The notes under the pieces are model-generated. The model did not search any database. It had not been told where the DNA came from and worked only from the letters and a program-made list of their open reading frames with translations. Shown here one piece after another: positions 1 to 64,000 of a stretch of DNA of 64,000 nucleotides. Position 1 is the stretch's first letter, and each line of letters starts with the position of its first letter. The DNA is from Paraburkholderia ginsengiterrae (GTDB lineage: Bacteria > Pseudomonadota > Gammaproteobacteria > Burkholderiales > Burkholderiaceae): contig NZ_LXKA01000232.1 of NCBI RefSeq assembly GCF_001645125.1, positions 1 to 64,000 of the forward strand, read 5' to 3'. The translations under genes and the position numbers were made by a program.

Positions 1-150
1 GTGCTTCCGCGTCTCGACGGCAATGGCAACTCGCCCCTCGGACTCGCTTTCCGTCCGCTTTACGCCACCGCCCTTGGGTCCTGGTGGGGGCTCGACGCCC
101 AGTCGATCTTGCAGCAGCGTTTCGAGCCGCTGCCGTTGTTACGCGTTTGA
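1..150 (+). CDS. DUF1501 family protein, C-terminal end (partial)
   Basis: Frame 1 is open from the first base of the window to a TGA at 148-150 and gives 49 residues. They contain the run GLAFRPLYATALGSWWG followed by a short Leu/Pro-rich tail, which resembles the C-terminus of DUF1501 proteins (Tat-exported, sulfatase-like fold, function unclear). The gene begins outside the window, so neither its signal peptide nor its start can be seen. It converges on the squalene-synthase-like gene, with 62 bp between the stop codons. The assignment is from family memory of the C-terminal pattern only. Confidence 0.6.
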   Translation: MLPRLDGNGNSPLGLAFRPLYATALGSWWGLDAQSILQQRFEPLPLLRV

Positions 151-212
151 CGACGGCTTGAGGCAGCTTAAGGCGGCTTTGCCGGTGTGTGCGGCAGCGT
201 GCCTCCGCGTGA

Positions 213-1037
213 CTATTTCGCGCGCCACGCAATCCAGAGCTTGCGGATCGGCGTCAGCGAGATGCGTTGATGCAGCACCTGATAACCGTCGCGCTCGATT
301 TCATCCAGCAGTGCCAGCGCCAGCGCTGTCTGTGCAACCAGGGTGCGCTGCAGGCGGCGCTCGCCGGCGGGCACCGCAGCGAGCGCGCTTTGCAGCGCGT
401 CGCGGGCGCGCTTCGTTTCGAAGCGCATCAGTTCGGTGAACGCGTCGGTATATTTTCGATTGATCAGATCCGCGGCGGTTACGTTAAAGCGCTGCATTTC
501 GTCGATCGGAATATAGATGCGGCCTTGGCGCGCGTCGTTACCCGTTTCGACCACGAATTGCGCCAGCAGCAATGCCTCGCCGAGCGGCGCGGACCAGTTC
601 GAATCCCGCGCGGCGCCGTTCGCCGCGGCGCGCGCGACCAGCGACGCGAAGGTGCCGCCCACGCCTTGCACATAGCGGCGCAGATTCGGATAGTCGAGGT
701 AGCGCGCCTGGTCGAGGTCCATTTCGAACCCGGCGAGCAACGCCTGCAGCGCCGGATACTCCGCGTTCATTTCGGGGAGGTGGGCCGCCAGCGCCTTGGA
801 TACCGGATGCGAAGGCGAGCCCGAAGCCAGCGCGGCGATTTCCTTTTGCCACCAGGCGAGTTTGGTGCGGCCCACGGCCGGATCGCTGGTTTCCTTGACC
901 GTTTCCTCGAACTCGCGGCGCAGTGCGAACAGCGCGGTCAGGAGCGGCTGGTTGCGTGCCGGCGCTTGCCGAAGCGCATAGTAAATGCTGGATCCGGGCG
1001 GTGCCGCTTTTTGCTGGCAATAGTCGTCGAAATTCAC
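213..1037 (-). CDS. squalene/phytoene synthase family protein (degenerate, NDUFAF6-like)
   Basis: The 274-residue protein has the all-helical trans-isoprenyl synthase fold pattern: the N-terminal DYCQQKAAPPGSSIYYALR stretch and a second motif NDARQGRIYIPIDE in the middle. The first Asp-rich motif, which binds diphosphate through Mg2+ in true squalene or phytoene synthases, is missing; the equivalent stretch reads LRREFEETVKETSD. That is the pattern of the non-canonical paralogues related to the complex I assembly factor NDUFAF6, so synthase activity is doubtful. I chose the GTG at 1037, where family similarity starts (VNFDDYCQQ). An upstream extension to 1160 is open but looks unrelated. No other hopanoid gene is visible nearby. 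Confidence 0.75.
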   Translation of the reverse strand: MNFDDYCQQKAAPPGSSIYYALRQAPARNQPLLTALFALRREFEETVKETSDPAVGRTKLAWWQKEIAALASGSPSHPVSKALAAHLPEMNAEYPALQALLAGFEMDLDQARYLDYPNLRRYVQGVGGTFASLVARAAANGAARDSNWSAPLGEALLLAQFVVETGNDARQGRIYIPIDEMQRFNVTAADLINRKYTDAFTELMRFETKRARDALQSALAAVPAGERRLQRTLVAQTALALALLDEIERDGYQVLHQRISLTPIRKLWIAWRAK

Positions 1038-1271
1038 TGGATTGGGAATGTGGGGAAGGGCGGACGAAGCGAAGGCGCGTCGTGCGGGCATCAAGCCAAA
1101 AATTGTAGCATCGGCGCCGCTTCGGCATATGCTGGGCAGATGCAGACAAGCGCGAATCAATCGGTTAGAATCTCGCGCTTACGCTTTCGGGCACGTGCTT
1201 CTGGCGCGGCTCGGGGCAAGCAGGAGAACGGGTAAACGCGTGCGGTCAAACGCGCTGCGCCGTGCCCGGCT

Positions 1272-1358
1272 GCGAGGGTGGCGAAATTGGTAGACGCACC
1301 AGGTTTAGGTCCTGACGCCCGCAAGGGTGTAGGGGTTCGAGTCCCCTCCCTCGCACCA
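1272..1358 (+). tRNA. tRNA-Leu (anticodon UAG)
   Basis: An 87-nt cloverleaf with acceptor stem GCGAGGG/CCCTCGC, the D-loop signature AAATTGGTAGACGC, a 7-nt anticodon loop TTTAGGT giving anticodon UAG, a long class II variable arm, the T-arm GGGGTTCGAGTCCCC, discriminator A and an encoded CCA. The long variable arm and the anticodon both indicate leucine (CUA codons). It is divergent from the squalene-synthase-like gene and is followed by a hairpin terminator. Confidence 0.97.
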
Positions 1359-1385
1359 TCATGAAGTTCAGCGGTAAAAGTAAAG

Positions 1386-1420
1386 AAAGGCGGAACCTGT
1401 CAAGGGTTGCCGCCTTTTTT
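1386..1420 (+). terminator. Rho-independent terminator of tRNA-Leu
   Basis: AAGGCGGAACC pairs with GGTTGCCGCCTT (one bulged G) and is followed by a T-rich run (TTTTTTCTTTTT). It lies 28 bp after the tRNA CCA end, which fits termination of the tRNA transcript. Confidence 0.8.
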
Positions 1421-1512
1421 CTTTTTCCATCGCACTTGAACGTAGCAAGGCGGGTTTTCCCGCCACGCCTTGAATTCCTGGATGAAGCGGATTAGCGCGG
1501 CGGCGTGTCGCA

Positions 1513-1794
1513 TCACGCGGCCGGCGTTTGCGCGTCCGCGCCCGGCAACTCTGCTTGTGCGGCGCCTTCGAGAAAGCGGCGGGTCGAGTCGAAGGCTTGC
1601 AGCATTGCGTCGGGCATCGGTGCTTGCTGCATCACGGCCTGATGGTTTTCAAACGCCGAAGCAAGCAGCTTCGCCAGTTCCGGCGAACGCAAATGACGCA
1701 GCAGCACGCTGACGGCAATCGCCGTTGCCTGGCTCGCGCCGGCCGTCTGGAGTTCCGACGCGGTGAGGGCGGCGATCTGTTTGTTGATGTCCAC
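1513..1794 (-). CDS. small hypothetical protein, 93 aa
   Basis: I do not recognise a family. The GTG at 1794 is the best start because AAGGAAG sits 5 bp upstream; the frame stays open to 1896 but without a ribosome site. The protein starts VDINKQIAALTASELQ, is Ala/Leu/Gln-rich and probably mostly helical, and has no signal peptide or membrane segment. It is transcribed away from the DUF2339 gene and toward tRNA-Leu. Third-position GC is high, as in the neighbours, which supports it being a real gene. Confidence 0.65.
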   Translation of the reverse strand: MDINKQIAALTASELQTAGASQATAIAVSVLLRHLRSPELAKLLASAFENHQAVMQQAPMPDAMLQAFDSTRRFLEGAAQAELPGADAQTPAA

Positions 1795-2017
1795 TGAAAC
1801 TTCCTTGGATGAAATGTGGGAGATTGAAGGCTCGGTGGCCAAACCCGAATTTTGACATGGTTGGCCAGCTGCCGTGAACGCGGCGGCGTTGCGCATGCTT
1901 CAGTGTGGTATTCCGCTCCGTCGTTTTCGCCGGATTGCTGATCTAATACTCTCGGGGGATGAATCCATGTGTGGCTAAATGGATCTTGCTACGGAGCACA
2001 ATAATTAGAGGCTTGCG

Positions 2018-4882
2018 ATGAGCGTGATATTCGCCATGCTCGGCGCGGTGGTCGGCATGCTGATCGCCTGGTCGAACGATTTGCCGGTTGGCTTCTGCGC
2101 GCTGACGGGCGGCGTAGCCGGTTTTGCGCTGGCGCGTCTGCTGCGGCATCAGTCGCCGGGCAGCACGGCGGAACCGGCGTCCAAGCCTGCCGCAGCAGAC
2201 AACCGGAGTTCACCAGGCGACCTCGCCACGCGCGTCGAGCGGCTGGAGCGCGAGATCGTCGTATTGCGCGGCGAGATTCGTCGGTTGAGCGAAGGGGAAA
2301 TGGCGGGTGCCGGAGTCGATGGCCCGCAAGCTGCTGCCCCTGCGGCGACCTTGCCACAGCGCCACGACACGGCGGCGAGCCCTGACGCGCTCTCGCCCGC
2401 AACCGGGCAGGCGGCGCGTCCTAAGGCGCCGATGCCAGTGGTTCAAGAGGCCAGCGCCGTGCCCGCCCCGGCAGGCGCCGAAACCATCAAGTTGCCCACG
2501 CCGCCGCGCGGCCCGGATTTCGCCGAACGCCTCTTCAAAGCATGTCGCGAGTGGTTTTTGGGCGGCAATGCCGTTGTGCTCGTTGGCATCATCGTGCTGT
2601 TTTTCGGCATTGCCTTCCTGCTCAAATACGCGGCCGACAACAGCCTGCTGCCGATTGAATTCCGCCTCTCCGGTGTCGCGCTCGCCGCGACCGCGCTGCT
2701 CGTGCTCGGCTGGCGCATCGGTGAACGCCGCGGCGCGTATGGGCTGATCCTGCAAGGAGGCGGCGTCGGCGCGCTCTATCTGACGGTGTTCGCCGCCACC
2801 CGGCTCTATGATCTGCTACCGGTGGCTACCGCCTTGCCGTTAATGATCGCCATCTGCGCGCTCAGCGCATTTCTGGCCGTACGGCAGAACGCTTCGTCGC
2901 TGGCATTCATGGGCAGCGCGGGCGGTTTTCTCGCACCGCTCCTGTTGACGACGGGCGTCGGCAGTCATGTGATGCTGTTCAGCTACTACGCGCTGCTCAA
3001 CGCGGGTATCCTCGCGATCGCGTGGTTCAAGGCGTGGCGCCCGTTGAATCTGCTCGGCTTTGTGTTCACGTTTTCGATTGGCGCCGCGTGGGGCGTGACG
3101 GCCTACCGGCCCGAACTGCTTGCCAGTACGGAGCCGTTCCTGATTCTGTTTTTCCTCATGTATGTCGGCATCGCGTTGCTCTACGCGGTTCGCCGCGAGA
3201 TCGCGCTGAAGCACTACGTCGACGGCACACTGGTGTTCGGCACGCCGCTGGTGACGATCGGCTTGCAAGCGGCCCTAATGAGGGGCACCGAATTCGGTCT
3301 GGCGTGGAGCGCGGTGGCGTTGGCTGCGTTCTACCTCGCGGTCGCGGGCTGGCTGTCGCGCCGCCGCGAGCGGCTCGGCATGATGTTCGAGGCCATGCTC
3401 GCGCTCGCGGTGATCTTCGCCACGCTCGCCGTGCCGCTCGCGTTCTCCGGCCCGACCACGAGCGCGGTTTGGGCGATCGAAGGCGCCGCGATCACGTGGC
3501 TTGCCGTGCGCCAGCGACGTCTCACCGCGTTCGGCTTCGGCTTGCTGCTGCAGTTAGCCGCGGCGCTCGCGTACGCGTATGCGGCCGGTCCGATCATGCC
3601 GGGCGAGGGCGTGAACGTCTGGCCGGTCCTGAATGGCGCGTATATCGCCTCCGTGCTGATTGCGCTCGCGAGCCTCTTCACGGGATGGCGTCTGCACGGC
3701 CGCGCCGAAGCCGCCGAGTGGCATGCATGGATGCCGCAGATCGGTCTCGCCGCCAGCGTGTGGGGCCTGTTGTGGTGGATTGCGGGCGGTCTCCACGAAA
3801 TCCATGCCTACGCCGATGCTCACCTCCCGTATGATCATGCGCGTTTCGACATTGCCGCCGTCGCGCTGTTTGCCGTGCTTTCGGCGTGTCTCGCGCACGG
3901 TGCGCGACGCGCGCTGCGCTGGCCGCTCGCCGAACTCCCCGCGCTCGTGCTCGTACCGGTCCTCGCACTGCTGACCGCGGGGCTCTTCATCTTGGGTGCA
4001 GCGCCGGTCAGTGGTTACGGCTGGCTGGTTTGCGCGCTGGCCGCTGGCTGCGCGTATGGCTTGTTGTGGCGCCAGCAGCGCGACGTCGCCGATGCCGTGC
4101 TCGGGCCGCTTCACACGCTGATGTTCTGGACGGCCGGCGCGTTTGCGGCGCTGGTGGGCTATTGGGGCTTGCGGGACTATGTGCCCGAAGGCGCATGGAG
4201 CTGGAGCGCGTGGGCCTATGGCTTCGGTGTGCCGCTGTTGCTGGTGGCGGGCGTCGGGCACCGTCTGCGCTGGCCGGTCGCTCGCTTCCTGCGCGCCTAT
4301 CAGGTGTGGGGCGCGGCGCCGCTCGCCGTCCTGCTGTGGGCGTGGAGCATCGCGAGCGTGACGAGCGATGGCAGTGCCGCGCCGCTCATCTGGCTGCCGG
4401 TCCTCAATTCGCTCGACGTCGCGCAGATCCTCGCGTTCATCGCCTGGCTGGTCTGGGTGCGGCGGCTGCGTGAGGCAGGCGTGCAATGGCATCCACGCTT
4501 TGCAGGCCACCTGCTGTTTGCCACGCTGTTCCTGTGGTTCAACGCGCTGCTGCTGCGCACGCTGCATCATTGGTTCGGTGTGCCGTACCATCTCGCGGCG
4601 ATGTCACACTCAATGCTCGTGCAGGCGTCAATATCGGTATTCTGGACAGTGTGCGCGCTCGCCATGATGATCTGGGCAACGCGCCGGGAGAGCCGGGTGG
4701 TCTGGTTCATTGGCGGCGCGCTCCTCACGGCGACCGTTGTCAAACTGTTCCTGTTCGATCTGTCGCATGTGACCGGCATCGAGCGGATCGTTTCGTTTAT
4801 CGGCATCGGTTCGATGTTGCTGCTGATTGGCTACTTCTCACCCTTGCCGCCCAAAGGCGTGGTTCCGGAAACAGAACAATGA
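2018..4882 (+). CDS. DUF2339 polytopic membrane protein
   Basis: 954 residues. An N-terminal membrane hairpin (about residues 3-42) is followed by a Pro/Ala-rich soluble linker with a short coiled-coil stretch (VERLEREIVVLRGEIRRL, about 70-90), then a very long run of hydrophobic helices from about residue 185 to the C-terminus, probably more than 20 transmembrane segments. This is the layout of DUF2339 inner-membrane proteins, whose function is unknown. The stop overlaps the start of the DUF3999 gene (ATGA), so the two are translationally coupled; the pairing of DUF2339 with DUF3999 is common and suggests one envelope complex. Start chosen at ATG 2018, with GAGG just upstream. Confidence 0.9.
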   Translation: MSVIFAMLGAVVGMLIAWSNDLPVGFCALTGGVAGFALARLLRHQSPGSTAEPASKPAAADNRSSPGDLATRVERLEREIVVLRGEIRRLSEGEMAGAGVDGPQAAAPAATLPQRHDTAASPDALSPATGQAARPKAPMPVVQEASAVPAPAGAETIKLPTPPRGPDFAERLFKACREWFLGGNAVVLVGIIVLFFGIAFLLKYAADNSLLPIEFRLSGVALAATALLVLGWRIGERRGAYGLILQGGGVGALYLTVFAATRLYDLLPVATALPLMIAICALSAFLAVRQNASSLAFMGSAGGFLAPLLLTTGVGSHVMLFSYYALLNAGILAIAWFKAWRPLNLLGFVFTFSIGAAWGVTAYRPELLASTEPFLILFFLMYVGIALLYAVRREIALKHYVDGTLVFGTPLVTIGLQAALMRGTEFGLAWSAVALAAFYLAVAGWLSRRRERLGMMFEAMLALAVIFATLAVPLAFSGPTTSAVWAIEGAAITWLAVRQRRLTAFGFGLLLQLAAALAYAYAAGPIMPGEGVNVWPVLNGAYIASVLIALASLFTGWRLHGRAEAAEWHAWMPQIGLAASVWGLLWWIAGGLHEIHAYADAHLPYDHARFDIAAVALFAVLSACLAHGARRALRWPLAELPALVLVPVLALLTAGLFILGAAPVSGYGWLVCALAAGCAYGLLWRQQRDVADAVLGPLHTLMFWTAGAFAALVGYWGLRDYVPEGAWSWSAWAYGFGVPLLLVAGVGHRLRWPVARFLRAYQVWGAAPLAVLLWAWSIASVTSDGSAAPLIWLPVLNSLDVAQILAFIAWLVWVRRLREAGVQWHPRFAGHLLFATLFLWFNALLLRTLHHWFGVPYHLAAMSHSMLVQASISVFWTVCALAMMIWATRRESRVVWFIGGALLTATVVKLFLFDLSHVTGIERIVSFIGIGSMLLLIGYFSPLPPKGVVPETEQ

Positions 4883-6372
4883 AACGTGCTTTCACCCTGA
4901 CCGGCTGGTGCTGTGCGATCGTGGCGCTGTGCGCGTCGGCGCCCGTGTTCGCGGCAGATCATTTTGCGCAGCGCTTCGCCCTTCAACTCGAAGAAGGCGC
5001 AGCGTACTACAGCGTGACGCTGCCGGCCGCGGTCTATCTGGCAAGCGATCGCGGCGATCTTGGCGACGTGCGTGTCTTCAACGGTGCGGGCGAACCCGTG
5101 CCGTATTCGCTCGATGCGGCACGCGAACTTACCCGCGTGCCGCCTACGCTGCACGCCGTGAACTGGTTTCCGTTGCCGCCGGCCGCCGCCGGTTCCAGCT
5201 CCAGCTCCCGGCTCGGCGTAACGATTGCCGCCGACGGTTCGCTGCACGCCACCGCAGCCCCGCCGGCGCGCTCGCAACACGACACCGAATTGATCGATAC
5301 CGGGCGTGCGTCCCCTAAGGCGGGCGCGTCCGGAGCGCCGCCGTCGAACGAGGCAAACGCGTTGGTCGTCCATCTGCGCGATGACAATTACCAGGGGCGC
5401 GTCACCGTTGAAGCGAGCGACGATTTGCAGCACTGGAAACCCGCCGGCGACGCTCAACTCCTCAAGCTCAGCTACAACGGCAGCACGCTGAGTCAGGACC
5501 GGATCGAACTGGACGGCACGCGCGCGCGTTACCTGCGTTTGCATTGGCTCGATGGCGTGCCGTACGTCGATTCGATGGAACTGGAGGTGCAGCCCGTTGC
5601 CGCCGACAATGTGCAACGGACAGGCCGGATATGGAACGAAGGCATCGTTGCTCGCGCGGGGCCGAAACCCGGCGAGTATTTCTTCGTGACGGGCGGCCCA
5701 TTCCCTGTCGAACGCTTGCGGCTCAACCTGCCTCAGCCGAATACCGTTGCGCCTGCCGTCGTCTACTCGCGTGCGGGGCTGGACGCGCCGTGGCGCCAGG
5801 TGGCGAGCGCGACGCTGTTCCGCTTGCATAACGGCGCGGTGGAGCAAAGCAACCCGGAACTCGAATTGATGCCCGACACGGATCGCCAATGGCGCGTGGT
5901 GGTCGATACGCGTAACGGTGGACTTGGCGCTGGAACGCTGACCGTTGCGGCGGGCTGGCGTCCGGCAACACTGACGTTCGTCGCGCGCGGAGCCGCGCCG
6001 TTTACGCTTGCGGTGGGGAGCGCGGCGGCGGTGTCGTCGGCGGTGAGCCGCGGCGATCTGCTGATGGGGGCTTCGTCCGTTGCCGCCACAGCGCGAGTCG
6101 GCGATGCGCTGTCAGCGCCGCCGGAGGCCGATGCGCGATCCAGCGGAGATGCGGATGCGCGTCGCCGTTACTTGCTGTGGGCGGCGCTGGTGCTGGCTGT
6201 CGGCTCGCTTGGGATGATCGCCCGGCGCCTCGCTCGTGGCGCACGGGTTCACGCGGGCGATGTGGGGAACTCAGGCGCACCTGATTCGCCCGGCCGCGCC
6301 GGAGCCGCGGGCACGGATGCGGCTGGCAGTGCCGCGGATATTCCGAACGGGCATCGCGACGACAAGACGTGA
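4879..6372 (+). CDS. DUF3999 family exported protein
   Basis: 497 residues. A signal peptide (about 1-25, ending near SAPVFAAD) leads into a large, beta-rich periplasmic region, and one transmembrane helix near the C-terminus (YLLWAALVLAVGSLGMIARR) is followed by a short charged tail. This matches DUF3999 (partner of DUF2339, function unknown). The ATG at 4879 overlaps the upstream stop in an ATGA arrangement, which fixes the start even though the frame is open far upstream. Probably anchored in the inner membrane with the bulk in the periplasm, where it could contact the DUF2339 protein. Confidence 0.88.
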   Translation: MKRAFTLTGWCCAIVALCASAPVFAADHFAQRFALQLEEGAAYYSVTLPAAVYLASDRGDLGDVRVFNGAGEPVPYSLDAARELTRVPPTLHAVNWFPLPPAAAGSSSSSRLGVTIAADGSLHATAAPPARSQHDTELIDTGRASPKAGASGAPPSNEANALVVHLRDDNYQGRVTVEASDDLQHWKPAGDAQLLKLSYNGSTLSQDRIELDGTRARYLRLHWLDGVPYVDSMELEVQPVAADNVQRTGRIWNEGIVARAGPKPGEYFFVTGGPFPVERLRLNLPQPNTVAPAVVYSRAGLDAPWRQVASATLFRLHNGAVEQSNPELELMPDTDRQWRVVVDTRNGGLGAGTLTVAAGWRPATLTFVARGAAPFTLAVGSAAAVSSAVSRGDLLMGASSVAATARVGDALSAPPEADARSSGDADARRRYLLWAALVLAVGSLGMIARRLARGARVHAGDVGNSGAPDSPGRAGAAGTDAAGSAADIPNGHRDDKT

Positions 6373-6387
6373 GTTCGACTTGGAGCC

Positions 6388-6419
6388 GGGGCCGGCGCTA
6401 ACTCGTCGGCGCCGTCCCC
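6388..6419. terminator. GC-rich hairpin between convergent genes
   Basis: GGGG-C-CGGCGC pairs with GCGCCG-T-CCCC (one mismatch, about 10-nt loop) just after the DUF3999 stop and before the end of the convergent marR gene. It has no T-run on either strand, so termination is only suggested by position and symmetry. Confidence 0.35.
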
Positions 6420-6524
6420 CCAGGTTGCTGGCTGCTGGCATGCATCGTCTGGTACGCACGGTATCGGGTCACTGGGTCACACCGGGTTACCGGGTCGCGC
6501 GCACCTCGAAAAGCTACTGGCGCT

Positions 6525-6977
6525 TCACTCCTCGCGCGCCGTCAACGTGCCAATGATCTTGTCGAGCGCGAGGCTGAAGGCCTCTTTTTCCCGATCGTCG
6601 AGACAGTCGAACATGTCTCCATTCCATTTGCGCGCGATCGGCATCACCTTGCGGTACAGCGCGCGGCCTTCCGCTGTTAGCGAGACCAGCACTACGCGAC
6701 CGTCTTCCGCGCTCGGCTCGCGCTTCACGAGCCCTTGCTTGATCAGCGCTTCAGCGGCGCGGCTTGCCTGGCTTTTGTCGAGATTGGCATGCCTCGCCAG
6801 TTCCATGATCGAGAACGGCCCGAACGACCCCACCGATGCCACCACCCGCGCTTCAGGCAGGGTCACGCCAAGCTTGTCCTGATAGCGCTCGCTGATACCG
6901 CGCTCCGCGAGTTTGTTCAGCACATGCAAACGGTACGTGAGGAACTGTTCGAGTCCGGTTTTGGCGGAGTCCTTCAT
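6525..6977 (-). CDS. MarR family transcriptional regulator
   Basis: 150 residues with the MarR winged-helix pattern: an N-terminal dimerisation helix, then a DNA-recognition region around residues 40-100 with MELARHANLDKSQASRAAE as the helix-turn-helix and VKREPSAEDGRVVLVSLT as the wing. The conserved D-x-R in the wing (EDGRVV) is present. The start at 6977 is preceded by GGGAAG at 6 bp; an in-frame extension to 7043 lacks a ribosome site. The gene lies 62 bp beyond the end of the glycerate kinase gene in the same direction, so the two may be cotranscribed. Ligand unknown; a phenolic acid would be usual for the family. Confidence 0.88.
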   Translation of the reverse strand: MKDSAKTGLEQFLTYRLHVLNKLAERGISERYQDKLGVTLPEARVVASVGSFGPFSIMELARHANLDKSQASRAAEALIKQGLVKREPSAEDGRVVLVSLTAEGRALYRKVMPIARKWNGDMFDCLDDREKEAFSLALDKIIGTLTAREE

Positions 6978-7039
6978 GGTCTTCCCGTAATGAGTGATCG
7001 GTCGCGGCGCAATGATTGTTGCCGCAACCGTTCCTCCGG

Positions 7040-8185
7040 TCAACGCGCGCCGTATTTTAGACGCGTCAATTGTTCTGCTTCATTCGCCAACAGGCGTGCG
7101 GCATCGCGAATCGCGACCTCCAGGGTGATCGGCCCCGGGGCGGGCGAGAAGCAGCCGCTGAAGTGTTCGGCGAGACGCGGCAACGCTGCGGAGTCGACCG
7201 CACCGGAGAGCAGGGTGGCCGGTACGCCCGCCGCCTGCGCATGACGACAGGCAATGAAGGGCGCCTTGCCATGCAGCGTTTGCACGTCCGAACGGCCTTC
7301 GCCGGTAATCAGCCAGTCCGCGCCTTCGAGCGCCGCGTCGAGACCGATTTGCCGCGCGACGGTTTCCGCGCCCGGTTCGAACTGCGCGCCGAGCATATGC
7401 AGTGCGAAGCCGAGGCCGCCGGCCGCACCCGCGCCGGGTTGATTGCGCGCGGTGCGGCCAAGTGCCGCCTCGAGCAGATCCGCGAAGCGCCCGAGTGCGG
7501 CGTCGATCGAGGCAACCTGCTCGGGCTTGACGCCTTTCTGCGGACCGAACACGGCGGTCGCGCCGTGCTCGCCGGTGAGCGGGTTGTCCACGTCCGACAT
7601 GCCGACGAACTGCGTATCCGCCAGGCGCGAATCGAGTTGTGAGACGTCGACACGCGCCACCCGCGCGAGTTGCTCGGGCGTGGCGTCGAGTTCATTGTCT
7701 TGCGCGTCGAACAGTTTCAGGCCGAGGCCGGCCAGCAAACCGGCGCCGCCGTCGTTCGTGCTGCTGCCGCCGAGCGCGACGAAAAAGCGCCGCACGCCGG
7801 CATCCATCAGCGCGCTAATCGCTTCGCCCATGCCACGGGTGCTGCGCGCCTCCACCGGCACGCCCATGCCTACCGGGTCGGTAATGCCGACCACCTCCGC
7901 CGTTTCGACGATCGCGCTGCCGTCGGCCAGCAGGCCGGTGAGCGCTTCGCGCAGCGGGCCGGCCGCGCCGCGCACGCTCAGCGTGCGGCGCTCGCCGCCG
8001 CGCGTGGGCATGGCGTCGAGCGTGCCTTCGCCGCCGTCGGCCATCGGGCAGATGCGTACTTCGGCATCGAGACGGGCGCGCTGGATGCCCGAGGCAATGG
8101 CCTGCGCGACTTCTTCCGCGCTAAGCGAGCCTTTGAAGGAATCAGGAGCAATGACGACGACAGGCGAGGACGGCAAATTCGGCAT
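7040..8185 (-). CDS. glycerate kinase (GlxK/GarK family)
   Basis: 381 residues, the usual length for this family. The N-terminus holds the signature IAPDSFKGSLSAEEVAQAI and MADGGEGTLDA, and the middle holds ALGGSSTNDGGAGLLAGLGL, both typical of the GarK/GlxK type, which phosphorylates D-glycerate (to 2-phosphoglycerate in the well-studied members). It is a cytosolic enzyme of glyoxylate and sugar-acid metabolism. It stands alone apart from the marR gene just downstream, with no other glyoxylate gene near, so the in vivo pathway cannot be read from context. The ATG at 8185 gives the family-typical start. Confidence 0.93.
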   Translation of the reverse strand: MPNLPSSPVVVIAPDSFKGSLSAEEVAQAIASGIQRARLDAEVRICPMADGGEGTLDAMPTRGGERRTLSVRGAAGPLREALTGLLADGSAIVETAEVVGITDPVGMGVPVEARSTRGMGEAISALMDAGVRRFFVALGGSSTNDGGAGLLAGLGLKLFDAQDNELDATPEQLARVARVDVSQLDSRLADTQFVGMSDVDNPLTGEHGATAVFGPQKGVKPEQVASIDAALGRFADLLEAALGRTARNQPGAGAAGGLGFALHMLGAQFEPGAETVARQIGLDAALEGADWLITGEGRSDVQTLHGKAPFIACRHAQAAGVPATLLSGAVDSAALPRLAEHFSGCFSPAPGPITLEVAIRDAARLLANEAEQLTRLKYGAR

Positions 8186-8472
8186 GGTGTCTCTGGATGG
8201 TTGGAATCGTTGCGAGAGCGGAGGACATGATGGGCTGCAGGCACAGCCCCAAGCGCTGCCGTTAGCTTATCAGCATGGGCGCGCCGACTGAATATGTCGA
8301 ATGGCATAGCCGGAATCGTAAGGGGTCTGATGCGAGCGCGCGGTGCACCGCGGCAGTGCGGGAACAGGGCTGAAACGGGCCGGAAACAGCCCGGAAAACA
8401 GAAAAATATTGACAAAAGCGCCGATAAAAACGCGCGCGGGCATCGAATCCCGGCTAGCCGCTCAAATAGTTT

Positions 8473-8480
8473 GCTAAAAT
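8473..8480 (+). promoter_or_regulatory. candidate extended -10 promoter for tig
   Basis: TGCTAAAAT is an extended -10 element lying about 190 bp before tig; no good -35 is visible at the right spacing, as is usual for extended -10 promoters. The surrounding 8186-8670 stretch has no gene that I can support. It also holds a TTGACA at 8409 with no matching -10. Confidence 0.4.
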
Positions 8481-8670
8481 ATTCGGCTCTTTGGACTCAA
8501 CCGTGCTGCCAGCGGCCTGCAAGCCCGCGGCGCAGGCGCCAAGTCGATGCAAGGCGCGATGCAAGGCGATAACGTAAAGCGATCACGCAAAGCGAATCGC
8601 AACGCGACATCGACGGCCGGCACGGAGAAGATAACTGATTCGCTCGAATAATTTTAGGACGATTGAAGCC

Positions 8671-10023
8671 ATGGCTAACGTTGTTGAAAACCTCGGCAAG
8701 CTCGAACGCCGCGTCACGATTTCCCTGCCGAAGGACGCCGTGCAGAAGGAAGTGGATTCGCGTATCCGTCAACTCGCGAAGAACGTGCGCATGCCGGGTT
8801 TCCGCCCGGGCAAGGTGCCGCTCAAGATGGTGACGCAACAGTATTCGGGCCAGGTGGAAGCCGAAGTGCTGAGCGACAAGGTCGGCAAGGAATTCTTCGA
8901 CATCAGCCGCGCCGAAAATCTGCGCGTCGCCGGCCAGCCGAGCTTCGCGCCGAAGGGTGATGTGACCGAAGGCGACTACGCGTTCGACGCGACCTTCGAG
9001 GTGTATCCGGAAGTGAAGCTGGGCGACGTCGCCACGGCTGAAATCGAGCGCACCACGACCACCATCAGCGAAGCGGAAATCGACCGCACGCTGGACATCC
9101 TGCGCAAGCAGCGCGTGCACTTCCACGCTCGCGGCGAAGCCGGCGAGCACGGTGACGGCGGCGCGGACACGGCAGCTAAAGAAGGTGATCGCGTCACGGT
9201 CGACTTCGTCGGCAAGATCGACGGTGAAGTGTTCCAGGGCGGCAGCGCTGAAGACTTCGCGTTCGTGCTGGGCGAAGGCCGCATGCTGCCGGAATTCGAA
9301 AAGGCAGCCACGGGCCTGAAGGTCGGCGAGGCGAAGGAATTCGACCTGGCTTTCCCCGCGGACTACCACGGCAAGGAAGTGGCCGGCAAGACCGCCCAGT
9401 TCACGATCACGATGAAGAAGATCGAGTGGCCGCACCTGCCGGAAATCGACACTGAGTTTGCGAAGTCGCTCGGTATCGAAGACGGCGATCTGACCAAGAT
9501 GCGCGCTGAGATCAAGGACAACCTCGAACGCGAAGCGAAGCGCCGCACGCAAGCCATCGTCAAGAACCAGGTGATGGACGCGCTCCTGAAGATTTCCGAG
9601 CTCGACGTGCCGAACGCACTGATCGAACAGGATCAGGAACGCCTCGTCGCGATGGCGCGTCAGGATCTGGAGCAACGCGGCGTGCCGAACGCCAAAGACG
9701 CACCGATCCCGGCCGCCATGTTCAAGGAACAGGCTGAGCGCCGCGTCAAGCTGGGCCTCGTGCTGGCCGAGCTTGTCAAGGCCAACGAACTGCAGGCGAA
9801 GCCGGAGCAGATTCGTGCCGAAGTGGACGAATTCGCGAAAAGCTACGAAGACCCGAAGGAAGTCGTCCGCTGGTATTATTCCAACCAGCAACGCCTTGCA
9901 GAAATGGAAGCGTACGTCGTTGAAGCCAACGTCGTCGACTTCGTTCTCAGCAAGGCCAAGGTGACGGACAAGGAAGTGAGCTTCGAAGAGCTGGCAAGCG
10001 CAACGGCGCAAGCGCAAGCTTAA
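8671..10023 (+). CDS. tig: trigger factor (ribosome-associated chaperone / PPIase)
   Basis: 450 residues with the three trigger factor domains in order: an N-terminal ribosome-binding domain with the signature [13 protein letters not shown] (about 42-54, the loop that binds ribosomal protein uL23), an FKBP-type peptidyl-prolyl isomerase domain from about residue 171 ([17 protein letters not shown]), and a long helical SurA-like C-terminal domain. It holds nascent chains emerging from the ribosome. It is the first gene of the tig-clpP-clpX-lon block; a strong terminator directly after it suggests its own transcript. Confidence 0.98.
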
Positions 10024-10033
10024 GTGTCGCTGC

Positions 10034-10079
10034 AACGGCGTGCCGGCTGTCGGAGCGACGGCCCGCACGCCGTTTTTTT
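10034..10079 (+). terminator. Rho-independent terminator after tig
   Basis: AACGGCGTGC pairs with GCACGCCGTT, followed by TTTTTTT, beginning 11 bp after the tig stop. Confidence 0.85.
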
Positions 10080-10215
10080 GTGCTGCGAATGTGCGCTGCG
10101 TTTTGCATGGGGTCATGCATCGCGCGCGAACTGATCGTGCACTTGAATGCGGGGTCGCTGCCCACACCTGTCTAGCATCTAATATTCAGAATATTTCCAG
10201 ACAAGGATCCATTGC

Positions 10216-10869
10216 ATGACCTTTCGCGCCCAAATGCTGGACACGTTGACCTCCCAGTCGTCGCGGGATCTCGAAGCGCAGGCGCTCGGACTGGTGCCGA
10301 TCGTCGTGGAAACGAGCGGCCGGGGCGAGCGCTCGTATGACATTTATTCCCGTCTGCTGAAGGAACGCATTGTGTTCCTGGTCGGCGAAGTGAACGACCA
10401 GACGGCCAATCTCGTCGTGGCGCAGATGCTGTTCCTCGAAAGCGAGAATCCGGACAAGGACATCAGTTTCTACATCAACAGCCCGGGCGGATCCGTTTCG
10501 GCCGGCATGGCGATTTACGATACGATGCAATTCATCAAGCCGGACGTCTCCACGCTTTGCATGGGCCTTGCGGCCAGCATGGGCGCGTTCCTGCTCGCAG
10601 CGGGCGCGAAGGGCAAGCGTTTCGCGTTGCCGAATTCGCGCGTGATGATTCACCAGCTGCTCGGCGGCGCGCGCGGCCAGGCATCGGATATCGAAATTCA
10701 GGCCCGCGAAATCCTGTATTTGAAGGAGCGGCTGAATCATCTGCTCGCGCATCACACTGGCCAGCCGGTCGAGCGTATCGCGCGCGACACCGACCGCGAC
10801 AACTTCATGTCCGGCGACGACGCGCAAGCATACGGTCTGGTCGATCAGGTGGCGCACAAGCGTCCTTGA
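10216..10869 (+). CDS. clpP: ATP-dependent Clp protease proteolytic subunit
   Basis: 217 residues, standard ClpP length. The serine protease triad is readable: Ser121 in [11 protein letters not shown], His146 in MIHQLLGG and Asp195 in [10 protein letters not shown], with the same spacing as in the E. coli enzyme (25 and 49 residues). The N-terminal ~20 residues are the expected propeptide, removed by self-processing. It forms the two-ring 14-subunit chamber that degrades proteins unfolded by ClpX (encoded next) or ClpA. It has its own terminator, so clpP and clpX are separate units or linked by readthrough. Confidence 0.98.
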
Positions 10870-10876
10870 TCTGGCG

Positions 10877-10907
10877 CGGTTTTTGCCCCGAAATGGGGCA
10901 AAAACCG
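10877..10907 (+). terminator. perfect hairpin terminator after clpP
   Basis: A 13-bp perfect stem (CGGTTTTTGCCCC / GGGGCAAAAACCG) with a 5-nt loop starts 7 bp after the clpP stop. The A/T-rich ends mean it could work on either strand. Confidence 0.75.
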
Positions 10908-11054
10908 TCAGCGGATCGGTTGTGAAATAATCAAGAATCGTCCGAGCGCCTGCGGCAAACGCCGTCATCCTGGCTCAAGCCCTGCCGCGCCTTATCCGCG
11001 AGGCGGGGGCAAACGGCGTATCATGTTATCGAGTGTCCGGAGGCTCACACATCT

Positions 11055-12326
11055 ATGGCGGACAAAAAAGGTTCTAACAGCGAAAAGCTGTTGTATTGCT
11101 CGTTTTGCGGCAAGAGCCAGCATGAAGTCAAAAAGCTGATTGCAGGCCCGTCGGTGTTCATCTGCGATGAATGTATCGACCTGTGCAACGAGATCATTCG
11201 CGATGAGGCGGCCGGCGCGGGCATCGAGGCGGGCTTGTCCAAGTCCGATCTGCCGAGTCCGCAGGAAATCCGTGAAATCCTCGACCAGTACGTGATCGGT
11301 CAGGAACGCGCGAAGAAGATTCTCGCGGTCGCGGTGTACAACCACTACAAGCGCCTCAAGCATCTCGACAAGAAAGACGAGATCGAGCTCTCCAAGAGCA
11401 ACATTCTGCTGATCGGCCCGACCGGTTCCGGCAAGACGTTGCTTGCGCAGACCCTCGCGCGCCTTCTGAACGTTCCGTTCGTGATTGCCGACGCAACCAC
11501 GCTGACGGAAGCCGGCTATGTCGGTGAAGACGTCGAGAACATCATTCAGAAGCTGCTGCAGAACTGCAATTACGAAGTCGATAAGGCCCAGCGCGGCATT
11601 GTCTACATCGACGAAATCGACAAGATCAGCCGCAAATCCGACAACCCGTCGATCACCCGCGACGTGTCGGGCGAAGGCGTGCAGCAGGCTTTGCTGAAGC
11701 TGGTCGAAGGCACGATGGCGTCGGTGCCGCCGCAAGGTGGCCGTAAGCATCCGAACCAGGACTTCATCCAGGTCGACACCACCAACATCCTGTTCATCTG
11801 CGGCGGCGCGTTCGACGGCCTCGAGAAGGTCATCGTCGACCGTACCGAGAAGACCGGGATTGGCTTCGGCGCAAGCGTGAAGAGCAAACAGGACCGTGAC
11901 GCCGGCGAAGTGCTGCGCGAAGTGGAGCCGGAAGATCTGATCAAATTCGGCCTGATTCCGGAACTGATCGGCCGTCTGCCGGTGGTGGCCACGCTCGGCA
12001 AGCTCGACGAAGCGGCGTTGATGAAAATCCTCGTCGAACCGAAGAATGCGCTGGTCAAGCAATACCATAAGCTGTTCAGCATGGAACGCGTCGAGCTCGA
12101 GATTCGCCCGGCCGCGTTGCAGGCTGTGGCGCGCAAGGCGATCCGCCGCAAGACGGGCGCGCGGGGGCTGCGCTCCATTCTGGAACAGGCGTTGCTCGAC
12201 GTGATGTATGACCTGCCGCAAATGAAAGGCGTTAGCAAGGTTATCATCGACGACAACGTGATCGACGGCGACGGCAAGCCGCTACTGATCTACGAAGACG
12301 CGCCTAAAGTCGCGGGTTCGAACTGA
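11055..12326 (+). CDS. clpX: ATP-dependent Clp protease ATP-binding subunit ClpX
   Basis: 423 residues. An N-terminal C4 zinc-binding domain (Cys15, Cys18, Cys37, Cys40; YCSFCGK and ICDECIDLC) is followed by an AAA+ module with Walker A GPTGSGKT at 121-128, the pore loop in [12 protein letters not shown], Walker [10 protein letters not shown] and the sensor-2 region in the C-terminal small domain. The hexamer recognises degradation tags, unfolds substrates and feeds them to ClpP, encoded 185 bp upstream. Confidence 0.98.
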
Positions 12327-12344
12327 TCGGCTTGTGGGTTTTGC

Positions 12345-12381
12345 AAAAAAAGCCGTTCATGGCGACGTGAACGGCTTTTTT
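12345..12381 (+). terminator. Rho-independent terminator after clpX
   Basis: AAAAAAGCCGTTCA pairs with TGAACGGCTTTTTT around an 8-nt loop, 18 bp after the clpX stop. Both ends are A/T tracts, so it can act in either direction. Confidence 0.88.
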
Positions 12382-12528
12382 CGTTTATCGTGTGGTCAGC
12401 ATGGTTGTTTTCACTATGGAGTCACTGAACCTTCGGAGTCACTGAACTTTTCCCACACGCGGAGGCTTGCAATCTTTTCTGCTGGCCTCACCTATCGAAC
12501 GAACTGATTCCACTCATGGGGAAATGAA

Positions 12529-14952
12529 ATGTCAGGAACCCAACTCCTCCCGCCGGAACGCATTACGCTGCCGCTGCTCCCGCTGCGCGACGTAGTCGTC
12601 TTCCCGCACATGGTGATTCCGCTCTTCGTAGGCCGCCCGAAGTCGATCAAGGCTCTCGAAGCAGCGATGGAAGGCGGCAAGCACATCATGCTCGTCGCCC
12701 AGAAAACGGCTGCGAAAGATGAGCCGACCGAAAAGGACATGTACGAAGTAGGGTGTGTTGCCAACATCCTGCAAATGCTGAAGCTGCCCGACGGCACCGT
12801 GAAGGTGCTCGTCGAGGGCCTGCAGCGCGCGAAAACGCTTTCCATCGAAGAACAGGAAACGCAGTTCTCGTGCGAAGTCATGCCGCTCGAACCCGACCAC
12901 GCCGACAGCGCCGAGACTGAAGCGCTGCGCCGCGCGATCGTGTCGCAGTTCGACCAGTATGTGAAGCTGAACAAGAAGATTCCGCCGGAGATCCTGACCT
13001 CGCTGTCGGGTATCGACGAAGCCGGGCGTCTGGCCGACACGATCGCGGCACACCTGCCGCTCAAGCTCGACCAGAAGCAGCACATCCTCGAGATGTTCCC
13101 GGTCATCGAGCGCCTCGAGCATCTGCTCGCGCAACTCGAAGCGGAGATCGACATCCTGCAGGTCGAAAAGCGCATCCGCGGGCGCGTCAAGCGCCAGATG
13201 GAGAAGAGCCAGCGCGAGTACTACCTGAACGAGCAGGTCAAGGCGATCCAGAAGGAACTCGGCGAAGGCGAAGAAGGTGCCGATCTCGAAGAACTCGAGA
13301 AGCGCATCACAGCCGCCCGCATGCCGAAGGAAGCCAAGAAGAAGGCCGACGCCGAGCTGAAAAAGCTCAAGCTGATGTCGCCGATGTCGGCTGAAGCGAC
13401 GGTCGTGCGCAACTACATCGATACGCTGATCGGCTTGCCGTGGCGCAAGAAGAGCAAGGTCAACAACGACCTCTCGAACGCGGAGCGCGTGCTCGACGAA
13501 GACCACTTCGGTCTCGAGAAGGTGAAGGAACGCATTCTCGAGTATCTCGCGGTCCAGCAACGCGTCGACAAGGTCAAAGCGCCGATCCTGTGCCTCGTTG
13601 GGCCTCCGGGTGTCGGTAAGACGTCGCTGGGCCAGTCGATCGCTCGTGCCACGAACCGCAAGTTCGTGCGTATGGCGCTCGGCGGCGTGCGCGACGAGGC
13701 TGAGATTCGCGGTCACCGTCGTACCTACATCGGTTCGATGCCCGGCAAGATTCTGCAGAGCCTGACCAAGGTCGGCGTGCGCAATCCGCTCTTCCTGCTC
13801 GACGAAGTCGACAAGATGGGCCAGGATTTCCGCGGCGATCCGTCGTCGGCCTTGCTGGAAGTGCTCGATCCGGAACAGAACCATACGTTCGCCGATCACT
13901 ATGTCGAAGTCGACTTCGATCTGTCGGACGTGATGTTCGTGGCGACGTCGAACTCGCTGAATATCCCGCCGCCGTTGCTCGACCGGATGGAAGTGATTCG
14001 TCTGTCGGGTTACACGGAAGACGAGAAGGTCAGCATCGCGCAACGTTATCTTTTGCCCAAGCAGAAGAAGAACAACGGCCTCAAGGATGGCGAGGTCGAT
14101 GTAACGGAAACCGCGATCCGCGACATCATCCGTTACTACACGCGTGAAGCGGGCGTGCGTTCGCTCGAGCGTGAAATTTCGAAGATCTGCCGCAAGGTCG
14201 TGAAGATGCTTCTGCTGAAGAAGGCGGAAGGCGCGGTGAAGGTCGACGGCAGCAATCTCGACACGTTCCTTGGCGTGCGCAAGTACGACTTCGGTCTGGC
14301 GGCGAAGGAAAATCAGGTTGGCCAGGTGACGGGTCTCGCGTGGACGGAAGTGGGCGGCGATCTGCTGACCATTGAAGCCGCAGTGATGCCGGGCAAGGGC
14401 AATGTGATCCGCACGGGTTCGCTCGGCGACGTGATGAAGGAATCCGTCGAAGCCGCGCGCTCGGTGGTTCGCTCGCGTTCGCGTCGCCTTGGCGTCAAGG
14501 ACGAAGCGTTCGAGAAGCAGGACATTCACATTCACGTGCCGGAAGGCGCGACGCCGAAGGACGGTCCGTCCGCCGGTATCGCAATGACGACCGCGCTGGT
14601 GTCGGTATTGACCGGTATTCCGGTGCGCGCCGACGTCGCGATGACGGGCGAAATCACGTTGCGTGGCGAAGTTCTGCCGATCGGCGGCCTGAAGGAAAAA
14701 CTGCTGGCGGCGCATCGCGGCGGTATCAAGCTGGTGCTGATTCCAGAAGAAAACGTCAAGGACTTGACGGAGATTCCGGACAACGTGAAGAACGCCATCG
14801 AAATCGTGCCGGTCCGCTGGATCGACAAGGTGCTCGAACTGGCGCTCGAACGTGTGCCGTCACCGTTGCCCGAGGAAGAGCCGAAGGCGGCAACGCCGGT
14901 TGCGGCTGAGCCGGGCAAGGACGCTGCAGCAACGGAAGTTGTGAAGCACTAA
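12529..14952 (+). CDS. lon: ATP-dependent serine protease Lon
   Basis: 807 residues, LonA type. The N-terminal LAN domain starts at about residue 12 ([15 protein letters not shown]), a coiled coil follows around 190-250, the AAA+ module has Walker [10 protein letters not shown], and the C-terminal protease domain has the catalytic Ser681 in [11 protein letters not shown] and Lys724 in [14 protein letters not shown]. It degrades misfolded and short-lived regulatory proteins. A ~30-residue Ala/Glu/Pro-rich tail after the protease domain is not part of the core fold. It closes the proteostasis block and has its own terminator. Confidence 0.98.
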
Positions 14953-14983
14953 GAGATTCAGCAACCCTGGCTGTTCGCTGAAC

Positions 14984-15017
14984 AAAAAACCCGCGGTTAC
15001 GGCCGCGGGTTTTTTTT
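14984..15017 (+). terminator. Rho-independent terminator after lon
   Basis: AAAAAACCCGCGG pairs with CCGCGGGTTTTTT, followed by further T residues, about 30 bp after the lon stop. Confidence 0.9.
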
Positions 15018-15178
15018 CGCCCGCACGGCGTCCTGAAAACGTTTCAATCGATGCAATTTCCTATCTATTGGGCATCGCCGCATTGCATCCGCCGATTGGT
15101 TGTGCGCGCATCGATTTGCTGCAAGATTTGGTGATTGGAAGCCGCCTCCAAAACCGCTCGAATCAGGCTCAACCCGGC

Positions 15179-15207
15179 TTGACACAAGGGTTTCGGCCAA
15201 TTCTAAT
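15179..15207 (+). promoter_or_regulatory. sigma-70 type promoter of hupB
   Basis: TTGACA (15179-15184), a 17-bp spacer, then TCTAAT (15202-15207), about 90 bp before the hupB start. This is a near-consensus housekeeping promoter. The rest of the 343-bp lon-hupB gap holds only the lon terminator. Confidence 0.7.
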
Positions 15208-15295
15208 GAGTCGGCTCGGCGAGGCCCGCCGGTCGCGTGATGCCAGGTGCTATAGAGCGCCGTCACGATTGCCATAAACATTCTCGGGGGTTGGA

Positions 15296-15568
15296 ATGAA
15301 CAAGACGGAGTTGATCGATCACATTGCGCAGCAAGCCGATATTTCGAAAGCCGCGGCAGGCCGCGCACTCGATGCGGTGATCGGCGGTGTCAAAGGCACG
15401 TTGAAGAAGGGCGGTTCGGTAACGTTGGTCGGTTTCGGCACGTTCGCGGTCGGCAAGCGCACCGCGCGCACGGGACGCAATCCGCGCACCGGCGCTGCCA
15501 TCAAGATCAAGGCCGCGAAAGTTCCTAAATTTAGGCCTGGCAAAGCGCTGAAGGATGCGCTAAACTAA
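15296..15568 (+). CDS. hupB: DNA-binding protein HU
   Basis: 90 residues, exact HU length. It opens with the helical body [21 protein letters not shown] and has the beta-arm signature [14 protein letters not shown], which inserts into the DNA minor groove with its Pro. HU is an abundant nucleoid protein that bends and compacts DNA. The position after lon is the same as in many proteobacteria, where it is named hupB. A good promoter lies upstream and a tRNA gene follows. Confidence 0.96.
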
Positions 15569-15615
15569 TGGGCTCGCTGCTTGAGGAAGTCGAGTGACGG
15601 AATCAGGCAGCCAAA

Positions 15616-15635
15616 GCAGTACGCCGTTGTACTGC
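15616..15635 (+). other. small inverted repeat between hupB and tRNA-Val
   Basis: GCAGTAC and GTACTGC with a 6-nt loop. There is no T-run, so it may be a processing or weak termination signal; low certainty. Confidence 0.3.
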
Positions 15636-15669
15636 GGAAATTGCGCATAAGCGCACAGAATCGCGAAAC

Positions 15670-15745
15670 GGGTGCTTAGCTCAGTTGGTAGAGCAGCGCC
15701 CTTACAAGGCGTAGGTCGGGAGTTCGAGCCTCTCAGCACCCACCA
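15670..15745 (+). tRNA. tRNA-Val (anticodon UAC)
   Basis: A 76-nt cloverleaf with acceptor stem GGGTGCT/AGCACCC, D-loop TAGCTCAGTTGGTAGAGC, anticodon loop CTTACAA with anticodon UAC, the T-arm loop TTCGAGC, discriminator A and an encoded CCA. Its 3' end is the attachment site of the genomic island that follows: the last bases and the downstream terminator recur at 30306-30398. Confidence 0.96.
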
Positions 15746-15826
15746 CCGTTTCGCGATTTAATTCCAGGCAAGTCCGCTGAAGTACCCAGAAACCCGCATG
15801 GCTATTGGCTCTGCGGGTTTTTTGTT
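15732..15826 (+). repeat. left island boundary repeat (attL-like; tRNA-Val 3' end plus terminator)
   Basis: Ninety-five bases from CTCAGCA inside the tRNA T-arm/acceptor region through the terminator recur at 30306-30398. The stretch 15763-15813 is identical over 51 bp to 30335-30385; outside this there are only scattered substitutions and one 2-bp indel. This is what integration into a tRNA 3' end leaves behind. Confidence 0.85.
15790..15824 (+). terminator. Rho-independent terminator of tRNA-Val
   Basis: AAACCCGC pairs with GCGGGTTT around a 15-nt loop and runs into TTTTTT. In the second copy at the right island end one C is changed to T (a G-U pair) and the T-run is interrupted, so only this copy looks functional. 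Confidence 0.85.
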
Positions 15827-15911
15827 GGCGCGAGAGCGTCCCTGAAAGTCCGTAGGATGCCGCCTGGATCCGGATTTTCATCGTCGTGTCTTTCGTTGTG
15901 TTTTATGACCC

Positions 15912-16262
15912 ATGTCCGTCAGACGATGGGTATGCAACGATGGCCCGATCTCCCCTCTACCAGCTTACCCGGCGAGATTCCAGGCCGGAGCGACCTTTGA
16001 GTCAGTCGCGAAGTCATGGATCAACGCGCAAAAGGCACACTGGTCGTCAGGCTATCTGGACAAGATCGAGCGGCGGCTCGTGAAGAATGTGTATCCGCGG
16101 TTGGGCAGTCGCCCCATCGCAGAGATCAGTACTCCAGAGTATGTCGAGATCATTCGCTACGCTCGAGATCGCGGAGTGATGGACACTGCGAGAAGAGTGC
16201 GTGAAACATGCAATCGCGTGTTTCGCCGTACCGTGGAGAACAGCAACTCTCCAGTGTCATGA
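15912..16262 (+). pseudogene. P4-type integrase remnant (core-binding domain only)
   Basis: From about 15984 the frame reads TFESVAKSWINAQKAHWSSG, then LVKNVYPRLGSRPIAEIS, then a helical stretch with ARRVRETCNRVFRRTVE. This is the SAM-like core-binding region of P4-family tyrosine integrases. The N-terminal arm-binding domain is absent, and the frame stops at 16262 before the catalytic domain, so none of the R-H-R-Y residues exist. Its position just after a tRNA, on the same strand, is the classic place for such an integrase. The first ~24 residues of the open frame are unrelated. It cannot be functional. Confidence 0.85.
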
Positions 16263-16272
16263 AGGCAGTGGT

Positions 16273-17157
16273 CTACTGGACAGTCGAGGGCAGGTAGCCA
16301 AAGCGCTCCCGGAAACGTTCCGCAAAGCGCGCGCGTGATTTGTAGCCGCAGGCTTCCGCAATGCGTGGGATGCTCCAGGTGGTGGTTTGTACCAACATCA
16401 TCGCGTGATGCATGCGGACGTCGATCAACAGGTCTTCGAAACGCACGTGCTCGTCTGCGAGCCGCCGCCGCAGTGTGGCTGCGCTCATCGCAAGTTCACG
16501 TCCCGCTTCCCCCGCCGTCCAGTGACGCTCCGGTGCTTCCGCGATCAGAGTGCGGAGGCGCCCAGATGTGCCGTGCTGGCCGAGCCTGCCAAAGCGATAA
16601 CCACGTTCGGCGAGGGTTGCGAGCAGATCAAGCAAACGATAGCGAAGCCGTTCGTCACTCACGCGCTGTACATCAATACTATCAAGCACCTGTCGCAGCG
16701 TTGACGCGAGGTCGTCATCGAGCGGCACCAGGCGAAACGGTACAGGGCTGGTTTCGTCAGTCAAAGCATGAAGCCGACTGCGGTGAAACGCGTCCAGCAA
16801 GTCTGGCGAGAGAGTCAGGAAAATGGACCGGAAGAGTCGCTCTTCGCCCCCCGGCGTTTTCTGCAGGTTGGCGCAGGTATTTGACTCGACCAGCACCAGT
16901 GATGAGGGAGACTCAACCGTTTTCCGGTCGACACCGTCATCGAGATCAAGCTGGCCGGACGCAATTATCAGCAGCGTCGCTTCGCGAAATATGAAGCGCG
17001 GAGTGTGCTGCGGCTGCTTCAGACAAGGCTGCGCCAGACCGCATAGGGTTCGTCTGAGCACCGGCGCACCTGAAGGCAGTTCCCAGCGGGAGCGGCAGTC
17101 GGACTCCTCGCGTATGGGGAGTGTGGGTGGAGCGGTGCCAGATTGAGACCAGGTCAT
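16273..17157 (-). CDS. AraC family transcriptional regulator
   Basis: 294 residues from the ATG at 17157 (a GTG at 17181, directly after the upstream stop, would add 8). The C-terminal ~100 residues are the AraC double helix-turn-helix: AGRELAMSAATLRRRLADEH as the first and IPRIAEACGYKSRARFAERF as the second, ending RFGYLPSTVQ. The N-terminal ~190 residues are a beta-rich sensor region of AraC_N type with no recognisable ligand signature. It lies directly behind the PEBP-like gene in the same direction, so they are probably cotranscribed. The lack of close partners makes the target unclear. Confidence 0.87.
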   Translation of the reverse strand: MTWSQSGTAPPTLPIREESDCRSRWELPSGAPVLRRTLCGLAQPCLKQPQHTPRFIFREATLLIIASGQLDLDDGVDRKTVESPSSLVLVESNTCANLQKTPGGEERLFRSIFLTLSPDLLDAFHRSRLHALTDETSPVPFRLVPLDDDLASTLRQVLDSIDVQRVSDERLRYRLLDLLATLAERGYRFGRLGQHGTSGRLRTLIAEAPERHWTAGEAGRELAMSAATLRRRLADEHVRFEDLLIDVRMHHAMMLVQTTTWSIPRIAEACGYKSRARFAERFRERFGYLPSTVQ

Positions 17158-17181
17158 ACTCGATTCTCGTGAGCCAGGCAC

Positions 17182-17817
17182 TTAGTCGATCGACACGGCG
17201 GGGTTCAGACTGTAGAGCCCGGTAATGCTCGCTTGTCCACGCACTTCGGCGGAGTCAAGCGCAGCGCGCAAGTTCGTACCGGTAAGCGGACCAGTGACAT
17301 CGAGCTTCGGTGTGGCGAGCGCGTAGACAGTGAATACATAGTGATGGACGATCGCGTCGTTCCACGGCGGGCACGGGCCGTCATAGCCGTAGTAGTCGCC
17401 TTTCATCTGTTCATCGGCGGCGAACCAACCGGTGTAGTCGTTGATGCCGTGGCGCAGACCTTCGAGCGTGGTCGGGCCGGATTTGCCACGCGGCGTGACG
17501 CCGTTCGAATGCGACCCGGCCGCAATCTCGGTGGTAGTGGCCGGAATGTCGAGCAGCAACCAATGATAAAAATCGACACGCGGCAGCTGTGCGGGCACGA
17601 TGCGGCCTTCCTGGTTCACGTCGTCGCCACGGCTCGGCACATCGGGATCGTGGCAAACCACCACGAACGAGCGCGTCCTTTCGGGCACATCGCTCCATGC
17701 GAGATGTGGATTCCTGTTTGCGGAGAGGGCGACGTGCGATGCCACGTCCGGCACAGCGAACGCAAATTCCCCAGGGATCTTCTGACCGTCCTGGAAGCTC
17801 TCGCTGATAAGTTGCAT
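17182..17817 (-). CDS. YbhB/YbcL family PEBP-like protein
   Basis: 211 residues from ATG 17817 (AGGACGAG about 8 bp upstream); the frame is open to 18150 but without coding character. Motifs of the phosphatidylethanolamine-binding fold are present: CHDPDVPSRG (D-P-D-x-P) in the first half and HHYVFTVYAL near the end, with PCPPWND between. Bacterial YbhB/YbcL proteins are of unclear function. There is no signal peptide, so it is probably cytosolic. It is divergent from nudC with 301 bp between, and the AraC gene begins directly after its stop, suggesting an autoregulated pair. Confidence 0.88.
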   Translation of the reverse strand: MQLISESFQDGQKIPGEFAFAVPDVASHVALSANRNPHLAWSDVPERTRSFVVVCHDPDVPSRGDDVNQEGRIVPAQLPRVDFYHWLLLDIPATTTEIAAGSHSNGVTPRGKSGPTTLEGLRHGINDYTGWFAADEQMKGDYYGYDGPCPPWNDAIVHHYVFTVYALATPKLDVTGPLTGTNLRAALDSAEVRGQASITGLYSLNPAVSID

Positions 17818-18118
17818 GATATATCTCGTCCTGCGTTGGTGAAGGATCCGGTTGCGTACAAGTGCACGGATGGGGATTGTAGGGATACGAGGCTGCAAGA
17901 AGATGCAAGATCCAATCAAATGCTCAACATATCCAATCAATCTGATTGCATTGAGTGCATGTGCTGCCTTGCAAGGATAGTGTGCTGATGCCGGGCGCAC
18001 TGCGATCGGGAGGCCGCCTGGCTCTATCGCAGTAAGGCGCTGCGCTGTCTCGCGGCACGGCTCGCGACACTCGACAAGACGCCGTGTCATACTTTCGAGT
18101 CGAACCGTCCACATATCC

Positions 18119-19072
18119 ATGTTCGTGATGACCACCTCTCCTGCGTCCATTGGCTTTAACTACAATCCCCTCGACCGCCGCTCCGAAAAGCGGGACGATC
18201 ACGCCTTCATCGAGCGTCTCCGTAGTGACCCGCGCGCTCGCTTTCTTATCTTCGACCTCGACATCCCCTTGCTCAAACGTGGCAATGGGCACGACGTGTG
18301 GTTTCTCGAAAGCGAAGCGGCTACCTTCGGGCAACCGATCCACAGCATCTTCCTCGGGCAAGAGAGCGACGGCAGCGGACGCTTCGCGCTCGGCTTCACT
18401 CTCGATCTCGAACAGGAGGGGAAGCCACAAGGCATGCTCTGCGATCGCATCGATCTCCGCTCGATTGCGCTGCAAGGCCTCGTCGACCCTGGGGTCCTCG
18501 GCATCCTGGGGCAGGCGAAGTCCATGCTCGACTGGCACCGCCGCCACGGTTTTTGCGCGAACTGCGGCTCCGCAAGCCGCGCTTCGATGGCCGGTTGGCG
18601 TCGTGTCTGCGATGTCTGTGGCGCAAGCCATTTTCCGCGGGTGGATCCAGTCGTGATCATGTTGGTGATCGATGGCGAACGGTGTCTGCTCGGACGCCAA
18701 CGCCATTTCACCCAAGGGATGTACTCGGCACTCGCGGGTTTCGTTGAGCCGGGCGAGACCGCCGAAGACGCGGTGCGTCGCGAGGTGTTCGAGGAAGCCC
18801 GAGTGACGTGCGGCCAGGTGGTCTACTATGCGTCGCAGCCATGGCCGTTTCCGTCGTCGCTGATGGTCGGCTATTTTGCGCAGGCGAGCGATGCGGAGAT
18901 CGTCGTTGACACGGCGGAACTCGAAGACGCACGATGGTTCTCGCGCTCGGAAGCTTCGGCGATGCTCGCGGGAACACATGCAAGCGGACTGACGGCTCCT
19001 AAGCCGTTCGCCATTGCCCACCATTTGCTGCAGGCGTATGTTGCACGGGGTGCTTCGGTATTGGGTAGTTGA
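18119..19072 (+). CDS. nudC: NADH pyrophosphatase (Nudix, NudC type)
   Basis: 317 residues with the NudC layout: an N-terminal domain, a zinc ribbon (Cys146, Cys149, Cys164, Cys167; FCANCG and VCDVCG), the Nudix box starting GFVEPGETAEDAVRREVFEE (207-226), and the family tag SQPWPFPSSLM at 239-249. The enzyme cleaves NADH and removes NAD caps from RNA 5' ends. The usual Gly near the end of the Nudix box is Arg228 here (EEARV instead of EExGU), an uncommon change that leaves the metal-binding glutamates intact. It stands alone inside the island. ATG 18128 is an alternative start. Confidence 0.92.
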   Translation: MFVMTTSPASIGFNYNPLDRRSEKRDDHAFIERLRSDPRARFLIFDLDIPLLKRGNGHDVWFLESEAATFGQPIHSIFLGQESDGSGRFALGFTLDLEQEGKPQGMLCDRIDLRSIALQGLVDPGVLGILGQAKSMLDWHRRHGFCANCGSASRASMAGWRRVCDVCGASHFPRVDPVVIMLVIDGERCLLGRQRHFTQGMYSALAGFVEPGETAEDAVRREVFEEARVTCGQVVYYASQPWPFPSSLMVGYFAQASDAEIVVDTAELEDARWFSRSEASAMLAGTHASGLTAPKPFAIAHHLLQAYVARGASVLGS

Positions 19073-19161
19073 GCTGAGTAAATTGCGGCAATCCGGTCTT
19101 TTCTTCCTGCGGCTGATGCCGTAACGAAAGAGTCGCGACATCCTCTCCGCGCACGCTGTCC

Positions 19162-19776
19162 CTAGCCCTTGAAAGGTAGCGTACTGGAGAACGCGTCCAA
19201 TTCCATTGCACGCTCGGCCAGTCGGGCAAGCTTGGGGAAGGCCGCCGGATGAACGACATCGGGCATGAATGCCAATGACGCAGACTGCCAGGTGATCACG
19301 ACCATCACGTCGGCTTGAGACAACGCGTCGCCCACCAGCCAGCCATGACCAGCCCTCGACTCGAGCATCTGAAATCCCGCCAACGCCTGCTCGCGCAGCG
19401 ATTCGACAATCGTGGCGATCTGATACTCGGGCGGACGGATCGACTCGTCATAAATATCGCTGAGCTTTTCATAGATCGCGGATGCGATGCCGATGAACTG
19501 CAATGCGTCGCGCCGATTCACACCGGAGGGTGCGAGCAATGCGCGGTCTGCTCCGACTTCTTCGTGCAGATATTCGATGATGCTTGTGCTGTCGTAGAGA
19601 ACGGTGCCGTCATCGAGCGCGAGCGCCGGCACCTTCACCATCGGGCTGAACGGACGGATAAGATCCTTCTGCTCATAGGCGTGATAGGGCAGATGCTCGA
19701 ACGGCATGCCGAGCAGCTTTAGCGTGATGCCGACGCGACGGGTATAGCCGGAAAACCATGGACCGATAAGCTTCAT
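19162..19776 (-). CDS. glutathione S-transferase family protein
   Basis: 204 residues. An N-terminal thioredoxin-like domain (about 1-78) has GPWFSGYTRRVGITLKLLGM with the likely catalytic Ser9/Tyr11 region, the cis-Pro in KVPAL and the glutathione-binding DSTSIIEYLHE. A C-terminal helical domain follows (to residue 204). A cytosolic enzyme conjugating or isomerising electrophiles with glutathione. It lies 42 bp after the SDR gene in the same direction, so the two form an operon under the divergent LysR gene. Confidence 0.9.
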   Translation of the reverse strand: MKLIGPWFSGYTRRVGITLKLLGMPFEHLPYHAYEQKDLIRPFSPMVKVPALALDDGTVLYDSTSIIEYLHEEVGADRALLAPSGVNRRDALQFIGIASAIYEKLSDIYDESIRPPEYQIATIVESLREQALAGFQMLESRAGHGWLVGDALSQADVMVVITWQSASLAFMPDVVHPAAFPKLARLAERAMELDAFSSTLPFKG

Positions 19777-19818
19777 TGTTGACTCTTCGAGATTGAATGT
19801 GGAGGGGTTCGCGATCGT

Positions 19819-20586
19819 TTAGAACGCTTCCTTGAAAGGGCGCAGATCGAGCTCGTGCGTCCACGCCGAACGGTGCTGGCGGTGAAGCGACCAGAATGCA
19901 TCGGCGATGGCGTCGATATCGAGCAGTCCGTCGACGCCTTTCTGTTTGACGTGCTCCGTGAAACGCGTATGCACCCGTTCTCCGTCGATGCCACCGTCGA
20001 TCACGATATGAGCGACGTGCAGGCCGAGCGGGCCGAATTCGCGCGCCATGCTTTGAGCGAGCATGCGCAAGCCGGCCTTGCTCGACGCGAAGTGGGCGAA
20101 GTTTGGCATGCCTCGAAGTGCGCCCGTCGCCCCACTGAACAGAATCGACCCGCGGCCGAGGGGCGCAAAGCGGCGTGCCGCCTCGCGACCCACGAGAAAC
20201 CCGCCAAAGCAGTTGAGCCGCCAGAACGATTCGAAGACGTCCGCTTCCATCGTCCGCAGATCCAGAGGCTGGTTGTTGCCTGCGTTGTAGGCAATGAGGT
20301 CAGCGCTGGCGCCATGCTCATCTGCCTGCATCGCGATGTCGAACAACCGGATCACATCCGCTTCGCTCGTCACGTCCATGACGACCGTGCTCGCCGAGCC
20401 ACCCGCCTCGACAATGCTCTCGCGTACCCGTTCGATCTTCGCTTCGGTGCGCCCCGCGATGATGACATGACGCCCCTCTGCGGCGAATCGGCGAGACAGC
20501 CCGGCGCCGAGCCCTTGCTCCGGCCCGACTCCGATAACCACCGCTTTCGGACGGTCCGAGACATGCATTTTTGTAGCGATAGACAT
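19819..20586 (-). CDS. short-chain dehydrogenase/reductase-like protein with Phe at the active-site Tyr position
   Basis: 255 residues from ATG 20586 (AGGGAA upstream). A Rossmann fold with a modified glycine motif (VIGVGPEQGLGAGLSRRF), N-A-G in AYNAGNN, and a Ser in LFSGATGALRG. The expected YxxxK reads FASSK, so the catalytic Tyr is Phe while the Lys is kept. This pattern, together with HVAHIVIDGGIDGERV, is typical of a subgroup whose chemistry is not settled. It is first in an operon with the GST gene; a palindrome upstream (20739-20760) probably binds the divergent LysR protein. Confidence 0.88.
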   Translation of the reverse strand: MSIATKMHVSDRPKAVVIGVGPEQGLGAGLSRRFAAEGRHVIIAGRTEAKIERVRESIVEAGGSASTVVMDVTSEADVIRLFDIAMQADEHGASADLIAYNAGNNQPLDLRTMEADVFESFWRLNCFGGFLVGREAARRFAPLGRGSILFSGATGALRGMPNFAHFASSKAGLRMLAQSMAREFGPLGLHVAHIVIDGGIDGERVHTRFTEHVKQKGVDGLLDIDAIADAFWSLHRQHRSAWTHELDLRPFKEAF

Positions 20587-20738
20587 GGATTTTTCCCTGG
20601 TCAAATTGAGCTTCGGCGCAGCTGCGAAAACAGGACGAATGTTCGCTTGGTCCGTTCGAAGCGCCGTTGAAGTTGGTGTGGCGATGGGTGAACGATACCG
20701 AGGACGTGCGAGGGGATAAATCGCTGCTACGATTCCAC

Positions 20739-20760
20739 ATTGTTTCTTCAGTGAAACAAT
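20739..20760. promoter_or_regulatory. LysR-type operator palindrome
   Basis: ATTGTTTC-ttcagt-GAAACAAT, a perfect 22-bp dyad with 8-bp arms, lies in the gap between the divergent SDR and lysR genes, 37 bp before the lysR start. It fits the T-N11-A rule of LysR binding sites. Binding is inferred. Confidence 0.6.
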
Positions 20761-20796
20761 CAAGCAGGCTGGGATGGGACAGCGAGGAGTGAGACC

Positions 20797-21729
20797 GTGG
20801 ACAAGTTTCAGGCCATGCAGGCGTTCATTCGAGTGGTTGAGAGCGGAACCTTCACCAAGGCTGCGCAGGTGCTCGACTTACCGAAGACGGCCGTCAGCCG
20901 TCTGATCGCGTCACTCGAAATCGAACTCGGCACAAAGCTGCTCAACCGTACGACGCGCAAGGTCTCGACAACCACGGATGGTGCGGCGTACTACGAGCGC
21001 GCGCTGCAGTTGATGAGCGATCTGGCGGAGCTTGAGGGCACGATGTCGCGCGCGAAGACGAATCCGCGAGGACGCTTGCGCGTCGATCTGCCCGTGCCAT
21101 TAGGTCTGTCGGTGATACTTCCCGCTTTACCGGCGTTCGTCGAGCGTTATCCGGATATCGAAATTGAGTTCGGAATCAGCGATCGTCCGGTCGACCTCAT
21201 CGCAGAGAATGTCGACTGTGTCGTGCGCGCGGGGGAGATCTTCGATCAATCACTTGTCGCGCGCCAGATCGGCGCCGTCAGACAGATCTTGTGCGCGACG
21301 CCCGCGTACTGGGACAAGCACGGGCGGCCTTCGCATCCTTCGGACCTCGAGCGCGGTCACGTCGTCATCCGGACCGTTGCCTCGCGAACCAATCGACCTT
21401 TTCCAATCGTGGTGACGAAGGGTCGTGAGCGCGTGGAAGTGCAGAATCGGCGCGGACTGACCGCCAACGACATCATGGCATGTCTGACCATTGGCCTCGC
21501 CGGTCTCGGCGTCGTTCATGCGTTGACGTTTTCCGCCACGACGCACCTTCAAAGCGGCGCACTCGAGGCCGTCCTGAACGACTGGGTATCGGATCCCGTT
21601 CCCGTTTTTGTCGCCTACCAGCCAAACCGGCACCTGAGTGCGAAAGCTCGCGTGTTCATCGACTGGCTCATCGAACTTTTCGCGACCAACGAAACGATTG
21701 CGAAGGGTAAGCGCGGCGAGAAGACGTAG
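20797..21729 (+). CDS. LysR family transcriptional regulator
   Basis: 310 residues. The N-terminal winged helix-turn-helix (about 1-60) reads FIRVVESGTFTKAAQVLDL then KTAVSRLIASLEIELGTKLL, and the C-terminal ~210 residues are the periplasmic-binding-like effector domain (PRGRLRVDLPVPLG start). Closest in style to the CrgA/DsdC-like group that controls divergent oxidoreductase genes. The likely target is the SDR-GST operon transcribed in the opposite direction, through the palindrome just upstream; effector unknown. Confidence 0.93.
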   Translation: MDKFQAMQAFIRVVESGTFTKAAQVLDLPKTAVSRLIASLEIELGTKLLNRTTRKVSTTTDGAAYYERALQLMSDLAELEGTMSRAKTNPRGRLRVDLPVPLGLSVILPALPAFVERYPDIEIEFGISDRPVDLIAENVDCVVRAGEIFDQSLVARQIGAVRQILCATPAYWDKHGRPSHPSDLERGHVVIRTVASRTNRPFPIVVTKGRERVEVQNRRGLTANDIMACLTIGLAGLGVVHALTFSATTHLQSGALEAVLNDWVSDPVPVFVAYQPNRHLSAKARVFIDWLIELFATNETIAKGKRGEKT

Positions 21730-21899
21730 CGATTGCCACGGTCGGCAAATTCGCTGGGCAGACGTGAGCTTGGCGGGGCAAACGTCCGGAGTTCTTCCAA
21801 CAAGAGTCGCACGCTCACTGGGCGGCGCTTCCCTGTCGCATTGCACGAGTGCGTCGCTCCCTGAACATTAACGCCCACATTGAATTCCGGCTTCCGCTC

Positions 21900-21920
21900 G
21901 ACTAGTCTGGACTAGTCTGG
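21900..21920. promoter_or_regulatory. ACTAGT dyad upstream of tetR
   Basis: ACTAGT-ctgg-ACTAGT (part of two tandem GACTAGTCTG units) lies about 55-70 bp before the tetR start. A weak promoter (TTGAAT at 21880, 17 bp, TAGTCT) overlaps it, so a bound repressor would block transcription. Candidate autoregulatory TetR operator. Confidence 0.45.
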
Positions 21921-21971
21921 GCGAAACGCACTGGTGGAGTTTCCTCCCTGGCACCATGTACTCGGAGCGTC

Positions 21972-22622
21972 ATGGATAACGATCTGGCGCGGAAGTCAGG
22001 AAGGGGCGGTCGGCCTTCGCGGCACGACGCGGAGGTTCGCGCGCAGGTCGTGCTCGACGTGGCAAAGGGAAAATTCCTTTCGGCCGGCTATCGGGAAACG
22101 AGCCTCGACGCGATCTCCCGCGACGCTGGAGTGGCGAAAAAGACGCTTTATTGCCATTTCGGCAGCAAAGCGGGCTTGTTTGATGCCATCGTGCGGACGC
22201 TGGCCGATGCGTGGGTGGAGGAACTCCGGAAAATCGTTGCCAACGATAACGGGCCGGTTGCCGTGCTCGAAGCAGCGGCGCTGCATCTTCTCGACGTCGG
22301 CACGCGGAGTGACATGATCGAGCTGTACCGGACGCTCATCGTCGAGTCGCGTCGATCTCCGGCCCTTGTCGACGCTTATCGCGACCGCTGCGGCAACCTG
22401 GCGGGCACGGAGCCGCTGACGAACTATCTGCGGCGCGCCGTGGAGCGCGGCGAGTTCACGATTGAGAACGTCGATCTCGCCGTGGAGCAGTTCGTGTACC
22501 TGGTGCTCGGCGGCGTGCGTGCGCGGATGCTGCTCGGCTGTGCGGTCCGTCCGAACGCGGCAACGCGGCGGCGCATCGCGCGGCAGGCGGTCCGCATTTT
22601 TGTGTCTGGCTGCGCAAAGTGA
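21972..22622 (+). CDS. TetR/AcrR family transcriptional regulator
   Basis: 216 residues. The N-terminal helix-turn-helix (about 22-70) contains SLDAISRDAGVAKKTLYCHF, the TetR signature. The C-terminal ligand domain is helical (ALHLLDVGTRSDMIELYRTL; EQFVYLVLGGVRARMLLG) and resembles the AefR-like subgroup. It lies 86 bp upstream of the RND efflux operon in the same direction, so it is probably its local repressor and may share the transcript. A dyad (21900-21920) before it is a plausible operator. Confidence 0.92.
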   Translation: MDNDLARKSGRGGRPSRHDAEVRAQVVLDVAKGKFLSAGYRETSLDAISRDAGVAKKTLYCHFGSKAGLFDAIVRTLADAWVEELRKIVANDNGPVAVLEAAALHLLDVGTRSDMIELYRTLIVESRRSPALVDAYRDRCGNLAGTEPLTNYLRRAVERGEFTIENVDLAVEQFVYLVLGGVRARMLLGCAVRPNAATRRRIARQAVRIFVSGCAK

Positions 22623-22708
22623 CTCACCCGTGACTCACCCTTTTGTAAGCTTTCATCTTTCAGTTATATAGGCATCCGAAATACCTCATTTGTTTTGTCG
22701 GAGTTGCC

Positions 22709-24325
22709 GTGGATTCTGTAGAGATGCGCATGAAGAAAGATCCGCGTACCGTGGCCTTTGCAGCGAGTGGCACCGCGCGGCCAGCGCGGCGGTACGTTCG
22801 CGGCGGCGCGGCACTTGTGCTCGCCGTCTGGCTCGCGGGCTGCATGGTCGGCCCCGACTATCGCAAGCCCGAGGTGCAGGTACCCGAGAGCTTCAAGGAA
22901 GGCGTGGATTGGCAGCGCGCTCAGGTCAATCCGACTGCGTCGCTCTCCAGCACGTGGTGGAGCATGTATCAGGACGCGACGCTCGACGATCTCGTCGAAC
23001 GTTCGCTGAAGGCGAATCAGTCGATCGCGGCGGCCGAGGCCGCGTACCGCGTCGCGCTCGCCACCGTTGAATCCAACACCGCAGGCCTCTTTCCCATCGT
23101 AACGGGCGACCTTTCGGCCTCGCGCACCGGCTTCGGCAAGGGCGTGACCCAGGTGCCCGGCAGCTCGTCGTCCGTTGCGGGCTCGGGCGGGGGCGTGGTC
23201 AACAACACGGTTGCACAGGTCTCCGCGAGTTGGGAGATCGACCTGTGGGGCTCGATTCGCCGTCAGATCGAATCCTCGCAGGAAAGCGCTCAGGCGAGCG
23301 ACGCGCAGCTGGCGGGCGAGCGGCTCTCGATCGAGGCGAGCGTGACCGGGGATTACCTCGCGCTGCGCCAGGCCGACTACGATATCCGGTCGCTCACGAG
23401 GCAGCAGGAGATCGACGCGCGGATTCTCGAGATGACCCAGAGCTCGTTCAACGCGGGCGCGGCTTCGAGCGATCAGGTGCTCGTGGCCCAGGACGACCTC
23501 GAAACCGTCGTCGCCCAGTTGCAGCTCACCAAAATATCCCGCGAGCAGGACGAGCATGCGCTGGCCGTGCTGACCGGCGTGCCGCCCGCGGGCTTCGAGA
23601 TCGCCCCGGATCCGGACCACGTTTTCGTGATTCCGGACGTGCCGCTCGGGCTGCCTTCCGAACTGCTCGAGCGGCGCTACGACGTGGTGAGCGCCGAACG
23701 CACGGCCGCAGCCGCGAATGCCAGAATCGGCGTAGCCGAGGCGGCATTCTTTCCCAGCCTGACGCTGTCGGCGGAAGGCGGCTTCCAGCACAACACGTTC
23801 GCCCATCTTTTTTCGCTGCCGAACCGCTTCTGGACGCTCGGCCCGGAGCTTGCCGAAACGATTTTCGATGGCGGCGCACGCACCGCCGCGGTGAGGCAGG
23901 CCCGTGCCGCCTATGACGGGGACGTGGCGACCTACCGCAACACGGTGCTGACCGCCTTCGGCAGCGTGGAGGACAGTCTTTCAGCGGTCAACCATCTGCG
24001 CGTGCAGGCATCCTCGTTCGCCGCGATCCTGCATCGCAACCAGCAACTCTTCGCCAGCGTTCGGGCGCAGCGCGACTTCGGCTCGGCTAGCGAGCAGGAT
24101 CTGCTCAACCAGCAGCGCACGTTGATCGAGGCGGAGCAGAACCTGCGCGACACCCAATCGTTGCTTGCCCAAAGCAGCGTCACGCTGGTCAAGAACCTCG
24201 GCGGCGGCTGGCAATGGGACGACAACAAGGCGGCCGCGGCGACGGGCCACCCCCTGTCGTCGACGGCGTTTTCGTCGATCGATTCGCAGGCGCGCCGGCA
24301 GGACGCCGGATCGCCTCCCAACTGA
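22709..24325 (+). CDS. outer-membrane efflux lipoprotein (OprM/NodT family)
   Basis: 538 residues. I chose the GTG at 22709 (GGAG 5 bp upstream); ATGs at 22724 and 22730 are possible. The N-terminus is positively charged, then hydrophobic, ending in the lipobox LAGC, so the mature protein starts at an acylated Cys followed by MVGPDYRKPEV, a signature of RND outer-membrane factors. Two repeated helical domains follow (AAEAAYRVALATVESN and AAANARIGVAEAAFFPS). It forms the trimeric exit channel of the pump encoded by the next two genes. It is unusual in coming first in the operon. Confidence 0.93.
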   Translation: MDSVEMRMKKDPRTVAFAASGTARPARRYVRGGAALVLAVWLAGCMVGPDYRKPEVQVPESFKEGVDWQRAQVNPTASLSSTWWSMYQDATLDDLVERSLKANQSIAAAEAAYRVALATVESNTAGLFPIVTGDLSASRTGFGKGVTQVPGSSSSVAGSGGGVVNNTVAQVSASWEIDLWGSIRRQIESSQESAQASDAQLAGERLSIEASVTGDYLALRQADYDIRSLTRQQEIDARILEMTQSSFNAGAASSDQVLVAQDDLETVVAQLQLTKISREQDEHALAVLTGVPPAGFEIAPDPDHVFVIPDVPLGLPSELLERRYDVVSAERTAAAANARIGVAEAAFFPSLTLSAEGGFQHNTFAHLFSLPNRFWTLGPELAETIFDGGARTAAVRQARAAYDGDVATYRNTVLTAFGSVEDSLSAVNHLRVQASSFAAILHRNQQLFASVRAQRDFGSASEQDLLNQQRTLIEAEQNLRDTQSLLAQSSVTLVKNLGGGWQWDDNKAAAATGHPLSSTAFSSIDSQARRQDAGSPPN

Positions 24326-24356
24326 ATGAAGTGCTTCTGACTGGAGTCTCCATTTC

Positions 24357-25559
24357 ATGAAGTCACTGCCCACCAGCGTGCCCGTGCTTTGCGCGAGTCT
24401 GTGCCTCCTCGCACTCGCGGCCTGCACGAAGAGCAAGCCCCCCGCGCCGCCCCCGCCGCAGGTCGCCGTGACGACGGCGCATCCGCAGACCGTGCCGCTG
24501 ACGCGCCAGTTCGTCGGACGCCTGTCGCCGTACTACAGCGCCAACGTCACCGCGCGCGTGTCGGGTGTGCTGGTGAAGCGGGCCTATGCCGAGGGCAGCC
24601 AGGTCCGGCAGGGGCAAGTGCTGTTCGAGATCGATCCGTCGTACTACAAGGCCCAGCTCGACAACGACATCGCGCAGCAGGCGCTGGATCAGGCCACCTA
24701 CGTCAACAACCACATCACCGCGGAGCGCAACCGCAAGCTGCTACCCATCGGTTCGGTGTCGCAGCAGACAGTCGACAACTCCAATGCGGCCGAGCGCAGT
24801 GCGGCGGCCAAGGTGCAGGCGGATCAGGCGCTAGTCCAGAGCGCACGCATCAGTGTTGGCTATACGCGGGTGACCTCGCCGATCAGCGGCATCGCGGGGC
24901 AGCAACAGGTGACCGTGGGCGCTGTGGTCGGCAGCAGCACGACTGACGCCGGGACGAGCGGCACGCTGCTGACCACCGTTCAGCAGGTCGACCCGGTGTA
25001 CGTCAACTTCACGATCAGCGCGGCCGATCTGATCACGCTGCGGCAATCGCAGGGCAGCGGCTCCGTGGCTCTCGCTCAGCAAGACTCGACGACCGTCCAG
25101 GTGAGCCTCCCCAACGGCACGCCTTACGAGCACACCGGCAAGCTCGATTTTTCGGACCCAGCCGTCAACGCCACAACGGGCACCGTCAACCTGCGCGCGC
25201 TCGTTGCCAATCCGCAGCATCTGCTCCTGCCCGGCATGTACGTGACGCTGGTTGTCCGCTTCGGTCAACAGAACAACGTCTTCCTGATCCCGCAGCAGGC
25301 GCTGCTGCGAGATACGCAGGGAGCGTATCTGCTGGTAGTCGGGCAGGACGGCAAGGTGGTGCGCAAAAACGTCGAAACGAACGCCAGCCTCGGCAATGAC
25401 TGGATCGTCACGAAAGGCATCGCCGAGGGCGACCGCGTGATCGTCACAGGCGTGCAGGTCGCGCATGAGGGGATGCAGGTCAACGCCAGTCCGTGGCAGC
25501 CGCCCGCTCAGCCGCTGGCGGCGGCGTCCGACAGCCAGCCCGCCAGCGCCGCGCACTAG
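24357..25559 (+). CDS. RND efflux periplasmic adaptor subunit (MexA/AcrA family)
   Basis: 400 residues. A lipoprotein signal (LALAAC, about 16-22) is followed by a Pro-rich linker, the barrel-sandwich (lipoyl-like) halves ARVSGVLVKRAYAEGSQVRQ and SPISGIAGQQ, a coiled-coil hairpin between them (about 95-165) and the beta-barrel with LPGMYVTLVVRFG. It bridges the inner-membrane pump and the outer-membrane channel. Thirty-one bp after the channel gene and 11 bp before the pump gene, so one operon. Confidence 0.95.
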   Translation: MKSLPTSVPVLCASLCLLALAACTKSKPPAPPPPQVAVTTAHPQTVPLTRQFVGRLSPYYSANVTARVSGVLVKRAYAEGSQVRQGQVLFEIDPSYYKAQLDNDIAQQALDQATYVNNHITAERNRKLLPIGSVSQQTVDNSNAAERSAAAKVQADQALVQSARISVGYTRVTSPISGIAGQQQVTVGAVVGSSTTDAGTSGTLLTTVQQVDPVYVNFTISAADLITLRQSQGSGSVALAQQDSTTVQVSLPNGTPYEHTGKLDFSDPAVNATTGTVNLRALVANPQHLLLPGMYVTLVVRFGQQNNVFLIPQQALLRDTQGAYLLVVGQDGKVVRKNVETNASLGNDWIVTKGIAEGDRVIVTGVQVAHEGMQVNASPWQPPAQPLAAASDSQPASAAH

Positions 25560-25570
25560 GAGATCCCCCC

Positions 25571-28500
25571 ATGCCGAGTTTTTTCATTGAACGGCCGATA
25601 TTCGCGTGGGTGGTCGCGATCCTGATCTCGCTGTTCGGCATCATCTCCATGCGCAGCATGGGGATCGATTCCTATCCAGACATCGCGCCACCGCAGGTGA
25701 CGATTACCTCGACCTATCCGGGTGCGAGCGCCGCGACGATGGAATCGACCGTGACCCAGGTTATCGAGCAGCAGCTCACCGGCATCGACAACCTGCTGTA
25801 CTTCAGCTCGAATTCGAGTGCCAACGGCCAGAGTGTCATCACGCTCAGTTTTGCGATCGGCACGAACCCGGACATTGCGCAGGTGCAGGTGCAGAACAAG
25901 GTTCAGATCGCCGAGCCATTGCTGCCCTCGCAGGTGACGCAGCAGGGCGTGGTGGTCGCGAAGTCGAGCCCGGACATCCTGTTGTTCATCGCGCTGCGCT
26001 CGAACAGTCCGGGCATTGACGCGGCGCGACTGTCGGACATCGTTGCGTCACAGATCCAGCCGGTGATCGGTCGCATTAGCGGTGTCGGCAATACTACGCT
26101 GCTCGGCTCCGAATACGCGGTGCGCATCTGGATCGACCCCGACAAGCTGCAGGGCTACGGACTCTCGACGACCCAGGTCCTCAACGCAGTGAATGCGCAG
26201 AATGCGCAGTTCGCGGCCGGTTCTATCGGTGCGGATCCGGCGGTGAAGGGGCAAGTTTTCACAGCGACGGTGTCCGGCGACATGCGGTTCTCTTCGCTGC
26301 AGCAGTTCCGCGACATCATTTTGCTGGCGAACAGTAACGGCACGACGGTACGGCTCTCGGATGTCGCGCGCGTCAGTTTCGGTCCGCAGACCAATGGCCT
26401 CGCGTCGGTTTACGACGGCAAGCCCGCAGGCGGCATGGGCGTGTTCCTGCTGCCGGGCGCCAACGCGCTCAAGGTGGCCAAAGTCGTCAAGTCCACCATG
26501 GCGGATCTCGCGAAGGACCTGCCGCCGGGCGTGACATGGGACATCCCGTATGACACTACGCCGTTCATCACGGCTTCCATTACCGACGTGGTCAAGACAC
26601 TGATCGAAGCCATCGTGCTGGTTTTCTTCGTGATGCTGATCTTCCTGCAGAACCTCCGGGCCACGCTCATCCCGACCCTCGTGATTCCGGTTGCGCTGCT
26701 CGGCACTTTCATCGGGCTTTCGGCGCTGAATTTCACGCTAAACCAGTTGACGCTGTTCGGGATGGTGCTTGCAATCGGCATCGTGGTGGACGACGCGATT
26801 GTGGTGATCGAGAACGTCGAGCGGATCATGAGCGAGGAGCATCTGGAGCCGAAAGCGGCCACGCGCAAGGCTATGGCGCAGATCACGGGCGCGATTGTCG
26901 CGATCACGGTCGTGCTGTCGGCCGTATTCGTGCCGTCCGCGCTGCAACCAGGTGCGAACGGCATCATCTATGCGCAGTTCGCGCTGACCATCGCGGTCTC
27001 GATGGTGTTCTCCGCGTTTCTGGCGATGTCGTTCACGCCGTCGCTCTGCGCGGCCATCCTGAAGCCGGTTCACGAGCAGGAGAAGGGCGTGTTTTACCGC
27101 TGGTTCGACCGCGGCTTCGACCGGATGTCCCACAGCTACCTGGGACACGTCGGACGGGCCGTGCGTCATGCGCCGCGCTGGATGATGGCCTTTGTTCTCG
27201 TGGTCGTGCTGACCGGATTCCTCTACACGAAATTGCCGACGGGCTTCGTGCCCGACGAAGACCAGGGTTTCATGCTGGCGCTCGTGAACCTGCCGCCGGG
27301 CTCGACGCTGCAGAGTACCAACCGCGTGATGGGCGAAGTGCGCGACAAGCTGGTTCATAGCGACATCGGCAGGGATATCTACGCCATGTTCCAGCCGGAA
27401 GGCTACAGCTTCGTCGGTACCAACGAAAATGTCGGTATGACGTTCATCAAGCTCGTCGAATGGAACAAGCGTGGGCGAACGGCGATGGAGCTGATCCCGC
27501 AGGCCAACAAAATCCTGCACAGTATTCCGGACGCACAACTGTTCGTTGTGAATCTGCCGACGATCCGCGGGCTGAGCCAGTTCGGCGGCGTCGACATGTA
27601 TCTGCAGGCGCGCGCAGGCCAGTCGCGCGCGGAACTGGGCGCCGCCGAAGCGACGCTGCTCGAGAGCGCCAGCAAGAATGAAGTTCTTTTCGGTGTCCGA
27701 CCGAACTCGCTACCCAACGCGCCGCAACTGCAGATTGCGGTGGATCGCCCTCAGGCACAGTCGATGGGGCTGTCGCTGACGGATGTCTACCAGGCGATCG
27801 GCGCGGAGCTGGCGCCGTTCTACGTGAATCAGTTTACCTACGGCGGTCGCGTGAAGAAGGTGTTCCTCCAGGCGGATGCGCCGTACCGAATGGGCCTCGA
27901 CGCATTCCAGCACCTCTACACGCCGTCGGGCATCACCAACACCGCGTCGGGCACTGCCAGCACAGCGGGAACGGTGACCAACACGAGTGGTTATCTGACC
28001 CAGGTTGACCCGTCGGTGGCGAACACGTCGATCAGCCCGTACAACATGGTGCCGTTGTCGAGCGTCGTCACGACCAACTGGTACAACGGGCCGACCGTGC
28101 TGCCGCGCTACAACGGCTATTCCGCAGTCGAAGTCGTCGGCAATTCGGCGCCCGGATATTCGACGGGCCAGGCGATGCAGACGCTGCAGGGCATCGTCAA
28201 TCAAAAGCTGCCGCACGGATTCGATGCGGATTGGACCGGGCAGTCCTATCAGGAAATACTGTCGGGAAGCTCGGCGACGACACTCATGGCGCTGTCGATC
28301 CTGGTGGTCTTTCTGTGTCTGGCGGCGCTCTATGAGAGCTGGTCGATTCCGGCTGCGGTGCTGCTCGTGGTCCCGCTCGGGATGCTCGGCATGCTGGCGT
28401 TCTGTCTGTGGCGCGACGTGCCTAACGATATCTACTTCAAGATCGGTCTCGTCACGGTTATCGGCCTGGCCGCGAAGAACGCGATTCTGATCGTCGAATT

Positions 28501-28864
28501 CGCGGTGGAAGGGCAGGCGAACGGGATGACGCTCTACGATGCGGTCACGAGCGCGGCACGGCTGCGCTTGCGCCCGATCCTGATGACCTCGATGGCCTTT
28601 ATTCTGGGCGTGTTCCCACTCGTCGTATCCACCGGGGCCGGCGCTTCGTCCCGGCACGAGATCGGTACGGGCGTAATTGGCGGGATGCTCTTCGCGACGG
28701 TCTTCGGGCTGCTGCTGATTCCGGTGTTCTATGTGGCGGTGCGACGGCTGCTCGGTGACAAGCTCGATGAGGTCACGCACAAGCTGAAGCATCATACCGG
28801 CGGGGCAACAGCGGCACACGCCCACCCGCGCGAGGGCGGCGACGATATCGGTCAATATCGGTGA
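25571..28864 (+). CDS. RND multidrug efflux permease (HAE1 / MexB-AcrB family)
   Basis: 1097 residues from ATG 25571 (AGGAG 8 bp upstream). It starts with the family signature MPSFFIERPIFAWVVAI and has twelve transmembrane helices in two halves, each with a large periplasmic loop. Helix 4 carries the proton-relay pair in GIVVDDAIVVIENVER. A Thr/Ser/Gly-rich insertion near residues 780-815 (SGTASTAGTVTNTSG) is longer than in E. coli AcrB. The C-terminal tail (about 1065-1097) is His/Gly-rich. Proton-driven export of hydrophobic drugs or solvents is inferred from the family; the substrate is not known. Confidence 0.96.
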   Translation: MPSFFIERPIFAWVVAILISLFGIISMRSMGIDSYPDIAPPQVTITSTYPGASAATMESTVTQVIEQQLTGIDNLLYFSSNSSANGQSVITLSFAIGTNPDIAQVQVQNKVQIAEPLLPSQVTQQGVVVAKSSPDILLFIALRSNSPGIDAARLSDIVASQIQPVIGRISGVGNTTLLGSEYAVRIWIDPDKLQGYGLSTTQVLNAVNAQNAQFAAGSIGADPAVKGQVFTATVSGDMRFSSLQQFRDIILLANSNGTTVRLSDVARVSFGPQTNGLASVYDGKPAGGMGVFLLPGANALKVAKVVKSTMADLAKDLPPGVTWDIPYDTTPFITASITDVVKTLIEAIVLVFFVMLIFLQNLRATLIPTLVIPVALLGTFIGLSALNFTLNQLTLFGMVLAIGIVVDDAIVVIENVERIMSEEHLEPKAATRKAMAQITGAIVAITVVLSAVFVPSALQPGANGIIYAQFALTIAVSMVFSAFLAMSFTPSLCAAILKPVHEQEKGVFYRWFDRGFDRMSHSYLGHVGRAVRHAPRWMMAFVLVVVLTGFLYTKLPTGFVPDEDQGFMLALVNLPPGSTLQSTNRVMGEVRDKLVHSDIGRDIYAMFQPEGYSFVGTNENVGMTFIKLVEWNKRGRTAMELIPQANKILHSIPDAQLFVVNLPTIRGLSQFGGVDMYLQARAGQSRAELGAAEATLLESASKNEVLFGVRPNSLPNAPQLQIAVDRPQAQSMGLSLTDVYQAIGAELAPFYVNQFTYGGRVKKVFLQADAPYRMGLDAFQHLYTPSGITNTASGTASTAGTVTNTSGYLTQVDPSVANTSISPYNMVPLSSVVTTNWYNGPTVLPRYNGYSAVEVVGNSAPGYSTGQAMQTLQGIVNQKLPHGFDADWTGQSYQEILSGSSATTLMALSILVVFLCLAALYESWSIPAAVLLVVPLGMLGMLAFCLWRDVPNDIYFKIGLVTVIGLAAKNAILIVEFAVEGQANGMTLYDAVTSAARLRLRPILMTSMAFILGVFPLVVSTGAGASSRHEIGTGVIGGMLFATVFGLLLIPVFYVAVRRLLGDKLDEVTHKLKHHTGGATAAHAHPREGGDDIGQYR

Positions 28865-29124
28865 TCGAGACCGGGACCGGAACAGGCTCGCAGCTTGAAC
28901 GCGGTCTGCGAAACGCGATCGAAAAAGCGCAGTTGTCGTAGGACCTTGATACGGCGCGAGCGGCGGATGTGGTCCATGCGTTTCTCGGCGGGGTGTTGCG
29001 CGACTGGCTACTGGGTCAAGGCTCGATCGTTCTGCCGCGCGATGCGGAGTATCTTGCCGACTTCTGCATCGGTCTGCTGCGATTTTCGCCTTCGCTTCAT
29101 CGCCAGGGGACCGGAGCCTCGTGA
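28861..29124 (+). pseudogene. TetR/AcrR repressor C-terminal remnant
   Basis: In the frame starting at 28861 the sequence reads QLERGLRNAIEKAQLS, then an in-frame TAG (28939-28941), then DLDTARAADVVHAFLGGVLR, DWLLGQGS and ADFCIGLLRFSPSLH, ending at a TGA at 29122. This is the ligand-binding C-terminal domain (TetR_C_2 type) of AcrR/TtgR-like repressors. The DNA-binding half is gone and a stop interrupts the rest. It overlaps the end of the pump gene by 4 bp, on the same strand. It is probably what is left of a second regulator linked to the pump. Confidence 0.75.
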
Positions 29125-29372
29125 GGACGACAGGCCGCAGTTCGATACGTAGCGGATTTTGTGACTCTCGGCGGAATTCCTTGGAAACAGAAGCGGTCGA
29201 GGTCATTCGTGGGGGCAATTGGTGTGGTGGATGCCGAGGATGAACTTCTGGATTCGGCCAACAAGCGACGGTCGTCCTATCGCGTTGAATGGCAGCAACT
29301 CCGCGCGGAGCGGTCGCTCGCAAAGCGTCTATTGGTGAACTTGAATGAAGCAGTCTGTTCGCTACATTAATC
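29125..29372. other. intergenic stretch with no recognisable feature
   Basis: I see no gene here. The stretch falls between the TetR remnant and the orphan gene. Base composition begins to drop here, which fits foreign DNA at the island end. Confidence 0.4.
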
Positions 29373-30098
29373 CTAGCGGGCTATTAGATGATGCACTGCC
29401 ATCAGCAACGCAAAAGGGACAAGAAATGTAGCTACTAGCGCGAATTTTCTTAACGCCGCAGGTCCCCATGCCATCCCACCTTCTGAGCGTCCAAGCAGAC
29501 TCTTACGTTCACCGAGTGCCGAAAGTCGTGCTGCTACAACATCGAGATTTGCAAAAAAACGCTCCCCTCCCGTAGCGTCACCATCGATTGAACTATCATA
29601 AACACTGACGCGGGCAGAAAGTCGAGAACTAGCCCATTCAATCGAGTACGCGTAGCCTTCGAGTAAAACGCGTAGCGCGGCGCACAGTTCATCGTCGCCA
29701 GCAAACAAGTCGATCCACCTATCGATGTCTTTGCCCCGAGCATAAAGCCCGGTTCTGATTTTTCGACCTGCGAAGAAAGGGAGCACGCTGCCTATGAGCG
29801 TCCGTTCTTTTCTGGAAAATCCAATGTCGACCTGCCCGTTAAACATTACCGATACGTACGTGACACTCAGGCTTCTAATCCTGACGATTCTGGCGTTATG
29901 GGCGTACGCGATATCGTCGAGTTTTCGCAATTTTGTTTCCCCCGGGGATCTGACTCCAGCTGGTAGAGAGCAGAAAGGCTCGCACCGATACGTTAAAGCG
30001 ATCTTTTTTGCCGGCCTGGTGCTGCCCAATAGTAACCGACGATCCCATCTGGCAAAGCCAAACGCGACCACTGACTCGAATCGACAGGTAGCGGTCAT
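29373..30098 (-). CDS. hypothetical protein with C-terminal membrane helix
   Basis: The frame gives up to 241 residues, but the true start is uncertain; ATG at MFNGQVDIGFSRKE (about residue 85) is a plausible later start. The clearest part is soluble and mixed alpha/beta (RKERTLIGSVLPFFAGR; LYARGKDIDRWIDLFAGDDE), ending in one hydrophobic helix near the C-terminus (ALVATFLVPFALLMAV) followed by HHLIAR, which looks like a tail anchor. GC is clearly lower than in the neighbours, with different codon use, which points to recent transfer. I do not recognise a family. Confidence 0.5.
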   Translation of the reverse strand: MTATCRFESVVAFGFARWDRRLLLGSTRPAKKIALTYRCEPFCSLPAGVRSPGETKLRKLDDIAYAHNARIVRIRSLSVTYVSVMFNGQVDIGFSRKERTLIGSVLPFFAGRKIRTGLYARGKDIDRWIDLFAGDDELCAALRVLLEGYAYSIEWASSRLSARVSVYDSSIDGDATGGERFFANLDVVAARLSALGERKSLLGRSEGGMAWGPAALRKFALVATFLVPFALLMAVHHLIAR

Positions 30099-30305
30099 TC
30101 GCTTTTTGAGTTCAATTGACCGCTCCGGATCAATAGCACGCGTTCGTCAAAGTCGATAGCGACCGTTCGCCGTTGCCGTCGACGAATGGCCGGTCTCGAA
30201 CACCGAGCGGGCATATAGGCGCCGATGGGCGAACGACTGCTCTGGCCGATGACTTGCTGGATGGGCGCCTTACCCCATAAGGCTTTGCTGAGCGTATTCA
30301 TACCA

Positions 30306-30398
30306 CTCAGCAACCATTTCCGTTTCGCGATTTGTCCAGGCAAGTCCGCTGAAGTACCCAGAAACCCGCATGGCTATTGGCTCTGTGGGTTGTTTGTT
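30306..30398 (+). repeat. right island boundary repeat (attR-like)
   Basis: Second copy of the tRNA-Val 3'-end/terminator segment (93 bp, 51 bp identical core at 30335-30385). The tRNA part has decayed (CTCAGCAACCATTT instead of CTCAGCACCCACCA) and the terminator T-run is broken. Outside the repeat nothing matches the left end. The rest of 30099-30451 holds no gene I can support. Confidence 0.85.
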
Positions 30399-30451
30399 TT
30401 TGTCGGGCAATCTGAAAACTCTCAAACCACGCTGGTGTCGCCACGTGGGCG

Positions 30452-31363
30452 TCATCGGCGCTTCAAATGCTCGTTCTGCTCGAACAGCTCAATGACCCAG
30501 TCGATAAACACCCGCACTTTCGCGCTCAGATAGCGGTTCGGCGGGTAGATCACATGCACCGGGTTGGCCTGTTGCTGCCAGTCCTCGAGCAGGGGCACGA
30601 GCGTCCCGGCGGCGATCGCAGCGCGTACCGAGTACGTCGGCGCCTGGATGATCCCCAGGCTCGCGAGGCCCGCGGCCAGATACGCATTCGTATCGTCCAC
30701 GACGAGCCGGTGATCGACCGTGAGATCGCAGTTCTGATCGTCCTCGGAAAACTGGAATGGCAGCGCGCGCCCGCCGCGCGACGGGGCCATGCCGACGGTC
30801 GGCAGATCGCGCAACTGTTCCGGCGAGGCAGGCGTGCCGTGCACGTCGAGGAAGGCGCGCGTCGCGCACGTCGTGAAGCCAAAGGTGCCGATCTGTCGCG
30901 CGACCAGGAATTGCTCCTCGACTTCGCCTGCGCGGATCGAGCAGTCGATGCCCTCGGCAAGCAGGTCGATGCGCCGGTTGCCGATGTCGAGATCGATCTC
31001 GACGTCCGGATAGGCGAGGTAGAAGTCGGCGAGCGCCGGCACAAGCACGAGCGTGCCGATGGCAGTCGGGACATCGACATGGATCCTGCCCGACGGCTTC
31101 CTTTGCGCATGGGTGGTCGACGATTCGAGGTCCGCGAGGTCCGCGAGCAGGCGCACGACGCGCTCGTAGTAGATCGCACCTTCCGGCGTGACCGTCACCG
31201 ACCGCGTCGTGCGGTGCAGCAGGCGGACCTTCAGATCCGCCTCGAGCCGCTGGATGAGCCGGGTCACCGTTGCGTTCGGCAGGTCGAGGGTGTCGGCCGC
31301 CTTGGCGAACGTCCCGGCTTCGACCACGCGGACGAACGCGTTCATCGCTGCGATGCGGTCCAT
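30452..31363 (-). CDS. LysR family transcriptional regulator
   Basis: 303 residues from ATG 31363, with AAGGAG 9 bp upstream. The N-terminal HTH reads FVRVVEAGTFAKAADTLDL and NATVTRLIQRLEADLKVRLL; the C-terminal effector domain follows (SGRIHVDVPTAIGTLV). It is last in a run of six leftward genes (MaoC to LysR) and lies 91 bp after the enoyl-CoA hydratase gene, so it may be cotranscribed with, and control, that cluster. It resembles the LysR protein at 20797 in length and organisation but is clearly a different gene. Confidence 0.92.
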   Translation of the reverse strand: MDRIAAMNAFVRVVEAGTFAKAADTLDLPNATVTRLIQRLEADLKVRLLHRTTRSVTVTPEGAIYYERVVRLLADLADLESSTTHAQRKPSGRIHVDVPTAIGTLVLVPALADFYLAYPDVEIDLDIGNRRIDLLAEGIDCSIRAGEVEEQFLVARQIGTFGFTTCATRAFLDVHGTPASPEQLRDLPTVGMAPSRGGRALPFQFSEDDQNCDLTVDHRLVVDDTNAYLAAGLASLGIIQAPTYSVRAAIAAGTLVPLLEDWQQQANPVHVIYPPNRYLSAKVRVFIDWVIELFEQNEHLKRR

Positions 31364-31454
31364 GATGCGTGGCTCCTTTGGATGGGGAGAAGCCATTAGA
31401 CCGCAATCCCGATGTTTTCTGCTAGTACCAGCTTGGTTTCTCGCTTAGTTTCGC

Positions 31455-32243
31455 TTAATGCCCGTTGAAGTCCATCACCGGGCGCGGGCGGCCCGCGTTC
31501 AGCGCATCGACCGCGGAGCGGATGCCGCGCTGAGCGTCGTCGGTCTCGAACAGCGGCATCGCGATGTCGAACATCGCGTCGTCCGCAGCCGCGACGCCGC
31601 CGACTGCCCATGCGCGCAACAGTGCCTTGTGCGCGGCATAGGCGCGCGTCGGGCCGAGCGCGGCTTTGCGCGCGAAAGCGGACGCTTCGGTCAGCAGGTC
31701 CGCGTCGGCGACCACGCGGTTCACAATCCCGAAGCGTTCCATCGTCGCGGCCGGGACTTTCTCCGAGGTCAGCGCCCATTCGGCGGCGCGCGAGCGGCCC
31801 GCACGCTCCGCGACCCGGTAGATGCCGCCGAGAATCGTGACGATGCCAAGCGTTTGTTCAGGATGCCCAAACGTTGACGATTCGCCCGCGATGATCACGT
31901 CCGCGCGCAGCGCAAGTTCGAGACCGCCGCCGAAGCACAGGCCTTGCACAGCGGCGACGACCGGCACCGGCAGGCGCTCGAATCGGTTGAACACCGACAT
32001 GTAGTGGTCGAAGCGGGCGCGCAGCTCGCGCACGCTCGCCTCCGGCCAGGTCATGATGTCGCCGCCGAACGAAAAGTTTTCGCCAACGCTGCGCACGAGC
32101 ACCGCGCGCGCCTCGCTGCGCTCGATGGCGGCGACAGCGTCGGCCAGCTCGTTGACCATCTGGTCGTCGATGCGGTTCTGGGGAGGGCGGTCGATGACGA
32201 TAGTGGCGAGGCCGTCGTCGAAGCTGACAGTCAGGTGAGGCAT
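31455..32243 (-). CDS. enoyl-CoA hydratase/isomerase family protein
   Basis: 262 residues from ATG 32243 (AAGGA upstream). The crotonase fold is marked by the first oxyanion-hole segment FSFGGDIMTWP, the glycine-rich CFGGGLELALRADVIIA and the second segment PEQTLGIVTILGGIYRVAE; the usual P-G-x-G-G is replaced by T-I-L-G-G. It probably adds water to, or isomerises, an enoyl-CoA. It lies 29 bp after the upstream hydrolase gene, in a six-gene cluster with a MaoC-type hydratase. Confidence 0.92.
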   Translation of the reverse strand: MPHLTVSFDDGLATIVIDRPPQNRIDDQMVNELADAVAAIERSEARAVLVRSVGENFSFGGDIMTWPEASVRELRARFDHYMSVFNRFERLPVPVVAAVQGLCFGGGLELALRADVIIAGESSTFGHPEQTLGIVTILGGIYRVAERAGRSRAAEWALTSEKVPAATMERFGIVNRVVADADLLTEASAFARKAALGPTRAYAAHKALLRAWAVGGVAAADDAMFDIAMPLFETDDAQRGIRSAVDALNAGRPRPVMDFNGH

Positions 32244-32272
32244 GGGGAAATCCTTGGTCGTGTAAGTGGACG

Positions 32273-33166
32273 TTAGCCGAGGTGCTGCTTGAACCACTCG
32301 ACAGCGGCTTCGCTGGAAATACGGAATTGCGACAGGTACGGATCAAAGTGCCCGCCTTCGATCGTCACAAGCCGCTTGGGCTGCAACGCGCGCTCGTAAG
32401 CCGCAAGCTCGAGGTCGGTCAGCGTGATCGCGTCGCGCGTGGCGACCACCATCATGAGCGGCGTGGGCGAAACACGTGCGATCCAGTTCCCCGGCTCGTA
32501 CATGCGGGCGGCGCGCGTCGAGCGCACCGTCACGTTGTTTTCCCAGACACCGTCCGGCAGCGGCTGCAGATAAAAGTCGATCGCGTCCTTCGCGCGATAC
32601 GACGCGGGGACCGCGGGATCGGAACCGACGATCGCCTGGCGGCGGGGTAGCTCGCCGCGCAATTGCGCGCGATCGTCGTCGGCGAACGCTTCCTCGATGG
32701 CCGCGACGTTCTCCGGCGCAATGCGGCGCAGTCCCTGTTCGTAGCCGCTGATCGTCGGCACTTGAGCGACGACGGCGCGTAGGCGCCGCTCGGTCGCGCC
32801 GAGCACGATCGCATGGCCGCCCGCGTAGCTCGTGCCCCATAGGCCGATGCGCGCCGGATCGACGACGTCGAGACTTTCGAGGTAGCTGATCGCGCGCCGC
32901 CAGTCCGCAATCTGGCGCCATGGATCGATGTCGTGGCGCGGCGTGCCTTCGCTTGCGCCGAAGCCGCGATGATCGTGCAGCAGCACGACGAAGCCGGCCT
33001 CGGCGAAGGCGCGCGCGAACGGCTCGAGCCCGTGCTGCTTCACGCCGGCGTAACCGTGCGCCATCGTGATGGCGGGGCGGCGTCCTTCGCCGGGCGGCAC
33101 GAAGAGCCAGCCGCGCAGCTTGACGCCGCCATCCACTTCGAATTCCACGTCGGTACGTTCAATCAT
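32273..33166 (-). CDS. alpha/beta hydrolase (DLH / X-Pro-peptidase-like)
   Basis: 297 residues. The oxyanion region MAHGYAGVKQHG is followed by HDHRGFGASEG and the nucleophile elbow GTSYAGG (Ser about 126), with an acid in DAITLTDLELAAY and the catalytic His in EGGHFDPY near residue 272. A lid region (about 145-215) separates these. No signal peptide, so cytosolic. The substrate is likely an ester or C-C bond of a catabolic intermediate; it stands between another hydrolase and an enoyl-CoA hydratase. Confidence 0.9.
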   Translation of the reverse strand: MIERTDVEFEVDGGVKLRGWLFVPPGEGRRPAITMAHGYAGVKQHGLEPFARAFAEAGFVVLLHDHRGFGASEGTPRHDIDPWRQIADWRRAISYLESLDVVDPARIGLWGTSYAGGHAIVLGATERRLRAVVAQVPTISGYEQGLRRIAPENVAAIEEAFADDDRAQLRGELPRRQAIVGSDPAVPASYRAKDAIDFYLQPLPDGVWENNVTVRSTRAARMYEPGNWIARVSPTPLMMVVATRDAITLTDLELAAYERALQPKRLVTIEGGHFDPYLSQFRISSEAAVEWFKQHLG

Positions 33167-33199
33167 TTCAATCTCCTGGATTCTGACGAGGCGCGCGAA

Positions 33200-34381
33200 T
33201 TACGCGCCGCGATAAAAATGGCTCGCGTCGACCTGGCCTTGCAGGCGACGGCTCATTTCGGCCGAAAATTTCAGCGCGCCGCTGAGCGGGCGATGATGGA
33301 TCGCAATGTGCTCGATCTTGCCGGCCGCGTTCTTCGTGAGCACCGTGACCCCACGCATCCGCTCGCCGCCGAAAGCCTGCACTTCCCATTCAAGGTAATC
33401 GCGCAAGCCGTTGCGCGCTTCGTGCGTGAACGCGAGCGCTTCATAGATCTTGCTCGCTGTCGTCATCACCGCCTTGACCTGATCGACGCCGCTGACCGGC
33501 TTCACCAGCACGCTCGCTTCGAGCACGACATCCGGCGCGAACGCATCGGCGAACGAGTCCTGGGACTTCGCCTCGAACGCGCGCGTCCATCCTTGTGGCT
33601 TGACCGGCGCACCCGCCGCATTGGAGGCATCCGATGCATTCGCGGCCGATTCAACTTTGACGAGAAACGCTTCAACGATGCGAGCGACCTCGGCCGGCTG
33701 CTCGACATGCGGCCAGTGGCCCGCGCGCTCGATCGACGCGACGCCCGGCGCCTCGAAGCGCGGCGTCACGGCCGACGCGATCACCTCGGCGGTGACGAAT
33801 GCGTCGTTTTCGCTATAGGCGATCTGCACGGGGCCGCGGAATCGCGCGGGCTCGGCGCCCGACGGATGGCCCTTGTTCCACGTATCGGCGAGCGTGCCGA
33901 CCGTGGCGGCCGCGATGCGGTCGCCGAGTTGGCCGAGAAACTCGAGCCGCGCGTCGTCGAGGCTCACTGAAAAATTGCGACGCATCTCGCGCTGCGCGGC
34001 CGGGTTGCCGCCGAGCGCGTGAAAGTCGCCCATCGCTTCGTCGGGCAGGCCGGCGCCACCCAGCGGCACCGGCGTCAGCAGCACGAGGCCGCGGACCTGC
34101 TCACCGAGCCGCTCGGCGACGAGTTCGGCGATCTGCGCGCCCATGCTTTGACCGACCAGCACGACCGGCCGCGCCAGCGTGCGGACCTGCGTCGTGACGT
34201 CCGTTGCGTAGCGCTCCAGACTGTAGGGGCCCGGTTCGTCAGAGCGTGCGCCCATGCCAGGAAGATCAACGGTCAGCGCACCGGTTGCGCGCTCGCCAAG
34301 GTGACGGACGACGTCGTCCCAGGCTCGCGCGCCGTCGAGAAAGCCGTGGATGAAAACGAGGGAGGGTTGAGTCGGATTCAT
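33200..34381 (-). CDS. alpha/beta hydrolase fused to an NTF2/SnoaL-like domain
   Basis: 393 residues. Residues 1 to about 245 are a complete alpha/beta hydrolase: FIHGFLDGARAWDDVV, the elbow VGQSMGAQ (Ser about 94), and the His in RAGHWPHVEQP. An Ala/Ser/Asn linker (about 246-262) leads to a second domain (about 265-375), WTRAFEAKSQDSFADAFAPD with SGVDQVKAVMTTASKIYEAL, the pattern of an NTF2-like (SnoaL) fold. Each fold is common but the fusion is unusual. The second domain may hold an intermediate or add a dehydratase/isomerase step. Thirty-six bp follow the flavin reductase gene, in the same operon. Confidence 0.88.
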   Translation of the reverse strand: MNPTQPSLVFIHGFLDGARAWDDVVRHLGERATGALTVDLPGMGARSDEPGPYSLERYATDVTTQVRTLARPVVLVGQSMGAQIAELVAERLGEQVRGLVLLTPVPLGGAGLPDEAMGDFHALGGNPAAQREMRRNFSVSLDDARLEFLGQLGDRIAAATVGTLADTWNKGHPSGAEPARFRGPVQIAYSENDAFVTAEVIASAVTPRFEAPGVASIERAGHWPHVEQPAEVARIVEAFLVKVESAANASDASNAAGAPVKPQGWTRAFEAKSQDSFADAFAPDVVLEASVLVKPVSGVDQVKAVMTTASKIYEALAFTHEARNGLRDYLEWEVQAFGGERMRGVTVLTKNAAGKIEHIAIHHRPLSGALKFSAEMSRRLQGQVDASHFYRGA

Positions 34382-34417
34382 GCTTGTTCCCAGTAGCTCA
34401 GTAGAGTTGTTCGATGA

Positions 34418-35128
34418 TCAGCGCGTCGCGCCGGACGCGGACCAGTTATTCGTGTCGATCGGCGAGTAGCCGTCCTCGAAGCCGTCGAGCCGGCCGAGCC
34501 GCCTGTTTTGCTGCAGCGCGAGCACCTGCGGGTCGAGCGGCGTTGTGAACGCGTTCTGCACGACTGTGTATTCGGCGGCGAGGCGGCCGACCGCCTGCAG
34601 CCCCGCGGTATCGATGCGGCCGCGATCGAGGTAGAGGTCGTCGCGGATCTGATAGCGCAGCACTTCGCCGAACACCACGTGGTCGTTCTGGTCGCCGATC
34701 GGGATGATCCGTTCGAGCTTGCATTCGAACGCGATCGGCGCGGCTTTGACGCGCGGCGGACGGACCGTCTGCGACTCGGCCTTGTCGAGGCCGACCGCTT
34801 CGAACTCGTCGACATCGGGCGGAAAATCGAACGCCGTGCGGTGCATGGCATCCGCGAGCTCCAGGTTCACGATGTTGACGACAAACTCGCCGGTATCGCG
34901 GATATTGACGAACGTGTCCTTCAGCGTGACGCCGTCGGCGCGCGGCTGCATCGAGATCGACAGCATGGGCGGCTTGCGGCCGACCACGGTGAAGAACGAG
35001 ATCGGTGCGAGGTTCGCGACGCCGTCCCTGGAAAGCGTGCTGACCCATGCGATAGCGCGTGGCAGGATCGAGCCGATCAGCAGTTTGTAGTTTGCGGCGG
35101 CGTCCTGGGTGGAGGGATCGACGATCAT
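34418..35128 (-). CDS. flavin reductase family protein (FMN-binding split barrel)
   Basis: 236 residues. The split-barrel signature is ILPRAIAWVSTLSRDGVANLAPISFFTVVGRKPPMLSIS-like (about residues 23-60), with DTFVNIRDTGEFVVNIV and a later FGEVLRYQIRDDLYLDRGRI segment. Members use FMN or FAD and either supply reduced flavin to a monooxygenase or act directly as reductases. No partner monooxygenase is visible in this cluster, so a direct role is possible. Second gene of the leftward operon. Confidence 0.9.
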   Translation of the reverse strand: MIVDPSTQDAAANYKLLIGSILPRAIAWVSTLSRDGVANLAPISFFTVVGRKPPMLSISMQPRADGVTLKDTFVNIRDTGEFVVNIVNLELADAMHRTAFDFPPDVDEFEAVGLDKAESQTVRPPRVKAAPIAFECKLERIIPIGDQNDHVVFGEVLRYQIRDDLYLDRGRIDTAGLQAVGRLAAEYTVVQNAFTTPLDPQVLALQQNRRLGRLDGFEDGYSPIDTNNWSASGATR

Positions 35129-35163
35129 GTTGTGTCTCCGGGGAATAGTTTGTGTGTAGTTCT

Positions 35164-35616
35164 TTACGCGGGACGGCGCGTAACAATCAGTTTTGCTTTC
35201 AGGTTCTGCACAACTTCGCCATGCTGATTAATCGTTCTGGAGTGCAGCACCAGCATGCCGCGATCAGTGCGCGAGCGGGACGGGATCAACTCCGCGACCT
35301 CGCTTTCGACATGCAGCACGTCGCCGGGGCGCGTCGGAGTTTTCCAGTCGATCTCGCCGCCTGCGCCGAGCACGCCGTTGGCCAGCTTCGGGCCACCGGA
35401 GACGAGCAGACGCATGGTGATGGCGGCGGTATGCCAGCCGCTTGCGGCGAGCCCACCGAATAGCGTGCCGCGTGCGGCTTCATCGTCGAGGTGGAAGGGC
35501 TGCGGATCGAACTCCGCGGCGAAGCGTTTGATATCGGCCGCGCTGACTTCGTACGTGCCGGTGGTGAAAATGTCGCCGACCTTGAGGTCGTCGAAATAGA
35601 GCGTCTCCTGACTCAT
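35164..35616 (-). CDS. MaoC family (R)-hydratase-like protein
   Basis: 150 residues from ATG 35616 with AAGGAGAGG directly upstream. The hot-dog fold hydratase motif is clear: FAAEFDPQPFHLDDEAARG with the Asp and His that activate water, then LFGGLAASGWHTAAI. It probably hydrates or dehydrates an enoyl-CoA (or similar) intermediate. It is the first gene of the six-gene leftward cluster, so its upstream region should hold the promoter; a TTGAA-N8-TTCAA dyad lies there. Confidence 0.92.
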   Translation of the reverse strand: MSQETLYFDDLKVGDIFTTGTYEVSAADIKRFAAEFDPQPFHLDDEAARGTLFGGLAASGWHTAAITMRLLVSGGPKLANGVLGAGGEIDWKTPTRPGDVLHVESEVAELIPSRSRTDRGMLVLHSRTINQHGEVVQNLKAKLIVTRRPA

Positions 35617-35729
35617 GACCCTCTCCTTAAAAGGTGGGGATGGCGGGCCGGCTGACCGTTTGCGTTCGCCGTCCCGCGGGTGTTGCAACTACTGTAGGGA
35701 AAGTCCGTCAGGAGAGAAAGACGGCACGC

Positions 35730-35747
35730 TTGAATGCATCATTTCAA
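35730..35747. promoter_or_regulatory. possible LysR site before the MaoC operon
   Basis: TTGAA-N8-TTCAA, about 114 bp upstream of the MaoC start. It fits the loose T-N11-A rule, so the LysR protein encoded at the end of the cluster could bind it. Weak evidence. Confidence 0.35.
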
Positions 35748-35785
35748 ATCGATCAATGATCGCTCAAACACTGCTCAATCACCGC

Positions 35786-36286
35786 TCAATCACCGGCAAG
35801 CGGGACGTCGATACGGGGCCGGGCGGCCAGAGCCTTTTCCATGGCGGCGATGCGTTCGCTGTCGAGCTTCAGGGTGCGAGCGGTAAACGCGGTGGTCCAC
35901 GTCTGCCCGTCGATACTCCAGGTGCCGCTGGGAATCTCCTCGACAATGCAGAATACGCGCGGGCCGCTGCCGTCGCCCTTCGTTCCGTCGACTTCAAGGA
36001 TGGTGTCGGTCAGCTCGCGCGCGAGACTGTCGATCCGCTTCTGGTCCATGAACCCGGCCATGACCCGAACGTTGATTCGATAGATGTTTTGCCCGGGGGA
36101 TTTTCCCGCGACGGTGATGTGATGCAGCGGGCGTTCGTCGAGGTAGACCCAGGCGACGGACGCGGACGACTCATTGATTTCGATTCCTTCCCAGCGAAGC
36201 GCGATGGCCCACAGCTTTTCCGAGAGCCTGTCCTGGGCCTTCGTGTCCAGTGAACCTTGCGCAAAAGTGACATCCATAAGTGGCAT
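35786..36286 (-). CDS. tautomerase family protein
   Basis: 166 residues from ATG 36286 (CAGGAG upstream). After Met removal the N-terminus is Pro (MPLMDVTFAQG), the catalytic base of the tautomerase superfamily. The first ~75 residues match one beta-alpha-beta unit and SPGQNIYRINVRVMAGFMD begins a second, so this is a two-unit subunit that can form the usual trimer. A cytosolic enzyme acting on enols or related keto compounds. It is divergent from an AraC regulator 265 bp away, which may control it. Confidence 0.85.
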   Translation of the reverse strand: MPLMDVTFAQGSLDTKAQDRLSEKLWAIALRWEGIEINESSASVAWVYLDERPLHHITVAGKSPGQNIYRINVRVMAGFMDQKRIDSLARELTDTILEVDGTKGDGSGPRVFCIVEEIPSGTWSIDGQTWTTAFTARTLKLDSERIAAMEKALAARPRIDVPLAGD

Positions 36287-36551
36287 GACCAGTACTCCTG
36301 ATATTGAGGGGGATGCATCAGGAATCGTAGTGGTCGCGGCGGCGTGCCGATTGCGTTTCCGTGCACGGAGAGTTGCCGTGTAGCGCACTCGCCTGAGCTT
36401 ATGGCCGCCAGAGGCATGCAGCAGACCTGAGTGGAAGAGGGTAGTATTCCCCTCCAGAGCCGGGTCGTAGCAAATTCTTCAGGAGATGGCGTAAACGTCG
36501 CCAATAGAAGACCAGCCGAAGAGCCGCTGCGGCCGGAGACAGGAGACAGCT

Positions 36552-37532
36552 TTGCAAAATGCTTTTACCGAATGGTCGATCGACCGGGTTCCCGCGAGCG
36601 ATCGCACCGACGCGTGGCAGGATGTACTGAGTCACAGCTACCGGGATTGGCAGGTTCCGCAACGCTTGCCTGCAACGTTCTATGCGCGCGTGAAGCAGCA
36701 CGACTTCGCCGGCGCGGGCATCGTCGAGACGGTATGCGACCCTTGCGTCGGAGAACGGACACGCGCTCAGGTACGTCGCGACGACGACCTGTACGTGGGC
36801 GTCCAGCTGACCACGAGCGGCCGTGAGCGGTTCAGGATCGGCGATGCCGGGGTAGAGGTGACATCGGGCGACCTCGTGGTATGGACGACTGACCAGGTGG
36901 TGCAGTTCGAGGTGCTCGAGCGGCTGCACAAGGTGACGCTGATGATCCCATGGACGTTGATGCGGGAGCGTTTGCCCGAACGCAAGCAGCCGCCGTCGGG
37001 CGGCAGGATCGAAAGCCGTACGGGCGTCGGCTCGCTGCTGGCGGTCCACTTGCTGGCCCTGTCGAATCAGATCGACAGCCTCGACCAGAATGTTCAGGCG
37101 TCCGTGAGCCGCTCCACGCTCGAACTCCTAGGCATTGCGCTCTCAGGCCAGCAACCCTCGGCCACGTTCGATGCGAGCGCGGCCATGCTGCAGCGCGTGA
37201 AGGACTTCATCCTGCAGCACCTGCATGAGGAAGACCTGAGTCCGACACGCATTGCCGAGGCCAACCACATTTCGTTGCGCTATCTGCATATGCTGTTCCA
37301 GCGCAGCGATATGACCGTCTCAGGATTTATTCTGAGCAATCGTCTGCGTATCTGCCGGCAGGCGTTGGTCGATCCCGCCTTCCGGCGCCTGCAAATATCC
37401 GAAATCGCGTTCCGCTGGGGCTTCAATTCGGTCAGCCATTTCTGCCGGACTTTCCGCGAGCGGTACGGCGCTTCACCTGGCGACGTGCGCCGCGCGGCGC
37501 TGAGCGGCACGGCAGGCGCGGACGTTATCTGA
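36552..37532 (+). CDS. AraC family transcriptional regulator (FeaR-like)
   Basis: 326 residues from a TTG at 36552, chosen because AGGAGA lies 6 bp upstream and no ATG in frame fits better. The N-terminal ~180 residues resemble the AraC-binding-like domain of FeaR-type regulators (FEVLERLHKVTLMIPWTLMR). The C-terminal domain has the double HTH: SPTRIAEANHISLRYLHMLF and ISEIAFRWGFNSVSHFCRTF, then RYGASPGDVRR. The nearest targets are the divergent tautomerase gene or the cupin/NTF2/VOC cluster convergent to it. Confidence 0.9.
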   Translation: MQNAFTEWSIDRVPASDRTDAWQDVLSHSYRDWQVPQRLPATFYARVKQHDFAGAGIVETVCDPCVGERTRAQVRRDDDLYVGVQLTTSGRERFRIGDAGVEVTSGDLVVWTTDQVVQFEVLERLHKVTLMIPWTLMRERLPERKQPPSGGRIESRTGVGSLLAVHLLALSNQIDSLDQNVQASVSRSTLELLGIALSGQQPSATFDASAAMLQRVKDFILQHLHEEDLSPTRIAEANHISLRYLHMLFQRSDMTVSGFILSNRLRICRQALVDPAFRRLQISEIAFRWGFNSVSHFCRTFRERYGASPGDVRRAALSGTAGADVI

Positions 37533-37572
37533 CTACGCGGCGGTGGCGCGCCCGATGCGCCACTGCACCGCA

Positions 37573-37968
37573 TCACACGTAATGCCCTGCGCGCTCCAGC
37601 ACCTCGATCTTGTAGCCATCGGGGTCCTGAATGAAGAAAAAACGCGCAAGCAATTCGTCGCCCCGTTTGAATTCCCTCACCACGGTCGGATCGATGCCGA
37701 GTGCCGCCATTCGCTCGCGCTCGGCTTCGACGCCGGTGACGGCTACCGCAACGTGCCCGTAGCCATCGCCATGCGTGTAGGCCGGCTCGTGCCCCTTGTT
37801 CCACGTAAGCTCGATCTCGAAGTCGTTCTCTTCATTGCGCAGATACACGAGCGAGAAGTCAGGGAAGTCCAGACGGTGGCTGGGCGAGAGTCCGAGCGCA
37901 GCCTTGTAGAACTGCAACGACCGGTCAAGGTCGTGAACGCGGATCATGGAGTGAATGATCTTGGCCAA
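37573..37968 (-). CDS. VOC family protein (glyoxalase I-like)
   Basis: 131 residues from a TTG at 37968 preceded by GGAAG; this is the family-typical start (AKIIHSMIRVHDLDRSLQFY). Two beta-alpha-beta-beta-beta modules are visible, with a metal His at about residue 7, Glu in IELTWN, His in GYGHVAVAV and Glu in DGYKIEVLER. Those four match lactoylglutathione lyase ligands, but the short length and context do not prove that substrate. Last gene of a three-gene leftward cluster with NTF2-like and cupin genes. Confidence 0.88.
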   Translation of the reverse strand: MAKIIHSMIRVHDLDRSLQFYKAALGLSPSHRLDFPDFSLVYLRNEENDFEIELTWNKGHEPAYTHGDGYGHVAVAVTGVEAERERMAALGIDPTVVREFKRGDELLARFFFIQDPDGYKIEVLERAGHYV

Positions 37969-38005
37969 TTTTTTCTTCCAGGTTAGGCGGATGCCGGCGT
38001 GGCGT

Positions 38006-38362
38006 TCAGCCGGAGACGGCGGTGAAAGTTTGGACAACGATCTTTCCTTCCCTAACGACAAGCGTATCGGTGGCAAGTGTTACCCAGGGCTTCGCCTCCC
38101 ACGCCAGATAGGCGACATCGCCAGCCGTACTCTTGCTCGTGACCTTGAACGCCGGCCAGAAGGCGGGATCGGCGCTATCGATGAACGCCTTGAAGAAAGC
38201 ACGGATTTCCGCAAGACCACGATAAGTCTTGTCCGGCGTGATGATCGTCGAGCTCTCGCCGTAGTCTTTCAGCAGTTCGTCCAGACCTTGAGCGAACGCG
38301 CCCAGATGATGGTCGAACACTTGCAGGGTGGCATCGTCGATCTGTGTTGAGGCATGGGTCAT
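38006..38362 (-). CDS. NTF2/SnoaL-like protein
   Basis: 118 residues forming a single cone-shaped NTF2-like domain: FDHHLGAFAQGLDELLKDYG, then IITPDKTYRGLAEIRAFFKA and AWEAKPWVTLATDTLVVREG. Such proteins are often small isomerases, dehydratases or ligand carriers; no catalytic pair can be assigned with certainty. It is 37 bp before the VOC gene and 81 bp after the cupin gene. Confidence 0.88.
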   Translation of the reverse strand: MTHASTQIDDATLQVFDHHLGAFAQGLDELLKDYGESSTIITPDKTYRGLAEIRAFFKAFIDSADPAFWPAFKVTSKSTAGDVAYLAWEAKPWVTLATDTLVVREGKIVVQTFTAVSG

Positions 38363-38443
38363 GGTCTATCTCTCCAGGAACCGGTTGCGGAGCCCGCAAA
38401 CACGCTGTTGCGGGCACGGTCTCAGGGTGGGCTCAGAGCGCAC

Positions 38444-38881
38444 TCAGCTCGCGTAGGCGCGTTGCGCTTCGTCCCACGACACGCTGACGATCGGCGTGCC
38501 GTCCTCCTTGATGAAGAGCAGCGGGCCGAGGAACGTCATGTAGAACTCGCTGTCGACCGGGAAAAACGTCTTGTCGTGCCGGGCGTTCGCGGATTCGTAG
38601 CCATAGGCGGGAGCGACGACGGTGTCGCCACCATGCTCGACACCGCCGCGCACATCCATGCGGCCTTTTGTCAGAAGATATTCGCCGGGCCCGACATGGA
38701 AGTGGGCATTGAAGGAGGAGCCGCCCGGGCACTCGAACATGGCCGTCCAGGCACCCATCTCGGGCGACGCGTGCAGCATCTTCCAGCGGATGCCGCCATG
38801 GGAAAGCGCATCGGGGAACGCCTTCCAGGGGAGGTCGTTCAGGTGAACAGCTTCCTCAAGGACCTTCGGCTTGATTTCCAT
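38444..38881 (-). CDS. cupin dioxygenase, acetylacetone-cleaving (Dke1) type
   Basis: 145 residues from ATG 38881 with AGGAGA upstream; the open frame continues far upstream but not as this protein. It is a single cupin with the iron-binding pattern of Dke1: NAHFHVGPGEYLLTKG gives the H-x-H pair and a Glu, and NARHDKTFF gives the third His about 40 residues on. Dke1 cleaves beta-diketones with O2; related proteins include 2,4'-dihydroxyacetophenone dioxygenase. First of a three-gene cluster with NTF2-like and VOC genes; together with the nearby tautomerase it suggests breakdown of a diketone-like compound. Confidence 0.82.
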   Translation of the reverse strand: MEIKPKVLEEAVHLNDLPWKAFPDALSHGGIRWKMLHASPEMGAWTAMFECPGGSSFNAHFHVGPGEYLLTKGRMDVRGGVEHGGDTVVAPAYGYESANARHDKTFFPVDSEFYMTFLGPLLFIKEDGTPIVSVSWDEAQRAYAS

Positions 38882-39023
38882 CGTCGTCTCCTGGAATGTT
38901 GCCGCGCCTCGGAGGGGGCGGCAGGCTTTGCGGGGTGAGACAACGATATCGCCGACGGGCCGGCCGGCGCTTGCCCGACAGCGCAGATCCGCTTGCCTGC
39001 CAGTGCAAGGGGAGTGATGGGGG

Positions 39024-40391
39024 TTATTGCGGGGGCGCGATGGACCTGACCCGATTGCGTCCGGTCCTTTTCGCCTCGTAGAGTGCGGCGTCGGCCGCCT
39101 GCACGAGCGCGTCGGGCGTGCCCGGTGTGTTGTATTCGTTGGTTGCGCAACCCGCGCTGACGGTGACCTGACCGGCCTCGCTGGGCGAGTGCAGACCCAG
39201 ATGCATGACGGCGAGCCGCGCCTGCTCGGCAATGGCCGATGCTTCGTCCGATTTCGTGTCCGGTAGTACCAGCACAAACTCTTCGCCACCGTAACGGGCG
39301 ACGAAATCGCTCGACCGCCGCGCGACTCCGGCGAGCGCTTTGGCAATCGCGCCAAGGCAGGCATCGCCCCGAAGATGGCCAAAGGCGTCGTTGTAATCCT
39401 TGAATTTGTCGACATCGACCATGACGAGCGAGAGCGGCTGACCGTTGCGCGTCGCACGGTCGAACTCCTTGCGGAACTGTTCGTTGAAGTAGCTGCGGTT
39501 GTACACGCGCGTCAACGCATCGCGTGTGGACGTGCGCAACAGGGAAGCGTGCGCCACGGACAATTCGCGGTAGAGCACGGTCACTTCCCAGACCAGCAGG
39601 CAGACCAGCGTGCCGGGCGCCAGCATGCTGAAGACGCGCGCGACGTACCAGCCAAGCGTGAACGGGGCCGCCGTCAGCAGATTCAGGCTGGCGTCTGCAA
39701 ACGACGCCAGCAGGGCGATCGTGACCCATAGATCGAGCACGGTCAGCAGCCGCCCTTTGATGAGGACCACGACGATGGCGAGCACATCGAGCGCGCAGAT
39801 AACGAATCCGAGTCGGCCGCCTGGGAGCGCATCCACGTCGGGTGCCGCGTAAAAAGGCGCTGCCAGGTTCGCCTGAATGACGAGGATGCCTAATGCCGCG
39901 GCAAGCATGGTTGGAAGACCGATCAGCGCCCACGTCCAGCGATCGATAGAGCGCAGCGTGACCGGCCTGCCCGGCAGGTGATCGCGTACGAGCGCGGCCA
40001 CCATCACGAGCAGCGGAAATCCCGCGTGCCAGAAGACCCACATCCACGCCGCACTGTGTGGCCCCGCGCCGAACAGACCCGTGCGCGTGAATACCCCTGG
40101 GAACATCAGCAGCTGCAAAGCGACGGTAATGGCAGTGAACGCGTAGGCGCCGCCGAGCGCGCCGAGCATCGGCTGTTGCGTGACGGTGAAGCGGGCGCCG
40201 AGCAGGAACGCGGCGATGCCCGAGGTGGTGAACACCGTGAGCGCACACATGGGCATGAAGGGCGCGACGGCCGGCAGCGTCTCGCGAGCGTGCTGGCCCG
40301 CGAGGGTCAACGCGAGCAGAACGAGTAACGCGCACGTGCTCGCAACGACGACCTGTTTGCGCGTAGCCGGCCCTATCAGCAAGCTGTCCAT
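39024..40391 (-). CDS. diguanylate cyclase, MASE4-GGDEF
   Basis: 455 residues. The N-terminal ~270 residues hold about seven transmembrane helices in the style of the MASE4 sensor domain. A short coiled stretch leads to a GGDEF domain beginning TRDALTRVYNRSYFNEQFRK, with the active site RYGGEEFVLVLP and an inhibitory I-site RSSD five residues before it. All catalytic residues are present, so it should make cyclic di-GMP at the inner membrane and be product-inhibited. No effector gene is adjacent. Confidence 0.93.
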   Translation of the reverse strand: MDSLLIGPATRKQVVVASTCALLVLLALTLAGQHARETLPAVAPFMPMCALTVFTTSGIAAFLLGARFTVTQQPMLGALGGAYAFTAITVALQLLMFPGVFTRTGLFGAGPHSAAWMWVFWHAGFPLLVMVAALVRDHLPGRPVTLRSIDRWTWALIGLPTMLAAALGILVIQANLAAPFYAAPDVDALPGGRLGFVICALDVLAIVVVLIKGRLLTVLDLWVTIALLASFADASLNLLTAAPFTLGWYVARVFSMLAPGTLVCLLVWEVTVLYRELSVAHASLLRTSTRDALTRVYNRSYFNEQFRKEFDRATRNGQPLSLVMVDVDKFKDYNDAFGHLRGDACLGAIAKALAGVARRSSDFVARYGGEEFVLVLPDTKSDEASAIAEQARLAVMHLGLHSPSEAGQVTVSAGCATNEYNTPGTPDALVQAADAALYEAKRTGRNRVRSIAPPQ

Positions 40392-40639
40392 TCTGCCCCG
40401 TTTGGTCGATGTTCGGTCGTCTGTCCCGTTCGGGCGTTGCGACCAGTCACGTTATATTGTCCTACAGATAGGCGGTCCGTCTACACCATATTTACCGATA
40501 CGTTCTGCGAACGGAAATAGATGCCAGTCAACGAGGAAATGATACGAATGAGCATTTTATAGAGATTTTACGGCCTTATAAGGATCACATCTGCGGCTTA
40601 AAGTGGAGACTCCTACCCACCTGTTACAGGAGCAACACC
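40392..40639. other. AT-richer intergenic stretch upstream of the AhpD-like gene
   Basis: This 248-bp gap between divergent genes is AT-richer than its surroundings in the part nearest the AhpD-like gene (ATTTTATAGAGATTTTACGG at 40553-40572) and probably holds both promoters. I could not fix a -35/-10 pair with confidence. The ribosome site of the AhpD-like gene is CAGGAGCAACACC. Confidence 0.4.
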
Positions 40640-41176
40640 ATGAGTCGTATCGCCATACCCGCTATTTCGACCGCCACCGGCGCCACCGCCGAAGTCTATG
40701 CCCAGGTCAGGAAGGCCGCTGGCAGCGTTCCCAATCTGTTTGCCGCGCTAGGCGCGCTGTCGCCCGACGTGCTCAAGACGTACCTGAGCGCCGAAGGCGT
40801 GCTGGCGGCGGGCACGCTGAGCAAGCAGGATGGGGAAACGATCAAGCTGCTGGTCAGCGAGCTCACCGGCTGTGACTACTGTGTGGCCGCGCATACGATG
40901 CTGGGCAAGATGACGGGTCTTTCGCTGGAGACACTCAAGCTGATCCGCGCGGGCCAGCCTACCGGGGATGCAAAGCGTGACGCGCTGGTGCGCTTCGTGA
41001 GAAACCTGCAGCAAACCAGCGGCACGATCACTGCGGTTGAGTTCGCGGCGATCAAGGCGGCCGGCTACACCGACGCGCAACTGGTCGAGATCACATTGGC
41101 TATCGCGTTGACGGTGTTCACGAACACCTTCAATCGCATCAACGATACCGACGTGGACTTCCCTCCGGTCAAGTAA
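40640..41176 (+). CDS. carboxymuconolactone decarboxylase / AhpD-like protein
   Basis: 178 residues, all-helical CMD fold. The redox motif CDYC followed by a His three residues on (GCDYCVAAHTM, about residues 78-88) is the AhpD catalytic signature, so it is a peroxidase-type thiol enzyme rather than a true decarboxylase. The C-terminal part ends NTFNRINDTDVDFPPV, typical of this subgroup. It stands alone. Confidence 0.9.
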   Translation: MSRIAIPAISTATGATAEVYAQVRKAAGSVPNLFAALGALSPDVLKTYLSAEGVLAAGTLSKQDGETIKLLVSELTGCDYCVAAHTMLGKMTGLSLETLKLIRAGQPTGDAKRDALVRFVRNLQQTSGTITAVEFAAIKAAGYTDAQLVEITLAIALTVFTNTFNRINDTDVDFPPVK

Positions 41177-41269
41177 CGCGCGGCAGGGGCGGGCGTTGCC
41201 TGGCAGCGCCTGCTCCTTTCACCGCAGGTGTTCTGCATGCCTGATTAATCGGGCGGCCGCCTCAACACC

Positions 41270-42223
41270 TCATTCCGATCCACGCGCGAGCCGGCGCCAG
41301 TCCCCCGGCGTCATGCCCATGCGCTGCGTGAACGCACGCCGGAACGCCGCCAGCGATTGATAGCCCACGACTTCGGCCACGGTTTCGGTGGAAGTCGATG
41401 GCTTCTTCAATTCGTTGGCCGCGAGGGTCATCCGGATATCGGTCAGCAAATCATTGGCCGAGCGCCCGACGCTGTCCTGAAACTGCCGGATCAACGTGGC
41501 GCGCGACATATTGCAGCGCTGCGCCAGCTCGGGGAGGGTCCAAGGATGCGCAGGATCGTCGAACATGGCCGTCAAAGCGGGCGCGAGGCGAGGGTTGGCG
41601 GCGAGTGCCAGCATGCCGGAGGGCACCGCATTCGACTCGCTGGCCGTGCGCAAGGTCAGCGCGAACAGTGCGGCTGACAGCGCGTTGAGCATGGCGTGGC
41701 CGCCCAGGCTAATTGCAGTCGACTCCGCGCGAATCAATCCGACGAGGCTTGCCAGTTGCGACGCGGTCGCCGGCTGCTTCGAGGCATCGTCTTGCGCGGC
41801 GGTTCGTACCACGAGTGCGGCGGGGAAATAGTCGCGCATCAGGCGATCGTGCGGAGGCGTGAGCACGAAGCGGCCGCAGAGCATGTCGAGGTGCTCGCCG
41901 GTTCCGCCGTTTTCCCTGATTTCCACGTTCAGGTCGTCACGCGTGCGCGTCGGCGAGGGCGCTGCGCCGCTGCCGTCGTGCAACACGTGCTCCGAGCCGT
42001 GAGACAGCAGCAGGATATCGCCTGCCACCAGATGCTGAGGGGCGCCCGCGCCAGGAATCTCCAGCAGAGCCGACCCGCTGACCACGACGTGATAGGGCAT
42101 CTCTCCGGGATTGGAGCGTTCGTATGCGATGCGCCATGGCGCGCCGAACGAGCAGCGGATTTCGAGCTGGCCGGTCACGGGCATCATGACCAGCAGGCGG
42201 CTAAGCCAATCGAGACGGGGCAT
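41270..42223 (-). CDS. AraC family regulator with N-terminal cupin (cupin_6)
   Basis: 317 residues from ATG 42223 (AAGGA upstream). The N-terminal ~190 residues are a cupin sensor with PRLDWLSRLLVMMPVTGQLE and LVAGDILLLSHGSEHVL. The C-terminal AraC domain has LPELAQRCNMSRATLIRQFQ and VAEVVGYQSLAAFRRAFTQR with MGMTPGDWRRLA. It is divergent from the 2-oxoacid dehydrogenase operon, with 226 bp between, so it is the likely regulator of that operon. Confidence 0.92.
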   Translation of the reverse strand: MPRLDWLSRLLVMMPVTGQLEIRCSFGAPWRIAYERSNPGEMPYHVVVSGSALLEIPGAGAPQHLVAGDILLLSHGSEHVLHDGSGAAPSPTRTRDDLNVEIRENGGTGEHLDMLCGRFVLTPPHDRLMRDYFPAALVVRTAAQDDASKQPATASQLASLVGLIRAESTAISLGGHAMLNALSAALFALTLRTASESNAVPSGMLALAANPRLAPALTAMFDDPAHPWTLPELAQRCNMSRATLIRQFQDSVGRSANDLLTDIRMTLAANELKKPSTSTETVAEVVGYQSLAAFRRAFTQRMGMTPGDWRRLARGSE

Positions 42224-42449
42224 CAGGATCCTTGTGACGACGTGAATGAGCACGCAATCCAACCGGGCATCCAGCCGGGCAGCCGGAACTGCACGCCGGC
42301 GCGCGACCCTTCATCCGGTGGTGCATCGCGTCAATCGCGCCTGCGGCCGGAATCGCATCATGCATGAGCGCGGCCATCTTCGTGCGGTAGCGCTCGTGCC
42401 CGCGAACTCCGGCGCGTATACGATATCTGAACGAACATGGAGGGTGGTC

Positions 42450-43538
42450 ATGACGACGGCTGCCAGTTTTCATATCGGCTGCACGCAATACCTCGGCCCC
42501 AACGGCGAACCGGTTCAGCCGTTGCCTGGCTTCGCGCGGGACCCGGCGGCGCTGCTTCCGCTGTATCGCGCGATGGTGCTGACACGCGCCTTCGACACGA
42601 AGGCCGTTGCACTGCAGCGTACCGGCAAGCTCGGCACGTTCGCGTCATCGGTGGGGCAGGAGGCGATTGGTGTCGGTATCGCCAGTGCGATGCAGGCCGA
42701 AGACGTGCTGTTTCCTTCCTATCGCGATCACGCCGCTCAATTGCTGCGTGGCGTCACGATGACAGAGAGCCTGCTGTACTGGGGCGGCGACGAACGCGGC
42801 AGCGACTTCAGCGTGCCGCGCGACGACTTTCCGAACTGCGTGCCGATCGGTACGCAGCTATGCCATGCAGCCGGCGCGGCCTATGCGTTCAAACTGCGTC
42901 AGGAGCCGCGCGTCGCGGTGGCGATCTGCGGCGACGGCAGCACGTCCAAAGGCGACTTCTACGAGGCCATGAACATGGCCGGTGTCTGGCAGGCGCCGCT
43001 CGTGATCGTGATCAACAACAACCAGTGGGCCATCTCCGTGCCGCGCAGCCGGCAGAGCGCCGCGCAAACGCTCGCACAGAAGGCGATCGCCGCGGGAATC
43101 GACGGGTTGCAAGTAGACGGCAACGATGTGATCGCGGTGCATCACGTGGTGCACGCGGCGCTCGCCAAAGCGCGCCGCGGCGATGGACCCACGCTGATCG
43201 AAGCGCTCAGCTATCGGCTGGGCGACCACACGACAGCCGACGACGCGACACGCTATCGTGAGTCCGAGGTCCTCACCCAGCAATGGCAAAACGAACCGTT
43301 GCTGCGCTTGCGCACGTACCTCACGCAGATGAACGTGTGGGACAAGGCGCAGGACGAGCAACTCGGCCGCGCCTGTCTGGCGCAAGTCGAGCAGGCCGTC
43401 GACGCCTATCTGGCGGTCGCGCCGCCGGACACCGCCGCGATGTTCGATCACCTGTACGAGAGCTTGCCGGTGGCGCTGCGCGAACAACTGGAGATGGCGC
43501 GGCGCTTCGCTTCGCCCGCGGGGAACCACCATGGCTGA
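42450..43538 (+). CDS. 2-oxoacid dehydrogenase E1 component, alpha subunit
   Basis: 362 residues from ATG 42450 (GGAGG 8 bp upstream). The TPP-binding motif GDGSTSKGDFYEAMNMAG runs into VIVINNNQWAIS, and RDDFPNCVP / SYRLGDHTTADDATRY are typical of the E1 alpha subunits of pyruvate or branched-chain oxoacid dehydrogenases. With E1 beta it decarboxylates a 2-oxoacid and loads the acyl group on E2. Its end overlaps the E1 beta start by 8 bp, so translation is coupled. Pyruvate versus branched-chain specificity cannot be decided here. Confidence 0.93.
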   Translation: MTTAASFHIGCTQYLGPNGEPVQPLPGFARDPAALLPLYRAMVLTRAFDTKAVALQRTGKLGTFASSVGQEAIGVGIASAMQAEDVLFPSYRDHAAQLLRGVTMTESLLYWGGDERGSDFSVPRDDFPNCVPIGTQLCHAAGAAYAFKLRQEPRVAVAICGDGSTSKGDFYEAMNMAGVWQAPLVIVINNNQWAISVPRSRQSAAQTLAQKAIAAGIDGLQVDGNDVIAVHHVVHAALAKARRGDGPTLIEALSYRLGDHTTADDATRYRESEVLTQQWQNEPLLRLRTYLTQMNVWDKAQDEQLGRACLAQVEQAVDAYLAVAPPDTAAMFDHLYESLPVALREQLEMARRFASPAGNHHG

Positions 43539-44511
43539 CCTCAACATGGTTGAAGCGCTCAATCATGCGCTCGCCTACGAACTGGAGCACGACCCGGCCG
43601 TTGTGCTGCTCGGCGAGGATATCGGCGTGAACGGCGGCGTGTTTCGCGCGACGGTCGGGTTGCAGACGCGCTTCGGCGCGCAGCGGGTGCTCGATACGCC
43701 GCTGGCGGAAACCGGCATTGCCGGCACGGCGATCGGCATGGCGGCCATGGGCCTGAAGCCGGTGGTGGAGATCCAGTTCAGCGGCTTCATTTATCCGGCC
43801 ATCGACAACATTCTCAATCACGCGTCGCGTCTACGGCATCGAACGCGCGGACGGCTGACGTGCCCGCTCGTCATCCGTGCTCCGTCCGGCGCGGGGATTC
43901 ACGCGCCCGAGCATCACTCCGAAAGCCCTGAAGCGCTGTTCACGCACATTCCTGGATTGCGCGTCGTGACGCCGTCGTCGCCGGCGCGCGCCTACGGGTT
44001 GCTGCTCGCGGCGATTCGCGACCCGGACCCGGTGATCTTCTTCGAGCCGACGCGGCTATACCGGCTCTTCAGGCAGGCAGTCGAGGATAACGGCGAAGCG
44101 CTGCCGCTCGATACCTGCCTGACGTTGCGCGAGGGCGCTGACGTCACCCTCGTGAGCTGGGGCGGTGCCGTGCAGGACACGCTGGCCACGGCCGATCTGC
44201 TTGCCGAGGAAGGCGTGATGGCCGAGGTGATCGACGTGGCGACGCTCAAGCCGCTCGACATGAACACGATTCTCGCCTCGGTGGCGAAAACCGGGCGCTG
44301 CGTGATCGTGCACGAGGGGTCGCGCACCGGCGGGGTGGGCGCGGAGATTGCCGCCAACATCGCCGAGCACGGCCTGTACTCGCTGCTCGCCCCCGTGCAG
44401 CGTGTCACCGGTTATGACGTGGTGGTGCCGCTCTACAGACTGGAGAGCCAATATATGCCCGGCACGGAGCGCATCGTCGCCGCCGTGAGGCAGACGCTGG
44501 AGGCGTCGTAA
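43531..44511 (+). CDS. 2-oxoacid dehydrogenase E1 component, beta subunit
   Basis: 326 residues with the transketolase-like pyrimidine-binding domain first (EALNHALAYELEHDPAVVLL, EDIGVNGGVFRATVGLQTRF, DTPLAETGIAGTAIGMA) and the C-terminal domain last (GVMAEVIDVATLKPLDMNTI, HEGSRTGGVGAEIAA). It completes the heterotetrameric E1. It is 4 bp before the E2 gene, part of the same operon. Confidence 0.95.
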   Translation: MADLNMVEALNHALAYELEHDPAVVLLGEDIGVNGGVFRATVGLQTRFGAQRVLDTPLAETGIAGTAIGMAAMGLKPVVEIQFSGFIYPAIDNILNHASRLRHRTRGRLTCPLVIRAPSGAGIHAPEHHSESPEALFTHIPGLRVVTPSSPARAYGLLLAAIRDPDPVIFFEPTRLYRLFRQAVEDNGEALPLDTCLTLREGADVTLVSWGGAVQDTLATADLLAEEGVMAEVIDVATLKPLDMNTILASVAKTGRCVIVHEGSRTGGVGAEIAANIAEHGLYSLLAPVQRVTGYDVVVPLYRLESQYMPGTERIVAAVRQTLEAS

Positions 44512-44515
44512 AACC

Positions 44516-45640
44516 ATGAAAGTCTTCAAGCTGCCCGATCTCGGGGAAGGTCTTCAGGAAGCGGAGATCGTCGAATGGCATGTCGCTAGCGGCGAAGAGG
44601 TGCGCGCCGATCAACCGCTCGTGTCCGTCGAAACGGCGAAGGCCATCGTCGAGATTCCGTCGCCGCAATCGGGCCGTATCGCGAAGCTGTTCGGCCAGAA
44701 GGGCGACGTCGTGCATCTCGGCGCGCCGCTCGCCGCCTTCGAAGGCGAGGGCGGCGAGGCCGATGCCGGCACCGTGGTCGGCCATATGGAGGTCGGCCAG
44801 CACGTCGTGCGGGAAACGCCGGCCGCGCCTGGTGGCGGCGCGAGCGGCAGCGGCGCGGCGCGCGGCGTGATCAAGGCGATTCCCGCGGCGCGGGCGCTCG
44901 CACGCAAGCTGGATGTCGATCTGACGATGGTCACGCCATCGGGGCCGGACGGCGTCATTACGGCGGCGGACGTGCAGCGCGTCGCGAAGGTCCTCGCCGA
45001 ACTGGGGCCACCCGAAGTGCTGCGCGGCGTGCGGCGCGCGATGGCACAGAACATGGCGCGCGCGCAGAGCGAAGTGGCGGCGGCGACCGTGATCGACGAT
45101 GCCGATATTCACGCGTGGCAGCCCCATACCGACGTCACGATCCGGCTGATCCGCGCGCTGGTGGCGGGATGCCGCGCCGAACCGGGGCTCAACGCCTGGT
45201 TCGACGGACGCACGGAACGGCGCCACGTGCTCGAGAAAATCGACGTAGGCATCGCCGTCGATCTGCCGGATGGCCTATTCGTGCCAGTGTTGCGCAACGT
45301 TGCGCTGCGTGATCCGGCCGATCTGCGCGACGGCCTCGACCGCATGCGCGCCGACATCCGGGCGCGCAAGATTCCGCCGGAGGAAATGCGCGGCAATACG
45401 ATCACGCTGTCGAATTTCGGCATGATCGCCGGCAAGTATGCGGCGCCGATCGTGGTGCCGCCCACGGTCGCGATTCTCGGCGCCGGGCGCATTCACGAGC
45501 AGGTCGTGGCGGAAGCCGGCGTGCCCGCCGTGCATCGCATCCTGCCGCTGAGCCTGACCTTCGATCACCGGGTCGTCACCGGCGGTGAGGCGGCGCGCTT
45601 TCTGGCGGCGGCGATAGCGGATCTGCGCATGGCGCGGTAG
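44516..45640 (+). CDS. dihydrolipoamide acyltransferase (E2), one lipoyl domain
   Basis: 374 residues. An N-terminal lipoyl domain (about 1-78) has the lipoylation Lys in VETAKAIVEI, then a linker, a peripheral subunit-binding domain with IPAARALARKLDVDL (about 120-155), then the catalytic acyltransferase domain from about 160. The active-site motif H-x-x-x-D-G reads HRVVTG here: His is kept and Asp is Thr. The operon has no E3; a dihydrolipoamide dehydrogenase from elsewhere must be used. Confidence 0.93.
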   Translation: MKVFKLPDLGEGLQEAEIVEWHVASGEEVRADQPLVSVETAKAIVEIPSPQSGRIAKLFGQKGDVVHLGAPLAAFEGEGGEADAGTVVGHMEVGQHVVRETPAAPGGGASGSGAARGVIKAIPAARALARKLDVDLTMVTPSGPDGVITAADVQRVAKVLAELGPPEVLRGVRRAMAQNMARAQSEVAAATVIDDADIHAWQPHTDVTIRLIRALVAGCRAEPGLNAWFDGRTERRHVLEKIDVGIAVDLPDGLFVPVLRNVALRDPADLRDGLDRMRADIRARKIPPEEMRGNTITLSNFGMIAGKYAAPIVVPPTVAILGAGRIHEQVVAEAGVPAVHRILPLSLTFDHRVVTGGEAARFLAAAIADLRMAR

Positions 45641-45767
45641 CGGCTGCCTGCATCCGGCGTGCCCGGTCCGGCCGCGCGCCGCTTTTCCCACGCGAGCCAA
45701 AGCGACCTATCCTTAAGGAATCGCGCGCGATCCGCGCCGGTCTTGTTTCTTCCTGAGGAGGTGCGTC

Positions 45768-46253
45768 ATGGCAATGTCTGCCACTCTTGAAAACTGCCTG
45801 CGCAGCAAGGGCTCCCAGTACGAAATCGTGCATCATCCGTATAGCCATTCCAGTGTCGAAAGCGCGGCGGCCGCGCATATTCCGGGTGACCGCCTTGCCA
45901 AAACCGTGCTGTTCGAGGACGAACACGGCTACGTGGCGGCCGTGCTGCCATCCACTTACGCCGTGCGGCTCTCAGAGCTGTGGGCCAAGACCGGGCGCAA
46001 GCTCGTGCTGGCCAAGGAAGTCGATCTGCGCGAACTGTTCAAGGATTGCGACGCGGGCGCGCTGCCGCCGGTCTGCACGGCCTATGGCATGCGCACCTAT
46101 CTCGACGAAAGCCTTGCGCTGCAGCCGGACATCTATTTCGAAGCCGGCGATCATGAAGAGCTGATTCATATGGGCACGGATCAATTCCTCGAATTGATGG
46201 ATAGCGCCGAGCGGACCCGCTTTGCTCGCCGCATGCAGGGTATGCCGATGTGA
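45768..46253 (+). CDS. YbaK/EbsC-type aminoacyl-tRNA deacylase-like protein
   Basis: 161 residues. The fold pattern of YbaK/ProX proteins is visible: EIVHHPYSHSSVESAAAAH, then DRLAKTVLFEDEHGYVAAVL with the conserved Lys, and a middle stretch with DESLALQPDIYFEAGDHEEL. Family members clear mischarged amino acids from tRNA. GAGGAGG lies 7 bp before the ATG. It is probably monocistronic, between the dehydrogenase operon and the BON-domain gene. Confidence 0.85.
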   Translation: MAMSATLENCLRSKGSQYEIVHHPYSHSSVESAAAAHIPGDRLAKTVLFEDEHGYVAAVLPSTYAVRLSELWAKTGRKLVLAKEVDLRELFKDCDAGALPPVCTAYGMRTYLDESLALQPDIYFEAGDHEELIHMGTDQFLELMDSAERTRFARRMQGMPM

Positions 46254-46335
46254 GCGTTGTCTCCTGAGGCGTCCAGCCACGGTGCGGTACGGCATCAAGG
46301 ACGCCGAATCGTCCAACCATTGCGCGAGGCGGAAC

Positions 46336-47073
46336 ATGCAACGCAGCGATACGGTCCTGAAGCAGGTGATGGCTGACTTCGAACGCGAATCTCACGTGAA
46401 GCTCCAGCATCACCCTATTCATATGAGTTTCGACGACGGCGCCTTGACCGTGGCAGGCGAGGTGCCGGACGTCGCATCGAAGAAGCGCCTTTTGCAACTG
46501 ACCCGGTTGCACGGGGAGGGCAAACGTCTGGTCGATCAGCTGCGTGTCGCCGTCAATCCGCCGGTCGGCGACGGCGAGTTGCGCACGCGTGTTTGCGAAC
46601 GGCTGGCGCAGGCGGTGGAGTTCCGCAACTGCGTGATCTGCGCGCGCGTCAAAGGTCAGCTCGAAGTCCTGCGCGGCACCATGGATCAGGCGGGCAATGA
46701 CGGCAGCGGTGTGGTCGAAGTGACGGTCGACGATGGCGTGGTGACCTTGACGGGCCAGGTGATCAGCCTGTCGCACCGGCGCCTCGCGAGTGTGACCGCG
46801 TGGTGGGTCGGCGGCTGCGGTGACGTGGTGAATCTGCTGGAGTTGGCGCCCGCGGAAACGGACGGCGACGATGAGATCTCCGACGCCATGCAGCTCGTGC
46901 TCGAAACCGATCGGTTCGTGCGTGCCGAGCAGATCACCATCAATGTGGAAAACCACCGGATTACGCTGGCGGGCTGGGTGGCGACCGAAGCCGAAAAGCG
47001 CCAGGCGGAGCAGGACGCCTGGTGTCTGGATGCCATCGAGGGAGTGGTCAATCAGATCCGCGTGCGGGCCTGA
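46336..47073 (+). CDS. BON-domain protein, three repeats
   Basis: 245 residues from ATG 46336; the frame is open further upstream but overlaps the ybaK-like gene. Three BON-like repeats of about 70 residues can be seen, each with the pattern V-x-V-D-D-G-x-V-x-L-x-G-x-V (about 30-45, 130-145) and the last with NVENHRITLAGWVATEAEK (about 200). No signal peptide, unlike periplasmic OsmY. BON domains bind membranes or phospholipids. Function unknown. Confidence 0.85.
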   Translation: MQRSDTVLKQVMADFERESHVKLQHHPIHMSFDDGALTVAGEVPDVASKKRLLQLTRLHGEGKRLVDQLRVAVNPPVGDGELRTRVCERLAQAVEFRNCVICARVKGQLEVLRGTMDQAGNDGSGVVEVTVDDGVVTLTGQVISLSHRRLASVTAWWVGGCGDVVNLLELAPAETDGDDEISDAMQLVLETDRFVRAEQITINVENHRITLAGWVATEAEKRQAEQDAWCLDAIEGVVNQIRVRA

Positions 47074-47140
47074 TGGGCCTGATAGTGGCGCTTATGCCGG
47101 GCCCGGCAACGGGCCCAGCGACGACCCGCGATGGCGTGCG

Positions 47141-48307
47141 TTATTTCTCAGCGTCCGTGGAGGCCATCCGAAACACCGAGATACCCTCCATCGGGTCCAG
47201 GGTCTCGCGCCACGGTGCCCGCGCGAGCAGGCGGGTCGTGTCTTCATAGCCCGCGGCCCAGCGTTTCTCAATCCCCGCTGACGAAAAATCGATGTCCCGG
47301 TTCAGGTCGTCGTTATCGAATGCGGGCGCGTCGAGTTCCAGTACCTGCATGGTCGTGCCACAGCCCCAGCCGAGGAGCGCCTGCAGTTCCGGCGTCTTGC
47401 GCTGATCTTCCGGGATGTGCTGGCTGAGTTCGCGAATCACGTGACGCAACCGGTGAATCTGCTTCTGCCGGTCGAGATGGCTTTCCGCGCGGCTCGAATA
47501 CTGAATGTCGCGCTGGCGGCTCATGACCTGCAGGATGGACTCGGGTTCGGGTCCGTTCGACGGCCACAACTGCACCGAAAAAATCACCGAGCTGCGGCGT
47601 GGGCGGTCGTCGAGCACGGCTTCCAGCGGCGTGTTCGAGTAGATGCCGCCGTCCCAGTACGATTCGCCTTCAAGACGCACCGAAGGAAAGCCAGGTGGAA
47701 ACGCCGCGGATGCCATCACGTGCTCGACGTCCATGGGCGCATCGCGATTGGTGAAATAGCGCATTCGTCCGCTGCGGACATTGACGGTGCCCACCGTCAG
47801 CCGCGTTGCCTTGCTGTTCAGATAATCGAAATCGACCAATGAAGACAAGGTTTCGCGCAACGGGTCGGTCGAATAGAACGCCGCGTTCTCCGAACCGACT
47901 CGCGTCTGAATCCCTGCCCATGACGACGGCCGGGGCGTGAAGAAAGACGGCACGCCTTGCGTGACGATCGCGAGGTCGCGCGACCAGTTGGCGAGCCCTG
48001 GCCACCACCCGCTCAATGCGTCAAAGCCATGCCGCGCCACGCCGTTCCAGAACTGCTTCAATCGCTCGATGCGGTGCTCGGGCAGATTGCCGGCTATGAT
48101 CGCGCCGTTGATCGCGCCGATCGACGTGCCGATCACCCAGTCGGGTTTGACCTTGCCGTCGTGCATGGCCTGATAGACGCCCGCCTGGTACGCGCCTAGG
48201 GCGCCGCCGCCCTGAAAGACAAGCACGACCTGTCCGGGAATGTCCGGCGCGCCCGCCGTTCGAGCGGACGTGTCAGCGTCGCGTTTGCCTTGCGTCTTGT
48301 TGCCCAT
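47141..48307 (-). CDS. patatin-like phospholipase with DUF3734 domain
   Basis: 388 residues from ATG 48307 (GGGAGA upstream). The oxyanion hole VLVFQGGGALGAYQAGVYQA and the nucleophile GTSIGAING (Ser about 77) give the patatin fold, with the catalytic Asp in YWDGGIYSNTP. The C-terminal part from about residue 250 (RAESHLDRQKQIHRLRHVI) matches DUF3734. It is probably an intracellular lipid acyl hydrolase. It is convergent with the BON-domain gene. Confidence 0.92.
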   Translation of the reverse strand: MGNKTQGKRDADTSARTAGAPDIPGQVVLVFQGGGALGAYQAGVYQAMHDGKVKPDWVIGTSIGAINGAIIAGNLPEHRIERLKQFWNGVARHGFDALSGWWPGLANWSRDLAIVTQGVPSFFTPRPSSWAGIQTRVGSENAAFYSTDPLRETLSSLVDFDYLNSKATRLTVGTVNVRSGRMRYFTNRDAPMDVEHVMASAAFPPGFPSVRLEGESYWDGGIYSNTPLEAVLDDRPRRSSVIFSVQLWPSNGPEPESILQVMSRQRDIQYSSRAESHLDRQKQIHRLRHVIRELSQHIPEDQRKTPELQALLGWGCGTTMQVLELDAPAFDNDDLNRDIDFSSAGIEKRWAAGYEDTTRLLARAPWRETLDPMEGISVFRMASTDAEK

Positions 48308-48448
48308 TGCAGGTCTCCCGGCTGAATGCCGCAGTGCCGGTGATTTTGCCACGTGTCGGGCCGGACCGGCGCGAGTCAAAGCGTGGACGAGCGCGCTTCT
48401 GCTGAATTGCGGCGAGACGGCCGCTGTGCCTGGCGGACTTCATCCCGC

Positions 48449-49639
48449 TCAGACCATGGAGACAACGCTGTTGAGCAGCGTCTTCACGAGTACCGACTGG
48501 CGCGTCGCGCCGGTCTTAGCGAACACGCCGCGCAAGTGCGCGCGCGCGGTATTTTTGGTCATGCCGAGCGCGTCGGCGGCTTCGTCGAGCGTGAGGCCAT
48601 CGACCAGCAGCAGCGCGACCTCGGTTTCGGTCGGCGTCAGGCGAAACAGTTTGCGCAGCATGGCGCGTGAGTTTTTCGGCGAGCCTGCGGGATCGCGAAT
48701 AAAGACGGCGACGGCCGGCCGTCGCCGCTTGTCCTCGGCGCAATAGTTCAGCGGAATGGGACGGATCAGCACACTGAGCGGCATGTCGCCCGCCGGCCGC
48801 GACAAGGTGGTCGCCTCGACGCATGACGTAGCGGCGATCAGGTGGTTGTTGATGCCCGACTGGATCGCCTTCTGGAATTTGCGGTTTTCCAGCGGACAGT
48901 GCGCGTGCAAGGCGTCCTGGCTGACATAGATGCCGTCGCGCTTCGCGAACAGGCGATCGGCCGCGCCATTGCTCTTCATGATCTTGCCGTGTTCGTCGAG
49001 GATCACGGAGCCCACCAGCATGCGATCGATCGTGCCCGCGTACAGCGTGCGCTCGGATTCGAGCACATCCAGTATGGAGTGCAGATCAACGGCGCGTTTC
49101 AGATGCGGCAGAACAATGGTGATCAATGCCTTGTCGGCCTCGTCATAGTCGCGGCCGCGATGGGCCCGGCTGACAAAGAACGCGCACTCCACGCCGTCGT
49201 CGGTATGGATGTTGGCCGCGAGGATGTAGCGCAGATCGAGCGGCTTCAGGTATTGCAGATAGAAGTCGTGCTCACGCCAGGCGGCTTCGCCGAACAGTTC
49301 GTCCGCCGTGAGCACCTGACCCGCCGGGAGGCGGGTGAACGGACAGATCGCGTAGTAGTGTTCGCTGTACGAAGGCTCGCCCGGCAATAGCGTCCCGTAC
49401 GAGGACGCATTGACGATCAGGCCGGGCCGCTCGCTTGCCGGATTGCGCAGCACCAGCGTGACAAAACTGGCGTCGAGCCGCTGCCGGATCCATTCCAGCA
49501 GGCTCGACCATGGCGTCGTCTCTGTCGGCCCCTGATAGACGAGGCCGAGCAGCGCGCTCAGTTGCCGGGGGGCGAGCGCGGCGGCGTCGAAGCAATCGGA
49601 AGCGGTATTGCTGCAATCAGGCTGATGCTGCATCGACAT
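48449..49639 (-). CDS. LuxR-type (HTH_LuxR) transcriptional regulator
   Basis: 396 residues. The C-terminal ~65 residues are a LuxR DNA-binding domain: FRLTPTETEVALLLVDGLTL, then LGMTKNTARAHLRGVFAKTG. The N-terminal ~320 residues form a sensor with no autoinducer-binding signature; a PAS-like stretch is possible around 200-240 (DEHGKIMKSNGAADRLFA). It lies downstream of cysNC, in the same direction, 122 bp away, with two inverted repeats in between. Best candidate to read the palindromes shared by the cysD and DUF1214 promoters (inference). Confidence 0.9.
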   Translation of the reverse strand: MSMQHQPDCSNTASDCFDAAALAPRQLSALLGLVYQGPTETTPWSSLLEWIRQRLDASFVTLVLRNPASERPGLIVNASSYGTLLPGEPSYSEHYYAICPFTRLPAGQVLTADELFGEAAWREHDFYLQYLKPLDLRYILAANIHTDDGVECAFFVSRAHRGRDYDEADKALITIVLPHLKRAVDLHSILDVLESERTLYAGTIDRMLVGSVILDEHGKIMKSNGAADRLFAKRDGIYVSQDALHAHCPLENRKFQKAIQSGINNHLIAATSCVEATTLSRPAGDMPLSVLIRPIPLNYCAEDKRRRPAVAVFIRDPAGSPKNSRAMLRKLFRLTPTETEVALLLVDGLTLDEAADALGMTKNTARAHLRGVFAKTGATRQSVLVKTLLNSVVSMV

Positions 49640-49665
49640 GTCCAGCGTCTCCCATGGAACATGGC

Positions 49666-49710
49666 CTCAGGTTCGTGTTGCTTGGTTCGCCTCAATCATA
49701 CGAACCTGAG
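49666..49710. promoter_or_regulatory. inverted repeat upstream of the luxR-type gene
   Basis: CTCAGGTTCGT (49666-49676) and ACGAACCTGAG (49700-49710), a perfect 11-bp dyad with a 23-bp spacer, 27 bp before the luxR-type start. It could be an operator or a 5'-leader stem. Confidence 0.5.
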
Positions 49711-49712
49711 TG

Positions 49713-49751
49713 CCGCCCGCGTCGTCCGTTTGATCTAGACGACGCGGGCGG
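49713..49751 (-). terminator. perfect hairpin after cysNC
   Basis: CCGCCCGCGTCGTC pairs with GACGACGCGGGCGG (14 bp, 11-nt loop), 11 bp past the cysNC stop. There is no T-run, so it may slow or attenuate readthrough into the luxR-type gene rather than stop it fully. Confidence 0.5.
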
Positions 49752-49761
49752 GGTGGCCGTG

Positions 49762-51666
49762 CTAATCCGGCCGACCGCCGGCCAGCAGATGCGCGACGAT
49801 GCGCCCGGCGGCCTGTTCCGGTGTGTCGGCCGTGGTGTCGATACGGATCTCCGGGTGTTGCGGCGGCTCATACGGCGAGTCGATGCCGGTGAAATTCCTC
49901 AGTTCGCCGCGCCGCGCTTTCTTGTACAGCCCCTTGGGGTCGCGCTGTTCGGCGACGTCGATGGGCGTGTCGACGAATATCTCGACGAACATGTCTGGGC
50001 CGGCCAGCGCGCGCGCCATGTTCCGTTCGGCGCGGAAGGGCGAGATAAAGGACACCAGCGTGATCAGACCGGCGTCGGCCATCAGACGCGCCACCTCGGC
50101 CACCCGACGGATATTCTCGACCCGGTCGGCCTCGGAGAAACCGAGGTCCTTGTTCAAACCGTGGCGCACGTTGTCGCCGTCGAGCAAGTAGGTGTGCTTG
50201 CCGAGCGCGTGCAGCTTCTTCTCGACCAGGTTGGCGATGGTCGACTTGCCGGCGCCCGACAAGCCGGTGAACCACACAATGCGCGGCGTCTGATTCTTGA
50301 GCGCCGCATGGGCTTTGCAATCGACGTCGACGGCCTGCCAGTGCACGTTCTGCGAGCGCCGCAACGCGAAATGCAGCATGCCCGCGCCGACCGTATTGTT
50401 GGTCATCCGGTCGATGACGATAAAGCCGCCCGTATCGCGATTCTCCGTGTAGGGATCGAAGGCGATCGGCTGGTCGAGGCTGAGATTGCACACGCCGATC
50501 TCGTTGAGCTCGAGTGTGCGGGCCGCCATATGGTCGAGCGTGTTGACGTTGACCCGGTATTTCGGTTGCGCGCTCGTCGCGCCGACCAGCCGTGTGCCGA
50601 TCTTCAGCAGATACGGACGGCCCGGCAGCATCGGTTCCTCGCTCATCCAGACGAGTGTCGCTTCAAACTGGTCGGCGACCGCCGGCGGCGCGTCGGCGCG
50701 CGCGATCACGTCGCCGCGGCTGATGTCGATTTCGTCTGCGAGGGTGAGCGTGACCGACTGGCCGCACGCTGCCGTATCGCATTCGCCCGCCGCGGTGATG
50801 ATGGCCGTGATGCGGCTTTCCTTGCCGGACGGCAGCACGCGGATGCGCTCGCCGCGGCGGATGTCGCCGGAGACGATGTTGCCCGCATAGCCGCGAAAGT
50901 TCAGGTTCGGCCGGTTGACCCACTGAACCGGCAGACGGAATGGGGCGCTGCGTTGCGCGTCGTCTTCGATCGGCACGCTCTCCAGATACGTCATCAACGC
51001 GGGCCCGCGATACCACGGTGTGTTGGCGCTGGGTTCCGTGACGTTGTCGCCGCGCAGCGCGGACATGGCGATGCAGGTGATGTGCGCGAGGCCGATCTGG
51101 GCGGCGAACTCCCGATACTCCGCCTCGATCCTGTCGAACACCTCCTGCGCGTAGCCGACCATATCCAGCTTGTTGATCGCCACCACCACGCGCCGGATGC
51201 CGATCAGCGACACCAGGTAGCTATGACGGCGCGTCTGCGTCAGCACGCCCTTGCGTGCATCGATCAGGATGATCGCGACGTCGGCGGTGGAGGCGCCGGT
51301 CACCATATTGCGCGTGTACTGCTCGTGCCCCGGCGTATCGGCGACGATGAACTTGCGCTTATCCGTCGAGAAGAAGCGGTAGGCGACGTCGATGGTGATG
51401 CCCTGTTCGCGCTCGGCGGCGAGGCCATCGACGAGCAGCGCGAAGTCGAGCTCGCCGCCTTGCGTGCCGGCTCTCTTCGAATCCGCTTCGAGCTGGCTCA
51501 ACTGGTCTTCGAACAGCATCTTCGACTCGTACAACAGCCGGCCGATCAGCGTGCTCTTGCCGTCGTCGACGCTGCCGCAGGTGATGAAACGCAGCAGTCC
51601 TTTGGTTTGATGCACCGACAGATATTGCTCGATGTCGTCGGCAATCAGCGTGGAGACGTGTGCCAT
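49762..51666 (-). CDS. cysNC: sulfate adenylyltransferase subunit 1 / APS kinase fusion
   Basis: 634 residues. Residues 1 to about 445 are CysN, an EF-Tu-like GTPase with P-loop GSVDDGKST, the DTPGHEQY switch and INKLD; it drives ATP sulfurylase made by CysD. Residues from about 450 are CysC (APS kinase) with P-loop GLSGAGKST and [16 protein letters not shown], ending GGRPD. The fusion makes PAPS from sulfate and ATP in two steps. The ATG overlaps the cysD stop, so translation is coupled. No PAPS reductase or sulfite reductase gene is present, which fits a supply for sulfotransferases rather than assimilation. Confidence 0.96.
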
Positions 51667-52562
51667 CAGAAGTAGCCCTCCTGTTTTTTCTTTTCCATCG
51701 AACCGGCCGAATCGCTGTCGATCAGCCGTCCTTGACGTTCCGAGGTTTTCGCCAGCAGCATTTCCTGAATGATGCCGGTCAGCGTATCGGCTTCGCTCTC
51801 GATCGCGCCGGTGAGCGGATAGCAGCCCAGCGTGCGAAAGCGCACTTTCTTCATCTGCGGCACCTCATTTTTTCGCAGCGGCATGCGTTCGTCGTCGACC
51901 ATGATGAGCGTGCCGTCACGTTCCACGACCGGGCGCTCCCTTGCGAAATAGAGCGGCACGATCGGAATCTGATTCAGGTAGATGTATTGCCAGATGTCCA
52001 GCTCGGTCCAGTTCGAAATCGGAAACACGCGGATGCTTTCGCCCTTGCGTTTGCGCGCGTTATACAGGCGCCAGAGTTCGGGGCGCTGCATCTTCGGGTC
52101 CCAGCGGTGCTGTTCGGAACGGATCGAAAAAATGCGTTCCTTGGCGCGCGATTTTTCTTCGTCGCGGCGTGCGCCGCCGAATGCCGCGTCGAATCCGTAG
52201 TGGTCGAGCGCCTGTTTCAGCCCCTGCGTTTTCCAGATGTCCGTATGAACCGCGGAACCGTGGGTGAACGGATTGACGTTCTTTTCGATGCCTTCGGGAT
52301 TGACGTGTACCCGCAAATCAAGGCCGAGCCGTTCGACGGTCTGGTCGCGGAACGCGATCATCTCGCGGAATTTCCACGTCGTATCGACGTGCAGCAGCGT
52401 AAAAGGCGGCTTGGCCGGATAAAAGGCCTTGAGCGCGAGGTGCAGCATGACCGAACTGTCTTTGCCGATCGAGTACAGCATGACCGGGTTTTCGCATTCG
52501 GCCACCACCTCGCGCATGATGTGGATGCTCTCCGCCTCCAGCCGCTCCAAGTGAGTCAACAT
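51666..52562 (-). CDS. cysD: sulfate adenylyltransferase subunit 2
   Basis: 298 residues. The PP-loop ATP pyrophosphatase motif is [20 protein letters not shown] (about 29-48), and [15 protein letters not shown] with [14 protein letters not shown] are CysD signatures. With CysN it forms ATP sulfurylase, which makes APS. It starts at ATG 52562, and the palindrome at 52657-52668 lies about 95 bp upstream. Confidence 0.96.
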
Positions 52563-52652
52563 CGTGAGTCTCCTTTGTCGTTTGCAGGACCCCGTGACGA
52601 AGAGCCAGGGCCGCGCATGAAGGAGACAGTACCGGTCGGGCGGGTGTCGGTT

Positions 52653-52675
52653 CTTCGTCCGACCGGACTAAAAAA
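52653..52675 (-). promoter_or_regulatory. palindromic operator site A (cysD promoter)
   Basis: The core GTCCG-AC-CGGAC (52657-52668) is a perfect dyad. Read toward cysD it is TTTTTAGTCCGGTCGGACGAAG. Over 18 bp (TAGTCCGGTCGGACGAAG) it is identical to site C before the DUF1214 operon, in the same orientation to its gene. Confidence 0.7.
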
Positions 52676-52714
52676 GACAAGGGGACGGCGTGATCTGCGA
52701 TGGGTGAGCACGTT

Positions 52715-52984
52715 TTACGGGGGCGGGAGGCGATCAGGCAACGGCCGGTTCCGCGGCAAGCGCGGAAAGGTCAGGCCATCGTGGGCCACCGCCGCGTAAG
52801 CAGACTTGGTCATGGCGACACCGGCCGCGACGTTGCGGTGATACTTGACGAGCGCAATTGTGAGCCGGCCGGCGGGCGTCCTGTCTTCGTTGGCGCCGGA
52901 CTTGATGAAGCGGTTGCGCAGCGCGAGTGGGTCGATTTTTACGGGAGAGAACTGCGAGGCCGCCTCGGGATAGGCGTGTTGCAT
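52715..52984 (-). pseudogene. NADH:flavin oxidoreductase (OYE family) N-terminal remnant
   Basis: From the ATG at 52984 the frame encodes FSPVKIDPLALRNRFIKSGA, then ALVKYHRNVAAGVAMTKSAY and AVAHDGLTF. This is the FMN-binding start of old-yellow-enzyme family proteins (2,4-dienoyl-CoA reductase / BaiCD-like), which run to about 350-400 residues. After about 75 residues the similarity ends in unrelated Pro/Arg-rich sequence and stops. It lies upstream of cysD, beyond site A, in the same direction. I see no sign of the remaining 300 residues. Confidence 0.7.
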
Positions 52985-53276
52985 GCGTGGCTGCACTCGC
53001 CGTCGCCATCGGCTGCCTTCGCGCTTCTTCCCATGACAACGCGTCGCTGGTTGAGCAGCTACGAACCGTTGCACGCGAAGCCGCGTCGAACCTCCAGTTC
53101 GAACTGGGCCAGTTACGGGGACTGTGCGATGTGTCGATATCCGATCTGAAATTGCGTCAACCCCTCCAAGCCATCGACCTGTGTGCGGTCGGGCCGTCCA
53201 TATTCACGAGGCATTAACCCTGACTTTGGTATTCCAATAAAACTTCGTAATGCTAAGTTAACGTGCTTGACAAAAA
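52985..53276. other. stretch without recognisable gene
   Basis: The only open frame (52927-53217 +) gives a short Arg/Ala-rich then Leu-rich peptide with no known pattern. Composition becomes AT-richer near 53230, before the vgrG remnant. Confidence 0.35.
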
Positions 53277-53306
53277 TTGACCGAATTTTCGGTTCAATCC
53301 TATTTG
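53277..53306 (+). promoter_or_regulatory. possible promoter and dyad before the vgrG remnant
   Basis: TTGACC (53277-53282) and TATTTG (53301-53306) are separated by 18 bp. A palindrome ACCGAA-tt-TTCGGT (53280-53293) overlaps this -35. Weak. Confidence 0.3.
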
Positions 53307-53370
53307 ATTCGACCCCAAAGTTCGCTACCGTTCTGCTGGGCTATTCAGTGAACGTCTAGCAGGAGGGGGC

Positions 53371-54021
53371 TTGAGTCAGAAAAAAGATCTTACGCACCGG
53401 CACTACCATCTCGACATGCCACAGGCCAGCAGTGCCGAGCTGGCCGACATTTTTGCATTCGAGGGAGAACGGGCCATCGGGGAACCCGGTCGGTATGCGA
53501 TCCGGTTCACGCATCCGCAACCGGACCTGTCACGCACCGACTACCTGAACAAGCCTGCTGCGTTTGTGATCCAGCCCCCGTTCAATCCGCTCACGACGCT
53601 CAAGCCCGAAGCGGAACGGCGTGTGCAGGGGGTCATCACAAGCTTCAGCCAGCGCGGCAGCAGTCGCGACGAAACGACCTATGAGGTGGTGCTGGAGTCG
53701 CGCCTGGCGCTATTGCGCAATACGCCCAAGTGCCGGTTCTTCCTTGACAAGAGTTTCCCGGAAATCATCGAGCAGATCCTGCGCGAACACGGTTTCGACA
53801 GGATCCACGGCAGCTTCGAGTTCAACCTGTACCGCACCTATCGCAAGCGCGGTTTCGTGATGCAATGGGGCGAAGACGACCTGACCTTCATCACGCGACT
53901 GTGCCGCCGCTCCGGTATCTGGTTTGTTTGCGAGGAGGGCACCAGCGCGACGAGATCAGGAGAGAAGCATGGCGCTACTTGTCGCGGACCCTCTGGCGTA
54001 TCTACCGCTGGCTGCTGCTGA
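53371..54021 (+). pseudogene. truncated vgrG (type VI secretion spike), N-terminal part only
   Basis: From a TTG start (AGGAGGGGG just upstream) about 190 residues match the VgrG N-terminal, phage gp44-like region: RYAIRFTHPQPDLSRTDYLN, then RRVQGVITSFSQRGSSRD, DKSFPEIIEQILREHGFD and FITRLCRRSGIWFVCEEG. Full VgrG has 600 or more residues, with an OB fold and a beta-helical needle; those are absent. After about 53940 the frame carries unrelated sequence and stops at 54021. No other T6SS gene lies nearby, so this is an orphan, inactive spike. Confidence 0.82.
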
Positions 54022-54386
54022 GCATGTTGTCTCCGGCGATCATGATCGCAATGGGGATGACTTTCGACGGGGAGCCCGGCAGTAAGGCTGTCGTCTGGAT
54101 AGGGGGCGTCTTGCTGGCGTTCGTACCTTGCTGGGGCATCTGGATTTTCGTTCCAATCTGGCGTGACCATGTTGCCCAGCGACTGTATTTCGAGGACATC
54201 GCGGACGGCACCTGCCCGGATCGGGGCTGGCAGATTTCACGCGCGAACGGGTTGAAGTGGTACAGGAAACAGGGTTCGCCCTTGTGGATCAGTTCGAGGC
54301 GGGAACGCCCGTGGGCGCACCCTGCCGATGCGATTGCGCGCATGGAAGGCCGGGATCCACCGCCCCGGCAACGGACGAAGTGGTAG
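53946..54386 (+). pseudogene. membrane protein fragment fused out of frame to vgrG remnant
   Basis: In another frame than vgrG the sequence reads RDEIRREAWRYLSRTLWRIY, two hydrophobic helices (LLLSMLSPAIMIAMGM; VVWIGGVLLAFVPCWGIWIF) and a soluble tail with RLYFEDIADGTCPDRGWQIS, ending at 54386. The N-terminus seems to be lost at the junction near 53940-53946; ATG 54024 and TTG 53979 are possible later starts. It looks like a small vgrG-associated accessory or immunity-type membrane protein, but I do not recognise the family. Confidence 0.5.
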
Positions 54387-54397
54387 GAGTGGCAGGC

Positions 54398-54883
54398 CTA
54401 ACCCGCCTGCATCGCCCCTGCTGCGTGAAAAAGCGACTCAGCCCGCACCTTCAAACTGCGCGCAACCGCATCGAAGCCCTGGCGCACCCATTCCCCATGC
54501 GTTGCCATCACGACAGGCGCCGTCGGCCCCAGGAAGAGGTCGGTCGAGTAATACGTGCAACTCGCCTCACCGGTGGCCTCGATCACCTGATCGCGGCGCG
54601 CCGCATCTGGATTGCCTGCTGAAGGCGTCATTTCCCAAGACAACAGCGCCGGGCGGTCGAACGCGGCCAGATGCTCGACCACATGAATCAGTTCGCCCGG
54701 CACCGCGGGATTCGGCAGGTAAAGGTTCACCGGGTCGCCCAGCTTGAGCGTGGATTCGACCTTGACCGTATAGGGATTCCATTGCGGATAGGCGGCAAGA
54801 TCGGTCAACACGTCCCATACGAGCGACGCGGGAGCGTTGATCTCGACCTTGATCGAGGTAACCAGGTATTGCTCTGCGGACAT
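54398..54883 (-). CDS. SRPBCC family protein (polyketide cyclase-like)
   Basis: 161 residues from ATG 54883 (GGAGG 5 bp upstream). A START-like helix-grip fold: SIKVEINAPASLVWDVLTDL, then YPQWNPYTVKVE, a middle with HVVEHLAAFDRPALLSWEM, and the C-terminal helix VRQGFDAVARSLKVRAE. The hydrophobic pocket normally binds a polycyclic or lipid-like ligand. Divergent from the DUF1214-sulfotransferase operon and sharing its regulatory region (sites B and C), so it probably belongs to the same pathway. Confidence 0.9.
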   Translation of the reverse strand: MSAEQYLVTSIKVEINAPASLVWDVLTDLAAYPQWNPYTVKVESTLKLGDPVNLYLPNPAVPGELIHVVEHLAAFDRPALLSWEMTPSAGNPDAARRDQVIEATGEASCTYYSTDLFLGPTAPVVMATHGEWVRQGFDAVARSLKVRAESLFHAAGAMQAG

Positions 54884-54956
54884 GCAAGCCTCCATGGCAA
54901 GTGATGGTCGCGCGTCATAGCGCGCGGCCATCATGTCAGGGACGCACTGTCACGTT

Positions 54957-54977
54957 CCTCGTCCGGATGGACTAAAA
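54957..54977 (-). promoter_or_regulatory. palindromic operator site B (SRPBCC promoter side)
   Basis: GTCCGGATGGAC (54961-54972) is the same dyad with one mismatch. Read toward the SRPBCC gene it is TTTTTAGTCCATCCGGACGAG, matching site A in flanks and orientation. Its centre is 35 bp from that of site C. Confidence 0.6.
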
Positions 54978-54993
54978 ACGGGTAAACCCAGGC

Positions 54994-55011
54994 TAGTCCG
55001 GTCGGACGAAG
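54994..55011 (+). promoter_or_regulatory. palindromic operator site C (DUF1214 operon)
   Basis: TAGTCCGGTCGGACGAAG, core GTCCG-GT-CGGAC (54996-55007), is an exact 18-bp match to site A read toward cysD. It ends 57 bp before the DUF1214 start. Confidence 0.7.
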
Positions 55012-55068
55012 ATTGCCGGTTCGCACCACTTGTATCGTGCGCTTTCAAGAACACGATGGAGGTCCGGC

Positions 55069-56178
55069 ATGGCAGCACAGTCCAGCGAAGCGCAACTCCT
55101 TTCCGGTCAGACGTGGGCCGATTTCTGCGACACGCTAAAGCGCAGCGGGCAGCAGATTCTCCGCGCGGAAGCGCCGGGTGATGCGCTGACCCGCACCGAG
55201 GGTTTCCGTTATCTGAGCCGGCTGTTGCGGATCGCGCTTGAAATGCACGTGGAATTCGCGGACGCGGATTTTCCCGGATTCTTTTCGCCGTCGCATGAAA
55301 CCGCGAAGATCGGCGCGGATAACCCGGACAATCTCTATCAGTACGCACGCCTGAACGGCGCGCATGACTATCGGGTATCCGGGCGGCGGGGCACGGTGGC
55401 GTATCTGAGTTTCGGCACGCAGAAGGGCGGCTACGAAACCGACGGCAAGATGATCCAGACCGGCTTCCTGGATGCGAAACATCTCGCGGTCGATGCACAC
55501 GGCAACTTCGAAATCGTGCTAAGCCAGCAAGCGCACGAAGGCAACTGGGTGCGCATGGAGCCTGGCACCAACGCGCTAGTGGTGCGGCAAACCTTTCTCG
55601 ATCGCAAATCGGAGCAACCCGCTGAACTGAAGATCACGCGTCTTGGCTCCACCGACAAACCGGCTCCGCTCGACCCCGTGACGCTGCACGACGGCCTGAT
55701 GCGCGCGGCCGGCTTTGTCGAAAACACCGCGCGTCTTTTCGCGGATTGGGCGGGCGGCTATCAACGTCATGCCAACCAGCTGCCACCGGCGGACCAGGCG
55801 GTGTGCCAGGCAGTGGGCGGCGACCCCAACATTTTCTACTACCACTCGTACTGGGCGCTCGGTGACGACGAAGCGCTGGTGATCGACGTGGCTTCGGTTC
55901 CCGAGTGCGACTTCTGGAATCTGCAAATCAATAACTACTGGATGGAATCGCTCGATTACCGGCACCACACCGTCTGCATCAACAAGCACTCCGCGCGCTA
56001 TGACGCCAATGGCGGCGTCTCGCTGATGCTCAGTGCGCGCGATCCTGGCAAGCCCAATTGGCTCGATACGGCGGGGCATCGCAACGGCACGATGTGTCTG
56101 CGCTGGGTGGGCGCGAAGCAGCCTGTCCATCCCGTTGTGCGGGTCGTCAAATTCAACACGCTAGAGGAGGCTGCATGA
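55069..56178 (+). CDS. DUF1214 domain-containing protein
   Basis: 369 residues from ATG 55069 (GGAGG upstream). The C-terminal ~120 residues carry the DUF1214 pattern (YYHSYWALGDDEALVIDV, DFWNLQINNYWMESLDYRHH and NGGVSLMLSARDPGKPNW). The N-terminal half is beta-rich (YRVSGRRGTVAYLSFGTQKG). No signal peptide is visible, so cytosolic. Biochemical function is unknown. The stop overlaps the sulfotransferase start (ATGA), so both are made together, which suggests it handles the sulfotransferase's substrate or product. Confidence 0.85.
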   Translation: MAAQSSEAQLLSGQTWADFCDTLKRSGQQILRAEAPGDALTRTEGFRYLSRLLRIALEMHVEFADADFPGFFSPSHETAKIGADNPDNLYQYARLNGAHDYRVSGRRGTVAYLSFGTQKGGYETDGKMIQTGFLDAKHLAVDAHGNFEIVLSQQAHEGNWVRMEPGTNALVVRQTFLDRKSEQPAELKITRLGSTDKPAPLDPVTLHDGLMRAAGFVENTARLFADWAGGYQRHANQLPPADQAVCQAVGGDPNIFYYHSYWALGDDEALVIDVASVPECDFWNLQINNYWMESLDYRHHTVCINKHSARYDANGGVSLMLSARDPGKPNWLDTAGHRNGTMCLRWVGAKQPVHPVVRVVKFNTLEEAA

Positions 56179-57404
56179 CAACCGGCGCTGCCATTGAACA
56201 CAAGCTAGAGGTGGATCATCTGCTGGCGCTCGCGATCGAACGCTCTGGAGGCCTGACCGATTTCGGAAGCGGCAATTACCGCGAGGCCCTGGACGTGCTG
56301 TTCGATTCGTTGAACCGCGAAGCCAACCTGTCGGCGCAAGGCGAAGCGCTGCTGCACGACAAGGTGCTGGCGCAACTGGTCAACCGGCTGGTGATCGAAG
56401 ACTATTGCCGGCGCTACCCCGAGATTCTCGCGCAGTCGATCGACGATCCGCTTGTGATTGTCGGCTTGCCGCGCACCGGCACTACGCTGCTGCAACGCGT
56501 TCTGGCGGTCGACCCGCGCTTCCATTCGGCGGCGTGGTGGGAGACCCGCTACCCGGCGCCACGGCACGACGAAACACTCGAGAATCCGGCGTCGCGTATC
56601 GGCCTGGCGTGCGCGGAGGTCGATCTGATGATCCGCTATATTCCGCAGATTCTCGCGATACACCCGCTCGACGCGATGCAGCCCGACGAAGAGTTCATGC
56701 TGATGGAGCACTCGTTCATGTGCGCGATGGACTCGTACGCGAACGTGCCCAGCTATACCGCGTGGCTGGCGCAGCAGGATCAGACATCCGTCTACGAATA
56801 CCTGAAGAAGATGCTGCAATTCCTGCAATGGCAAAAGCGGCAGCGTGGCGTGCCGGCCGCGTCGCGCTGGATCCTGAAGACGCCGCAGCATCTGCACACG
56901 CTGGAACTGCTGTTCAAGGTTTTCCCGGGCGCGCAGGTGGTGCTGACTCACCGCGATCCGGCCATGACCATTCCGTCGATGGCCAGCATGGCGCACACGC
57001 TGTGGAAAATGTACGCCGATAACCCGGATGCCAGAGTTGTCGGTAATCAGTGGTCCTCGCAAATGCGGCGTGCGGTTCATCACGCCATGGAGGTGCGCGC
57101 CACGTTGCCTGACGAGCGCTTTCTCGACATCCGTTTCGAGGATACGGTGACCGATCCATTCGGCGTGATCGAGTCGGTGTACCGCTTTGCCGGCCTGCCG
57201 TTGACCAACGAGGTACGCGAAGCGATGGCCGCATGGCTCGCCGGGAACAGCCGGGACAAACGTGCCGCACACGGCTACACGCTGGCCGAGTTCGGACTCA
57301 GCGTGGAGCAACTCAGGCAGGACTTCGCGCCATACCGTCAGCGCCACATTCTGCCCGCGGCGGACGCAGCGGACCCGGCTGACGTGGCACACGTGGCGCA
57401 TTAG
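56175..57404 (+). CDS. PAPS-dependent sulfotransferase family protein
   Basis: 409 residues from ATG 56175, overlapping the upstream stop. The 5'-phosphosulfate loop is IVGLPRTGTTLLQRVLAVDP (95-114), the 3'-phosphate region is LTHRDPAMTIPSMASM, and a likely catalytic His/Glu region is MLMEHSFMCAMDSY. The C-terminus (about 385-409) is Ala/Asp/His-rich and probably disordered. It should transfer sulfate from PAPS to a hydroxyl or amine of a small molecule; the substrate is unknown. PAPS would come from CysD and CysNC, encoded 3.6 kb away under the same operator motif. Confidence 0.93.
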   Translation: MTTGAAIEHKLEVDHLLALAIERSGGLTDFGSGNYREALDVLFDSLNREANLSAQGEALLHDKVLAQLVNRLVIEDYCRRYPEILAQSIDDPLVIVGLPRTGTTLLQRVLAVDPRFHSAAWWETRYPAPRHDETLENPASRIGLACAEVDLMIRYIPQILAIHPLDAMQPDEEFMLMEHSFMCAMDSYANVPSYTAWLAQQDQTSVYEYLKKMLQFLQWQKRQRGVPAASRWILKTPQHLHTLELLFKVFPGAQVVLTHRDPAMTIPSMASMAHTLWKMYADNPDARVVGNQWSSQMRRAVHHAMEVRATLPDERFLDIRFEDTVTDPFGVIESVYRFAGLPLTNEVREAMAAWLAGNSRDKRAAHGYTLAEFGLSVEQLRQDFAPYRQRHILPAADAADPADVAHVAH

Positions 57405-57468
57405 CCCATCGCTCGGCGCGACGCGCCTGCGTAGAACCCTCCATTCAACGTCAGTACAGAGGAAAGCC

Positions 57469-57909
57469 ATGCCGCGCGATCTGCAGTACCTGCTCGATAA
57501 AACCGACATCTCCGATCTGCTGATCGACTACGGCACCGCGATTGATTCGCGCGATTTCGCCGCGCTGGATCGCATCTTCACCGCGGATGCCGTGATCGAC
57601 TACCGCGCCACCGGCGGCCCGCGCTGCACGCTGGAAGAGGCCCGGCGGTTTCTGGCCGAGGCCTTGCCCCAGTTCCCGCGCAGCCAGCACATGATGGGCA
57701 ACATCAGCATCAGGCTGCAAGGCGCGACGGCGACCGCCCGCACGCTGTGCCACAACCCGATGGTGATGCGCAAACCGGACGGCGGGGAGGAGGTGGTGTA
57801 CTTCGGCATCTGGTATGCGGACGAACTGCTGCGGACTGGCGACGGCTGGCGCATCCGCAGCCGGTCGCTCGAATTCTGCTATTCGGACAACTATCAAAGG
57901 AGTCTTTGA
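57469..57909 (+). CDS. SnoaL/NTF2-like protein (scytalone dehydratase type)
   Basis: 146 residues from ATG 57469 (GAGGAAAG upstream). A single cone-shaped domain: KTDISDLLIDYGTAIDSRDF, then FTADAVIDYRATGG and RTLCHNPMVMRKPDGGEEVV. The Asp in FTADAVIDY and the His in SQHMMGN occupy the usual catalytic positions of scytalone dehydratase / SnoaL_4 proteins. It is 64 bp after the sulfotransferase gene and 1 bp before the SDR gene, thus in the same operon. Confidence 0.88.
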   Translation: MPRDLQYLLDKTDISDLLIDYGTAIDSRDFAALDRIFTADAVIDYRATGGPRCTLEEARRFLAEALPQFPRSQHMMGNISIRLQGATATARTLCHNPMVMRKPDGGEEVVYFGIWYADELLRTGDGWRIRSRSLEFCYSDNYQRSL

Positions 57910-57910
57910 C

Positions 57911-58702
57911 ATGCTCATGCGAAACAAGGTGGTCGTGGTGTCGGGTATCGGTCCGGGCCTCGGTGTCAAGCTGGCGATCGAAGCGGCGCGCGAGGGCGCG
58001 CACGCCGTGGTGATCGCCGCACGCACCGCGGCGAAACTCGACGAGGCGGAACAGCGGATCCGCGAACTGGAGGTGGACTGCCAGGTGCTGAAGGTGACGG
58101 CCGACATTACCGACAAGCAGCAGTGCAAGCATCTGGCCGAGCGCGCAATCGGCCAATTCGGCCGGATCGATGCGCTGGTGAACAGCGCTTTCGTGCACGG
58201 CAAATTTCCCGAACCGATCGAAGACGCCGATCTGGACGGCTGGCGCGAGGTGTTCGACACGAATGTGTTCGGCACCATGAACCTGACGCAGGAAATCGTG
58301 CCGCACATGAAAAAACGCGGCAGCGGCGCGATCGTTATGATCAACACGCAGGCCGCGCGCAAACCGTTTCCGGGCGAAGCCGGCTACGCGGCGTCCAAAG
58401 GCGCGCTGGCCGTAGCGGTCAAATATCTGGCGAGAGAACTCGGGCCGCACGGGATCCGGGCCAACAGCATCCACATGGGGTGGATGTGGGGCGCGCCGGT
58501 GCAGGGCTATGTCCGGCAGGCCGCGGCTCAGTACAATATCCCCGAGGAGCAGATCATCGAGCCCATTGCAGCGAACATCGCGCTCGGCCACATTCCGACC
58601 GATGACGACTGCGCGAGGGCTGCGTTATTTCTGGTGTCCGATTACGCGAAAGTCATTACCGGTGCGACACTCGACGCCAACGGCGGCGATTTCATGGCAT
58701 GA
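57911..58702 (+). CDS. short-chain dehydrogenase/reductase
   Basis: 263 residues from ATG 57911 (AGGAG 8 bp upstream). The Rossmann glycine motif GIGPGLGVKLA replaces the usual TGxxxGIG, with the catalytic Ser in IVMINTQAARK (probably Thr/Gln variant region) and YAASK at about residue 157-161. The C-terminal half has SIHMGWMWGAPV and ATLDANGGDF. NAD(P)-dependent oxidation or reduction of an alcohol/ketone is expected. It closes the DUF1214-sulfotransferase-SnoaL-SDR operon. Confidence 0.92.
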   Translation: MLMRNKVVVVSGIGPGLGVKLAIEAAREGAHAVVIAARTAAKLDEAEQRIRELEVDCQVLKVTADITDKQQCKHLAERAIGQFGRIDALVNSAFVHGKFPEPIEDADLDGWREVFDTNVFGTMNLTQEIVPHMKKRGSGAIVMINTQAARKPFPGEAGYAASKGALAVAVKYLARELGPHGIRANSIHMGWMWGAPVQGYVRQAAAQYNIPEEQIIEPIAANIALGHIPTDDDCARAALFLVSDYAKVITGATLDANGGDFMA

Positions 58703-58742
58703 CCGGACCGATCGGAAGACACACACCGTGACCGAGAACAGT

Positions 58743-59831
58743 ATGGCAGGCAAGCATCAACACACCGGCGAGCACACCGGCGAGTACACCGGCGAGTACA
58801 CCCGCGCCGCCGGCGTGGACAACCCGGGCGGCACGCGCAACGCCGGCAATGCCGGCATTGCAACGGGGGCGGCCCACGTCTTCGCCTTCAACGGTGACGC
58901 GGACGGACTCTGCGCGCTACAACAATTGCGCCTCGCGGAGGCGCCGCAGGCGGCGCTCGTCACCGGCGTCAAGCGCGACATTCAGTTGTTGCGGCGAATC
59001 GAGGCCGGTTCCGGCGACCGGGTCACCGTGCTCGACGTCTCGCACGAACAGAATTGCGTGGATGTGCAGCGTCTGTTGGAGGCCGGTGTGCAGGTCCGCT
59101 ATTTCGACCATCATTTCGCCGGCGATCTGTGCGCGCATCCTTGCTTCGACGCGCATATCAACACCGCGCCCGACGTGTGCACGAGTTCGCTCGTCAACGG
59201 CTACCTCGGCGGACGCTATGTGCGCTGGGCCATCGTGGCGGCGTTCGGCGACGAGCTGCCGCAGCTCGGCGAGGCGCTGGCGCGCGCGCACGGACTCGCG
59301 CCGCGGACCATCGCATCGTTCGCCGAGCTTGGGCGCCATCTGAACTACAACGCGTACGGCGAATGCGTCGACGACCTGCACTTCGACCCGGCCGCGCTGG
59401 CCGAGGCGATGCTGCCGTTCGCCGACCCGGTCGATTTCATGCAGGACACGAACGTGCTGGCGGCGCTGTGCGAAGGCTATCGCGAGGATATGGGCAAGGC
59501 GCGGGCGCTGTGTCCCGAGCGGGCGTGCAACGGCGCCACGCTGGTCACGCTGCCGCACGAGGCATGGGCGCGCCGCGCCACGGGCGTGCTTGCCAACGAA
59601 CTGATGCAGAGCCGGCCGGACCACGCATTGGCGGTGCTGACGCCAAAATCCGGCGGCGGTTTTGTCGTGAGCGTGCGGGTGCCAACGGGCAGGCCGCTCG
59701 GCGCCGACGATTTTTGCCGCACCTTCGAGACCGGCGGCGGCAGAAAGCGGGCAGGGGGCATCAATCATCTGCCGGAGACGGAGGTCGAGCGGTTCGTCGC
59801 GCGTTTCGAAACGGCATTTGGCGTGGCGTGA
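58743..59831 (+). CDS. DHH family phosphoesterase
   Basis: 362 residues from ATG 58743 (GAGA upstream); GTG 58728 is an alternative with GGAAG upstream. After a ~40-residue low-complexity leader, the DHH motifs follow in order: FNGDADGLCALQQL, VTVLDVSHEQN and YFDHHFAGD, with a later ARRATGVLANELMQS and a C-terminal DHHA1-type end GGGRKRAGGINHLP. Such enzymes hydrolyse oligoribonucleotides, pAp (3'-phosphoadenosine 5'-phosphate) or cyclic dinucleotides. pAp is the by-product of sulfotransferases, which makes this gene interesting here (inference). It starts 40 bp after the SDR gene. Confidence 0.88.
   Translation: MAGKHQHTGEHTGEYTGEYTRAAGVDNPGGTRNAGNAGIATGAAHVFAFNGDADGLCALQQLRLAEAPQAALVTGVKRDIQLLRRIEAGSGDRVTVLDVSHEQNCVDVQRLLEAGVQVRYFDHHFAGDLCAHPCFDAHINTAPDVCTSSLVNGYLGGRYVRWAIVAAFGDELPQLGEALARAHGLAPRTIASFAELGRHLNYNAYGECVDDLHFDPAALAEAMLPFADPVDFMQDTNVLAALCEGYREDMGKARALCPERACNGATLVTLPHEAWARRATGVLANELMQSRPDHALAVLTPKSGGGFVVSVRVPTGRPLGADDFCRTFETGGGRKRAGGINHLPETEVERFVARFETAFGVA
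58761..58808 (+). repeat. 12-bp tandem repeat in the DHH gene
   Basis: Four 12-bp units (CACACCGGCGAG twice, TACACCGGCGAG, then a decayed TACACCCGCGCC) encode HTGE HTGE YTGE YTRA near the N-terminus. Being a multiple of 3, changes in copy number would not shift the frame. Confidence 0.85.
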
Positions 59832-60036
59832 CAGGCGTGACGGGCGTATGCGGCCATTGCGCGACCTGACCCCGTAACGACGCGGGCGGCTGGCACCATC
59901 GAATGGTCGTGACTGGCACTACGCGCAGGCGCCCAAAGCTGCGACGATTCGGCCCCTCTCCTGAAGATGTCGTCGTGCGCATACGGTAGCAATCGATTTG
60001 ACCTTCGATTCACCGTTTTCTGCGTACCCGCGACTC

Positions 60037-60786
60037 ATGAACTTCGCCGACTTTGCCGATCTGACCGGCAATCCCGCCATCCTGGGATGTCTTGCCCTGA
60101 TTACGATCGTCGCCGGCATGGCAAAGGGTCTTACCGGATTTGGTGGCGCGCTCGTCATGGCGCCGTTGTTCGGGCTGCTGATTCCCGCGCCTGAGGCCGG
60201 TGTGCTGATCGTGCTGATTCACTTTACGACCTCGCTGCAAGGCGTGCGAAGCTGGGCGGGCGCGGCGCGCTGGCGCAAGGTGATACCGCTGGCGCTCGTC
60301 GCCATGGGCTGCACCGCCGTGACGACGCACTGGATGGCCAGCGAGAGCGCCGCCGATATTCGCCGGCTTGTGGCGGTCGCGGTCCTCGCTTCCACCGTGA
60401 TGCATATAAGAGGGTGGCGCTGGCTGCACGATAGCGGCTGGCGTCCCACCTTCACCGCCGGCGCGATGAGCGGCGCACTGACCGCGCTGGGCGGCATCGG
60501 CGGGCCGCCCGCCGTCTACTATCTCAACCGCATTGGCCAGGGCGCCGCGCTGCGGGCCAATCTGCTCGCGTATTTCGCGGTGCTCTATGTGGGCGTGGTG
60601 GCGCTGCTGGTCGGTGAGCATCAGGTTCATGCACCGCAGCTCTCGTCCACGGCGTTGCTCGTGCCGGTCTTCGCACTCGGCGTCGCCGCCGGCGAGCGGC
60701 TGGGCAAGCGCCTGCCGCTGCGCGGGCTGGAGCGCCTCGTGAGCGGCTTGCTGCTGTGTTCCGGGCTGGTCGCGCTGTTGACGTGA
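60037..60786 (+). CDS. TSUP family permease (TauE/SafE-like)
   Basis: 249 residues from ATG 60037 (a TTG at 59998 would add 13); no clear ribosome site. About eight membrane helices in two halves, each with the family pattern: GMAKGLTGFGGALVMAPLFG in the first and GALTALGGIGGPPAVYYLNR in the second. TSUP permeases export sulfite, sulfonates or other organic anions, or import them. It lies 205 bp beyond the DHH gene, so may be a separate unit. A link with the sulfation genes is possible but not shown. Confidence 0.9.
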   Translation: MNFADFADLTGNPAILGCLALITIVAGMAKGLTGFGGALVMAPLFGLLIPAPEAGVLIVLIHFTTSLQGVRSWAGAARWRKVIPLALVAMGCTAVTTHWMASESAADIRRLVAVAVLASTVMHIRGWRWLHDSGWRPTFTAGAMSGALTALGGIGGPPAVYYLNRIGQGAALRANLLAYFAVLYVGVVALLVGEHQVHAPQLSSTALLVPVFALGVAAGERLGKRLPLRGLERLVSGLLLCSGLVALLT

Positions 60787-60979
60787 CTTGTGCCGTGAAA
60801 TCAGGCCGCCTGGCCATGTGGACCAGGCGATTCCTCCTGGCTGGTACTACACATGCTTAATTTCGGCCACCGATACTGAAAGCGTCTGCTGTGGCCCCCG
60901 TTCCTCGCCGCTATGGCCATGTGCATGGCTCACGCCACGGAAGACGCAGGCAGATACGCACATATCCATCACGCAGCGC
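60787..60979. other. intergenic stretch without recognisable gene
   Basis: I see no gene. It separates the TSUP permease gene from the twin hairpin repeats. Frames through it lack family patterns. Confidence 0.4.
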
Positions 60980-61077
60980 GCTTTGCGTGGGACCAGAGTA
61001 AGGTGCTTTGCACCAACTCTGGTCGACCGCTTTGCATGGGACCAGAGTAAGGCGCTAAAGCGCCAACTCTGGTCGAC
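60980..61077 (+). repeat. two tandem ~49-bp hairpin units before the symporter operon
   Basis: Unit 1 folds at 60991-61024: GACCAGAGT-aa-GGTGC-ttt-GCACC-a-ACTCTGGTC. Unit 2 folds at 61040-61074: the same outer stem, with inner stem GGCGC-taaa-GCGCC. The T/A to C/G swap keeps pairing in both units. The second hairpin ends 13 bp before the DUF3311 start. Function unknown: leader structure or a repeated palindromic element. Confidence 0.8.
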
Positions 61078-61087
61078 AGGAGACATC

Positions 61088-61297
61088 ATGCTCAAGCTCT
61101 TCATCGGAATTGGCATTCCCTACATCGGCGTGATTGGCCTGCTGCCCTGGGTCGCTTCAGTCGACCGGTACGTGTTCGGTGTGCCATTCATCTATGCGTG
61201 GATCTTCACGTGGTTCGTGCTGACCTCGGGTTGCCTGCTGCTCTGCTGGCGCCTGTTCGACCGCCATTTCGACGACGCTCACCCGCAAAACAACTGA
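61088..61297 (+). CDS. DUF3311 small membrane protein
   Basis: 69 residues from ATG 61088 (CAGGAGA upstream). Two transmembrane helices (FIGIGIPYIGVIGLLPWVA and YAWIFTWFVLTSGCLLLCWR) followed by a charged tail. DUF3311 proteins are typically encoded just before sodium:solute symporters, as here (18 bp gap), and are thought to be small partner subunits. Confidence 0.9.
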   Translation: MLKLFIGIGIPYIGVIGLLPWVASVDRYVFGVPFIYAWIFTWFVLTSGCLLLCWRLFDRHFDDAHPQNN

Positions 61298-61315
61298 AGC
61301 CGCAGGAGAACCCGG

Positions 61316-62701
61316 ATGTCCACTGCCGTATTTCTCGGTTTGATTCTGTTCTCCCTGTATCTGGCGATACGCTCGAAGAAAGGACATGGCGCGCAGAGCG
61401 TGCACGATTTCTTCGTCGCGTCCCGGCAGTTCGGCGCTTATCTGGTCTTTTTTCTCGCCGCCGGCGAAATCTACAGCATCGGCACGATGGTCGGCTTTCC
61501 GGGCGGCATCTATGCCAAGGGGCCGACCTATGGCGTCTGGTTTCTCGGCTATATCCTGCTCGCGTATCCCGTCGGCTATTTCATCGGGCCCAAAATCTGG
61601 CAGGCGGGCAAGCGCTATAACGCCATTACGCTGCCGGACCTGTTCAAAGGTCACTTTGGCAGCCGCACGCTGGAACTCGTCGTGGCCGCCTCGGCAATCC
61701 TGTTTCTGCTGCCGTGGGGCGAGCTGCAGTTCACCGGTCTCGTCGCCGCGTTCAAAGGGCTCGGCTGGAATTTTCAGCCGCTGTATCTGATCCTCATCTC
61801 CGCGGTGATGGCGTTCACGTATATCGCCATCTCGGGGGTGCGTGCCTCGGCCTATATATCCATCCTCAAAGACGTGCTGATGGTCGTGGCGATCGTGATT
61901 ACGGGGATCGCCGTCGCGTGGGAATCCGGTGTCACGGAGGTCTTTCACGCAGCCAGCCTGCACGTCAGCAACAGCATGAACTCCAGTCAGCTGACGTTCT
62001 CGATGAGCACCATGCTGTTCCAGTCGATGGGCTTCTACGTGATGCCGTTCGCGGTGCAGGTCTTTTTCACGGCCACGAGCCCGAATACGATCCGGCGCAC
62101 CCAGATTGCCATGCCGCTGTACATGCTGATGTATCCGTTCCTCGTGATTGCGTCGTACTACGCGATCAGTCAGAACCTGCATCTGGCGTCGCCGAACGAA
62201 GCCTTCTTCGCGGCGGCGATCCGTCTGCTGCCGGGCTGGCTGCTGGGGTTGGTGGCGGCCGGCGCGTCGCTCTCGGGTTTGCTGGTCCTGACCGGCATCT
62301 GCCTTGCCATCGGCCCGATCGTCACGCGCAATCTGCTGCCGAGCATGCCTGAGAACCGGCAGAAAGCCAGCGCGAAAGTGGTGATCGTGGTCTATCTGCT
62401 GGCATCGATCGTAATGACATTGCTGACGCCGAATCTGATGCTCACGCTGATCAACACCGCGTACTATGGCGTGACTCAGTTCTTCCCGGGCGTGATGGTC
62501 ATTCTGTTCTCGCTGCGCGTCAAGCCGTCTGCCGTTGCGGCGGGGATTCTGACCGGCCAGATACTGGCGATCATTCTCTACCTGCTGCATATCGATCTTG
62601 GTGGTTTCAATCTGGGGCTGTTTTGCCTCGCCATCAATATCGCGGTCACGGTGGTGCTGAACCTCGGCTCGAAGCGCAAGCCGGTGCATGCGTTGTCCTA
62701 A
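61316..62701 (+). CDS. sodium:solute symporter (SSS) family protein
   Basis: 461 residues with about 12-13 transmembrane helices. Family features are FFVASRQFGAYLVFFLAAGE in helix 1, then TLPDLFKGHFGSRTLELVVA, and LVAAGASLSGLLVLTGICLA in the middle. It imports an organic solute with Na+, together with the DUF3311 protein. The amidohydrolase gene downstream may act on the imported compound. Substrate not predictable from sequence. Confidence 0.92.
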   Translation: MSTAVFLGLILFSLYLAIRSKKGHGAQSVHDFFVASRQFGAYLVFFLAAGEIYSIGTMVGFPGGIYAKGPTYGVWFLGYILLAYPVGYFIGPKIWQAGKRYNAITLPDLFKGHFGSRTLELVVAASAILFLLPWGELQFTGLVAAFKGLGWNFQPLYLILISAVMAFTYIAISGVRASAYISILKDVLMVVAIVITGIAVAWESGVTEVFHAASLHVSNSMNSSQLTFSMSTMLFQSMGFYVMPFAVQVFFTATSPNTIRRTQIAMPLYMLMYPFLVIASYYAISQNLHLASPNEAFFAAAIRLLPGWLLGLVAAGASLSGLLVLTGICLAIGPIVTRNLLPSMPENRQKASAKVVIVVYLLASIVMTLLTPNLMLTLINTAYYGVTQFFPGVMVILFSLRVKPSAVAAGILTGQILAIILYLLHIDLGGFNLGLFCLAINIAVTVVLNLGSKRKPVHALS

Positions 62702-62752
62702 GTGTTTGGTGTCAAGCTTCAGGATCTGATCTCACTCTAACCGCGCCCATTC

Positions 62753-64000
62753 ATGACTGTGCCTGAACGTAGTCCCGTGACCGTATTCGTCGCCAGAAAA
62801 ATCCTGACGATGAATCCCGCCCAGCCGCACGCCACGCATGTCGCGGTTCGCGACGGACGGATTCTGTCCGTCGGCAGCCTCGACGACGTGAGCCAGTGGG
62901 GAAGCGTTGAAATCGTCGATACGTTCCGCGACAAGGTGCTGATGCCCGGCCTCGTGGAAGGGCATTGCCACCTGATGGAAGGCGCGATGTGGGACGCCGT
63001 GTATCTGGGCTACTACGACCGGCGCGGTCCTGACGGCAAGCTGTGGCCGGGCCTGAAAACGCTCGATGAAGTGATCGCCCGCCTGAGCGAAGCGCAACGC
63101 ACCATGACGGATGCGGCCGCGCCGCTTCTCGCCTGGGGCTTCGATCCAATTTTCTTCGGCACGAGCCGTTTGTCGGTCAAGGAACTCGATACCGTGTCGT
63201 CGAGCCGGCCGATCGTGGTGCTGCATGCGAGCGTGCACCTGATGAACGTCAACAGCGCGATGCTTGCGCTCGCCGGTATCGACGAAGACACCGACATCGA
63301 CGGTATCGACCGCGATCGGCACGGCCAGCCGAGCGGCGAGCTACAGGAATTCGCCGCCATGTTCCCGGTGTATCAGGTGATCGGCAGCCAACTTTCCATC
63401 GCGGCGAGCGAGAAGCCGGAGGCCATCTGGAACTTCGGCAGAGTGGCGCAGTTGGCCGGCGTCACGACTGCGACGGATCTGGTCAACGATCTGTCGGCGC
63501 TGGGCAATCGCAACCTGCGCGAAGTCACGGCCGACCCGCAGTATCCCGTGAGGATCGTGCCCGCGTTCGCGCCGCAGCGAAGCCCGGAAAACGGGGTCGA
63601 AAAAGTGCTGGCCGCGCTTCGCGACAGTACCGACAAACTCAGATTCGGCCCGGTCAAGTTTATCGTCGACGGCTCGATTCAGGGCTTTACGGCGCGCCTG
63701 AAATGGCCGGGCTATTTCAACGGGCAGCCTAACGGCTTGTGGCTCATTCCACCTGGCCAACTCGAAGAGGTGTTCACGCCGTTTCATCGCGCGGGGCTGC
63801 AACTGCACATCCACACCAATGGCGACGAAGCCACCGAGGTGGTGCTCGACGCGCTCGAGCGCATGCTCGACGCGTTTCCGCGCGGCGATCACCGGCATAC
63901 CTTGCAGCATTGCCAGATGGCCGACGCGAGCCAGTTGGCGCGAGCCGCGAAACTGGGCCTGTGCATCAACTTTTTCTCCAACCATATCTACTACTGGGGC
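62753..64000 (+). CDS. amidohydrolase family protein (YtcJ-like), 3' end cut off
   Basis: 416 residues to the window edge, from ATG 62753. The N-terminal beta-sandwich (FVARKILTMNPAQPHATHVA) leads to the metal-binding HxH in LVEGHCHLMEGAM, then VDGSIQGFTARLKWPGYF, and a later His in LQLHIHTNGDEATE and HRHTLQHCQMA. These match YtcJ-type metal-dependent amidohydrolases (about 540 residues). It follows the symporter gene by 51 bp, so the pair probably takes up and hydrolyses an amide or cyclic substrate. Confidence 0.9.
   Translation, partial: MTVPERSPVTVFVARKILTMNPAQPHATHVAVRDGRILSVGSLDDVSQWGSVEIVDTFRDKVLMPGLVEGHCHLMEGAMWDAVYLGYYDRRGPDGKLWPGLKTLDEVIARLSEAQRTMTDAAAPLLAWGFDPIFFGTSRLSVKELDTVSSSRPIVVLHASVHLMNVNSAMLALAGIDEDTDIDGIDRDRHGQPSGELQEFAAMFPVYQVIGSQLSIAASEKPEAIWNFGRVAQLAGVTTATDLVNDLSALGNRNLREVTADPQYPVRIVPAFAPQRSPENGVEKVLAALRDSTDKLRFGPVKFIVDGSIQGFTARLKWPGYFNGQPNGLWLIPPGQLEEVFTPFHRAGLQLHIHTNGDEATEVVLDALERMLDAFPRGDHRHTLQHCQMADASQLARAAKLGLCINFFSNHIYYWG

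Follow-up and report, generated by a model that had tools for sequence, protein, structure and literature searches.

The environmental clearance of hormones and bile acids is due in part to steroid-degrading bacteria; gut Bacteroidota are not known as ring degraders. Yao et al. 2022, which reportedly deals with steroidal metabolites, is cited in connection with Bacteroides BT_0416. According to PMC9417993, BT_0416 is a cholesterol sulfotransferase that lies beside the putative PAPS genes Bt_0411-0415, and both Bt_0412 and Bt_0416 are induced by cholesterol. TeiR/TesR is described in a review (PMC6678751) as a LuxR-type regulator required for steroid-gene induction in Comamonas testosteroni. 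Further, 8A8K is a DHH-family PAP phosphatase that Methanothermococcus thermolithotrophicus uses for assimilatory sulfate reduction, and it is also described as non-aligning by sequence with other DHH proteins (PMC10322725). Proteobacterial steroid degradation has been delineated through comparative genomics (PMC4810484); its Table 2 gives C. necator ATCC 17699 and P. resinovorans as testosterone-positive, and its main text contains no word starting with "sulf".

The 64-kb stretch of DNA analysed here (the window) carries a sulfation locus that is probably a steroid-linked sulfonation regulon, one that makes its own PAPS, disposes of PAP and serves an overflow or detoxification role. On the reverse strand, the locus encodes LuxR_w, a 396-aa LuxR-type regulator and candidate activator (48449..49639; GerE, 3.1e-5); a CysN-CysC fusion of the sulfate adenylyltransferase large subunit and APS kinase (49762..51666; PRK05506, 1078.5 bits, cut-off 715); CysD (51666..52562; TIGR02039, 515.8 bits); and an SRPBCC (Polyketide_cyc2) protein (54398..54934; Pfam, 1.5e-10), whose actual start is probably near 54883. 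The forward strand carries an operon for a DUF1214 protein (55069..56178; Pfam, 3.3e-8), a sulfotransferase (56175..57404; Sulfotransfer_3, Pfam, 4.1e-43), a SnoaL-like protein (57472..57909; SnoaL_4, Pfam, 2.8e-27) and a short-chain dehydrogenase (SDR) of the PRK07890 type (57911..58702; 353.8 bits, cut-off 258). These profile matches agree with the families (LuxR-type, CysN-CysC fusion, CysD, SRPBCC, DUF1214, sulfotransferase, SnoaL-like and SDR) named in a sequence-only reading of the same DNA. That reading gave the order DUF1214-sulfotransferase-SnoaL-SDR correctly but wrongly ended the operon at 58702; a gene for a DHH-like phosphoesterase, a candidate PAP phosphatase, follows the SDR gene after 40 bp as the last gene (58743..59831, forward strand). 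Its remnant of an OYE-family gene (about 52766..52951, reverse strand) was again recognised by eye, and two relatives (L049 and L070) have an intact homologue at the same place, between SRPBCC and cysD; the L049 homologue matches OYE/FadH families with scores under the equivalog cut-offs.

The sulfotransferase covers the full-length Sulfotransfer_3 domain (PF13469, profile positions 1-215 of 216; 148.6 bits, cut-off 27), and its relatives by PDB sequence search are the chains 2zq5 (3.3e-52) and 2z6v (4.9e-49). Judged from the dedicated PAPS genes, it likely acts with PAPS: CysD or CysNC lies within its flanks in 69 of the 80 named loci, and the CysD of the locus is an additional, second copy in 12/12 genomes tested; in the window's genome the other CysD is on contig C383. 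The DUF1214 protein is close (73% identity, E 1.2e-189) to the solved Burkholderia cenocepacia protein 6ANS, itself without an assigned function; a fold search returned 6ANS and, more distantly, VPA0735/VPA0106, with no functional lead. A PDB search with the SnoaL-like protein returned uncharacterised chains only, and this protein is not core to the locus (within the flanks in 21 of the 80 named loci). The DHH protein is encoded in 65 of these loci and has a predicted DHH-DHHA1 fold, whose nearest structure is the PAP phosphatase 8A8K, tied with RecJ. Moreover, its residues D52, D54, D98, D122-H123-H124 and D170, in metal-ligand columns matched to the pattern in PMC10322725 by motif rather than by structural superposition, are invariant in 12 orthologues. 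Its matches to Pfam DHH and DHHA1 fall under the cut-offs (16.4 and 16.6 bits against 28.1 and 25.9), and PDB searches with the single sequence and with a profile found no match. CysQ adjoins the locus in 5/5 Comamonas loci, all without the DHH gene; among the 80 named loci, 10 further ones without the DHH gene show no CysQ either. On these models, the DHH protein is a candidate PAP phosphatase.

The oriented 16-bp motif TAGTCC-N3-CGGACGA is exact at three sites: operator A (TAGTCCGGTCGGACGA; 52655..52670, reverse strand, gene-ward 52670-52655) upstream of cysD, operator B (TAGTCCATCCGGACGA; 54959..54974, reverse strand, gene-ward 54974-54959) upstream of the SRPBCC gene, and operator C (TAGTCCGGTCGGACGA; 54994..55009, forward strand) upstream of the DUF1214 operon. 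Palindromic sites had been placed before these three genes by the sequence-only reading, and the 18-bp identity that it stated for A and C is borne out (TAGTCCGGTCGGACGAAG). The three operators are each followed, 23 nt on, by a -10-like element: TACTGT after A (52626..52631, reverse strand), a weak CATGAT after B (54930..54935, reverse strand) and TATCGT after C (55033..55038, forward strand). Across loci, a TAnnnT element lies at a fixed distance 3′ of the operator before DUF1214 and cysD, which puts the operator centre near -43; the SRPBCC promoters of other loci have no common TAnnnT at the 23-nt spacing. In relatives, the operators lie mostly upstream of DUF1214, cysD or SRPBCC and are retained despite gene rearrangement. 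Overall, the cross-genus conservation, this retention and the fixed spacing to the -10-like element (DUF1214 and cysD) make it well supported that a shared regulatory site links PAPS supply with the sulfotransferase operon, as had been proposed. A weaker operator-like site with two mismatches (TAGATCAAACGGACGA; 49722..49737, reverse strand) lies upstream of LuxR_w, and an operator with at most two mismatches is present in 65/72 LuxR_w upstream regions across loci, making autoregulation possible.

A motif search through the genome and its relatives, an idea of the sequence-only reading, shows that the motif tracks with the locus across genera; other loci of this type are present in Paraburkholderia, Burkholderia, Cupriavidus, Ralstonia and Pseudomonas. 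In an order-level sample, the sulfotransferase was found in 2/399 genomes at E 1e-90, and a family-level sample was therefore used instead. Among its 250 genomes, the locus occurs almost exclusively with steroid-pathway genes: an HsaA homologue is present in 32/32 genomes with the sulfotransferase versus 5/218 without it. A further count of co-occurrence of the locus with steroid genes gives 28/30. P. solitsugae, with the locus and without a close HsaA, is the sole species exception; some genomes with HsaA are without the locus; and Comamonas has sulfation genes without the operator or LuxR_w. The locus adjoins or sits inside degradation genes in Cupriavidus, Pseudomonas and Pandoraea, and is on a separate contig from HsaA in the window's genome, as it is in Burkholderia genomes like G342. 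An earlier guess of a hydrophobic, perhaps polycyclic, substrate is thus narrowed to a probable steroid.

To read the motif as a palindrome arisen by chance, or as a site for sulfur assimilation in general, is almost certainly wrong. Such a reading could draw on the bare 12-bp dyad, which with up to one mismatch occurs 9 times in the window against 5.8 expected (at least 9 in 12/100 shuffles), and on the motif read backwards, the genome-wide control, with 3 exact matches in the same 8.53-Mb genome. The dyad as first written was accordingly dropped as evidence on its own, as were plain genome-wide counts; with the reversed motif equally frequent, it is the location of matches that is informative, and not their number. 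The longer motif with up to one mismatch, however, occurs 3 times in the window against a mean of 0.05 and a maximum of 1 in 100 shuffles, and recurs at fixed promoter places across loci. Three of the 4 exact sites in the genome are at the sulfation locus, the fourth (C334:3679) being upstream of a small protein without an NCBIfam match; four of the five one-mismatch sites are within 31 kb of a different contig, in a steroid-degradation cluster. Of the one-mismatch sites, C328:266330 coincides with the fadD3 3′ end and has no gene assigned to it, and C67:105382 falls inside a predicted gene. Contig C383, home of the other CysD, has no exact or one-mismatch site, and a general cys regulon was rejected. 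The sequence-only reading was right about the three sites but left out the steroid cluster with its LuxR paralogue and variant operator. It is unlikely, though a serious contender, that this paralogue rather than LuxR_w runs the promoters as one steroid regulon. The two proteins are 49% identical with nearly identical HTH regions (in LuxR_w, a C-terminal LuxR/GerE HTH at residues 333-384, 24 bits against a cut-off of 23.5), their operator types overlap, and the nearby LuxR of Pandoraea and G609 is of neither close type, being 53% identical to the C328 LuxR. LuxR_w is nevertheless co-inherited with the locus: both occur in the same 5/59 genus genomes, and LuxR_w is present in 62 of the 80 named loci. 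Its 71 orthologues form one clade with one other tip (support 0.996). Sulfation and steroid operators also differ at positions 7 and 11, position 7 being a purine in 118/118 sulfation sites versus C in 20/21 steroid sites, all of them related, non-independent sequences. This co-conservation supports the earlier proposal that the LuxR adjoining cysNC regulates the locus. A single regulon for all steroid genes was rejected, with sites of at most two mismatches in 0/21 FadD3, 4/14 KstD and 4/9 KshA upstream regions.

Two other readings concern the acceptor. That it is a non-steroid (a lipid, hopanoid or secondary metabolite), with hosts and LuxR family merely common with steroid degradation, is quite improbable: the P. 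solitsugae exception, the unlike operator positions and the separate contigs would fit it, but the co-occurrence counts, the embedding in degradation genes and the relatedness of sulfation and steroid operators argue for a steroid. We are likewise doubtful that sulfonation is an activating catabolic step, in which the hydroxyl would become a leaving group eliminated by the SnoaL-like or DUF1214 protein, so that a blocked hydroxylated steroid could enter the 9,10-seco pathway. One operon does join the sulfotransferase, SnoaL-like protein and SDR, the locus is frequently clustered with degradation genes, and the intact OYE of L049 has a partial BaiCD match (137 bits, cut-off 825), from which we take the OYE and sulfotransferase-operon set to be reminiscent of bile-acid dehydroxylation enzymes. 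Against this step stand the non-core SnoaL, its uncharacterised PDB relatives and the HsaA genomes without the locus. Its fuller form, sulfate-activated deoxygenation of a steroid hydroxyl sulfonated from private PAPS and then eliminated or processed by DUF1214 and SnoaL, under a LuxR activator that co-diverged with its operator from the steroid regulator, similarly deserves little credence.

In the preferred overflow or detoxification reading, a steroid or degradation intermediate would trigger the LuxR-type activator, which would bind the motif, centred near -43, at the three promoters. The cysD-cysN/C operon would supply a dedicated PAPS pool, from which the sulfotransferase would transfer the sulfonate to a hydroxyl of a steroid or 9,10-seco pathway intermediate; the SDR would probably prepare or reverse the acceptor hydroxyl, and the DUF1214, SRPBCC and SnoaL proteins may act on the hydrophobic substrate, by handling or modifying it. 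Left in place, the by-product PAP would inhibit the sulfotransferase, and the DHH enzyme would destroy it. Most likely, accumulating hydrophobic steroid intermediates would thereby become soluble sulfate esters. If so, part of the "degraded" steroid may exit as sulfate esters, invisible to free-steroid assays. Many bacteria with steroid-breakdown genes also carry the apparently co-regulated sulfation gene set, and the operator motif can be used for mapping steroid-linked regulons. The locus also gives a functional setting to the DUF1214 family (6ANS) and, from the models, suggests a bacterial DHH-type PAP phosphatase in the service of a sulfotransferase.

A limited literature search found no described pathway with the full gene set, in agreement with the sequence-only reading, and no paper joining DUF1214 with a sulfotransferase. 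The steroid-degrader genera in PMC4810484 overlap the hosts of sulfation loci (Burkholderia, Cupriavidus, Ralstonia, Pseudomonas and Comamonas). TeiR/TesR and LuxR_w are both LuxR-type and tied to steroid degradation, but LuxR_w adjoins sulfation genes, whereas those of Comamonas lack the operator. In Comamonas ATCC 11996, a one-mismatch operator (TAGTCTGATCGGACGA) lies upstream of the HsaA homologue (L227). Among the LuxR proteins of this strain, the best match to LuxR_w has 34% identity and may or may not be TeiR. The candidate DHH enzyme shares with 8A8K the (here predicted) DHH-DHHA1 fold, a comparable length, a metal-ligand pattern of the same kind and a gene near those for ATP sulfurylase and APS kinase; it differs in its sequence (12% identity) and in being paired with a sulfotransferase. 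Of the known systems, the Bacteroides BT_0416 cluster comes nearest: there too, a sulfotransferase lies beside its own PAPS-synthesis genes (PMC9417993). That cluster acts on a steroid, and the window locus is tied to a probable steroid acceptor through gene co-occurrence; the BT_0416 host is a gut Bacteroidota, whereas hosts of the window type carry steroid-degradation genes. The window locus is further set apart by its Sulfotransfer_3 enzyme, CysN-CysC fusion, LuxR gene and conserved operator, and by its DHH protein and DUF1214, SRPBCC, SnoaL and SDR partners.

The sequence-only reading had placed a shared palindromic operator before cysD (site A), SRPBCC (site B) and DUF1214 (site C), and all three sites are indeed exact matches to an oriented 16-bp pattern, TAGTCC-N3-CGGACGA, each pointing at its gene. 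It is this oriented form that exceeds chance in the window (3 sites versus 0.05 expected); the bare dyad is not unusual. Genome-wide (8.53 Mb, 393 contigs), the search finds four exact copies, three of them in the window, and five one-mismatch copies, four of which fall within 247-279 kb on contig C328, the steroid-cluster contig. Because the motif read backwards, used as a control, also has three exact matches in this genome, plain genome-wide counts are uninformative, and the positions are informative instead. Within a 250-genome family sample, at least one exact operator occurs in 32 of 32 sulfotransferase-positive genomes (73 sites) versus 21 of 218 others (22 sites). Exact operators at C334:3679 of this genome (L012) and at L055:15080 precede a small (~118 aa) probable membrane protein without an NCBIfam match, and those at L056:14663 and L057:5104 stand at a similar distance from LipP1.

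Across 59 genomes of the genus, including this one, close orthologues of LuxR_w, the LuxR-type regulator beside the cysN-cysC fusion (at least 74% identity), and of the sulfotransferase (at least 76%) are both restricted to one set of five genomes, in which they lie close together; five more have distant matches only. Of the first five, L047 and L048 retain the window's gene order; in L049 and L050, SRPBCC and cysD are relocated by several kb, and DUF1214, SRPBCC and cysD each still carry an operator with at most one mismatch. At E 1e-80 or better, 32 of the 250 family genomes, from 5 of 25 genera, encode the sulfotransferase; at 1e-90, only 2 of 399 genomes of the order do. Scanning named genomes with a DUF1214 alignment yielded 105 confirmed loci, of which 80 were retained; they come from Paraburkholderia, Burkholderia, Cupriavidus, Ralstonia, Pandoraea, Collimonas, many Pseudomonas, Comamonas and some gamma-proteobacterial genomes. 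By tblastn at identity thresholds of 45-70%, and with some contigs stopping early, the flanks of these 80 loci hold DUF1214 and the sulfotransferase in every case, SDR in 77, CysNC in 69, CysD in 68, the DHH-like phosphoesterase (DHH) in 65, SRPBCC in 64, LuxR_w in 62 and SnoaL in 21. Some loci show neither DHH nor CysQ.

In the window, a truncated VgrG (N-terminal 216 aa; 53371-54021, + strand) lies between cysD and SRPBCC; it is perhaps a later insertion, since it was not seen at the corresponding place in L047 and L048. The N-terminus of the DHH gene (58743-58810) has a short in-frame repeat (GEHTGEYTGEYT) within a low-confidence, unconserved tail. Downstream of the operon are a TauE/SafE-type exporter (59998-60783) and a sodium:solute symporter (61316-62698).

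Among distinct upstream regions, operators with at most one mismatch precede 69 of 91 DUF1214, 49 of 81 cysD and 45 of 72 SRPBCC genes, while 17, 11 and 22 regions, respectively, have none within two mismatches. With the operator as the alignment anchor, the promoters of DUF1214 (57 sequences) and cysD (49) have T24, A25 and T29 in common, a -10-like hexamer 23 bp past the operator; in SRPBCC promoters (43 sequences) it is not clearly common. The window's hexamers at this distance are TACTGT (cysD), CATGAT (SRPBCC) and TATCGT (DUF1214). With this spacing the operator is centred near -43, where a LuxR-type class II activator sits. A degenerate TAGGCC(A/G)AACGGACGA before LuxR_w itself, at many Pseudomonas and some Cupriavidus loci (e.g. 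L166:6071), suggests weak autoregulation.

The module's hosts nearly all carry steroid-pathway genes. In the 250-genome sample, an HsaA homologue (E 1e-100 or better) occurs in 32 of 32 sulfotransferase-positive genomes versus 5 of 218 others (Fisher p 1.7e-35, uncorrected for kinship). Of the 80 named genomes, 30 were tested, chiefly those without a steroid gene in the flanks, and in 28 of them an HsaA homologue reaches 49% identity or more; a small MAG has none, and P. solitsugae, whose best match is 36%, is a real exception. In 19 of the 80 named loci (six from Cupriavidus, twelve from Pseudomonas and one from Aestuariicella), the flanks include HsaA, KshA, KstD or FadD3, and additional Cupriavidus loci adjoin LipP1 and a steroid-type LuxR. 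In two Pandoraea genomes (G540, G569) and in G609, the cysDNC operon is embedded amid steroid genes, and its site, TAGTCCGGTCGGACGA, equals window sites A and C.

The C328 stretch encodes KshA (KshA_C domain), KstD-like and HsaA-like proteins, a FadD3-family CoA ligase and thiolases, a gene set whose predicted products are those of the 9,10-seco steroid pathway; the ligase exceeds its NCBIfam cut-off, and the KstD-like and HsaA-like proteins have these families as best matches, yet fall under equivalog cut-offs. Of its one-mismatch operators, one precedes kshA and another hsaA, a third separates a LuxR gene from a LipP1-like esterase gene, and the fourth falls at the 3' end of fadD3. The C328 LuxR is 49% identical to LuxR_w over its full length. 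Contig C339 of the same genome, at 165934-167034 and 179649-180776 (L051-L053), adds two further paralogues of LuxR and another HsaA, 85% identical; these suggest a second steroid cluster, near which 55 kb of sequence holds no operator of at most one mismatch. At up to two mismatches, operators precede HsaA in 20 of 24 upstream regions, KshA in 4 of 9, KstD in 4 of 14, LipP1 in 8 of 23 and FadD3 in 0 of 21; some steroid genes thus lack an operator.

The two kinds of site differ in sequence. At position 7, all 118 sulfation sites (at most one mismatch, upstream of DUF1214 and cysD) carry a purine, whereas 20 of the 21 steroid sites (upstream of HsaA and KstD) carry C. At position 11, 107 of the sulfation sites show G and 16 of the steroid sites show A. 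We read these counts, which come from related, non-independent sequences, as pointing to two paralogous activators with diverged operators.

From the observed sites, their geometry, the gene families and their co-occurrence, we infer how, and for what purpose, the module would work. LuxR_w, activated by a steroid or an intermediate, would bind the operators and switch on cysD-cysN/C for PAPS supply, the DUF1214-sulfotransferase-SnoaL-SDR-DHH operon, and SRPBCC; the sulfotransferase would then sulfonate a hydroxylated steroid or seco-steroid, and DHH would clear the PAP. An OYE gene is intact between SRPBCC and cysD in two relatives, with a remnant at the same place in the window, and ketosteroid reduction by OYE and SDR preceding sulfonation would fit.

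The openly licensed papers searched gave no description of the module, its operator or its link to steroid degraders, which is weak evidence of absence. Known counterparts are steroid sulfonation next to PAPS genes in Bacteroides (PMC9417993) and LuxR-type steroid regulation in Comamonas (PMC6678751). In Comamonas testosteroni ATCC 11996, the HsaA homologue is preceded by a one-mismatch operator (L227:9669) to which TeiR/TesR may bind.

What the first reader, a model, noticed from the sequence alone, without database searches (positions are those of the whole stretch)
48449..58702. Sulfation locus with its own PAPS supply, joined by a shared palindromic operator
Seen: three copies of the dyad GTCCG-NN-CGGAC lie before cysD (52657-52668), before the SRPBCC gene (54961-54972, one mismatch) and before the DUF1214-sulfotransferase-SnoaL-SDR operon (54996-55007). 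All three read TAGTCC...GGACGA toward their gene; sites A and C are identical over 18 bp. Known: CysD with the CysN-CysC fusion makes PAPS, and sulfotransferases use PAPS. Inferred: one regulator, probably the LuxR-type protein next to cysNC, controls PAPS synthesis and the modifying enzymes together. SRPBCC, DUF1214, SnoaL-like and SDR proteins plus an OYE remnant suggest a hydrophobic, perhaps polycyclic, substrate. I know of no described pathway with this gene set.
Basis: partly seen in the sequence, partly recalled or inferred. Interest (0 to 1): 0.85.

Follow-up and report, generated by a model that had tools for sequence, protein, structure and literature searches.

The report
Sulfation module in steroid-degrading bacteria
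A soil bacterium carries a gene set that makes activated sulfate, attaches it to some molecule and probably clears the by-product, and it shares a DNA control signal with the cell's steroid-breakdown genes; the same set turns up again and again in bacteria predicted to eat steroids, so attaching sulfate may be an overlooked step in how bacteria break steroids down.

Summary
Three dyads TAGTCC-N4-GGACGA stand before cysD, the SRPBCC gene and the DUF1214-sulfotransferase operon (A and C identical over 19 bp). I add a degenerate fourth site before luxR and a last operon gene, a DHH phosphoesterase whose model best matches a PAP phosphatase. The bare dyad is not unusual in the window; the extended site is unique in the genome at up to one mismatch, recurs in 37 related loci, and is followed at about 31 nt by a -10-like hexamer, as for a class II activator.

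Five of the other 11 exact genomic sites stand before kshA, hsaA, hsaC, hsaD and a DUF1302 gene. In two draws every sulfotransferase carrier also has HsaC: 44 of 44 (300 family genomes) and 19 of 19 (398 Pseudomonas). In some genomes the module lies inside the steroid cluster.

Best reading: a sulfation arm of aerobic steroid catabolism, run by a TeiR/TesR-like LuxR activator, with its own PAPS supply and probable PAP removal. Substrate and purpose are unknown; sulfate as a leaving group is the boldest live option. I found no report of it in the papers searched. Nothing was tested at the bench.

The parts
48449..49639 (-). LuxR-type regulator, 396 aa, HTH (GerE) at residues 334-385
   Evidence: PF00196 just above cut-off; paralogues of 50%, 48% and 30% identity in the own genome; 34% to a C. 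testosteroni ATCC 11996 protein 17.5 kb from its HsaC
49720..49738 (-). degenerate operator before luxR (TAGATCAAACGGACGA)
   Evidence: two mismatches to TAGTCCNNNNGGACGA
49762..51666 (-). cysNC, GTPase subunit of sulfate adenylyltransferase fused to APS kinase, 634 aa
   Evidence: NF004035 above cut-off; both P-loops present
51666..52562 (-). cysD, sulfate adenylyltransferase small subunit, 298 aa
   Evidence: NF009214 above cut-off
52626..52631 (-). -10-like hexamer TACTGT, 31 nt after the centre of site A
52653..52671 (-). operator A, toward cysD
54398..54883 (-). SRPBCC protein, 161 aa
   Evidence: PF10604; relative in 66 of 72 loci
54930..54935 (-). -10-like hexamer CATGAT, 31 nt after the centre of site B
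54957..54975 (-). operator B, toward srpbcc
54993..55011 (+). operator C, toward the duf1214 operon
55033..55038 (+). -10-like hexamer TATCGT, 31 nt after the centre of site C
55072..56178 (+). DUF1214 protein, 368 aa; 73-74% identical to solved structure 6ans (Burkholderia cenocepacia, function unknown)
   Evidence: PF06742; relative in 70 of 72 loci
56175..57404 (+). sulfotransferase (Sulfotransfer_3), 409 aa; start overlaps the duf1214 stop; loop G.PRTGTT at residue 97, HRDP at 258
   Evidence: PF13469; motifs
57469..57909 (+). SnoaL_4 (NTF2-like) protein, 146 aa
   Evidence: PF13577; relative in 19 of 72 loci
57911..58702 (+). SDR oxidoreductase, 263 aa
   Evidence: PF13561, NF005909 above cut-off; relative in 68 of 72 loci
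58743..59831 (+). DHH/DHHA1-type phosphoesterase, proposed PAP phosphatase; residues 1-41 poorly modelled, true start uncertain
   Evidence: invariant NGDADG, DHH and GGGR in 20 sequences; model pLDDT 86; best fold match 8a8k PAP phosphatase, RecJ close behind; Pfam DHH and DHHA1 below cut-off; relative in 37 of 72 loci

Best explanation
[quoted passage not shown] A TeiR/TesR-like LuxR activator, probably answering a steroid or a steroid intermediate, binds the dyad as a class II activator (dyad centre near -42, -10 hexamer about 31 nt downstream). It turns on four promoters: its own, cysD-cysNC (makes PAPS), srpbcc, and duf1214-sulfotransferase-snoaL-sdr-dhh. The sulfotransferase moves the sulfo group of PAPS to a hydroxyl of a steroid-derived compound; the DHH protein removes the by-product PAP; the SDR, NTF2-like, SRPBCC and DUF1214 proteins act on the same substrate before or after. 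Shown by computation: genes, sites, spacing, site sharing with steroid genes, co-occurrence and co-location with steroid genes. Inferred: regulator binding, inducer, PAP hydrolysis, substrate and order of steps.
For: Co-occurrence: of 300 family genomes 44 carry the sulfotransferase, 52 HsaC, 44 both; of 398 Pseudomonas genomes 19, 68 and 19; 46 of 49 searched genomes of collected loci have HsaC at 49% identity or more. Exact genome-wide sites: 14, of which 3 here and 5 before hsaD, a DUF1302 gene, kshA, hsaC and hsaA. Co-location: in G101 and G177 cysD-cysNC follows maoC of the steroid operon and duf1214-stf lies beside hsaD; in G244, G706, G663, G315 and Novosphingobium L128 the sulfotransferase is 12 to 20 kb from hsaC. 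Promoter spacing. PAPS and PAP logic; a paralogous module in P. sprentiae has CysQ.
Against: No binding, expression or metabolite data. Genomes are related, so the Fisher values (6e-45, 3e-16) are not corrected for descent. Three collected carriers lack a good HsaC hit: L006 (37% only) and the MAGs L068 and L072. In the window's genome the module and the HsaC cluster are on different contigs. 35 of 72 loci have no LuxR gene of 55% identity in the stretch fetched, and in many of these no clear site stands before cysD or duf1214. 8 of 52 and 49 of 68 HsaC carriers lack the sulfotransferase, so it is accessory. More distant modules of like make-up (P. sprentiae, Tsukamurella) show no steroid genes nearby. 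The DHH fold match is tied with RecJ. That cysDNC serves only sulfation was not tested.
Confidence: 0.78

Rival explanations
1. Within the steroid reading: sulfation makes a poorly activated hydroxyl a leaving group, which an NTF2-like, EthD-like, SRPBCC or DUF1214 partner then eliminates as sulfate. This needs PAPS in proportion to substrate, which would explain inducible cysDNC and a PAP phosphatase.
For: Known steroid dehydratases are NTF2-like (Hsh2, BaiE) or carry an EthD domain (Hsh3) (PMC12175502, passages). The module holds NTF2-like genes and, in Pseudomonas L030, an EthD-like gene (E 8e-4, just below Pfam's cut-off). CysD and CysNC relatives lie in 63 of 72 loci.
Against: I know of no sulfate-eliminating member of these families; DUF1214 has no known function. 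12-OH handling already has assigned genes (SteA, SteB, Hsh1; PMC8399759, passages). Relatives of the window's SnoaL gene are in only 19 of 72 loci.
Confidence: 0.35
2. Within the steroid reading: sulfation is a conjugation that makes a toxic or poorly soluble steroid, or a phenolic seco-steroid intermediate, soluble, storable or exportable.
For: Sulfation of steroids serves this in animals (named in PMC12789469, passages). Major-facilitator genes flank the module in Burkholderia L015. An arylsulfatase is raised in cholate-grown Caenibius tardaugens (PMC12882949, passage), so sulfated steroids do meet such bacteria.
Against: Does not by itself explain the conserved DUF1214, SRPBCC and SDR partners. 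No exporter is conserved across the loci I mapped; sulfatases were not searched for.
Confidence: 0.35
3. The sulfated product is not a steroid catabolite but a lipid or signal made in response to steroids.
For: Substrate not shown by any search. Modules of like make-up occur away from steroid genes in P. sprentiae and Tsukamurella.
Against: Site sharing, strict co-occurrence and interleaving with steroid operons.
Confidence: 0.15
4. The link to steroids is hitch-hiking: two gene sets carried together by descent or transfer, with similar sites only because the regulators are paralogues.
For: Carriers cluster in a few genera (5 of 25 genera); regulators are paralogous.
Against: No exception in 63 carriers of two draws; HsaC without the module in 57 genomes shows that the module follows steroid genes and not the reverse; arrangement differs between groups while the link stays.
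Confidence: 0.07

Closest known systems
TeiR/TesR-controlled steroid degradation of Comamonas testosteroni
   Same: LuxR-type regulator with C-terminal HTH near HsaC/TesB; needed there for induction of most steroid genes (PMC6678751, passages)
   Different: No sulfotransferase named in the passages or term counts seen; the window's regulator is a separate paralogue, 34% identical to the presumed TeiR
9,10-seco steroid degradation clusters (KshA, KstD, HsaA, HsaC, HsaD)
   Same: Same genomes, similar operator, in several genomes the same cluster
   Different: Sulfation genes are not part of the pathway as described in the papers seen
Cholesterol genes Rv3529c to Rv3531c of Mycobacterium tuberculosis
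   Same: Listed among cholesterol catabolic genes; a KstR-bound site lies at Rv3531c/Rv3532 (PMC6429209 and PMC1995591, passages). The sulfotransferase's nearest solved structure is 2zq5; that 2zq5 is Rv3529c is recalled
   Different: TetR-type repressor instead of a LuxR activator; whether Rv3531c is a DUF1214 relative was not tested
CysD-CysNC PAPS synthesis with a PAPS-dependent sulfotransferase
   Same: Same enzymes
   Different: Here joined to DUF1214, SRPBCC, SDR and a DHH phosphoesterase and placed in a steroid regulon

Membership tests
TeiR/TesR-like LuxR-type steroid regulators | C-terminal LuxR-type HTH in a protein of about 390 aa | tested here: met
   PF00196 at 23.9 bits, cut-off 23.5; 396 aa
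TeiR/TesR-like LuxR-type steroid regulators | Full-length similarity to the C. testosteroni regulator near tesB | tested here: met
   34% over residues 17-393, gene 17.5 kb from HsaC in ATCC 11996; identified as TeiR by place only, two other hits of 33-34% exist there
TeiR/TesR-like LuxR-type steroid regulators | Needed for steroid induction | not testable with these tools
   needs a mutant
PAPS-dependent sulfotransferases | Sulfotransferase domain with the 5'-phosphosulfate loop | tested here: met
   PF13469; G.PRTGTT in 69 of 72 relatives, HRDP in 40 of 72
PAPS-dependent sulfotransferases | Sulfo transfer from PAPS | not testable with these tools
   needs an assay
CysD-CysNC PAPS synthesis | CysD, CysN and APS kinase domains intact | tested here: met
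   NF009214 and NF004035 above cut-off; P-loops
DHH-type PAP phosphatases | DHH and DHHA1 fold with motifs | tested here: met
   motifs; fold; Pfam below cut-off
DHH-type PAP phosphatases | PAP as substrate rather than nucleic acid or another nucleotide | tested here: inconclusive
9,10-seco steroid degradation system | KshA, KstD, HsaA, HsaC and HsaD in the same genome | tested here: met
   contig C328: KshA_C above cut-off; HsaA, HsaC, HsaD and KstD models match but below their NCBIfam cut-offs
9,10-seco steroid degradation system | Module linked to these genes by place or by operator | tested here: met
   in the window's genome by operator only
9,10-seco steroid degradation system | Module enzymes act on a steroid | not testable with these tools
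   needs metabolites or assays

The most novel reading that the evidence does not exclude
Bacteria use sulfate activation as a stoichiometric catabolic step in steroid breakdown: a hydroxyl group is sulfated and then eliminated as sulfate by a new class of sulfate-ester lyases among the DUF1214, NTF2-like, EthD-like and SRPBCC partners, with PAPS synthesis and PAP removal induced by the steroid itself.
Probability: 0.28. Interest if true: 0.92.

Novelty: new variant of a known kind. Interest (0 to 1): 0.8.

Why it matters
Aerobic steroid catabolism has been mapped for decades, mostly in a few model strains, and in the papers I could search no sulfation step is described. A conserved, apparently co-regulated module in 44 of the 52 HsaC carriers of one family draw points to a missing reaction or missing substrates. 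It also offers a DNA signature (TAGTCC-N4-GGACGA with a -10 hexamer about 31 nt on) for reading steroid regulons in genomes, gives a context for DUF1214, whose solved structure has no function, and makes a direct test easy: delete one gene and look for sulfate esters.

Tried and rejected
The short dyad as evidence by itself: rejected, not clearly above shuffles. The site as private to this locus: rejected. TauE/SafE gene 59998-60786 as a sulfite-exporting part: rejected, no relative at 1e-10 in the 72 loci (some stretches end before that place). DUF1214 function from fold: nothing beyond 6ans and other structures without a stated function among confident matches. Expression evidence in a C. 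testosteroni transcriptome paper (PMC10637631): the terms sulfotransferase, cysD, cysN, adenylyl do not occur in the main text; its supplements were not open to me. Cysteine assimilation as the purpose of cysDNC: I think it unlikely because cysD-cysNC travels with the sulfotransferase and in G101 and G177 lies in the steroid operon, but I did not look for other cysDN or cysH genes in the genome, and in Pseudomonas-type loci the genes may serve both ends. Paper searches for this module: 15 of 28 listed; none; 6; 20 of 78 listed; no listed title or abstract start tells of it, and unlisted ones were not seen. Two papers asked for are not held. Not done: a search for sulfatases at the loci, a tree of the regulators, a descent-corrected test. 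Two other APS kinases and another Sulfotransfer_3 gene in the genome were followed only to a gene list. My simple gene caller missed genes, also in the window and most in lower-GC contigs, so presence counts use tblastn. In some searches only the best few candidates of each genome were scored, so a missed weak relative is possible. The binomial figure used cluster spans chosen after seeing the sites and is not used as evidence.
Full report
WHAT IS THERE. The window (contig C223 of an 8.53-Mb genome; the closest named loci are Paraburkholderia domus and P. solitsugae) carries on the minus strand luxR, cysNC and cysD, then a stretch with OYE-like and VgrG-like remnants, then srpbcc; on the plus strand duf1214, sulfotransferase, snoaL, sdr and a DHH-type gene. 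The duf1214 stop and the sulfotransferase start overlap; one base parts snoaL and sdr.

THE SITES. Sites A, B and C are as reported, A and C identical over 19 bp. The short dyad alone is no surprise in this window. The 19-base form is: at up to 1 mismatch it occurs only at these three places in the genome, at 2 mismatches at two more; at up to 3 there are 64 matches against 170 for the reversed control pattern, so the loose form means nothing. A fourth, weaker site stands before luxR. In 37 loci with a LuxR gene of 55% identity or more, plus the window, sites at up to 2 mismatches stand before cysD in 35 of 36, duf1214 in 38 of 38, srpbcc in 26 of 34 and luxR in 37 of 38; shuffled upstream stretches give 1.4% of 1185. 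Some of these are one site seen from two sides (luxR of L007, L008, L067) or, judged by distance, may lie inside cysNC (luxR of L016, L029), and relatives are not independent.

THE PROMOTERS. Promoters with a site at up to 2 mismatches were thinned to those under 75% identical in the 37 nt after the site: 143 to 59. A hexamer of the form xAxxxT begins 31 nt after the dyad centre in 10 of 12 cysD and 15 of 18 duf1214 promoters; in srpbcc promoters 6 of 12 have it at 31 and 6 at 30; in luxR promoters 8, 5 and 1 of 17 have it at 29, 30 and 31. No other offset from 10 to 59 has more than 3 in any of the four sets. The dyad then lies near -42, where class II activators sit (recalled). This argues for activation rather than repression; it is inference from geometry.

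THE STEROID LINK BY SITE. An exact search for TAGTCY-N5-GACGA gives 14 places in the genome: 3 here, 5 on contig C328, 6 elsewhere. The reversed control pattern gives 28, so the placing speaks, not the number. The five stand before hsaD, a DUF1302 gene followed by a DUF1329 gene, kshA, hsaC and hsaA. C328 also holds KstD, genes I name IpdA/IpdB-like from recall, and a LuxR paralogue 50% identical to the window's. HsaA, HsaC, HsaD and KstD match their NCBIfam models but below the cut-offs; KshA is above Pfam's. The -10 spacing is less clear at these five. The three window sites end GACGAAG or GACGAGG, the five steroid sites GACGATG (four) or GACGATT (one), so paralogous regulators may differ in taste. 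A paralogue of 48% lies on C339 near a second hsaA-like gene.

THE STEROID LINK BY OCCURRENCE. Sulfotransferase and HsaC were searched in the same draws at E 1e-60. Family of the window, 300 genomes: 44 and 52, both 44, HsaC only 8, neither 248. Pseudomonas, 398 genomes: 19 and 68, both 19, HsaC only 49, neither 330. So no sulfotransferase without HsaC in 63 carriers; Fisher 6e-45 and 3e-16, uncorrected for descent. Of the 72 loci found by sequence I sent 50; 49 were held; 47 match HsaC at 1e-40 and 46 at 49% identity or more. Exceptions: L006 (37% hit only) and the MAGs L068 and L072 of 2.2 and 2.3 Mb. The 22 not sent were 18 Burkholderia and 4 Pseudomonas.

THE STEROID LINK BY PLACE. In G101 and G177 (sulfotransferase 49% and 51% identical) cysD-cysNC comes after maoC of the steroid operon, with an exact TAGTCCGGTCGGACGA before cysD, and duf1214, stf, srpbcc, LuxR and DHH genes lie beside hsaD. 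In G244, G706, G663 and G315 the sulfotransferase is 12 to 20 kb from hsaC. In a Novosphingobium plasmid (L128) sdr, srpbcc, snoaL, cysD, cysNC, sulfotransferase and duf1214 lie between hsaC-hsaA-hsaD and kstD, with a weakly similar gene (22%, GerE below cut-off) next to cysD, but no exact site. In Pseudomonas L030 a kshA, a DUF1329, a thiolase and a maoC gene lie within about 10 kb; the kshA family is in 10 loci.

THE REGULATOR. In C. testosteroni ATCC 11996 the nearest relative of the window protein near HsaC/TesB is 34% identical over nearly full length and lies 17.5 kb from it. A review cites 18 genes from tesB to tesR and calls TesR/TeiR necessary for induction of most steroid genes (PMC6678751, passages). 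I take this gene for TeiR by place; two other hits there are as similar. The window protein thus probably works like TeiR and is a distant relative.

WHAT THE SULFATE IS FOR. Two readings stand level for me: a leaving group for removing a hydroxyl, or a conjugate. Known steroid dehydratases are NTF2-like or EthD-type (PMC12175502, passages), and genes of both kinds occur in these modules, the EthD match being below cut-off. In mycobacteria Rv3529c to Rv3531c are listed among cholesterol genes and a KstR-bound site lies at Rv3531c/Rv3532 (passages); that Rv3529c is a sulfotransferase of this family is recalled, only the structure 2zq5 appears in a call.

NOVELTY. Paper searches (two of the lists were capped) showed no report of this module. 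The term sulfotransferase, or sulfo, has no occurrence in nine bacterial steroid papers that I searched by term, and the listing counts none in PMC8399759. This covers open-licence papers only.

VERDICT. The locus is best seen as the sulfation arm of a steroid regulon: a new variant of a known system, with a bold and testable mechanism behind it.

Noticed in passing
window 52715-53074 and 53371-54021: An OYE-like remnant and a VgrG/Phage_GPD fragment sit between cysD and srpbcc; by tblastn coordinates that gap is only about 150 bp in L005 and L006, so this looks like a later insertion or rearrangement.
   Followed up: partly
window 47141-48307: Patatin-like phospholipase with a DUF3734 domain next to luxR; similarity to NCBIfam's CBASS phospholipase model is far below cut-off.
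   Followed up: no
window 59998-60786: TauE/SafE-type exporter directly after the DHH gene; no relative found in the 72 loci.
   Followed up: partly
G000:C339:238790-240102 and G000:C24:62641-63423: Two further APS kinase genes, one beside a Sulfotransfer_3 gene and one in the same open frame as a weak sulfotransferase match; role unknown.
   Followed up: no
L030:4973-6877 and relatives (15 loci): In some Pseudomonas-type loci the cysD frame is open about 330 codons upstream and begins with what looks by eye like a transposase-type helix-turn-helix stretch.
   Followed up: no
L130:8719-15235 (P. sprentiae plasmid): A paralogous module DUF1214, sulfotransferase, VOC, CysQ, CysD, CysN near acyl-CoA reductase genes, with no steroid gene of my query set found nearby.
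   Followed up: partly
L127:3126-10128 (Tsukamurella tyrosinosolvens plasmid): Actinobacterial counterpart: cysD and a cysNC-like gene, an HTH regulator, and a DUF1214-like, SDR, sulfotransferase trio.
   Followed up: partly
L126:3742-4431: A gene starting like an autoinducer-type LuxR regulator lies upstream of the hsaD region of the steroid contig C328; judged by eye only.
   Followed up: no
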